From Thermoplasmata archaeon (GTDB lineage: Archaea > Thermoplasmatota > Thermoplasmata > Lutacidiplasmatales > UBA184), in assembly GCA_030038605.1 (NCBI GenBank), contig JASHSU010000121.1, forward strand, positions 1-36,479: a stretch of 36,479 nucleotides of DNA, read 5' to 3'. The translations under genes and the position numbers were made by a program. Below are positions 1 through 36,479 of this stretch, piece after piece; position 1 is the stretch's first letter; each line of letters starts with the position of its first letter. The notes beneath the pieces are model-generated. The model was given only the letters and a program-made list of their open reading frames with translations. It made no database searches and had not been told where the DNA came from.

Positions 1-381
1 CCGGCGGCTCGCCACCGCATACACCTTCTTGCCGGAGGGGGTGATCCGGACGTTCACGACGCGGCGGTCGGGAGAGTCCCTCACTCTCTGAACCAGGCCT
101 TTCGTCTCCATGGCGTCGACGATCGCCGTGATGGCGGCCTTCGTGACCAGGTTTTCGTCGCTGAGTCGGACCATCGGCGTGGGACCGGACTCCGCCAGCT
201 GTTGCAGGACCACGAATTCGGTCAGCCGAAGGTCCGGCATCCCGAAGACCCGGTCGAAGTACTGCGGAAGCCTCCGACTCGCCTGGTTCATCGCGCGAAA
301 GACTACGGCGGGACTCGGTGGGGGTGCGCGGCCCGGCGGGGTGTCCCGCGGGAGTGCGGCTTCCGACCGTCGTGGAGGCAT
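1..381 (-). CDS. MarR-family winged-helix transcriptional regulator (3' end cut by window edge)
   Basis: Reverse-strand translation reads ...MNQASRRLPQYFDRVFGMPDLRLTEFVVLQQLAESGPTPMVRLSDENLVTKAAITAIVDAMETKGLVQRVRDSPDRRVVNVRITPSGKKVYAVASRR, a MarR wHTH with the DxRxxxVxxT wing. In-frame ATGs at 381 and 291; start uncertain. Confidence 0.82.
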   Translation of the reverse strand, partial: MPPRRSEAALPRDTPPGRAPPPSPAVVFRAMNQASRRLPQYFDRVFGMPDLRLTEFVVLQQLAESGPTPMVRLSDENLVTKAAITAIVDAMETKGLVQRVRDSPDRRVVNVRITPSGKKVYAVASRR

Positions 382-573
382 CCTGTCGCTCCGGCGTGGT
401 TGCGCGGTTCCTCGGTACTCCCCGGCGGGATTAAAGCCATTCCCGTATAGTCCATCGTTAAGTAGTTCACAAGTTTACCAGTTTGGTATGGCCCGTGGCG
501 TGAGCGAGGAGAAGGGACCCGTCGATCCTCCCGACAGCCGGAGGCCGCTGGGGCCGGTCGGGAGGCGCGTGGC

Positions 574-1530
574 ATGAAGGCCGTCGTACAGGACCGGTAC
601 GGGAGCGCCGACACGCTGAGACTGGACGACGTGGAGGTTCCTACGCCGGACGACACCAGTGTGCTCGTCCGCGTCCGCTCCGCCTCCGTGAACGGTCTGG
701 ACTGGCGCCTCATGTCAGGGCGGCCGTGGATGGGTCGTCTACTCGGATTCGGCCTAACCCGTCCGAAGCGCCGGATCCGGGGCGTGGACGTGGCGGGCGA
801 GGTCGTGTCGGTGCGCTCGCCGAACTCACGGTTCCAGGTGGGTGACGCCGTCTTCGGTCTGGGCAGTGGCTCGTTCGCCGAGTATGTGGCGGCGGATGAG
901 GCCGAACTCACGAAGAAGCCGGACGGCGTGTCGTTCGACGACGCGGCCACGCTGGGCATCGCGGCGTTCACGGCCCTACAGGCCGTGCGAGATCGGGGGC
1001 GGGTTCGGGACGGCCAGTCCGTTGCCATCACGGGCGCGGCGAGTGGGGTCGGAACCTTCGCCGTACAACTGGCCAAGTCGAGGGGTGCTCGGGTCACGGC
1101 GATCTCGCGGGCCGAGAACCACGAGAAGCTCCGTTCGGCCGGAGCCGACGCCGTGCTGGAATCTCGGGGTGCGGACTTTACGCGCGGGCCCGAACGGTTC
1201 GATGTCATCCTCGACATCTCGGGGCTCAACGGAGTGGGGCGACTGGTGCGGACCCTCCGGCCGGGGGGTGTCCTCGTGGTGGTCGGAGGCCGGGGAGGGT
1301 TTGGACGATTCATTCAGGCCGCCCTGCGTCGCCGTTTGCTCCGACAGCCGGTCGGGAGCCTGTTGGCGAAACCACGTTCGGACGACATGGCCGAGCTCGG
1401 GAATCTGGTCGCGCAAGGGCATCTGAAACCGGTCATCGAGCGTGTCTACCCGCTCGCGGACGTTCCGGCCGCGATGGCGCACGCCGCGGAGCACAACGCC
1501 CGCGGCAAGTTGGTCGTTCACGTCGCCTGA
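574..1530 (+). CDS. NAD(P)-dependent zinc-type alcohol dehydrogenase / quinone oxidoreductase family protein
   Basis: MDR-superfamily sequence (MKAVVQDRYGSADTLRLDDVEVPTP..., GAASGVGTFAVQLAKSRGARVTAI Rossmann motif); divergent from the MarR gene. Confidence 0.88.
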   Translation: MKAVVQDRYGSADTLRLDDVEVPTPDDTSVLVRVRSASVNGLDWRLMSGRPWMGRLLGFGLTRPKRRIRGVDVAGEVVSVRSPNSRFQVGDAVFGLGSGSFAEYVAADEAELTKKPDGVSFDDAATLGIAAFTALQAVRDRGRVRDGQSVAITGAASGVGTFAVQLAKSRGARVTAISRAENHEKLRSAGADAVLESRGADFTRGPERFDVILDISGLNGVGRLVRTLRPGGVLVVVGGRGGFGRFIQAALRRRLLRQPVGSLLAKPRSDDMAELGNLVAQGHLKPVIERVYPLADVPAAMAHAAEHNARGKLVVHVA

Positions 1531-1611
1531 GCGGAGGGGGAACCCCCCGTCCGGCGGGTTGCGGTCGCCCCGGTTCGGCCCGGGCCAAGCGGGGTGGCTG
1601 AGCGACGGGCC

Positions 1612-1683
1612 AGCCACTGGAGGGATTTGAACCCCCGACCTGCTGATTACGAATCAGCCGCTCTGCCGCTGAGCTACAGTGGC
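1612..1683 (-). tRNA. tRNA-Thr (anticodon CGT)
   Basis: Reverse strand folds as GCCACTG-TA-GCTC/GAGC-G-GCTGA(TTCGTAA)TCAGC-AGGTC-GGGGG(TTCAAAT)CCCTC-CAGTGGC-T; anticodon CGT; no intron. Confidence 0.95.
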
Positions 1684-1709
1684 GCGGCCGGCGGACGAGC
1701 GAGGTCGGC

Positions 1710-2945
1710 CTATAATGGTGCCGTCGGCTCGACGGTCACGGCGTCCAGCGCCTCGGTGAGGTCGCGTACCAGGTCCTCCGGTTCTTCGATGCCGAGCGAC
1801 AACCGGACCATGCCGGGGTCGATGCCCCGGGCGGAAAGCTCGGTCGCCGAAAGATGCCGGTGCGAGGTGATCGCGGGGACCGAGGCGAGGCTCTGCACGC
1901 TGCCCAGGCTGGACGCGATGTGGACGAAGCGCAGGCGGTGGAGGAACGGGTCGACCGCGGCCGCTCCGCCGCGAAGGGTGAGCGAGACCATCCCGCCCCG
2001 GCCGGACATCTGGCGGGCGGCGATCTGTTCCTCTTCGGGGGAGTTGCGGCCGGGATAGTAGACCTCCCGCACGGCCGGGTGCCGGGCGAGGGCGTCGGCC
2101 ACCCGTCGCCCGTTCTCGTTCTGACGGGCGACGCGTAGGGCGAGCGTTTTGAGGCTCCGCTCCAGCAGGAACGCGGCGAACGGATCGGGACTGGCGCCGA
2201 GATACCCCTTCGCGTCGATCCGCTCCATCAGGGCGGAGGGCCCGACGACCGCACCGGCCAGCAGGTCACTGTGGCCACCGAGGTACTTGGTCGCGCTGTG
2301 GACGACCAGGTCGGCGCCCAGAGCGAGCGGCCGCTGATTGATCGGGGTCGCGAACGTGTTGTCGACCGCGAGGAGCGCGTGCCGGTCGTCCGCCACCTCC
2401 GCCCAACGGCGCACGTCCACGACCGAGAGCTTGGGGTTGGTCGGGCTTTCGAGCCAGACGAGCCGCGTACCGGGGGTCACGAGCTTCTCCGGCTCCGACG
2501 CCTCCGCCAGCGAGACCAGTCGGACACGGACGCCGAACCGCGGCAGGAGCTCGGTCAGCAGGTCGAGCGTGCTGCCGTACAGCTCGTCCAGCGCGACCAC
2601 CTGGTCGCCGGAACGGACCAGCGAGAGGACGGTCGCCGTGATGGCGCCCATGCCGGTGGCGAACAAGCGCGCCTGCTCTCCACCCTCCAGGGCACGGATC
2701 GCCTCCGCCGGTCCTTCGAACGCCGGGTTGCCGAGGCGCGTGTAGAGGTAGACTTGGCCGGGACCGGCCGCCTCCGAATGTTCGGCCGGAAAGTGAAAGG
2801 TGGACGTCTGGTAGATCGGCGGGACGACCGCGCCGGCATTGTGCTCCGGTCGCCGGGCTCCGTGGACGAGCCGTGTGGTGACACCGGCCCACTCCGGTAT
2901 CGGGGCGAACGGGTGGCGCCGGGGCGCCGGGTCCTCCTCCGTCAT
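1710..2945 (-). CDS. Trans-sulfuration family PLP enzyme (cystathionine gamma-synthase / gamma-lyase type)
   Basis: MTEEDPAPRRHPFAPIPEWAGVTTRLVHGARRPEHNAGAVVPPIYQTSTF...; PLP lysine in VVHSATKYLGGHSDLLAG. ATG overlaps the nadM stop (ATGA). Confidence 0.92.
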   Translation of the reverse strand: MTEEDPAPRRHPFAPIPEWAGVTTRLVHGARRPEHNAGAVVPPIYQTSTFHFPAEHSEAAGPGQVYLYTRLGNPAFEGPAEAIRALEGGEQARLFATGMGAITATVLSLVRSGDQVVALDELYGSTLDLLTELLPRFGVRVRLVSLAEASEPEKLVTPGTRLVWLESPTNPKLSVVDVRRWAEVADDRHALLAVDNTFATPINQRPLALGADLVVHSATKYLGGHSDLLAGAVVGPSALMERIDAKGYLGASPDPFAAFLLERSLKTLALRVARQNENGRRVADALARHPAVREVYYPGRNSPEEEQIAARQMSGRGGMVSLTLRGGAAAVDPFLHRLRFVHIASSLGSVQSLASVPAITSHRHLSATELSARGIDPGMVRLSLGIEEPEDLVRDLTEALDAVTVEPTAPL

Positions 2946-3484
2946 TCCTCGTCCCGCCCGCCGCCCTTCGACCGCAGGGTGGCGAGCCGACGGGGGGCGT
3001 CGATCGATTCCAGGTACGTCGCCACGCCGGGGGTGACCAGAGGCTTCCAGTCTCCGCCCGCCGCCAGCAGGCTCCGGATGTGTTCGCCCTCGTACCGGGC
3101 CCGCTCGTAGAGCGGCGGACTCTCGACCGCGTAGCCGGCGCGCTCGAACAGGAGGCGGGTGAGGGGGTTGTTCGTGTAGACCCGGTCGAACGAGGGCAGC
3201 AGCGACTCGAGGTAGCGGACCCACTGGGCGTGCCGACGGATGTCGGGGATCGGGACGGTGTGGACACACGCCCGGTCCGAGGGGGACAGCGAACGGTCGA
3301 CCATCTCGAACCGTTCCCCCGCGGTGAACGGATTCTTCCAGGTGTACGACTCCTCCGCGCTTCCGATGACCAGCAACAGGTCGGCGTCGGGGCGGGCGCG
3401 ACGGACCGTCTCGACGACCTGCAGATGCCCACGATGGAAGGGCTGGAACCGGCCCACGAGGAGGCCCCGCACGAGGTCCCTCAC
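2942..3484 (-). CDS. nadM: Nicotinamide-nucleotide adenylyltransferase (archaeal type)
   Basis: GLLVGRFQPFHRGHLQVVETVRRARPDADLLLVIGSAEESYTWKNPFTAGERFEM; HxGH nucleotidyltransferase motif. GTG start. Confidence 0.92.
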   Translation of the reverse strand: MRDLVRGLLVGRFQPFHRGHLQVVETVRRARPDADLLLVIGSAEESYTWKNPFTAGERFEMVDRSLSPSDRACVHTVPIPDIRRHAQWVRYLESLLPSFDRVYTNNPLTRLLFERAGYAVESPPLYERARYEGEHIRSLLAAGGDWKPLVTPGVATYLESIDAPRRLATLRSKGGGRDEE

Positions 3485-3720
3485 TCGGGCGACAGGTCTT
3501 CGACGTCCTCGAGGAAGTCCTCGATGTGGGGGCAGCGTGCGGTGAGGTAGTGCCGGCAGTGCCGGCAGTGGCGGTCGTTGAACGCGCCGCTCAGGCGTGC
3601 GTTGAACTCGTAGCAGGGGCGGTTGACGAACTTCTCCTCGTCATCGTCCTCCTCGTCCGGGAACGGTGCGGGACGCATCGGCCCCGGCGGATGGACGGGG
3701 ACCCGGAAGTTGCTCCTCAC
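3481..3720 (-). CDS. Small acidic 4-Cys protein (putative metal-binding), hypothetical
   Basis: 79 aa; [63 protein letters not shown] start overlaps the lon stop (GTGA) and its stop overlaps the nadM start (GTGA). Confidence 0.75.
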
Positions 3721-5744
3721 GAACCCGCGGGCCGGCCCTTGGGCGGCGCCGATGGAGAGGTAGCGGCGGGCAGGTCGTCCGTGGAGCGATTGGTCGCCAG
3801 GACCATCGCGGCCAGGCGCTCGAGCAGCGTGTCCTTCTTCGTGCCCGCCCCGCCGACGAGCGCGTGCTTGAGCACGTCCCGGAGGGTGCGGACCGGAATG
3901 ACCTCGATGACGCCCCGGTAGCGGGACTCGAGGACCAGGTCGTCCAGGTTGTCCTCGGGGATGAGAACGCGACGCAGGCCGGCGTCCGCGGCCGCCTCGA
4001 CCTTGGCGGTCACACCGCCCACCGGCAGGACCTGCCCGCGGACAGAGAGCGAGCCGGTCATCGCGACCGACTGGTCGACCGGGACGCCTTCGAGGGCGCT
4101 GATGACGGCGGTGGCGATGGAGACGGACGCGCTGTCCCCCTCGACGCCGTCGGAGGTTCCGACGAACTGGATGTGGATGTCGAAGCGGGAGATGTCCTCG
4201 CCCGTGTACTTCTTGATGAGCGCGCTCACGTTCTGTACGGCTTCCTTGGCGATGTCGCCCAGCTTGCCCGTCGCCACCACGACGCCACCGTCCCGCGTCT
4301 GGGCCGGCGTCACCTCGGCGACGATCGGAAGGACGATGCCCGAGAACTCGGACATCCCCGTCTGCGCGTTGATGGCGGCCAATCCGTTGACCGTTCCGAC
4401 CGCGGCGCCCTCGGTCGAGAACATGCGGTACTCCTTTCGGCGCTCGATGTACCGGTCCGCGATCTGCTGCTCCAGCGAGCGGCTGGCCCGCTTGGCCTTC
4501 ACGACCTGGTCCGAATGGACCATCGCGAGGCCCTCGGAGAGGGCGATGTCCCCGGCGACCCGCACGAGGCCGCCCAGTTCACGCAGCCGGAGGGTCAGTT
4601 GACCGGATCGTCCGCTGCGCCGCTGCGCTTCCCGGATGACCTCGATGATCGCTCCCTTGTCGAAGTGGGGGATCTTCTTGTCCTTGAGGACTTCCTGGGC
4701 GACGAACCGGACGATCTTCATCCGGTTCTCGTTCGTGTCGGGCATCGTCGTCTTGACGTACAGCTCGTAGCCATAGCCCCGGATCCGCGAGCGGAGCGCC
4801 GGGTGCATCGTCTGCACGCTGTCGATGTTCCCGGCCGCGACCAGGACGAAATCGGCCGGGACCGGCTCGGTCTTGACCATGGCACCGGCCGACCGCTCGG
4901 ATTGACCGACGATCGGGAATCGGCGCTCCTGCAGCGCTGTCAGCAGCGAGTGCTGACTCTCGATCTTCAGGAGGTTGATCTCATCAACGAAGAGCACGCC
5001 ACCGTTCGCCTTGTGGATCGCGCCGACCTCGACCCGCTCGTGGGGCGGGGTCTCGAGGCCGCCGGACTGGAACGGGTCGTGCTTGACGTCACCGAGCAGC
5101 GCCCCGGCGTGTGCGCCGGTCGCGTCGATGAACGGCGGTTTCTCGTCGGGGGAGTGCGCGACCAGCAACTTGGCGACGTTGCCGGCGCCCTCGTTCCGCC
5201 CGCTGGAGAGCCGCAGGATCGCGTAGATGACGATGACGACGACGATCCCCCAGAGCAGATCGATGAGCTGGCCCGAGGTGAACGCCACGTAGGCGATGAA
5301 ACCCATGATGGCGATCGCGACGACGATGAACAGGATCGTCCGCTGCTCCTTCTTGGTCGCCGCCTCTAGCTTCTGCGCGGCGACGATCTCCTTCCCCTTG
5401 CCCGCCGGGACGACCCGGATCTTGGGTTCGTTCGGATCCTCGCTGTTGGGGTAAGCGAGGACGTCTTGGAGCGGTTCCTTGGGCAGGAAGTCGACCATCG
5501 CCCGGGCGAGCATGCTCTTGCCCGTACCGGGTTCGCCGATCAGGATCATGTGGCGCTTCTGGGTCGCCGCCTTGCGGGCGACCTCGACCGCGTCGTCCTG
5601 CCCGATCACCTGCTCGAGCAGGCGCGGGGGGACCTCCACCTGGGCGGTCGAAGCGTAGGGTAGGCTGTTGCCCCAGCTATCGAGCGGGGCCGGAGGAGAT
5701 GTATCTGCCGGTTCGCCGGACGGGGTTTCCGCGTCTTCAGCCAT
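3717..5744 (-). CDS. lonB: ATP-dependent protease LonB (archaeal, membrane-anchored)
   Basis: Walker A GEPGTGKS; two TM helices inserted in the AAA domain ([20 protein letters not shown]...[15 protein letters not shown]); Ser-Lys dyad in [18 protein letters not shown] and [14 protein letters not shown]. Start chosen at [12 protein letters not shown]. Confidence 0.95.
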
Positions 5745-5782
5745 GTCGGCGCCCCAGCCTCGATACCTCGAGGCCCGTAGCA

Positions 5783-5797
5783 CCAATGAACCATTGG
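5783..5797. repeat. Perfect inverted repeat CCAATG-AAC-CATTGG at the predicted lonB transcription start
   Basis: 6-bp arms, 3-nt spacer, immediately downstream of the reverse-strand TATA box. Confidence 0.7.
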
Positions 5798-5802
5798 GGG
5801 GT

Positions 5803-5812
5803 CCATATAAAT
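5803..5812 (-). promoter_or_regulatory. TATA box of the lonB cluster
   Basis: Reverse strand ATTTATATGG, about 60 nt upstream of the lonB ATG. Confidence 0.6.
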
Positions 5813-5835
5813 CCCTATAGGAGAGCACTGGCGCG

Positions 5836-5853
5836 CGCGTAACAAGATACGCG
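5836..5853. repeat. Inverted repeat CGCGTA-ACAAGA-TACGCG in the lonB/folD divergent region
   Basis: Perfect 6-bp arms, 6-nt spacer. Confidence 0.55.
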
Positions 5854-5932
5854 TTTTCGACGCCGCGTCGGGCGCTGGTCGGCCGACGGAATGCTCGTTA
5901 TCTAGCGCGGTCCGCTCCACGGCCCGGGAACC

Positions 5933-6823
5933 GTGACCGACCGTTTGCTCGGCGCCCCGGTGGCCGCCGCTCTCGATCAGGAGACGCGGGCGATCGTCGC
6001 GTCTGCCCCGCTGGCCGGAGGCGCGCCGTGCCTCGCAAGTCTGCACCGCGGGGTCGACGGACCGTTCCGTCGGTACCTCAACGGCCAACGCAAGGCCGCC
6101 GATGCCCTGGGCCTGCGGTTTCGGGAGGAGGTGCTGGACTCGGCCGCCGGTCAGGCCGGGTTCGTGGAACAGGTGCGGGCGCTGGACCGGGACCCGACCG
6201 TTCACGGCCTCATCGTGGAGCATCCACTCCCACCCCCATTCGACTTCGAGAACGCCCTCTCGGCACTGCGCGCGGTCAAGGATGTCGACGGCGTGGGCAC
6301 CGAAAATCTCGGACGGCTGGTCACGGGCACACCGGGTCACGCGCCGGCCGTCGCCCTGGGTGCCGTCCGGATCGCCGCGCACTACCGACTACCGGTGGAG
6401 GGGGCCCGAGTCGCCGTGGTCGGACGATCCTCGACGGTGGGTTTGCCGCTGGCCCTCCTGCTCGCGCGGCGGGGCGTGGACGGTAACGCGACGGTGACGG
6501 TGGCCCACTCCAAGACTCCCGACCTCGCCTCGGCCCTCGTCGGCGTCCGAACGATCTTCAGCTGTGCGGGGTCGCCCCGACTGTTGACGCGGTCCAACGT
6601 ACCCGAGGGCGCGGCGGTGGTCGATATTGGTCTGTCCAGCGTCTCCGACGCTTCTCGACCGAGCGGGTCCCGCATGGCTGGCGACGCGGACCCGGAGTCG
6701 CTCGAGGGCTGGGCGGGCGCGGTGAGTCCGGTCCCGGGCGGTGTCGGTCCTGTGACCGTCGCCCAGTTGATGTGGAACACAGCCCGCGCCTGGCAGCTGC
6801 AAACTCCGGGAGGCACCCGATGA
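5933..6823 (+). CDS. folD: FolD family methylenetetrahydrofolate dehydrogenase (cyclohydrolase residues substituted)
   Basis: KDVDGVGTENLGRLVTG, VVGRSSTVGLPLALLL, SPVPGGVGPVTVAQLMWNT. GTG start. See finding on catalytic residues. Confidence 0.9.
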   Translation: MTDRLLGAPVAAALDQETRAIVASAPLAGGAPCLASLHRGVDGPFRRYLNGQRKAADALGLRFREEVLDSAAGQAGFVEQVRALDRDPTVHGLIVEHPLPPPFDFENALSALRAVKDVDGVGTENLGRLVTGTPGHAPAVALGAVRIAAHYRLPVEGARVAVVGRSSTVGLPLALLLARRGVDGNATVTVAHSKTPDLASALVGVRTIFSCAGSPRLLTRSNVPEGAAVVDIGLSSVSDASRPSGSRMAGDADPESLEGWAGAVSPVPGGVGPVTVAQLMWNTARAWQLQTPGGTR

Positions 6824-7170
6824 CGCCGTCCCGTCGTGGCGCACCGGCGACCGACCTCCACTGCCGGGATTGCCCGATGTGGTACGGTGGGGAAGACGAC
6901 GGCTGGGGGCCGTGTTCCATCAAGAACCGACGTGGGGATGTCCGCTACCTGACGTGGGGCGGCCACGCGTGCGACGAAGGCTACGAGCCCCCGATCGCGG
7001 CGGCGGCTTTGTCCAGCGCCGCACGGTTGAGCGGCGTCCGCTCCACCTCGAGCGCGTCGGACGTCGGATACTCCTCGACCTCGAAGGCGGGCCAGGGCAG
7101 GCGACGGGCGGCCCGACGCAGTGCCTCCGGGCCGAGCTCGACGCGCCGGCGAGCAACATCCAGCCGATAA
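6820..7170 (+). CDS. Small 4-Cys protein, hypothetical; C-terminal half lies antisense to the radical SAM gene
   Basis: MTPSRRGAPATDLHCRDCPMWYGGEDDGWGPCSIKNRRGDVRYLTWGGHACDEGYEPP...; ATG overlaps the folD stop (ATGA). The first ~60 aa look structured; the remaining Ser/Arg/Ala-rich tail may not be functional. Confidence 0.6.
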   Translation: MTPSRRGAPATDLHCRDCPMWYGGEDDGWGPCSIKNRRGDVRYLTWGGHACDEGYEPPIAAAALSSAARLSGVRSTSSASDVGYSSTSKAGQGRRRAARRSASGPSSTRRRATSSR

Positions 7171-8120
7171 TCATCCGGAGCGAGCCGTACCCTCCGTGCC
7201 ACCGCCCGCGCCCATCGGGGCAGGTCGGTGCCCGAGGAGGTCTCGACGATCCCGAGGCGAACGGTCCCGTCCGTTGTCCGCTCCGCGAACGCCGGGGCGG
7301 TCCGCTCCGCACGGCGGAGGAGGCGCTGCCGGAGCTGGACGCTGTCCTTGAACCGGGACGAGCAGTAATGGACAGGGACGGAAAGGCGCATCTCCCGCAC
7401 CACCCGCTCGGCCACCGCCCGACTTCCCCTTACGCCCCAGCCATTCTGGGTGTCGACCCGGTATCCCTTCTCCCGGAGCTGTTCCTCGTTCGTCTCCGAG
7501 AACTCGAGCTCGTTCAGGTTGACAAAGTCCACGCCGATCTCGTCCAGGGTCCGGAGGAGGCGACGCAACTCGGCTTCCTTCTCCGGGAGGACCGGGATCT
7601 CGACGCCCCGTCGGATGCCCCAGTCCGGCGCCGTCTCGAGGACGCTCCGGTACGCTCCCCCGCTCGACGCCAGAGGTCCCCAGAGGTAGTGCGGGATGTG
7701 GAGACGGAATTCGTCCAGGCCCGCGCGAGCCAGCCGGTGCAGTTTCTCCGGATTCGGTTCGTGCGTGTAGAGGTGGATGTTGTGATCGGACCCGAACTCG
7801 CCCTTCAACAGGCGGACGTAGTGCTCGACCCGGTCGACGACGCCGAGCGGGTCGCCGCCGGTGATCCCCGTGCCTCCGGCTCCGATCGAGCGGGCCTCCT
7901 CGAGGATGTCTAGGTCCGAGAGGACGCGTCGCTCGTTGGCGTAGACGACATCCTTCTGGTTCCGCGTCGGCGAGACCGGGCAGTAGAAACACCGGAATCG
8001 ACAGACCCCCGTCACGAACAGGACCATCTTCCGGCCCTCGGCGCACTGGGTGCACGCCGGCGAGAGCGTCCCGCGGTAGCTGGAGGCCATCGGGAGCAGG
8101 TGAAGGCCCGCGTCGGACAT
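6981..8120 (-). CDS. Radical SAM protein (archaeal, PFL-activating-enzyme-like, uncharacterised)
   Basis: VTGVCRFRCFYCPVSPTRNQKDVVYANERRV with the CxxxCxxC cluster motif; GAGGTGITGGDPLGVVDRV; additional N-terminal CTQCAEGRKM. Confidence 0.87.
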   Translation of the reverse strand: MSDAGLHLLPMASSYRGTLSPACTQCAEGRKMVLFVTGVCRFRCFYCPVSPTRNQKDVVYANERRVLSDLDILEEARSIGAGGTGITGGDPLGVVDRVEHYVRLLKGEFGSDHNIHLYTHEPNPEKLHRLARAGLDEFRLHIPHYLWGPLASSGGAYRSVLETAPDWGIRRGVEIPVLPEKEAELRRLLRTLDEIGVDFVNLNELEFSETNEEQLREKGYRVDTQNGWGVRGSRAVAERVVREMRLSVPVHYCSSRFKDSVQLRQRLLRRAERTAPAFAERTTDGTVRLGIVETSSGTDLPRWARAVARRVRLAPDDYRLDVARRRVELGPEALRRAARRLPWPAFEVEEYPTSDALEVERTPLNRAALDKAAAAIGGS

Positions 8121-8302
8121 GGGATTCCGGGCAGCCGGGCTCGCGGACTTAGAGGTTTGGGTTCGTCACCACCCGGGGCTCGAGCGCACACCGACCGCCG
8201 CTGGTGGCGGAACGATACCAAGTGGGGTCGAGGCAGGGGCGGGGCTTAGGCTCAAATCCCCGACCCGGCTCGCCGCGCCCGAGTCAGGGGGTACGACGCC
8301 GC

Positions 8303-9061
8303 ATGGAAATGCAACCGGGCCAGATGGCCTACGACCGGGCGAGCACGGTCTTCTCTCCGGACGGACGATTGTTCCAGGTCGAGTACGCGCTGCAGGCGAT
8401 CCAGATGGGCGGCACCGCGGTCGCGGTAACGTACGACACGGGGATCATCTTCGTCGCCTTCCGTAACCTGCCCACGAGCTCCCTCGCGGAGTCGGGGTCG
8501 ATCGAGAAGAGTTTCGCCATCGATACCGGGCTAGGCTGCGTCACGGCCGGTCTCATCGCGGACTCGCGCGTCCTCGTCGAGTTCCTGCGCGTCGAGGCCC
8601 AGCGGCACCGGCTCACGTTCGGGGAGACCGCGCCCTACCCCGTCCTCGGGCACGCGCTTGGCACGTTGCTCCAGCAGTTCACCCAATTCGGCGGGACCCG
8701 GCCGTTCGCCGTCTCGCTCCTCCTGGGCGGTTTCAACAACCGCGTCCCGGGCCTCATCGAACTGGACCCGAGCGGTGCGACCATCGGATGGAAGGCCTAC
8801 GCGATCGGCCGCAACCGCCGCGCCGTCGCGGATTTCCTCGAGGAGAAGATGTCGGAGCACCTGGGGGAGGACGCCGCGTTCAAGCTCGCCGTCCAGGCCG
8901 TCGCCGAGGGGTCACCGACCCCGTTCCAGCCCGAAGCGCTCGACGTCGCCATCCTCGAGCCGGACCAGGAGCTGCGTCGCCTCGCGCCGGCGGAAGTCGC
9001 CCGGCGTGTGCAGGGAATGCCGTTCATCGGTACGCCCGAGAAGAAGGCCAACTCGCGCTGA
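8303..9061 (+). CDS. psmA: Proteasome alpha subunit
   Basis: MEMQPGQMAYDRASTVFSPDGRLFQVEYALQAIQMGGTAV... (alpha-subunit N-terminal signature), GSIEKSFAID, QQFTQFGGTRPFAVSLLLGG. Confidence 0.93.
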   Translation: MEMQPGQMAYDRASTVFSPDGRLFQVEYALQAIQMGGTAVAVTYDTGIIFVAFRNLPTSSLAESGSIEKSFAIDTGLGCVTAGLIADSRVLVEFLRVEAQRHRLTFGETAPYPVLGHALGTLLQQFTQFGGTRPFAVSLLLGGFNNRVPGLIELDPSGATIGWKAYAIGRNRRAVADFLEEKMSEHLGEDAAFKLAVQAVAEGSPTPFQPEALDVAILEPDQELRRLAPAEVARRVQGMPFIGTPEKKANSR

Positions 9062-9103
9062 GCGGGACCCAACCGCTAAATGCGGGCCGGGCAGGCTCGC
9101 GTC

Positions 9104-9643
9104 ATGTCCGACCCGAGCGCCACGCTGAGCGTCGAGGGGGCGCGCCGTCTCTTCGCCTACAATCGCGCGGTCTTCGACCGGTTCGTCGTCCGCGTCGAGC
9201 GGATGCCGGCCAAGGCGTCGCGCCGCTCGCGCGGGATCGGTCACCTCTCCCTGTTCGACACCCTCGTGCACATCCTGAACGTCCACGAGGCGTGGCTCGG
9301 CTACGTCGTCCCCGGCAAGGTCCGGTCCCTGCCCAAGCGGTTCCGGGAGGCCGACCGCCACCCGAAGGACTGGGCCGGGTTCCGGATCTACTCCCGTCGG
9401 GTCTGGGCGGACGTGGACGCGCTGCTCGCGGGACTCACGGACCGCGAACTGCGCCGCGTCGTCAAGGCCCCCTGGATGCCCGGACGGTACACCGTCTCGG
9501 ACGCGCTGTACCAGACGACGTTCGAGGAAGCGCACCACCTGGGCGAGATCATCGGGGCCCTCTGGCAGGAGGACCGCGCTCCGCCCGACATGACCTGGAT
9601 CGACATCGGCCGCGGCGCCGGCCGCCGCCGTCGCCACCTCTAG
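9104..9643 (+). CDS. DinB-like four-helix-bundle protein
   Basis: MSDPSATLSVEGARRLFAYNRAVFDRFVVRVERMP...GIGHLSLFDTLVHILNVHEAWLGYVVPGK...FEEAHHLGEIIGALWQE; His residues consistent with the DinB metal site. Confidence 0.85.
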   Translation: MSDPSATLSVEGARRLFAYNRAVFDRFVVRVERMPAKASRRSRGIGHLSLFDTLVHILNVHEAWLGYVVPGKVRSLPKRFREADRHPKDWAGFRIYSRRVWADVDALLAGLTDRELRRVVKAPWMPGRYTVSDALYQTTFEEAHHLGEIIGALWQEDRAPPDMTWIDIGRGAGRRRRHL

Positions 9644-11370
9644 GGCTCGAACGGCCGCGTCTCGTCGTCGCGCTCCGCCCGCTCGAACTCCTCGCGCAGG
9701 CGGATCCGCCGCCGGGTCCGATGGTAGGTGACCGCGAACCGGTGCGACTCGTCGCGGACCGCCCGCAGGAGGAGCATCGGGGAGGCGTTCGGGTTCGGCC
9801 GCAGCGGCTCGCGCCGCCCGGGGAAGTACAGCTCCTCCTCGCGCTTGGCCAATCCCACCACCGGGATCCGGTCCTTGGCCCCGATCGCCTCGAGCGCCTC
9901 CACGGCGGCGCCGACCTGGCCGGCGCCCCCGTCGATGAGCAGCAGGTCCGGTAGGATCTCCTCCTCCGCGATGCGCCGGAGGAACCGGCGGCGCACGACC
10001 TCCGCGATCATCGCGAAATCGTTGGTCCCGGGGACGGTGCGGATGCGGAAGCGGCGGTACTCCGATTTCTTGGGCAGACCGCGCTCGAACACGACGAGCG
10101 ACCCCACGGCCTCGTACCCCTGGAAGAGCGAGATGTCGACGCCCTCGATCCGGTTCGGGATCGTCGGGAGCTCGAGGAGGCTCTGCAGCGCGCGGAGCAC
10201 CTCCCGCGGGGCGGCCGAGGGAGTCACCTGGTCAACCGTCGCCCGCGCGAGCCGGTCGGCCAGCTGAGCCAGCGACGCGTACCGGCCGGTCGGCCGGAAC
10301 TGCACCTCGATCCCACGGGGTCCGAGCAGTTCGTCCAGGAACGTGTCCAGCCCCGCCGGTCGCGGCCCGGCGATGTAGAGCTTGGTCGGGGGTTCGATCC
10401 GAGCCCCGTAGTATTGACCGAGGAACTGACGGAGGACCTCGGCCGGTTCCGGGACATCGTCCGCCGGTACCTGCATGAGATGGGGCTCGGTACCTCGTAC
10501 CTCGCCGTCCTCGACGTGGAGGAGGCCCACCGCGACGCGCAGGCTCGCGGGGTCCCGCGGGTACGCCACGGCGAGCACGTCCGCCCTCCCGGCACCGGGG
10601 CCGACCACATGCTGGCGCTCGGCGAGAGCGTCCAGGCCCCGCAGGGCGTCGCGCAGGAGAGCCGCCCGCTCGAACTCCTGGCGGTCGGCCGCTCCGCGCA
10701 TCTCGGCCTCGAGCTCCGGGCGCAGGGGCGTCGAGTTCCCCCGCAGGATCGCGACCGCCCGGTCGATGCGCGACCGATACGCGTCCGCGTCGATCGCCCC
10801 GATGCACGGGGCGCTGCACACGTGCAGATGGTAGTACAGGCAGGCTTCTTTGGGGAGCCGGACGCAGCGACGCAGCTGCAGCAGGTCCCCGAGCAACTGC
10901 TCGACGCTGCGGGCCTCGCGGGCGCTCGTGTACGGACCGAAGAGCAGGTTCTCCTTGCCCCGGCGAGGCCGCCGTACGAGGACGACGCGGGGGAACTCCT
11001 CCCCCATCGTGACCATCAGGTACGGGTAGCTGCGGTCGTCCTTCAGCAGGACGTTGTACGGCGGCTGGTACTGCTTGACCAGGTTCGCCTCGAGCAGCAG
11101 CGCCTCGCGCTCGTTCCGGGTCGGCACGAACTCGACGCTCGCGCTCTGGGCGACGATCGTGCCGTCCTTCTCGATCTTGGCCCGCAGATGGTCGAGGACG
11201 CGCCGGCGCAGGCTGCGGGCCTTGCCGACGTAGATGACCTCCCCGCGGGCCGAGCGGAACAGGTAGACGCCCGGGGCATCCGGTCCCCGCCGGAACCCTT
11301 CGCCGGTCGAGGCGGCGAGCTCGCTCGCCGGAACGAATCCGGGGACGACCGGGGGCGTCGGGTCCGTCAT
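9640..11370 (-). CDS. uvrC: UvrABC system protein C, lacking the C-terminal (HhH)2 domain
   Basis: GIY-YIG N-terminus (DAPGVYLFRSARGEVIYVGKARSLRRRV), UVR motif, RNase H-like domain (LLIDGGAGQVGAAVEAL, RDESHRFAVTYHRTRRR). Start MTDPTPPVVPG overlaps the uvrA stop. Confidence 0.93.
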   Translation of the reverse strand: MTDPTPPVVPGFVPASELAASTGEGFRRGPDAPGVYLFRSARGEVIYVGKARSLRRRVLDHLRAKIEKDGTIVAQSASVEFVPTRNEREALLLEANLVKQYQPPYNVLLKDDRSYPYLMVTMGEEFPRVVLVRRPRRGKENLLFGPYTSAREARSVEQLLGDLLQLRRCVRLPKEACLYYHLHVCSAPCIGAIDADAYRSRIDRAVAILRGNSTPLRPELEAEMRGAADRQEFERAALLRDALRGLDALAERQHVVGPGAGRADVLAVAYPRDPASLRVAVGLLHVEDGEVRGTEPHLMQVPADDVPEPAEVLRQFLGQYYGARIEPPTKLYIAGPRPAGLDTFLDELLGPRGIEVQFRPTGRYASLAQLADRLARATVDQVTPSAAPREVLRALQSLLELPTIPNRIEGVDISLFQGYEAVGSLVVFERGLPKKSEYRRFRIRTVPGTNDFAMIAEVVRRRFLRRIAEEEILPDLLLIDGGAGQVGAAVEALEAIGAKDRIPVVGLAKREEELYFPGRREPLRPNPNASPMLLLRAVRDESHRFAVTYHRTRRRIRLREEFERAERDDETRPFEP

Positions 11371-14210
11371 CGACGCCGGGGGCGCGGCACGGGTACCGGG
11401 GTACGTACGAGCAGCGCGAGGAACCGGGCGGTGTGGCCGCCGGAGCCCTGAGCGACCTCCTCCGGTGTACCGGCGGCGATGACATGGCCGCCCGCCGCCC
11501 CGCCCTCCGGTCCCAGGTCGATGAGCCAGTCGGCCGACTTGAGGACATCCAGGTTGTGTTCGATGACGACCACGGTGTTGCCGCCGGAGCGGAGGCGGAA
11601 GAGGACCTGGAGCAACCGGTCGACGTCGGCGAAGTGGAGGCCGGTGGTCGGTTCGTCCAGGAGGTAGAGGGTCTTGCCGGTGGGCGCCCGGGCCAGCTCG
11701 AAGGCGATCTTGATCCGCTGCGCTTCGCCCCCGGAGAGCGTGGTCGCGCTCTGTCCGAGCTTGACGTAGCCCAGGCCCACGTCGGTCAACAGCTGGAGGC
11801 GGGACTCGATGCGGCGATGGTTCCGGAAGAACGCCAGCGCCTCGTCGACGGTCATGTCGAGCACATCGGCGATCGACCGGCCCTTGAACCGGACCTCGAG
11901 GGTCTCGGAATTGAAGCGGCGGCCGCCGCACTCCTGGCAGGCGACGTAGACGTCGGGGAGGAAGTGCATCTCGTACCGGATCACTCCGTCCCCCTCGCAC
12001 GTCTCGCACCGCCCGCCGGCGACGTTGAAGCTGAACCGACCCGGCCGGAACCCTCGGGCCCGTGCCTCGGGCAACCCGGCGAAGAGGTCCCGGATCGGGG
12101 TGAGGACGCCGGTGTACGTTCCGGGGTTGCTGCGGGGCGTCCGCCCGATCGGCGTCTGGTCGATGAGAAGGACCCGGTCGACCTCGTCGATCCCCTCGAT
12201 GAAGCCGTGCCGGCCCGGCGTCTCGCGGCCGAGCCCGAGGTGGCGACGGACCGCCTTGTAGAGGATCTCCTCCAACAGCGTGGACTTGCCGGAACCCGAG
12301 ACGCCCGACAACGCGACGAACAGACCCAGCGGGATCCGGACCGGGTCGCCCTTCAGGTTGTGCTCGACCGGCTTGTGGATCGTGAGCCATCGACCGGTGG
12401 GGCGGGCCCGCTGGACCGGGACCGGGATGGTCCGGCGCCCCGAGAGGAACTCACCCGTCAGGGAGCGCGGGGCGTCGCCGATCTCGGCCGCGGGCCCGGA
12501 GAACAGGACCTCGCCGCCGTGGACGCCCGCGCCGGGACCCAAGTCGACGAGCCAGTCCGACTCGCGCATCGTCTGTTCGTCGTGCTCGACGACGAGCAGC
12601 GTGTTCCCGAGGTCGCGCAGCGTCTTCAACGTCGCCAGCAACCGGGCATGGTCGCGGGGGTGGAGGCCGATCGACGGCTCGTCCAGGATGTAGAGGACGC
12701 CGACCAGCCCCGAACCGATCTGGGTGGCGAGCGCGATCCGCTCCGCCTCCCCGCCGGAGAGCGTGCCGGACGCCCGGTCGAGGGTCAGGTAGGTGAGCCC
12801 GACGTTCTCCAGGAATCCCAGACGGGCGCGGATCTCCTTCACGACCTGGCCGACGATCTGCTCGTCCCGCTCGTCGAGGCGCAGCGTACGGAACAGCGCG
12901 GCCGCGTCGGCGACCGTCATCGCCGAGGTCTGGGCGATCGACTGGCCCTCGACCGTGACGGCCAGGATACCGGGTTTCAGGCGCTGGCCACCGCAACTGC
13001 GGCACGGTCGGAACGCGAGGAACCCCATGTAGTACTCTTTCGCGCCCTCGCTCTTCGTCTGCTTCCACCGGCGCTCGACCGCCGCGACCAGTCCCTCCCG
13101 GAGCCAGCCGGCGCCCCACCACTCGCCGGCTCCGTGGCCGACGAGCCCCACGTTCCGGTCGGTCCCGTACATGAGCGCCTTCCAGCCCTTCTCCGACAGC
13201 TCGCGGATGGGGCGGCGCGGATTGTAGTCGAACGCGACGCCGAACCGCTCGAGGGCGCCGGTCGTCGGGGTGAGACCCCAGACCGTGATCGCCCGCCCGA
13301 TCGGCTTGTCCTTGTCCGGGACGATGCGGTCGGGGTCGGCGTGCAGGGTCGCTCCGATCCCGAGGCACTCGGGACAGGCGCCGAGGGGGTTGTTGAACGA
13401 GAACATGCGCGGTGCGAGCTCCTCGATCGAGTAGCCGCACTGGGGGCAGGCGCGCCGGCTCGAGAACGTGGTCCGCGTTCCTTTCGCGTCCCGGACGATG
13501 ACCAGCCCGTCCGCCAGCTGCCGGGCGAGCTCGACCGCCTCCGCGAGCCGAGCGCCTTCCGTCTCGTCCACGTCGAAGCTGTCCACGATGACCTCGATCG
13601 TGTGCTTCTTGTTCTTCTCGAGGCGGACCTGAGGGGACCGGAGCGGCAGCTCCACCCCGTCCACGATGAAACGGCGGTACCCGCTCTTGCGGAGTCGCTC
13701 GAGGACGTCGCGGTGCTCTCCCTTTTCGGCTCGGACGACCGGGGCGATGAGGTCGACCCGCTCGCCCCGCGCGTGGGCGCTCACGGCCGCGACGATCTTA
13801 TCGACGGACTGCGGGGAGATCTCGTGGCCGTCGTTCGGACAGTGCGGGATGCCGATGCGCGCGTAGAGCAGCCGCAGGAAGTCGTAGATCTCCGTCACCG
13901 TCCCGACGGTCGACCGCGGGTTCCGGCTGCCGGCCCGCTGCTCGATGGCGATCGCCGGCGACAGCCCCTCGATGGAGTCGACGTCGGGCTTGTCCATCTG
14001 GCCCAGGAACTGGCGGGCGTAGGCCGAGAGGCTCTCGATGTACCGTCGCTGGCCCTCCGCATAGAGGGTGTCGAAGGCGAGCGACGATTTGCCGGAGCCG
14101 CTCACGCCGGTGATGACGATGAACCGTCCGCGGGGCAGGTCGAGGGAGACGTTCTTCAGGTTGTGCTGGCGGGCGCCACGGATGCGGATGACCTCGGATG
14201 GTTCGGCCAT
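11367..14210 (-). CDS. uvrA: Excinuclease ABC subunit A
   Basis: MAEPSEVIRIRGARQHNLKNVSLDLPRGRFIVITGVSGSGKSSLAFDTLYAEGQRRYIESLSAYARQFLGQMDKPDVDSIEGLSPAIAIEQ; two ABC ATPase domains, Cys zinc modules. Confidence 0.98.
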   Translation of the reverse strand: MAEPSEVIRIRGARQHNLKNVSLDLPRGRFIVITGVSGSGKSSLAFDTLYAEGQRRYIESLSAYARQFLGQMDKPDVDSIEGLSPAIAIEQRAGSRNPRSTVGTVTEIYDFLRLLYARIGIPHCPNDGHEISPQSVDKIVAAVSAHARGERVDLIAPVVRAEKGEHRDVLERLRKSGYRRFIVDGVELPLRSPQVRLEKNKKHTIEVIVDSFDVDETEGARLAEAVELARQLADGLVIVRDAKGTRTTFSSRRACPQCGYSIEELAPRMFSFNNPLGACPECLGIGATLHADPDRIVPDKDKPIGRAITVWGLTPTTGALERFGVAFDYNPRRPIRELSEKGWKALMYGTDRNVGLVGHGAGEWWGAGWLREGLVAAVERRWKQTKSEGAKEYYMGFLAFRPCRSCGGQRLKPGILAVTVEGQSIAQTSAMTVADAAALFRTLRLDERDEQIVGQVVKEIRARLGFLENVGLTYLTLDRASGTLSGGEAERIALATQIGSGLVGVLYILDEPSIGLHPRDHARLLATLKTLRDLGNTLLVVEHDEQTMRESDWLVDLGPGAGVHGGEVLFSGPAAEIGDAPRSLTGEFLSGRRTIPVPVQRARPTGRWLTIHKPVEHNLKGDPVRIPLGLFVALSGVSGSGKSTLLEEILYKAVRRHLGLGRETPGRHGFIEGIDEVDRVLLIDQTPIGRTPRSNPGTYTGVLTPIRDLFAGLPEARARGFRPGRFSFNVAGGRCETCEGDGVIRYEMHFLPDVYVACQECGGRRFNSETLEVRFKGRSIADVLDMTVDEALAFFRNHRRIESRLQLLTDVGLGYVKLGQSATTLSGGEAQRIKIAFELARAPTGKTLYLLDEPTTGLHFADVDRLLQVLFRLRSGGNTVVVIEHNLDVLKSADWLIDLGPEGGAAGGHVIAAGTPEEVAQGSGGHTARFLALLVRTPVPVPRPRRR

Positions 14211-14222
14211 GGTTCCCTCCCG

Positions 14223-14945
14223 CTACGCCGGCAACAGCGAGCGGACGGTCTCTTCGAGCCGGCTCACCACGTGGGCCTGGACCTTGCGGCCCAGGTCGGC
14301 GGAGGCCGGTCGCGTGTCGCCGATCACGCTCTCGGGCCACTCGGACTCGGTCGGTGCGCCGGGCAGGAACGGACTTCGTCGGTACTCGACGCTCGGACGG
14401 TCGGCGCCGACCGTCGAGGGCGCGAGCGCCATCACGCGCGAGGTCTCCAGCAAGCCCGCGTGCCCGTCGGTCGCCGGCGACTCCTTCCCCCGCAGCTCGT
14501 AGACGAAGTCGTAGTCCGACAGCACGGCGATCCGGCTCTTGGGGTAGTTCCGCATCGCCGTATCGGCCGCTTCGCGGAGCGCGGCCATGTGGCCCCGCTC
14601 GGCGTGACCCGACAGGACCAGGATCCGACGGGCGCCGGACCGGGCGAGCTCCGAGAGTACGCCCTCGGTATGGGATTCCAGTTGGGCCATCGTGAGCGAG
14701 ACCGTCCCCGGGAACCGGCGGGCCCCAGGGGCCGAGCCGTAGGCGATCGTCGGCGCCACTAGGGCGTCCGTGCGCTCGGCCAGCTCGGTCGCGGTCGCCT
14801 CGGCCTGGATCTGGTCGGCCCCGAGCGGCAGGTGGGGGCCGTGCGCTTCGAGCGCGCCGACCGGGACGATGATCAAGGGATTGGTCGCCAGCCGGCGCTC
14901 GAACGAGCGGGAATCGAGTTCGGCGAGCCGGCGGGCAGGTGTCAT
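14223..14945 (-). CDS. Creatininase-family amidohydrolase (possible ArfB-type formamide hydrolase)
   Basis: NPLIIVPVGALEAHGPHLPLGADQIQAEATATELAERT...VLSGHAERGHMAALREAADTAM; creatininase metal-binding signature. The specific function is inference. Confidence 0.85.
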   Translation of the reverse strand: MTPARRLAELDSRSFERRLATNPLIIVPVGALEAHGPHLPLGADQIQAEATATELAERTDALVAPTIAYGSAPGARRFPGTVSLTMAQLESHTEGVLSELARSGARRILVLSGHAERGHMAALREAADTAMRNYPKSRIAVLSDYDFVYELRGKESPATDGHAGLLETSRVMALAPSTVGADRPSVEYRRSPFLPGAPTESEWPESVIGDTRPASADLGRKVQAHVVSRLEETVRSLLPA

Positions 14946-14967
14946 CCCCCAAACGACCGAGGGACGG

Positions 14968-14974
14968 TATTTAA
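14968..14974 (-). promoter_or_regulatory. Putative TATA element for the creatininase-uvrA-uvrC cluster
   Basis: Reverse strand TTAAATA about 25 nt upstream of the ATG at 14945, compatible with a leaderless transcript. Confidence 0.5.
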
Positions 14975-15057
14975 CGCGGGCCGGGAGGTCGAGGAACAGT
15001 TCGGGTTGCCTTCGTCGCTCCGGAACGTCATAGTGACCGGTGCGATAGCCCCTAGTT

Positions 15058-15078
15058 CGACCCCCCCTCACGGGGTCG
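15058..15078. terminator. Hairpin CGACCCC-N7-GGGGTCG overlapping the topA stop
   Basis: Perfect 7-bp arms around the stop codon (15068-15070); terminator role is inference. Confidence 0.35.
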
Positions 15079-17596
15079 TCGCGTCGGGAGAGGGCTCCGC
15101 GGACGCCGCGGGGGCGCGGGCGGCCGTCGTGGTCGACCGACGGCGCTTCGGCCGGGCCGGCGGATCGGACGGTGCGGCGGCCGGGGATTCCGATGGGACC
15201 GAGGCCGTGGGCTCGGCCGCGGCCTTCGCCCGCGGAGCGCGGCGTTTGGTCCGGCTCGCCGCCCGGGCCTTCCGGGCCCGCGCGGCCTTCTTCGCCTCGG
15301 CCTCCGCCTTCTTCTGGAGTCGCGTCGGGCATTCGGGGTTGATGCAGAGCGTCCACGGCGGTCGGCCGGCTTCAATCGCCGTCACGACCGGGGCGCGGCA
15401 GACAGGGCAGGGTGGCTGGTCCTTCTCGAGCTTGCCGCGTTGCGGCAGAGGGTAGGTGACCCGGCAGTTCGGGTAGCCCGAGCAGCCGACGAATCGGTTC
15501 CCGCGGAACGAGTAGCGGATCTGCAGCGGACTGGCGCAGTTGGGGCACGTGCCGATCCGGAACGCCTTGTGATGCTCCGCGCACTCGGGGTTGATGCAGT
15601 ACAGGTCCGGACGCTGGCCCCGGAAGACGATCTTGACCCGGGGGGTCTTGCAGGTGGCGCATAGGAACTCGGGAGCGGGTTCGATGAACCCGGCGGCGGG
15701 GAGGGCGTACGTTGCGGAGCACGTGGCCGGGTTGTTCGAGCACTGGACCCATCGGGAACCCCGCGGACTGCGGGCCATGCGGAGCGCGCCACCGCACTTC
15801 GGGCACGGACCGACGAAATGCTGGCGATCCAGCGCGCCGGTGAGCGTCTCACGCACTCCGGTCGCGTTCGCCTTCAACAGCGCGTAGGCCTCCCGGAGCA
15901 TCTCCCGCGACTCGTCCAGGACCTCCGACTTGGGCTTCTTGGACTCGGCGACGAGCTCCATGTCCTCCTCCAAGCGGTGCGTCATCTCCGGCCGCGTAAT
16001 GACCGGGGCGTGGGCTTGCAACGCTTCGGCCACGGCGATCCCTGTCGAGGTCGGCTCCAGCTGCCGGGGCGTGACGTAGTGGCGGTCGAACAGCTTCTGC
16101 ACAACGTCGTGGCGGGTGCTCTTGGTGCCGAGGCCCAGCCGCTCCATCTCCTGGATGAGCGAACCCTGGGTGTACCGCCGGGGCGGTCGCGTCTGATCTT
16201 CGACGAGCTCGACCCGGGTGATCGGGACGTTCGCGCCCATCGTCAGAACCGGTAGGACCGATTCCTCGGGATGGGAGTACGGATAGATCCGATACCAGCC
16301 CGGGTCGGTCAGGAATTGCCCCTTGCCCTCGAACACCTCGCCGCGGATCTCGACCTTCGCGGTCCGGGCCCGGCCGAGGGCGTCCGGGGCCAACGTCGCC
16401 AGGAATCGGCGGACGACCAGCTCGTAGACCTTCGCCGGATCTGGCCGCAGTTTCTTCGGGTCGACCACGCCGGTCGGGTAGATCGGGGGGTGGTCCGTCG
16501 TCTCCGACCGGCCCCGGGTCGGACGGAACGACGGTTGCGATAGGACGAGCTCGGCGGCCTCCGCGAACGGGCCGTCCTTGAACTTCTCCGCGAGGGTCCG
16601 GAGTCCCAGACCCCGCGGATAGACCGTGTTGTCCGTGCGCGGGTAACTGATCAGGCCCTGTGTGTAGAGGTCCTCGGCGATCCGCATTGCGTTCGCGGCG
16701 CCGAGACCGATGCGGGATGCCTCCGCGACGAAGAGCGTTGTCGAGAACGGGATGGGCGGGCGCCGCCGGGTCTCTTCCTCGGCGAACTCCCGGACGACCC
16801 CCTCCTTCGCCGACTCGACCTTGTGGTACACCGCCTCGGCCTCCGCCTTCACCTCCCACGTCCCGTGGGTGTGATGCAGGAGGAACTCCTCCGAACCCTG
16901 CACGCCGGTGGCCCGCAGCTGCCAGAACGGGGTCGGTACGAACTCCTTGATCGCCTGGTCCCGCTCGACCAGCAGCGCGAGCGTGGGCGTCTGGACCCGT
17001 CCGACCGAGAGGAATCCGCGGCCCCGCTGGTTGGCGGTCAGGGAGAGATAGCGGGTCAGCAGGGCCCCCCACACCAGATCGATCTCCTGACGGGCCTCGG
17101 CCGCCTCGGCGAGGGCGTGGTCCAGGTCGGACAGGTTCTCGAAACTCTGCTCGATAGCCTCGCGGGTGAGCGCGCTGTATCGGGCCCGCTTGACCTCGAT
17201 CTTCGGGTGGACCTTCTGGAGGAGCTCGAGCGCCTCGAGACCGATCAGCTCGCCCTCCCGGTCGAAGTCCGTGGCGATGATGACCCGGTCGAACTGGCGT
17301 ACGATCGATTGCAGGGCGCTGACGATGCCGCCCTCGGTGACCCGCTTGAGCGGGGGCTCCTCCAACAGATGGGGCAGGCCATCCAACGTCCATTCCTTGT
17401 GCTGCTCGGGGTAGTCGAGCTCGACGATGTGACCGCGCAGCCCGGCGACCGTGTAGAAGCCGTCCGGGCGTTCGAACTCGAACAGATTGGTACCCGCGAT
17501 GCGGGTCCGCTTCATCCGGCCGTCGGAGAGCACGACCGCGATCCGCAGCGCGGTGTTGAACTTTTCCGCGACGACCAGCGTCTTTCGGGGACTCAC
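15068..17596 (-). CDS. topA: DNA topoisomerase I (type IA, archaeal) with C-terminal zinc fingers and a basic tail
   Basis: GTG start VSPRKTLVVAEKFNTALRI; Toprim IIATDFDREGELIGLEAL; catalytic Tyr in GLISYPRTDNTVYP; C-terminal Cys4 modules, then an Ala/Lys/Arg/Pro-rich tail. Confidence 0.96.
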   Translation of the reverse strand: MSPRKTLVVAEKFNTALRIAVVLSDGRMKRTRIAGTNLFEFERPDGFYTVAGLRGHIVELDYPEQHKEWTLDGLPHLLEEPPLKRVTEGGIVSALQSIVRQFDRVIIATDFDREGELIGLEALELLQKVHPKIEVKRARYSALTREAIEQSFENLSDLDHALAEAAEARQEIDLVWGALLTRYLSLTANQRGRGFLSVGRVQTPTLALLVERDQAIKEFVPTPFWQLRATGVQGSEEFLLHHTHGTWEVKAEAEAVYHKVESAKEGVVREFAEEETRRRPPIPFSTTLFVAEASRIGLGAANAMRIAEDLYTQGLISYPRTDNTVYPRGLGLRTLAEKFKDGPFAEAAELVLSQPSFRPTRGRSETTDHPPIYPTGVVDPKKLRPDPAKVYELVVRRFLATLAPDALGRARTAKVEIRGEVFEGKGQFLTDPGWYRIYPYSHPEESVLPVLTMGANVPITRVELVEDQTRPPRRYTQGSLIQEMERLGLGTKSTRHDVVQKLFDRHYVTPRQLEPTSTGIAVAEALQAHAPVITRPEMTHRLEEDMELVAESKKPKSEVLDESREMLREAYALLKANATGVRETLTGALDRQHFVGPCPKCGGALRMARSPRGSRWVQCSNNPATCSATYALPAAGFIEPAPEFLCATCKTPRVKIVFRGQRPDLYCINPECAEHHKAFRIGTCPNCASPLQIRYSFRGNRFVGCSGYPNCRVTYPLPQRGKLEKDQPPCPVCRAPVVTAIEAGRPPWTLCINPECPTRLQKKAEAEAKKAARARKARAASRTKRRAPRAKAAAEPTASVPSESPAAAPSDPPARPKRRRSTTTAARAPAASAEPSPDATTP

Positions 17597-17782
17597 GCCC
17601 TGACGAGGTCGGGTCGCGTAGATAAGGGGCGGCCCTCGCCGCCGAGGTGCCGGGGCTCTGAACGTGTGCGCGCGCGTTCGGCCGGGACGGTCCGGCGCCC
17701 GGAGCGTCCGTTCGGCTGTTCGGACCAGCCCGGTCCCCCTCCCGGATTCTATAATACCCGGAACATACCCGGCTCCGTTCGT

Positions 17783-17856
17783 GCCGCGGTAACTCAGTTT
17801 GGGAGAGTGCAAGACTGAAGATCTTGAAGCCGCCGGTTCAAGCCCGGCCCGCGGCA
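17783..17856 (+). tRNA. tRNA-Phe (anticodon GAA)
   Basis: GCCGCGG-TA-ACTC/GAGT-G-CAAGA(CTGAAGA)TCTTG-AAGCC-GCCGG(TTCAAGC)CCGGC-CCGCGGC-A. A TATA-like tctataatac lies ~35 nt upstream. Confidence 0.95.
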
Positions 17857-18021
17857 CTCCTCCCGGCCCACCTCACGGTCCCTGTGTGGGGCCGAACGGT
17901 GCCTGTCTACCGACCGAACGATTAAAGGACCGGGTCGGCGTCTCAGCGGTGGGCCTTTTTCCCTCGTCCGGGCGATGCTCGTCCGGTGCGACGGCAACGG
18001 CCCCAGAAAGGAAGGGAACGA

Positions 18022-18804
18022 ATGGAAACGAAGGCGAAGGCGCTGGGTATCGTCGCGGTGTTCTCCGTGGTGGCTTTGCTCGGACTCACCGGGCTGGCGG
18101 CGGCGTCCGGCACCGGCTACGACCTCAGCTTCACGCAGAGTGCGTCGGGATCCAACGCGAACGCAGACCTCACCGCCGTGTCGTCGAACGACCCCGGGGG
18201 GCCGAACATTACCGTCACGCTCACGGTCGCGGGTACGTTCCAACTTACCAGCGGGGACTATTTCTACGGAGCCTGGTTCGGCGGGTCGTCGGTCACGAAC
18301 GCGACGGCCGAGGCCGTCTTCACGAACAACTCCACCGTGGGATACTACGCCGGGTACGGGAGCGGCGCCGGTGGGTTCGGTTACCTGACCTACACGCTGT
18401 CGTCGGGCGGCTCGACCCTCACGTTCTCCATTGCGAAGACCATCGTGCCTCCCTCCACCAGCTACAGTTTGAACGGATTCGCGCTCTACTCGAGTGACGA
18501 CGGCAAGACGGGCACGTACAGCTGGCTGGGAAGCAACTACAACGGCGGCGGCACGTGCACCACGACCGCGTGTACGGGCACCGGGGGCACCACGAGCTCC
18601 TCGTCGTTCGACTGGTGGATCGTGATCATTCCCGTCGTGGTCATCGTGGTCGTCATCGCGCTGGTGCTCGTCTTCGTGATGCGGCGCAAGCCGCCGATGC
18701 AGCCCGCGATGGGTCAGCCGATGGCCCCGCCCGGAGCGCCGATGGACGCGGCGGGTCAGCCGACCTGGCAGAACCCGCCGCCCCCGCCTCCTCCGCCGGC
18801 GTAG
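18022..18804 (+). CDS. Putative surface-exposed protein: signal peptide, Ser/Thr/Gly-rich ectodomain, one C-terminal TM helix and poly-Pro cytosolic tail
   Basis: METKAKALGIVAVFSVVALLGLTGLAAASG (signal); WWIVIIPVVVIVVVIALVLVFVMRRK (TM plus positive stop); tail ...QNPPPPPPPPA. Confidence 0.75.
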   Translation: METKAKALGIVAVFSVVALLGLTGLAAASGTGYDLSFTQSASGSNANADLTAVSSNDPGGPNITVTLTVAGTFQLTSGDYFYGAWFGGSSVTNATAEAVFTNNSTVGYYAGYGSGAGGFGYLTYTLSSGGSTLTFSIAKTIVPPSTSYSLNGFALYSSDDGKTGTYSWLGSNYNGGGTCTTTACTGTGGTTSSSSFDWWIVIIPVVVIVVVIALVLVFVMRRKPPMQPAMGQPMAPPGAPMDAAGQPTWQNPPPPPPPPA

Positions 18805-18821
18805 CCGGCGCGGGCCACCCA

Positions 18822-18847
18822 CCGGGTCGGGTAAACCCCCGACCCGG
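18822..18847. terminator. Perfect 10-bp hairpin CCGGGTCGGG-TAAACC-CCCGACCCGG between convergent genes
   Basis: Lies between stop codons at 18804 (+) and 18865 (-). Confidence 0.5.
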
Positions 18848-18864
18848 CCAACCTCTTCCCGACC

Positions 18865-19392
18865 TTACTTCGAGGGGACGAACCAGACGTCCGTGATGGA
18901 GTACTTGGGGTTCGGGTCGAAGCGGGCCTCGACCGGCATGCCGACGTAGAGGTCGGACTCGACGGCGTCCTTGAGACGGACCAGGAGGACGCTGCCGACG
19001 CCGTCGAACTCGACGAGGGCCAGGTTGTAGGGCGTCTCCTTGAGGAACGCCTCACTGCCGAAGTGGCACGTCGTCCAGGAGTGGAGCCGGCCCTTCTTCG
19101 GGAGGTCGATCCACTCGGTCGGGCTGCCGCAGACCATGCAGTGGCTGCGCGGCGTCGCGTAGACGAAGCCGCAGCTCTTCTTCGTGCAGTGGGAGCCGCG
19201 CAGGCGGCCCTCCGCGAGTCCCAAGAAGAACGGCGAGTCCTCGGCGTAGCTGTGGATGTAGTTGATCGAGTATGGGAACCGGATGATGAGGCTCTCCACG
19301 CCGTCGGCGTCGTGGAAGATCGCCGCGCCGGACTTGTCGAGCTCCGCCTGGACATCCCGGAACTTGTCGTAGACGGGGGGCTTGGGCCGCAT
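18865..19392 (-). CDS. Zn-ribbon/OB-fold protein (DUF35 family, acyl-CoA-associated)
   Basis: GSHCTKKSCGFVYATPRSHCMVCGSPTEWIDLPKKGRLHSWTTCHFG...NLALVEFDGVGSVLLVRLKD; overlaps the thiolase stop (TGATG). Confidence 0.88.
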   Translation of the reverse strand: MRPKPPVYDKFRDVQAELDKSGAAIFHDADGVESLIIRFPYSINYIHSYAEDSPFFLGLAEGRLRGSHCTKKSCGFVYATPRSHCMVCGSPTEWIDLPKKGRLHSWTTCHFGSEAFLKETPYNLALVEFDGVGSVLLVRLKDAVESDLYVGMPVEARFDPNPKYSITDVWFVPSK

Positions 19393-20816
19393 CAGAACCC
19401 CCGCTTGAGGATGGAGACGGTCACGACCGAGCCGGTCCCGGCGTGGCTGTGGATCGCGCCCCGCTGGGGGTTCTTGAGCTGGAGCGTCGGGTCACCGAAG
19501 TGCTTCGGGATCGTGCCCTGGAGCTGCCAGAACGCGAAGACCGCCTGCATGAGGCCCGTGGCGCCGACGGGGTGGCCGCACGCGATGAGCCCACCGGACG
19601 GGTTGACCGGCATGGTGCCGGCGTTCGGTACGGGGAAGCCGTAGTCGATCCCCTTGAGGAACGGGTCGCCGTGCTCGGTGTAAGCGTACCCCTCACCGTA
19701 CTTGCACAGACCCAGGTCTTCGTACGTCTGGATCTCGCTGGACGCATACGCGTCGTGCAGCTCGATGAAGTCGAGCTGCTTCGTGGGGTTGGTGATCCCC
19801 GCCATCCGGTACGCCTCGATCCCGGCGGCTCGGCCCGCGCGGAACGAATGGACGCCCGGGTAGGGGAGATGCTCGTAGTCCTTCGCCTTTTCGTGCGGCA
19901 TCAGCGGGACCTTGCCGAACGGGCGGTCGGCGAGCCGCATGGTGTCCGTGCCGGTGCCGACGCCGATGACCTGCACCGGCTTGTCCGTGAACTCGCGGGC
20001 GACCGACTCGGTGGTCAGGATGGCACAGGCGGCCCCGTCGCTCATCGTGCAGATCTGGTCACGGGTGAGCGGGTAGCTGATCATCTCCGAGTTGAGGACC
20101 GACTGGACGGTCGACTTCTTCGGATACTGGGCGTACGGGTTGTGCAGCGCGTTGCGGTGGTTCTTCACCGAGACGAGGCTCATGATCCGCTGCCCCTCGG
20201 CGATCGCCATGCGCTGGGCCTCCCGCTCGTCCTTGATGTGCGCGAACCGGGTCAGCCGGAGGTACTCGTAGATGTGCCGGATGACCATCAGTGCGTAGTA
20301 GCCCGTGTAGAACCCGCCGAGCGGGAAGTCGAAGTTGGTGTCGGAGGCCAGCGCGATGAACTCGTTGCCCTTCCAAGTCGCGACCCGGCTCATCGTCTCG
20401 TAGCCGGCGGCCAAACAGACATCCATCCGGCCGCTCGCGACCGCCTCGTAGGCGGCCTGGAAGCATTCGCCCCCCGTCGCGCCACCCCATTCGATACGGA
20501 CCGACCCTTTCGGGTTCATCCCGAGGTAGTCTTGGACCATGCTCGCGGCCTTCAGCTGGCGGGAGAAGTGGTCGGAAAAGTAGGAGATCCGCGTACCGTC
20601 GATCCGGTCCTTCGTGAGGCCGGGCATCTCCTTGAGCGCGTAGTCGTAGGCGCGCTTCACCATCAGACGGAAATCCATCGCCGGATGGGCCTTGGCGAAC
20701 TTCGTGACACCGCCGGTGATCATGTAGACCCGGCGGCCCGACGACCCGCTCTTCGCCCGGGGGGCGGGGGCCGGTCGGCGCGCCGTCGACTTCGATTTCT
20801 TCGCCCGTGCTGGCAA
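19392..20816 (-). CDS. Thiolase family protein (SCP2-thiolase/archaeal acetyl-CoA acetyltransferase type)
   Basis: GGATGGECFQAAYEAVASG (active-site Cys), DFIELHDAYASSEIQTYEDLGLC, NPSGGLIACGHPVGATGLMQ. TTG start giving a basic N-terminal extension. Confidence 0.9.
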   Translation of the reverse strand: MPARAKKSKSTARRPAPAPRAKSGSSGRRVYMITGGVTKFAKAHPAMDFRLMVKRAYDYALKEMPGLTKDRIDGTRISYFSDHFSRQLKAASMVQDYLGMNPKGSVRIEWGGATGGECFQAAYEAVASGRMDVCLAAGYETMSRVATWKGNEFIALASDTNFDFPLGGFYTGYYALMVIRHIYEYLRLTRFAHIKDEREAQRMAIAEGQRIMSLVSVKNHRNALHNPYAQYPKKSTVQSVLNSEMISYPLTRDQICTMSDGAACAILTTESVAREFTDKPVQVIGVGTGTDTMRLADRPFGKVPLMPHEKAKDYEHLPYPGVHSFRAGRAAGIEAYRMAGITNPTKQLDFIELHDAYASSEIQTYEDLGLCKYGEGYAYTEHGDPFLKGIDYGFPVPNAGTMPVNPSGGLIACGHPVGATGLMQAVFAFWQLQGTIPKHFGDPTLQLKNPQRGAIHSHAGTGSVVTVSILKRGF

Positions 20817-20908
20817 CGAGAATCCCTCGCGGGCCGCAGCCGGGTCCGACTCTTAGCCCTGACTCGTTCGTCCGTAATGGCCAAGTGGCCCGGCGCCTGC
20901 CCGACTCG

Positions 20909-21451
20909 ATGGACCGGCGTTTCGCCCGCCTCCGACCCGAGTCCCCACCGATCGACCCCGGCTATTCGGCCGTCCCGTCCGACGGGATGTGCCTCAACGT
21001 GTTCCTCCTCGTCCACCCACCGACCCAGCGGAGTTCGGTGCTGGCCGGGCAAATCGCGAACGACTCCCGTTGGGCCGACGTGGGCGCGCTCGGGGCGGAC
21101 CGACGCGAGCGGGTGATGGGTCGGTGGATGCTGCCGTCGCGACAGCTCCTCCTGTTCGAATCACCGGACGACGCCGCCCGCGCCGTCGCTCGTGAGCAAC
21201 TGGGGCTCGAGCCCCCGGACGTCAGCGGGCCCCGCGTATTCTCCGAGACCTACACCCGATCGGGCTCGACGGCGGCCGACCCGCACTGGGACGTCCACTT
21301 CGTCTACTCGGTCCCGGGGCCGGCCGTGCCCCCCGAATCGACCCTGTGGCAGCGGTTGGAGTACATCGAGGTCGCGGGAACGCCGCGCCACGATTTCGCC
21401 CGAGGCCACGGCGACGTGCTCGAACTCGCGGGCCTTCCGCCGGCCCCGTAG
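20909..21451 (+). CDS. Possible degenerate Nudix-like protein, hypothetical
   Basis: MDRRFARLRPESPPIDPGYSAVPSDGMCLNVFLLVHPPTQRSSVLAGQI...MGRWMLPSRQLLLFESPDDAARAVAREQLGLEPPDV; the last part resembles a Nudix box without its complete acidic signature. Confidence 0.55.
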   Translation: MDRRFARLRPESPPIDPGYSAVPSDGMCLNVFLLVHPPTQRSSVLAGQIANDSRWADVGALGADRRERVMGRWMLPSRQLLLFESPDDAARAVAREQLGLEPPDVSGPRVFSETYTRSGSTAADPHWDVHFVYSVPGPAVPPESTLWQRLEYIEVAGTPRHDFARGHGDVLELAGLPPAP

Positions 21452-21504
21452 GCCCGGCCTCCCCGAGGCTTTATCCCGGCCTTTCGTACGCGTCGCGAAG
21501 ACTG

Positions 21505-22446
21505 ATGTCGTCCCTCCCGGACCTCCTCTCGATCTCCGACGTCGCCGACCGGATCCCCCCGCTCCTCGCCGAGGCGGCACGGTTGAAGGCGACCCGACGT
21601 TCGCCCGGCCGATCCCGTCCGCTCGCCGGGCGGAGCGTGGCGCTGATCTTCGAGAAGCCGTCGACCCGGACCCGGACCTCGTTCGAGGTCGGGATCCACG
21701 AGCTCGGGGGTCATGCGGTCTACCTGTCGAAGAGCGACCTCCAGTTGGGCCGGGGCGAGACGATCGGCGACACCGCGCGGGTCCTGTCGCGGTACTGCGA
21801 CGCGATCGTCTACCGGGCGTTCCGCCACGAAGACGTCCTCGAATTGGCGCGCACCGCGTCGATCCCGGTCGTCAACGCTCTCGACGACCGAGAACATCCC
21901 TGCCAGATCCTGGCGGACCTGCTGACGATGCACGAGCGGTGGAACGGGGCGTTCCACGGCAAGCGCCTGGCGTGGATCGGGGACGGGAACAACGTCCTCC
22001 ACTCCCTGCTGCTCGGCGCGGCTGCGGTCGGCCTCGACCTCACCGCGGCGACGCCCGCGGAGTACGCCCCCCACCCGGACGTCGTGCGCGCCGCCGAGCA
22101 GCTCGCGGCCCGCTCGGGGGCGCACCTGCGGTACATTCGCGACCCCAAGGAGGCGGCGCAGGGCGCCGACGCGCTCTACACGGACGTGTGGGTCTCGATG
22201 GGCGACGAGGCGGAGGCCGCCGAGCGTCAGCGGGCCTTCGACGGGTACCAGATCAACGCCGCGCTGCTCGCTACCGCCGCCCCGACAGCGTTCGTCCTGC
22301 ATGACCTACCGGCCCACCGGGGTCAGGAGATCACGGACGACGTCCTGGACGGTCCGCAATCCGCCGCCTGGGACCAGGCGGAGAACCGCCTGCACGCCCA
22401 GAAGGCGGTCCTCGAGCTGCTCCTGCCGCCGCTGGCGGGAGCCTGA
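21505..22446 (+). CDS. argF: Ornithine carbamoyltransferase
   Basis: EKPSTRTRTSFEVGIHELGGHAVYLSKSDLQLGRGETIGDTARVLSRY, HPCQILADLLT, DVWVSMGDE; HDLPAHRG in place of HCLPxxRG. Confidence 0.93.
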   Translation: MSSLPDLLSISDVADRIPPLLAEAARLKATRRSPGRSRPLAGRSVALIFEKPSTRTRTSFEVGIHELGGHAVYLSKSDLQLGRGETIGDTARVLSRYCDAIVYRAFRHEDVLELARTASIPVVNALDDREHPCQILADLLTMHERWNGAFHGKRLAWIGDGNNVLHSLLLGAAAVGLDLTAATPAEYAPHPDVVRAAEQLAARSGAHLRYIRDPKEAAQGADALYTDVWVSMGDEAEAAERQRAFDGYQINAALLATAAPTAFVLHDLPAHRGQEITDDVLDGPQSAAWDQAENRLHAQKAVLELLLPPLAGA

Positions 22447-22464
22447 AGGGCCGCTCCGGTCCCC

Positions 22465-22821
22465 ATGCAGCTTTCGCACCGCGACCACCGGGTCGACCGC
22501 TCCCTGTTCACGGGATTCCTCGCCCTTCTCGCGCTCGTCGTCGGCGGCGCGGTGGCGGCGACGGTCGTCCCGTGGGCGGCGGTGGGCCTCGGCCTGGTCG
22601 TCCTGCTCGGTGTCGCGGGCGCCGTCTATGTCGTGCGCGCGGACCGACGTTTGCGCGAGTACGTCGAGGACGTGCGCACCGTTCACGAGGGCGGACCGGT
22701 CGATGGCTGGGTCCGCTACGAGGTCGGACAGAAGGTCCCGAGAGAGCGTCCGGTCGGACAGCCCACCGGCCGCTCGCCGCACACCCGGCCGGCGGGCGGA
22801 AGTTCCGGCACCCGTCCCTAG
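22465..22821 (+). CDS. Small membrane protein, two predicted TM helices
   Basis: SLFTGFLALLALVVGGAVAATVVPWAAVGLGLVVLLGVAGAVYVVRADRRL, then a soluble tail. Confidence 0.55.
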   Translation: MQLSHRDHRVDRSLFTGFLALLALVVGGAVAATVVPWAAVGLGLVVLLGVAGAVYVVRADRRLREYVEDVRTVHEGGPVDGWVRYEVGQKVPRERPVGQPTGRSPHTRPAGGSSGTRP

Positions 22822-23261
22822 GCGAGGGACTCGGGGTCGGCCCGCAGCCGGACCTTGAGCAACTGCTCGAGTTTGCGGACGAGCTGGTCCGGCGGATGGA
22901 ACCCGCCGGATTCGAGCTTGAGCACGACCGATTTCTTTTCGTTCAGTTTCTTGGCGAGGTCCTCGGGTTTCCACCCGAGGGCGTCGCGGGCCACCCGGAC
23001 CCGATGCGCCCAGTCCGGGGCCAGTTCGAGCTCGCCGATCTCCGTGTAGAGGTCGCGTTCTTCCAATCGTCGCCCCGTACTCATTACGCGGGTCGCGGGC
23101 GTACCGGGACGGACCGACGCGCGGGGCGCGCTCGGCGCCGGGGGCGGTGGGTCGAGGATCGTCCCGAATTTGGCGCAGTTGGCGCAGACCGAGAGGACCG
23201 TCCCCTCGACGCGAACGCGGCTCACCACGTCGACCTCGTTCCCGCACATCTCGCACAACAT
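22818..23261 (-). CDS. Multiprotein bridging factor 1 (archaeal MBF1: Zn ribbon plus Cro/XRE HTH)
   Basis: MLCEMCGNEVDVVSRVRVEGTVLSVCANCAKFG...WAHRVRVARDALGWKPEDLAKKLNEKKSVVLKLESGGFHPPDQLVRKLEQLLKVRL. Confidence 0.93.
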   Translation of the reverse strand: MLCEMCGNEVDVVSRVRVEGTVLSVCANCAKFGTILDPPPPAPSAPRASVRPGTPATRVMSTGRRLEERDLYTEIGELELAPDWAHRVRVARDALGWKPEDLAKKLNEKKSVVLKLESGGFHPPDQLVRKLEQLLKVRLRADPESLA

Positions 23262-23475
23262 CGGATCACCTGGGCGGCTCGCCGGGCGGGACGAGGCACC
23301 GGCGGACCCGGAGGTCCGGGTCCGGCAGGCCCGTCCCTCGACCGACCCCGCGCAACGCCCCTCCCACCAGCCCGCGCGATAAAGGGATTTCGAGAACGGG
23401 CCGGGGTGGCTCGGTGTTTCGCGACCCCGGGCCCCCCCTTATCTGAGGCCATCGACTCATCGGGCCGAGGCAACG

Positions 23476-23922
23476 ATGGCGACCCGCTCGAAGAAGGTGT
23501 CCCGACCGAAATCTCGCGCCCGACCCCGCACCGCCCACCCGTCCCCGCGACCCGCCGACCGGCCGCATCTGGCCAGCGTCGCCGTGGTCGTCGCGGACCG
23601 GCGTCGGTCGGTCCGGTGGTACACGGAAACGTTCGGGCTCGACCACCTGGTGGACATGGACCACTGGCAGACGGTCGGTGAGAAGGGTCGGCCCACCCAA
23701 GTTCACATCTGCCAGGTCTCCGAGTACGACGATACCGCCCCGCTCGAGCCCGGGAACGCGGGGATCGCGTTCCGCGTCCCGGGGGATTTTGTCGCCGCAT
23801 GTCAGGCGCTCGCCGACCGAGGGGTCGAGTTTTCGGTCCCGGCGACCCACGCCGAGTGGGGCTGGTGGGCCATGATCAAGGACCCCGACGGGAACGAACT
23901 CACCATCCTGCCGGAAGACTGA
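23476..23922 (+). CDS. Glyoxalase/bleomycin resistance (VOC) family protein with a basic N-terminal extension
   Basis: HLASVAVVVADRRRSVRWYTETFGLDHLV...GIAFRVPGDFVAACQALADRGVEF...GWWAMIKDPDGNELTILPED. Confidence 0.88.
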   Translation: MATRSKKVSRPKSRARPRTAHPSPRPADRPHLASVAVVVADRRRSVRWYTETFGLDHLVDMDHWQTVGEKGRPTQVHICQVSEYDDTAPLEPGNAGIAFRVPGDFVAACQALADRGVEFSVPATHAEWGWWAMIKDPDGNELTILPED

Positions 23923-24010
23923 ACCGCGGAGCGTCCCGGCGTCCGGACGGGTCGTCCGGCCCCCGCGGGCGACCGTGCGGCGCTCTCTCTCGGCGGCCGC
24001 CAGCCGAACG

Positions 24011-24020
24011 CCTAAATAGG
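24011..24020 (+). promoter_or_regulatory. Putative TATA box for the EF-1alpha cluster
   Basis: cctaaatagg ~35 nt upstream of the ATG at 24052. Confidence 0.5.
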
Positions 24021-24051
24021 GGGACCTGTTGGCCGCGCCCGGAGCCCCTCG

Positions 24052-25332
24052 ATGGCAAACAAGCCCCACCTCAACATCGTCTTCATTGGCCACGTCGACC
24101 ACGGCAAGTCCACGACGGTCGGACGCCTCCTCCTGGATACGGGGTACATCCGGCAGGAAGAGATCGACAAGTTCCGCGCGGAGGCCGAGGCGAAGGGCAA
24201 GGCGACGTTCGAGTTCGCCTGGGTCATGGACGACCTCAAGGAAGAGCGCGAGCGGGGTGTCACGATCGACATCGCCCACCGGCGCTTCGACTCCCAGAAG
24301 TACTACTTCACGATCATCGACGCGCCCGGCCACCGGGATTTCGTCAAGAACATGATCACGGGGACGAGCCAGGCCGATGCGGCCGTGCTCGTCTGTTCGG
24401 CGGCGGAAGGGGTCCAGGAGCAGACCCGGGAGCACATCTTCCTCTCGCGAACGCTCGGCGTCACCCAGATGATCGTCGCGATCAACAAGATGGACCGCCA
24501 GGAGGTCGCCTACAAGGAGGCGAAGTACGAGGAGGTCAAGGAGGAGCTGACGAAGCTGCTCAAGAACGTCGGTTTCAAGATCGACCAGCAGATCGTCTTC
24601 GTTCCGATCTCCGCGTTCAAGGACGACAACATCAACAAGCCCAGCCCCAACATGCCCTGGTACAAGGGCCCGACCCTCCTGCAGGCGCTCGACAACCTGC
24701 AGGTCCCCAACAAGCCGACCGACAAGGCGCTCCGCCTGCCGGTCCAGGACGTCTACACCATCACGGGCATCGGCACGGTCCCGGTGGGCCGCGTCGAGAC
24801 GGGCAAGCTCAAGGTCGGCGACAAGATCATCTTCCTTCCCTCGGGGAAGGGCGGCGAGGTCAAGTCGATCGAGATGCACCACGAGTCGGTCCAGGAAGCG
24901 ATCCCCGGCGACAACGTGGGCTTCAACGTCCGCGGCATCGACAAGAACGACATCCGCCGCGGGGACGTCGCGGGCCCGGCCGCCAACCCGCCGACCGTCG
25001 TCGAGAGCTTCACCGCGAACATCCAGGTGCTGAACCACCCGAGCGTCATCACGGTCGGGTACACGCCGGTGTTCCACTGCCACACGGCCCAGGTCGCCTG
25101 CGAGTTCACCGAGCTGCTGAAGCGCCTGGACCCCAAGACGGGTCAGACGGCCGAGGAGAACCCCCAGACGCTCAAGACCGGGGACGCGGCGGTCGTGAAG
25201 ATCACGCCGAAGCGCCCGCTCGTGCTGGAGAAGTACAAGGAGTTCCCCCAGTTGGGCCGCTTCGCCGTCCGCGACATGGGTCAGACCGTCGCGGCGGGCG
25301 TCGTCGTCGACCTCAAGAAGCGCGAGGCATAG
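24052..25332 (+). CDS. tuf: Translation elongation factor EF-1 alpha (aEF1A)
   Basis: [53 protein letters not shown]. Confidence 0.98.
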
Positions 25333-25369
25333 GCCTCTCGGGACGTCGCGGGAGAGGGCGGAGCTATCG

Positions 25370-25678
25370 ATGCAGAAGGCTCGGATCGCTCTCTCGGGAA
25401 CGGACGCGGGGAAGGTCGACTCGATCTGCAAGCAGATCCGGGAGATCTCCTCCAAGACCGGGGTCGAGATCTCCGGCCCGATCCCCCTGCCCACCAAGCG
25501 GCTCAAGGTCCCGGTCCGTAAGGGACCGGACGGCGGCGGCACGAGCACGATCGACCACTGGGAGATGCGGATCCACAAGCGGCTCATCGACCTCGCGGCC
25601 GACGAGCGCGCGCTCCGTCAGGTGATGCGCATCCAGGTCCCGGACGGCGTCAACATCGAGATCGTGCTGACCGGGTAG
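25370..25678 (+). CDS. rpsJ: 30S ribosomal protein S10
   Basis: [75 protein letters not shown]. Confidence 0.97.
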
Positions 25679-25682
25679 CCGG

Positions 25683-26309
25683 GTGTTCGCGCCGGGCGCG
25701 GCCCGCCCCCTGGGCGTCGGCGCGGCGGTCCTTCTGCTCGGTGCCGGGGTCGAGGTCGCCGGAGTACTGCCTCGCTCCTATGTACTCGTCGCGTTCCTCG
25801 TCCTCGGCGCCGGCCTCTGGGGGTTCTTCGCCGCCTTCTTCCGCGACCCGGATCGGACCCCGGGCGAGGGCGTCGTGTCGGCCGCGGACGGCGTCGTCCG
25901 GGCGGTCACGGACGAGGGGGACCGGACGCGGGTGTCGGTCTTCATGAACGTCACCAACGTCCACGTGAACCGGCTACCGATGGACGCCACGTTCGCGGCG
26001 ATCGGGACCGCCGGCCACGGCTACCGGCCTGCCTATCGGCCGGACGCGGACCGGAACGTCGCGCGCACGTACGACCTCTCCACCCCCTACGGCCCCGTTC
26101 AGGTCGTGCAGGTGACGGGCATCGTGGCCCGTCGTCTGGTCTCGTTCGTACGGCCGGGCGACACCCGGCGCAAGGGGGACCGGTTCGGGATGATCGTGCT
26201 CGGCTCACGGGTCGACGTCCTCTGGCCGCGCGACCGGCTCTCGCCGACGGTCGCGCCCGGCGACCGGGTGCGCGCGGGCGTGACGACCATCGCACGGGAG
26301 CGCCGGTGA
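25683..26309 (+). CDS. psd: Phosphatidylserine/archaetidylserine decarboxylase (short type)
   Basis: FFRDPDRTPGEGVVSAADGVV, FMNVTNVHVNRLPMDA, RFGMIVLGSRVDV (pyruvoyl Gly-Ser cleavage site). GTG start. Confidence 0.92.
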   Translation: MFAPGAARPLGVGAAVLLLGAGVEVAGVLPRSYVLVAFLVLGAGLWGFFAAFFRDPDRTPGEGVVSAADGVVRAVTDEGDRTRVSVFMNVTNVHVNRLPMDATFAAIGTAGHGYRPAYRPDADRNVARTYDLSTPYGPVQVVQVTGIVARRLVSFVRPGDTRRKGDRFGMIVLGSRVDVLWPRDRLSPTVAPGDRVRAGVTTIARERR

Positions 26310-27052
26310 CGGACCGCTGGCGAGTGTTCGCCAACCTGGCGACCCTGGCCAACGCGGTGCTGGGCGTCGGAGCCGTCCTCTACATCCTCGGTGGCAACAA
26401 GCTCTGGGCGATGCTGTTGATCGCTTCCGCGATCGGGTTCGACGGCCTCGACGGGATGATGGCCCGACGGAGCACGGCGCCGCGCACGTCGTTCGGCCGG
26501 GTCGCGGACTCCGTCGCCGACGCGACGACGTTCGGCGTGGCCCCGGCGTTCCTCATCGCCGTGCACACGTCCAACGTCGGCACGTGGCAGCCGTGGGCGA
26601 CGTACGCGGTGGTCCTGGCCGGCGCCTATCTTGCCGCGGCGGTCGCCCGGCTGGTCTACTTCACGGCCCGCGCCTACCAGCGGAGCGATTTCCTCGGCGT
26701 GCCCACCCCACAGAGCGCGCTCGCCGTCATCGTCGCGATCCTCTTCCACGACACCCCGGCGTTCCAGTCGGTCCAGCCGATCGGCCTCCTCGTCGGGACC
26801 GCCGCGCTCGCCGTCCTGATGGTCGTCCCAATCCCGTACCCGAAGATCCGTCGCGGCGCTCCCCTCCGTCTCCCGATGGCCGTCACCGCCGTCGCGGCCG
26901 CCGTCGCCCTGACCGTCCTGCAGTTCCGCCCCGCGACCGGCACCCCGCTCTACACCCTCGCCCTCATCGCCTCGTACGTGCTGCTGGTCGGCGTGGCCGT
27001 CTACTACGTGATCGGGCCGTTCACCGTCCGCCGGGAGGCTCCGGCCCACTGA
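26306..27052 (+). CDS. pssA: CDP-alcohol phosphatidyltransferase (probable archaetidylserine synthase)
   Basis: DGLDGMMARRSTAPRTSFGRVADSVADATTFG (CDP-OH-P motif); multiple TM helices; overlaps the psd stop (GTGA). Confidence 0.9.
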   Translation: MTDRWRVFANLATLANAVLGVGAVLYILGGNKLWAMLLIASAIGFDGLDGMMARRSTAPRTSFGRVADSVADATTFGVAPAFLIAVHTSNVGTWQPWATYAVVLAGAYLAAAVARLVYFTARAYQRSDFLGVPTPQSALAVIVAILFHDTPAFQSVQPIGLLVGTAALAVLMVVPIPYPKIRRGAPLRLPMAVTAVAAAVALTVLQFRPATGTPLYTLALIASYVLLVGVAVYYVIGPFTVRREAPAH

Positions 27053-27056
27053 TCCG

Positions 27057-27452
27057 ATGGCCCGCCGACGAACCCTGCACCGCGCCGGACTTTCCCGACG
27101 CGAGGCGCTCCTGTTCGAGGCCGGCGTCAAGCTCGGCGGCGTGTTCCATCAGTACCTCGGCGTACCCGTCACGCCCCGAACGGCCCCCGGCCTTGCACGG
27201 ACGATCGAGGCGGCCGTCGGACTGCAGCCGTACGTCGACGCTGTCCGGGTCCGTATCGACCCCCGCCGCGGGGGGCCGGCCGGACGGGGCCGCTTCGCCT
27301 ACCACTACCTGGTGGCGGAGATGCTGGACGTCCGCGTGCGACTGGTCGACGGCGACGTCGCGGTGACCGCGCGCCTGGCCCACCGGCCGGACCTGCGGTA
27401 CCCGCTCATGAGCGTGGAGGCCGTTCGGCCGACCCGCACCGGGCGCGCCTAG
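27057..27452 (+). CDS. mptD: Archaeal dihydroneopterin aldolase
   Basis: LSRREALLFEAGVKLGGVFHQYLGVPVTPRTAPGLARTIEAAVGLQPYVDAV matches the MptD family pattern. Confidence 0.85.
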   Translation: MARRRTLHRAGLSRREALLFEAGVKLGGVFHQYLGVPVTPRTAPGLARTIEAAVGLQPYVDAVRVRIDPRRGGPAGRGRFAYHYLVAEMLDVRVRLVDGDVAVTARLAHRPDLRYPLMSVEAVRPTRTGRA

Positions 27453-28582
27453 ACCCGTGACGCGATCGGGACGTAGGGCAGGTCGACCGGTCCGATGTAC
27501 TTGGCCGTCGGCCGGATGAGCCGAAGGTCCTGGTACTCCTCGAGGACGTGGGCGGTCCAGCCCGCGACCCGGCTCGCCGCGAAGACCGGGGTGAACAGGT
27601 CGTGCGGGATCCCCATGAGGCTGTAGACCGAGCCCGAGTACAGGTCGACGTTCGGGTAGAGCCCCTTCTCCTGGTGGACGACCCGCTCGACGACCCGGAG
27701 CAGCTCGTAGTAGTGCAGGTCCCCCTTCGCCTCGCCGATCCGACGCGACCACTCGCGCAGGATCGTCGCCCGGGGGTCCTCGACCTTGTAGACCCGGTGC
27801 CCGAACCCCATGATCCGTTCGTGACGGGCGAGCTTCGCCTTCACGACCTCCTCGGCCCGATCCGGGGCGCCGATCTCGTCCAGGAGCTCCATCACCCGCT
27901 CGTTGGCGCCGCCGTGCAGCGGTCCCTTGAGCGTACCGACCGCGCTCGTGACGGCGCTGTAGAGGTCGGAGAGCGTGGAGGCGGTCACGCGGGCGGCGAA
28001 CGTCGAGGCGTTCAGCTCGTGGTCCGCGTGCAGGATGAGCGCGACATCCATCGCGCGGGACTCGAGCTCGGTCGGCTCGCGGTTGAGCAGCGCGTAGAGG
28101 AGGTACGCGGCGTGGGAGAGCGCCGGCCGGGACTCGAGCGGCGGCAGGCCGGCCCGGCGGCGGTGGAACTGTCCGAGGATCGACGGGAGGGCCGCCGTGA
28201 GACGTTGGGCGCCTCCGATCGAGCTCGCACCGGGCCGGCTCTCGTCCGGCTCGAAGAGGGAGAGCTCGCTGACGGCGGTGCGGAGCACGTCGATCGGCGC
28301 GGCCGTGGACGGCATCGCGTCGAGACGGGCGACCATCGCGTCGGGCAGGGTCCGCAGCTCGGTCAGGCGGTGACGCAGCGCCGCGAGCTGGTCGGACGTC
28401 GGCAGCCGGCCATACCAGAGCAGGTAGGCCGTCTCTTCGAACGACGAGTGCGCGGCCAGGTCCCGGATGTCGTACCCCTCGTAGATCAGGCGGCCTTCCT
28501 TGCCGTCGATGAAGCAGAGGTGCGACTCGAGCGCGACGACGTCCTGGAGGCCGCGCTGGACCTCTTCGGTGGGACTCGGCAT
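27449..28582 (-). CDS. gltA: Citrate synthase
   Basis: GPLHGGANERVMELLDEIG, MGFGHRVYKVEDPRA, NVDLYSGSVYSLMGIPHDLFTPVFAASRVAGWTAHVLEE. Confidence 0.97.
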   Translation of the reverse strand: MPSPTEEVQRGLQDVVALESHLCFIDGKEGRLIYEGYDIRDLAAHSSFEETAYLLWYGRLPTSDQLAALRHRLTELRTLPDAMVARLDAMPSTAAPIDVLRTAVSELSLFEPDESRPGASSIGGAQRLTAALPSILGQFHRRRAGLPPLESRPALSHAAYLLYALLNREPTELESRAMDVALILHADHELNASTFAARVTASTLSDLYSAVTSAVGTLKGPLHGGANERVMELLDEIGAPDRAEEVVKAKLARHERIMGFGHRVYKVEDPRATILREWSRRIGEAKGDLHYYELLRVVERVVHQEKGLYPNVDLYSGSVYSLMGIPHDLFTPVFAASRVAGWTAHVLEEYQDLRLIRPTAKYIGPVDLPYVPIASRV

Positions 28583-28618
28583 TCCTTCCGAACCGGAGGG
28601 CGCGAGACGGGTGTCCCC

Positions 28619-30037
28619 TTAATGGGTTTTCGCGGCGGCGACGGATTCCGGAGCCCGGCGCGGCTCCGGTGCGGCCACGTCGGGCGCGGGGGCGGTCGGG
28701 GGCCCGGCCCGCGCGTACTTCCGACGGGCGTACGCCACCGAGGCCGCCGTCCAGATCGGCAACGAGGCGAGGAGCGCGCCGGCGGAGACGAGGAACACGA
28801 GCCGGAAGCTCCCGAACGAGGCCAGCACCGCGGAGAGACCGGCGCCCGCCACGGCGGCGGCGCCACCGAGGGCGCTGCTGACCCCGAGCAGGCTGCCCGC
28901 GTCCCGGTGCTCGAGCCCCCGGAACAGCATGAGCGAGCTCGCCGTGGTGTAGGCGGCGATCGCCGCCCCCAGGAGCCCGAACGTGAGCACGTTCTCCGCG
29001 AAGGCGCCGCTCCGGGCGGCGATGTAGAAGGTGAACCCGGCCGTGGCGAGGTAGCCGACCGCTCGCACGTACGTCGCCCACTGGACCAGGCGGTCCGAGC
29101 CGAATCGGCTGACCATCCCTCCGGAGAGCGGGAAGAGGAGCATCTGGGCGAAACTGTTGGCGAAATTGACGAGGAAGATGGCCGAGGCGGCCAGCCCGAC
29201 CGAGACCAGGTACGGGGTGTACGAGATGTTGTACAGGTTGGAGGCGAGGTTGAACAGGAACGTGGCGGCGAAGATGAGGGGCAGTTCGTGGTGGAGCTCC
29301 TCCCGGGCCCAGCGTCGGAAGCGGGCCAGGGCGCCGGCCCGGAGGTTCGGCCGTCGGGGGAAGAACGGGATGGCGATGTGAAACGAGGCGGAGACACGGA
29401 TCCGCGAGAGCAGGCTCTCCGGGTGACGGGCGACCTGGGCCGTCGTCAGGTTCCGCGGCGGATCCTTGACCCCGAACCAGAGGGCGAGGGCGCTGGCCGC
29501 GGCGAGTCCCGCGAGCAGGTACAGGAGGGAGAGCAGGGCGTCGTTCGCGAGGGTCCAGAAGTAGCCGATGAGCACCCCGAGGACGGAGCCGATGATGCTC
29601 ATCTCCTGGAACGAGGCGTAGGCGTTGGCCCGTTCGTTCTCGGTGAATTTCTCCAGGATGAGCAGGTTGGAGGCGCTCGCCCCGGCCGGCGCGATGAGAC
29701 CGACCACGGTGTAGATGGCGAACAGGGCCCCCAGTGTGTGGACGAACGCGAGCAGCAGGTAGAGGGCGGCGTAGCCGCCGAAGTTGATCGCCAGGAACAG
29801 CCGACGGGCCGGGTACCGGTCCGACAGGTGGCCCCAGACGACGCTGGAGAGGATCACCGCGGCGTTGAACAGGGTCGCGGCGAGCGCGACGTCCGTCCAG
29901 GTCTCGTGGAGGACGATCAGGATCAGGAGCGGCAGGACGACGCCGAAGCCGGACGTGGCGGCGTTGATGGGGATGAACCCGGCCAGCCAGGGGCGCGCGA
30001 CCAGCCGCCGCGGCCAGGTACGCAACGACAGTACCAT
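28619..30037 (-). CDS. MFS transporter
   Basis: About 12 hydrophobic segments, SDRYPARRLFLAINFGGYAALY loop; start chosen at MVLSLRTWP. Confidence 0.88.
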   Translation of the reverse strand: MVLSLRTWPRRLVARPWLAGFIPINAATSGFGVVLPLLILIVLHETWTDVALAATLFNAAVILSSVVWGHLSDRYPARRLFLAINFGGYAALYLLLAFVHTLGALFAIYTVVGLIAPAGASASNLLILEKFTENERANAYASFQEMSIIGSVLGVLIGYFWTLANDALLSLLYLLAGLAAASALALWFGVKDPPRNLTTAQVARHPESLLSRIRVSASFHIAIPFFPRRPNLRAGALARFRRWAREELHHELPLIFAATFLFNLASNLYNISYTPYLVSVGLAASAIFLVNFANSFAQMLLFPLSGGMVSRFGSDRLVQWATYVRAVGYLATAGFTFYIAARSGAFAENVLTFGLLGAAIAAYTTASSLMLFRGLEHRDAGSLLGVSSALGGAAAVAGAGLSAVLASFGSFRLVFLVSAGALLASLPIWTAASVAYARRKYARAGPPTAPAPDVAAPEPRRAPESVAAAKTH

Positions 30038-30064
30038 CGGTGGACGTCGCGTCGAGAAGGTCCG

Positions 30065-30073
30065 TATTAAAAT
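30065..30073 (-). promoter_or_regulatory. Putative TATA element for the MFS gene
   Basis: Reverse strand ATTTTAATA ~30 nt upstream of the start codon. Confidence 0.5.
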
Positions 30074-30153
30074 CAGGTCGAGTCCACTGGACACGCTCCG
30101 GGCGTCGCGCGCCGCCCTTCCGGCGGAGAACCGGCGTCGCCTGCCGGACAACC

Positions 30154-30161
30154 CTTATAAG
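30154..30161 (+). promoter_or_regulatory. Putative TATA element for the stand-alone Lrp/AsnC RAM-domain gene
   Basis: cttataag ~40 nt upstream of the GTG at 30200. Confidence 0.5.
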
Positions 30162-30199
30162 CAAAGGCGGTTCCTCGACCCCCCGAGGCGACTTCTGGC

Positions 30200-30433
30200 G
30201 TGGCGATCGGCTTCGTCCTCATCAGCACCGCTCCCGCGAAGGAGCATGAAGTCTACACGGAGCTCCTCCGCGTGAAAGGGATCGTCGAGCTGCACCCCCT
30301 GTTCGGGGAGTATGACCTGATCGCCAAAGTCGAGGCGGAGGACTTCAACGCCCTGGGTCAGCTCGTGGTCGACAAGATCCGCTCGGTCCCCGGGGTCATC
30401 GACACCAAGACGCTCACCGGCATCAAGTTCTGA
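30200..30433 (+). CDS. Stand-alone Lrp/AsnC ligand-binding (RAM) domain protein
   Basis: MAIGFVLISTAPAKEHEVYTELLRVKGIVELHPLFGEYDLIAKVEAEDFNALGQLVVDKIRSVPGVIDTKTLTGIKF; no HTH. Confidence 0.92.
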   Translation: MAIGFVLISTAPAKEHEVYTELLRVKGIVELHPLFGEYDLIAKVEAEDFNALGQLVVDKIRSVPGVIDTKTLTGIKF

Positions 30434-30443
30434 AAGGTCTCAC

Positions 30444-30773
30444 ATGCTCGAACTCGTGGCAACCTCGGTCAACATCGACATCTGGGCGTTCCTGGCCATC
30501 CTCCTGCTGGTGTTCGGCCTCTTCCTCATCCTCGCCGGGATCTTCACGGCCTACTTCGGGAGCGGCAAGAGCCGCACCATCGGCGTCGTCCTGCTCGTCG
30601 TCGGGCTGGTCGTGGGCCTGCTGGTCGGCTACCTCTACTCGGCCGGAACCTTCGGGAACCACGCCCACCAGCTGGGCAACCTGCTGCTCGAGTCGTTCCT
30701 GGTCATCGTCGCCGCGGTCATCGGCGCCTTGGTCGCGATCGGGATCTTCCTGGTCGCCATCATGAAGTCCTAG
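30444..30773 (+). CDS. Small multi-pass membrane protein, hypothetical
   Basis: Three hydrophobic segments (FLAILLLVFGLFLILAGIF; TIGVVLLVVGLVVGLLVGYLY; FLVIVAAVIGALVAIGIFLVAI). Confidence 0.7.
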   Translation: MLELVATSVNIDIWAFLAILLLVFGLFLILAGIFTAYFGSGKSRTIGVVLLVVGLVVGLLVGYLYSAGTFGNHAHQLGNLLLESFLVIVAAVIGALVAIGIFLVAIMKS

Positions 30774-30790
30774 GCGCCCGGTAGGAACCC

Positions 30791-31630
30791 GTGGCCCCCC
30801 GTGCGGGCCGACTCCGAACCCGGGGTCTCGTCACGCTGACGTCCGACCTGGGGTGGGCCTATGCCGCCCAGATGAAGGGGGCGCTCCTCCGGGCGGCCCC
30901 CTCCCTGACCCTCGTCGACCTGACCCACGACCTGCCCCGACACCGCATTCCGGAGGCGGCGTTCGTCCTGCGGGCGATGGCCACCAGCTTTCCACCGGGT
31001 ACCGTTCACGTCGCGGTCGTCGACCCCGGCGTCGGGGGACGCCGGGCCCCGATCGCCGTACGGTGCGGGGACGGCTCGGTGCTCATCGGTCCGGACAACG
31101 GCGTGCTGGGACCCTTGGCGACCCGACTGGGCCGGCCGGTGGGGTATCGTATCGACCCGGGGCGGCTTGCGGGTCCGGGCCGGGTCGGGACGACCTTCGA
31201 CGGACGCGACCTGTTCGCTCCGGCGGCCGCCCGTATCGCCTCCGGCACCCCCCTCGAGCGCCTGGGCCGTCGGGCGGAGTTCTCCCAGGGCTCTCTGCCC
31301 GAGCCCCACCGCTCGGGTGACCGGCTGGCGGGTGAGGTCGTCCACGTCGACCATTTCGGGAATCTCATCACGAACGTGCCCACGGCCTGGGTGGCGACGA
31401 CGGCGCCCGCGGTGCACGTCGCGGTCGGGCGAGGTCGGCGCCGCGCGGTCCGCTGGGTCGTCTCGTACGAGGAGCTCGGACGGGGTCGGCTGGGCGCCCT
31501 GGGCTCGAGCTTCGGTACGGTCGAGATCGCGGTCGCCGAAGGGAACGCCGCCCGCCGACTGCGGGCGACCACCGGGACCCCGGTCCGCCTCGGGGGCCGG
31601 GGGCGGCCGCCCGGCCAACCGCGAGCGTGA
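30791..31630 (+). CDS. S-adenosyl-L-methionine hydroxide adenosyltransferase (DUF62 family)
   Basis: LVTLTSDLGWAYAAQMKGALLRAAPSLTLVDLTHDLPRH, VVDPGVGGRRAPIAVRCGDGSVLIGPDNGVLGPLA, VVHVDHFGNLITNVP. Confidence 0.92.
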   Translation: MAPRAGRLRTRGLVTLTSDLGWAYAAQMKGALLRAAPSLTLVDLTHDLPRHRIPEAAFVLRAMATSFPPGTVHVAVVDPGVGGRRAPIAVRCGDGSVLIGPDNGVLGPLATRLGRPVGYRIDPGRLAGPGRVGTTFDGRDLFAPAAARIASGTPLERLGRRAEFSQGSLPEPHRSGDRLAGEVVHVDHFGNLITNVPTAWVATTAPAVHVAVGRGRRRAVRWVVSYEELGRGRLGALGSSFGTVEIAVAEGNAARRLRATTGTPVRLGGRGRPPGQPRA

Positions 31631-31690
31631 TTAGCGTGTCCCGTCTCGGCCGCGGACACCGGCTCCGGGACCCCGGAGCCGGCGACTGAG

Positions 31691-32854
31691 ATGGCGAAGC
31701 GCGATTACTACGAGGTGCTCGGCGTCCCGCGGACCGCCTCCGCGGACGAGATCAAGAGCGCCTACCGACGCTTGGCCCGTCAGTACCATCCGGACGTCGC
31801 CAAGGAGAACCCGAAGGTCGCCGAGGAGCGGTTCAAGGAACTCTCGGAGGCGTACGAGGTCCTCGCCAACCCCGAGACCCGACAGCGGTACGACCAACGC
31901 GGCTTCGACGCGGTCGAGCCGAACTTCGGCCCCGGTGGCTTCGGCTGGCAGAACTTCACGCACCAGGGCGACCTCGAGGACCTGTTCGCGTCCAACCCGT
32001 TCTTCCAGCAGCTGTTCGAGAACCTGGGGGGCGGGTTCGGGGGAGGGTACGTCGGCGGCGGCCGGCGGACCGCCTTCAGCCGGGGCCGGGACGTCGAGGT
32101 GACCGTCTCGCTACCGTTGACCGCGGCGATCCACGGGGCCAAGCCGCAGGTCAGCGTGCCCCGCGTCGAGGTCTGTCCGGACTGCCACGGGAACGGGGCG
32201 AAGAACGGGACGGCCATCGAGACGTGTCCCGAGTGCCACGGCAGTGGGCAGATCCGCCGGGTGCAGAATCGCGGCCACACCCAGCTCATCTCGATCGCCG
32301 AGTGCCCGCGTTGCGGAGGTACGGGGCAGCGGATCTTGGAACGGTGCCCGACGTGCCACGGTACGGGTCAGCTCAGCTCGGTCGAGCGACTCGAGGTGAG
32401 CGTCCCGCCCGGGATCGAGGACGGTGGGATCCTGCGCGTGCCCGGCCATGGCCTCGCCTCGTCCCAGGGCGGCCGCGCCGGTGACCTGTACGTCCACGTC
32501 TCCTTCGAACCGCACGGAACGTTCCGACGCGACGGGGAGACCGCCTACGGGGAGGCGAGCGTCCCGCTCGGGGTGGCGCTGCTCGGTGGCGAGGTGATGG
32601 TGGAGACGATCGACGGGCGAGCGAGCCTCAAGATCCCCGCCGGCACCCAGCCCGAGACCCAGTTCCGCCTGCGGGGGAACGGCTTCCCCCGGCTCGGTGG
32701 GACCGCCCGCGGCGACCTCATCGTCACCATCCATGTCGACGTGCCCCGCAGCCTCTCCTCGCGCGAGAAGGAACTCCTGCGCGAGGCGCTGCTGCCGGCG
32801 ACGCCCACCGCCGGCCCCCGACGGGACTCCATCTTCCGGCGGCGCAGCTCGTGA
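31691..32854 (+). CDS. dnaJ: Chaperone DnaJ
   Basis: J domain with HPD (QYHPDVAKENPK), Gly/Phe region, four CxxCxGxG repeats. Confidence 0.97.
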   Translation: MAKRDYYEVLGVPRTASADEIKSAYRRLARQYHPDVAKENPKVAEERFKELSEAYEVLANPETRQRYDQRGFDAVEPNFGPGGFGWQNFTHQGDLEDLFASNPFFQQLFENLGGGFGGGYVGGGRRTAFSRGRDVEVTVSLPLTAAIHGAKPQVSVPRVEVCPDCHGNGAKNGTAIETCPECHGSGQIRRVQNRGHTQLISIAECPRCGGTGQRILERCPTCHGTGQLSSVERLEVSVPPGIEDGGILRVPGHGLASSQGGRAGDLYVHVSFEPHGTFRRDGETAYGEASVPLGVALLGGEVMVETIDGRASLKIPAGTQPETQFRLRGNGFPRLGGTARGDLIVTIHVDVPRSLSSREKELLREALLPATPTAGPRRDSIFRRRSS

Positions 32855-33501
32855 CGGCCGGCGACCCCGACGAGGCGGAGGCCCCCGACCAGTACTTCAG
32901 CGCGCGGCCCCGCTCGCCCTCGGCGCGGTCCGAGCAGCGGTTCCTCTACCAGGGAGAACTGCTGGCGTTCCTGGTCGACCGTGGGGTGTTCGCCTCCCAC
33001 GGCCTCGACCCGGGCACCGCCCTGCTCATCGAACACCTGGGCGTCCAGCCGAAGGACCGGGTCCTCGACCTGGGCTGCGGCTGGGGCGCCGTGGGCGTCG
33101 CAGCCGCCCGGTCGGCGCGTCAGGGTCACGTCGTCCTCACGGAGGTCAATCGGCGCGCGGCGCGACTGGCGCGGCTGAACGTCGAGCGGAACCACGCCGA
33201 CAACGCGGAGGTACGGGTCGGCGACCGGTTCGCTCCGGTGGCGGGCGAACGGTTCGACGTGATCGCCACCAACCCGCCCTATCGCGCCGGTCGCCCGCTC
33301 ATTCTGGACGTGCTGCGGGACGCTCCGGACTACCTCACGCCGGCCGGTCGCCTTCTGCTCGTGGGCAAGGGGACTCAGGGGATCCGGTTCTACCAGGAGC
33401 GCTTGGAAGCGGAGTGGCCCGGCTCCGTCGCGGTCCTCGGGCGAGGGTCCGGCTACCGGGTCGTCGAGGCCCGTCTTGAGCCAAAGAGGCGGAAGCCGTA
33501 G
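32851..33501 (+). CDS. Class I SAM-dependent methyltransferase (RsmC-like)
   Basis: VLDLGCGWGAVGVAAARSARQGHVVLTEVNRRAARLARLN and IATNPPYRAGRPLILDVLRDAPDYL; overlaps the dnaJ stop (GTGA). Confidence 0.9.
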   Translation: MTAGDPDEAEAPDQYFSARPRSPSARSEQRFLYQGELLAFLVDRGVFASHGLDPGTALLIEHLGVQPKDRVLDLGCGWGAVGVAAARSARQGHVVLTEVNRRAARLARLNVERNHADNAEVRVGDRFAPVAGERFDVIATNPPYRAGRPLILDVLRDAPDYLTPAGRLLLVGKGTQGIRFYQERLEAEWPGSVAVLGRGSGYRVVEARLEPKRRKP

Positions 33502-34175
33502 AGCCGCCCGATGTGGCGCACGTACTGACCGATCTGTCCGTGGCCGAGCTTGCTCTCCCCGGCGGTCCGGGGCCGGAACTGGATCGGGATCTCGACGATG
33601 GGCCGGGGGCGGCAGCGCACCATGATCTCGAGCCCGATCTTGAACCCCAGCGGCGAGAGGCTCGCCCGGTCGAGAAGGCGACGGTCGAAGGCGAAGAACC
33701 CGGACATCGGGTCCCGGACGGGGACCAGGGGGCGGGCGAGGAGGGTGGCCCCCCGGGAAATGATCCGGCGGGTGAGGCCGAACCCCGGAGCGCTGCCCCC
33801 GGGCATGTAGCGGCTGCCGACGGCGAACTCGGCGCCGCCCCGCGTCACGGCATCGACCAGTGCCGGGATCGCGGACGGAGGATGGCTCCCGTCGGCGTCC
33901 ATCACGACGATCACGTCGCCCCGAGCGAGAGCGAACCCGGCCTGGACCGCGGACGCGAGCCCGAGCTTGCGGCCCCGGTTTCGGACGACGCACTGCACGG
34001 TTCCGTGCAGCGACTCGACGTAGGCGGCCGTACCGTCCGGGGAACCGTCATCGACGACGACGAGCTCGCTGGGCAGGTCATGGAGCGCCGTGCACAGCTC
34101 CGGATACAGGACCTCGAGGGAGGCCCGCTCGTTGTAGGTCGGGACGACCACCGAGACCCGCGGGTCGGACGGCAC
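33453..34175 (-). CDS. Polyprenol/dolichol-phosphate mannosyltransferase-like GT2 glycosyltransferase
   Basis: VSVVVPTYNERASLEVLYPEL, VVDDGSPDGTAAYVESL, VMDADGSHPPSAIPALVDAV. Confidence 0.92.
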   Translation of the reverse strand: MPSDPRVSVVVPTYNERASLEVLYPELCTALHDLPSELVVVDDGSPDGTAAYVESLHGTVQCVVRNRGRKLGLASAVQAGFALARGDVIVVMDADGSHPPSAIPALVDAVTRGGAEFAVGSRYMPGGSAPGFGLTRRIISRGATLLARPLVPVRDPMSGFFAFDRRLLDRASLSPLGFKIGLEIMVRCRPRPIVEIPIQFRPRTAGESKLGHGQIGQYVRHIGRLYGFRLFGSRRASTTR

Positions 34176-34367
34176 GTCGAGGTGGACGGCGGCCGGTTAC
34201 ATACGACTTGGCCGGTTCGGACCGTCGGGCCTCCTTCGGCGTCCGCCGCCTCGGCGGCTCGCCGAAGCGCTTAAGAAGGGCGGCTTTCTCGGCGCCCGCA
34301 CCCTCGGACCGGGGGTCGTTCGACGGCCGTTCGGTCGTCCCTCCTTTGGTCCGGGCCCCCTCGGAGA

Positions 34368-35111
34368 GTGAGTCCCGCGCCCAAAGAATCGAAGGACCCC
34401 AAGGCCGAACCGGCCGCGTCCGCACCGCCCGCCGGGGCCGAGCCTTCGACCGAGAAGCCGAAGAAGACGCCGGCCGCCAAGGGCAAGGAATCGAAGGACG
34501 CCAAAGAGGGGAAGGAGCCGAAGGAGGGGAAGGCGAAGGGCAAGGGCCCCGCCGGCGGCAAAACCCCCAAGTTCGTCTCCGACAACCCGAATTTCCGTTA
34601 CATCGTCCGGGTCGTCAACACCGACCTGGACGGCACCCGCCCGACGGCGCTCGCCCTGACCGGGGTCGAGGGGGTCGGGCTCCGCCTCGCCGAGGTCGCC
34701 TGCCAGCTCGCCCACGTGACGCCCGAGGAACGGATCGGCAACCTCCCCGAGGCGACGGTCGAAAGCATCGAGGCGACCCTCGGAGCCCTACCGACCAAGG
34801 TGCCGCTCTGGATGGTCAACCACCGGCGCGAGCCGATCATGGGCGAGACGCTCCACTACATCGGCCCGGACCTGCTCACGCGGCGCCGGGACGACGTCAA
34901 CCAGATGCGGATGGTCCGCAGCTACCGCGGCGTGCGGCACGAACGGGGTCAGAAGGTCCGCGGTCAGCGGACCCGCTCCAACGGCCGCACCGGCATGGCC
35001 GCGGGCGTGCTGAAGAAGGACGCGAAGGCGGCCGCAGCCGCCGCGGGCAAGGAAGAGGCCCCGGCCGCCGCGCCCGCCCCGGCGGCCGCGGCACCGGCCA
35101 AGAAGGCGTAG
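34368..35111 (+). CDS. rpsM: 30S ribosomal protein S13 with long N- and C-terminal Lys/Ala/Pro-rich extensions
   Basis: Core NFRYIVRVVNTDLDGTRPTALALTGVEGVGLRLAEVACQ...RRDDVNQMRMVRSYRGVRHERGQKVRGQRTRSNGRTG; ~70-aa N- and ~35-aa C-terminal extensions. GTG start, uncertain. Confidence 0.93.
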   Translation: MSPAPKESKDPKAEPAASAPPAGAEPSTEKPKKTPAAKGKESKDAKEGKEPKEGKAKGKGPAGGKTPKFVSDNPNFRYIVRVVNTDLDGTRPTALALTGVEGVGLRLAEVACQLAHVTPEERIGNLPEATVESIEATLGALPTKVPLWMVNHRREPIMGETLHYIGPDLLTRRRDDVNQMRMVRSYRGVRHERGQKVRGQRTRSNGRTGMAAGVLKKDAKAAAAAAGKEEAPAAAPAPAAAAPAKKA

Positions 35112-35115
35112 GTCG

Positions 35116-35706
35116 ATGGGCGATCCGAAGTTCCTGCGCCGCACCTACGACACGCCCAAGCACCCGTGGGAGGCCGGCCGGATGGATGAGGAGCGCAAGC
35201 TCCTCGAGAAGTACGGTCTCAAGAACAAGCGCGAGCTCTGGAAGGCGCAGTCGATCCTCCGGGGTCTGCGCCGTCAGGCGCGCGACCTCCAGGCCCGGCT
35301 CCGCGCCGGGGAACCGCAGGCGCAGCGCGAGACGGCCGGACTGCTGCAGCGACTGAGCCGGCTCGGCTTGCTCGCCCAGGGGAACCCCACGATCGACGAT
35401 GTGCTGGCGCTCACGACCGAGGACGTCCTACGCCGCCGGTTCGAATGGGTGGTCTTCCACCGCGACCTGGCGCCGACCCCCCGCGGGGCCCGTCAGTGGA
35501 TCGTCCACGGACACTTCTCGATCGGCGACCACCGGGTCACCCGGCCCGGGTACCTGGTCCCGGCCGCGGACGAGGCCCGGATCGCCTACACGCCCACCAG
35601 CCCCCTCTCGGACGATGACCACTCGCAGCGGGCGTCGCTGCGGGAGCGGCTCACCGCGCGCGGCGGTCCCTCGGAGGCCGCGCCGGCGCCGCCCCAGGAG
35701 GCCTAG
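35116..35706 (+). CDS. rpsD: 30S ribosomal protein S4
   Basis: MGDPKFLRRTYDTPKHPWEAGRMDEERKLLEKYGLKNKRELWKAQSILRGLRRQARDL; position in the archaeal S13-S4-S11-RpoD cluster. Confidence 0.97.
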   Translation: MGDPKFLRRTYDTPKHPWEAGRMDEERKLLEKYGLKNKRELWKAQSILRGLRRQARDLQARLRAGEPQAQRETAGLLQRLSRLGLLAQGNPTIDDVLALTTEDVLRRRFEWVVFHRDLAPTPRGARQWIVHGHFSIGDHRVTRPGYLVPAADEARIAYTPTSPLSDDDHSQRASLRERLTARGGPSEAAPAPPQEA

Positions 35707-35709
35707 GCG

Positions 35710-36093
35710 ATGGTCAAGGTCGGGATCGCTCACATCTACGCCAGCTACAACAACATCCACATCACCGTCACCGACGTCACCGGCGCGGAGACGCTCGCCA
35801 AGGCGACCGGCGGGATGGTCGTGAAGGCCGCCCGCGACGAGTCGAGCCCGTACGCCGCGATGAAGGCCGCCGACCAGATCGCAGCCGCCATCAAGGAGAA
35901 GGGGTACGACACGCTCCATGTGCGCGTTCGCGCCCCCGGCGGCAACCGCTCCCGCTCGCCGGGCCCGGGGGCCCAGGCGGCGATCCGTGCGCTCGCTCGG
36001 GCCGGCGTCAAGATCCAGCGGATCGAGGACGTCACACCCGTCCCACACGACGGGACGAAACCCAAGGGCGGACGCCGGGGCCGGCGGGTCTAG
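35710..36093 (+). CDS. rpsK: 30S ribosomal protein S11
   Basis: [53 protein letters not shown]...[44 protein letters not shown]. Confidence 0.98.
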
Positions 36094-36105
36094 GGTCTCA
36101 CTCTC

Positions 36106-36479
36106 ATGGCACTCACCGTCCAGGAGCTCAAGCCGCGCAGCGCCGTCGTCGAGGTCGACAGCGCCACCGCCTCGCAGGTCAACGCCATCCGACGCACCCT
36201 GCTCTCCGACGTCCCGAAGCTCGCCATCGAGGACGTCGAGTTCCATTTGGGACCGATCCGGGACGAGACCACGGGCAAGGACTACGACTCGTCGACCAGC
36301 ATGTTCGATGAAGCGATCGCCCTCCGCCTGGGCCTGCTGCCGATCCCGACGGACCTCTCGCAGTTCCGACGCAAGTCGGAGTGCACGTGCGGCGGCGCGG
36401 GTTGCCCGCACTGCCAGGTGATGTTCTCGATCGACAAGAAGGGCCCCTGCACCGTCTACGCGCGGGACGTCGTCCCGCT
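36106..36479 (+). CDS. rpoD: DNA-directed RNA polymerase subunit D (3' truncated by window edge)
   Basis: MALTVQELKPRSAVVEVDSATASQVNAIRRTLLSDVPKLAIEDVEFHLGPIRDETTGKDYDSSTSMFDEAIALRLGLLPIPTDLSQF...CTCGGAGCPHC; runs off the window. Confidence 0.95.
   Translation, partial: MALTVQELKPRSAVVEVDSATASQVNAIRRTLLSDVPKLAIEDVEFHLGPIRDETTGKDYDSSTSMFDEAIALRLGLLPIPTDLSQFRRKSECTCGGAGCPHCQVMFSIDKKGPCTVYARDVVP

Follow-up and report, generated by a model that had tools for sequence, protein, structure and literature searches.

We propose that the FolD homologue of a family of soil archaea (f1) in the order Lutacidiplasmatales probably keeps the methylene-THF dehydrogenase half-reaction and has lost, or nearly lost, methenyl-THF cyclohydrolase activity, a reading drawn from the residues of its active site. 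The protein is encoded in the window, i.e. the whole stretch of 36,479 nucleotides that was analyzed (contig JASHSU010000121.1), where the gene and the codons of interest are as follows.

5933 to 6823, + strand: FolD-like gene (296 aa, GTG start, TGA stop)
6065 to 6067, + strand: Phe45, equivalent of human Ser49
6074 to 6076, + strand: Tyr48, the retained Tyr of YxxxK, placed by alignment
6086 to 6088, + strand: Gln52 (CAA), in YLNGQRKA, at the site of the catalytic Lys (human Lys56, E. coli Lys54)
6218 to 6220, + strand: Glu96 (GAG), in VEHPLP, at the site of human Gln100 / E. coli Gln98
6221 to 6223, + strand: His97, at the site of human Leu101, a substrate-site residue
6287 to 6289, + strand: Asp119 of KDVDG, the retained pterin-binding Asp (human Asp125)
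6344 to 6355, + strand: PAVA loop in place of PCTP, the PCTP Thr being Val140
6509 to 6511, + strand: Ser193, a residue of the NADP 2'-phosphate type, Arg at the MTHFD2 equivalent (alignment; PMC9173628)

The FolD homologue and its active site

The product of the FolD-like gene matches two Pfam domains above cut-off (THF_DHG_CYH, E 5.7e-17; THF_DHG_CYH_C, E 3.8e-42), and the solved structures nearest to its AlphaFold2 (AF2) model, which has a mean pLDDT of 88.8, are human MTHFD2 and trypanosomatid and bacterial FolD (TM ~0.9). With both domains and the FolD fold in place, we assign the protein to the FolD superfamily, and we would set it outside the bifunctional FolD class because two residues that define this class, the Lys of YxxxK and the Gln of VQLPLP, were tested and are replaced by Gln52 and Glu96; the KDVDG Asp and the PGGVGP loop, which also belong to the class definition, are present. 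It is the only PF02882 protein in its own genome (single copy), and the closest named record is from the Thermoplasmata MAG AcS1-45, at 68% identity. The best NCBIfam matches are every one named bifunctional, and model-based annotation would name the FolDs of this family likewise, which, if they are dehydrogenase-only, would mis-draw their C1 metabolism.

A preliminary description of the window had reported the Lys-to-Gln and Gln-to-Glu replacements, the PAVA loop for PCTP/PATP and the retention of the KDVDG Asp and PGGVGP, all of which were borne out at the positions listed above. In the alignment to solved FolD/MTHFD structures, the Lys and Gln sites are free of gaps, so that the absence of the Lys is not a misalignment. 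A substitute Lys nearby was considered and rejected: none of the catalytic positions has a Lys or Arg that the whole family shares and canonical FolDs lack; His97 is the sole new invariant basic residue within the active-site motifs. Three changes go beyond those first described, namely Leu101 (human numbering) to His97, Ser49 to Phe45 and the PCTP Thr to Val140. Among the seven key residues of these enzymes (Tyr52, Lys56, Gln100, Leu101, Asp125, Gly273 and Gly276 in human numbering, PMC3368264), 3/7 are altered in the window FolD, with the Tyr, the Asp and the PGGVGP loop unchanged, and Ser49 has been described as a possible catalytic residue (PMC6443876). The window protein therefore shares with bifunctional FolD, the DC domain of human MTHFD1 and MTHFD2 the same Pfam domains, the fold, the YxxxK Tyr, the KDVDG Asp, PGGVGP and the NADP-type Ser, but differs from them by Lys to Gln, Gln to Glu, Leu101 to His, Ser49 to Phe and PCTP to PAVA. 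The role of Ser197/Arg233 in the cofactor binding site has been described (PMC9173628), and with Ser193 the window FolD would be expected to prefer NADP.

Conservation within the family

Across the seven genera of the family that we examined, Gln52 is found in 67/67 FolDs vs. Lys in 35/35 canonical FolDs, the latter being a non-random sample (30 Thermoplasmata and 5 bacterial proteins) picked by strong FolD-domain match. Against the same set, His97 is found in 67/67 vs. Leu in 35/35, and Phe45 in 65/67 vs. Ser in 35/35; Val140 occupies the PCTP Thr site in 67/67 FolDs of the family. Position 96 varies: among the 69 genomes of the family that were tallied, 53 have Glu and 16 have Gln, the Gln (QHPLP) being retained in genera g2, g4, g5 and g7 and in part of g6, with 4 Gln/Glu changes on the FolD tree. 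When aligned with homologues, as had been suggested earlier, the Lys-to-Gln change thus proved to be clade-wide while the Gln-to-Glu change did not, and we take the former to have arrived with the clade and the latter to vary inside it. Because Lys to Gln and Leu to His are both fixed, we regard the altered FolD as a selected clade-wide variant rather than a product of decay; a pseudogene or sequencing error was rejected, given changes fixed across 67 proteins. Relatives in the same order (families f2 and f3) are also without the Lys, with Met and Val at this site.

Expected effect on activity

The carolacton-resistant E. coli mutants K54N and Q98H provide a published comparison, with cyclohydrolase undetectable and dehydrogenase at ~19% in K54N, which grows very slowly, and cyclohydrolase at ~1% and dehydrogenase at ~8% in Q98H (PMC5688156). 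These mutants have lost the same Lys or Gln as the window FolD and partly keep the dehydrogenase, but they are laboratory point mutants whereas the FolD of this family is a fixed natural variant. In contrast to E. coli, the Bombyx mori K53A and Q97A mutants retain cyclohydrolase activity (PMC6443876), and a computational study of MTHFD2 proposed a water relay and left the role of the Lys unsettled (PMC9173628). The premise that the Lys and Gln are tied to cyclohydrolase activity, presented earlier as established, is upheld by the E. coli mutants but is not universal, because the Bombyx mutants keep the activity; it is the majority view and not a settled fact.

On the reading that we favor, Tyr48 and Asp119 would still position the pterin and the aryl group and the Rossmann domain would still bind NADP; because these elements are retained, hydride transfer between methylene-THF and methenyl-THF could continue, while the Lys that would act as general base/acid for ring hydrolysis is missing from the sequence. 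Loss of this Lys, one of the marks of a monofunctional dehydrogenase, is shared with yeast Mtd1, which is NAD-dependent, and the dehydrogenases of acetogens are paired with a dedicated FchA, unlike the window FolD, for which we found none. Mtd1 was not among the PDB matches of the window FolD. Of the two interpretations offered in the preliminary description, a dehydrogenase-only FolD remains the best one in light of E. coli K54N, and a different pterin is disfavored (see below). If the enzyme is indeed dehydrogenase-only, this family would constitute a natural clade-wide K-to-Q test of the YxxxK Lys, on which the E. coli and insect mutants disagree, and would show that archaea of one lineage, whose purines are built with 10-formyl-THF, can do without a dedicated methenyl-THF cyclohydrolase.

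We consider it unlikely, albeit worth weighing, that the enzyme is still bifunctional, with His97, Glu/Gln96 and an active-site water standing in for the Lys in methenyl-THF hydrolysis. As a conserved ionisable residue at the substrate site, His97 could replace the lost Lys function: it is invariant in the family (67/67) where canonical FolDs have Leu (35/35), and its position counts among the seven that are key to the substrate site. Activity of B. mori K53A (PMC6443876), the water relay modelled for MTHFD2 (PMC9173628) and the need of these genomes for 10-formyl-THF all lean the same way, but the cyclohydrolase of E. coli K54N is undetectable (PMC5688156) and FTHFS affords an alternative route to 10-formyl-THF.

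A conserved mini-protein downstream of folD

Two further features of the window adjoin the 3' end of folD.

6820 to 6993, + strand: conserved core of a Cys4 mini-protein gene, its ATG overlapping the folD TGA as ATGA (6820-6823)
6981 to 8120, - strand: radical SAM protein, convergent with folD and Cys4, 73-88% identical in relatives, with no specific family name

The core sequence of the mini-protein is CRDCPMWYGGEDDGWGPCSIKNRRGDVRYLTWGGHACDEGY; its frame stays open to 7170, and from 6981 onward it overlaps the radical SAM gene's 3' end in antisense. The Cys4 ORF lies 3' of folD in 53/53 scored records, of which 52 are genomes from the whole-genome set and one is the AcS1-45 record, with an NTGA start-stop overlap in 48/53 from seven genera, although these counts may be one too high since AcS1-45 probably duplicates L003/L032. 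With a pN/pS of 0.20 (41 codons, 51 genomes) vs. 0.58 for the FolD block, the core is under strong purifying selection. Four Cys, spaced C-x2-C-x13-C-x18-C, and one His are invariant among 16 aligned members. Pfam HIPIP (PF01355) is matched by 16/16 members below cut-off (best E 2e-4), the window member reaching 21.7-21.9 bits vs. a cut-off of 22 in a local match that covers the first three Cys, and solved HiPIPs match at E ~0.07-0.1 only. The combination that defines a HiPIP, a PF01355 score above gathering together with its four-Cys spacing and fold, was not found, no curated family cut-off was passed, and the AF2 model (pLDDT 47) was unusable. Searches of viral and plasmid sequences yielded no copy of the mini-protein, nor was it seen beside other FolDs at those loci whose flanks were read. 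We regard it as a previously undescribed conserved family, faintly HiPIP-like in sequence; the family is coupled to folD and strongly conserved, and has no function attached to it.

Whether this mini-protein contributes to the chemistry of FolD bears on a second alternative, namely that the two form a complex in which an Fe-S center or zinc supplies the hydrolysis, through a metal-bound water, or a link to an electron carrier. The NTGA overlap in 48/53 records from seven genera, the low pN/pS relative to the FolD block, the invariant four Cys and His, the match of 16/16 members to the first three Cys of HiPIP and the apparent restriction to this FolD where flanks were read are all compatible with such a complex, and yet we find it improbable: the HiPIP match is local and under the curated cut-off, the structural model is unusable and the neighborhood as a whole is syntenic. 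Specifically, relatives keep the window block 1710-14210 in the order PLP enzyme, NMNAT, LonB, FolD, Cys4, radical SAM, PsmA, DinB, UvrC and UvrA, so that adjacency of folD and Cys4 alone is no proof of shared function. FolD is among the least conserved members of this block, and its neighbors LonB, NMNAT and proteasome alpha are archaeal in type. We would give very little credence to the more elaborate speculation that the Lutacidiplasmatales FolD gave up cyclohydrolase activity and shares the work with a coupled metal-binding Cys4 mini-protein, which would either hydrolyze methenyl-THF or couple FolD to a new electron carrier.

Supply and use of one-carbon units

A dehydrogenase-only FolD had been expected to need a separate cyclohydrolase, but no dedicated FchA was found in the window's own genome (77% complete). 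Its one match to PF04961 (FTCD_C) was considered as a separate FchA and rejected, since the gene, once read, is a 489-aa fused formiminotransferase-cyclodeaminase (FTCD) of histidine breakdown; every FTCD locus of the family that was examined in detail is fused, and PF04961 is matched in 37/39 good genomes of the order. Because urocanase is present in 95/106 genomes, histidine breakdown accounts for the FTCD and a cyclohydrolase role is not needed to explain it. The cyclodeaminase domain of the FTCD might additionally act as a cyclohydrolase, given that the domain, though fused to a formiminotransferase, is homologous to FchA (solved FchA 7vg4, E 2.6e-11; Thermotoga-type cyclodeaminase 1o5h, E 4.3e-15) and retains the Asp and PGGGS common to solved FchA and FTCD. 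The FTCD cyclodeaminase domain of the family (L095:2712-4181, - strand) carries fixed changes of its own, such as a Met-to-Arg replacement at core position 83, and its score is far lower than that of most other Thermoplasmata.

PurN-type formyltransferase is encoded in 20/20 checked genomes and PurH in 18/20, PurH not being found in the window's own genome (77% complete); SHMT is encoded in 20/20. The near-universal PurN and PurH mean that 10-formyl-THF is required, and FTHFS, which was found in the window's own genome and in 35/39 good genomes of the order, is able to make it. Loss of FTHFS in a sub-clade was rejected: the gaps are scattered on the FolD tree, with 10 changes vs. 11.2 by shuffling, so that MAG incompleteness is a sufficient explanation. 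We surmise that formate would be converted by FTHFS to 10-formyl-THF, feeding PurN and PurH, and that FolD may reduce the methenyl-THF of histidine breakdown to methylene-THF or oxidize serine-derived methylene-THF. Hydrolysis of methenyl-THF, if needed, might be spontaneous, which is possible (PMC5688156), or be carried out by the cyclodeaminase domain of FTCD as an FchA homologue.

Across Thermoplasmata, FTCD_C occurs in 37/38 genera whose FolD lacks the Lys and Gln pair vs. 21/40 of those in which FolD is canonical (Fisher p 3e-6), but a count by family gives 12/13 vs. 11/18 (p 0.095), and no more than 3 independent pairs are available on the tree. Co-evolution of FolD and FTCD_C was set aside on these grounds, and the association is a lead that shared ancestry may explain.

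It is very unlikely that the substrate is a modified folate or an H4MPT-type carrier, the latter being the different pterin raised in the preliminary description: the PCTP Thr-to-Val, Leu-to-His and Ser-to-Phe changes in or near the substrate site and the family-specific changes in the FTCD cyclodeaminase domain would fit such a carrier, but Tyr48 and Asp119 are retained, the family encodes the THF-dependent FTHFS, FTCD, PurN and PurH, and Mch (PF02289) was found in 0/106 genomes, with a control search positive in three archaea including M. jannaschii and M. acetivorans, so that dependence on H4MPT was rejected.

FolD homologues of other lineages

The Thermoplasma-type FolD (NCBIfam FolD_Thplmales, PDB 3ngl) is likewise a Thermoplasmatota FolD but mostly keeps the Lys, and the window FolD scores 123 bits against this model vs. 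a cut-off of 480. Family f19, which looks Thermoplasmatales-like, has Glu at the Gln site in 27/31 genomes. The change is more radical than that of the window in two genomes of f3 (L053, L054), with Val at the Lys site and a VQLPLP that is shortened in the alignment. In f31 (L197, L198, L249, L250), motifs such as YFNNIKKNA and GRPFP place Ile at the Lys site and Gly/Ala at the Gln site, and the genomes with this lysine-free FolD carry an FTCD_C frame of fused size. Conversely, three genomes of f11 (L172, L173, L213) retain the Lys and have His for Gln, the same replacement as in the E. coli Q98H mutant (PDB 5o2a). A lysine-free FolD homologue is also found in bacteria, in the Nitrospirota MAG L038, with Thr at the Lys site (YFLATKKA) and LMPFP for VQLPLP.
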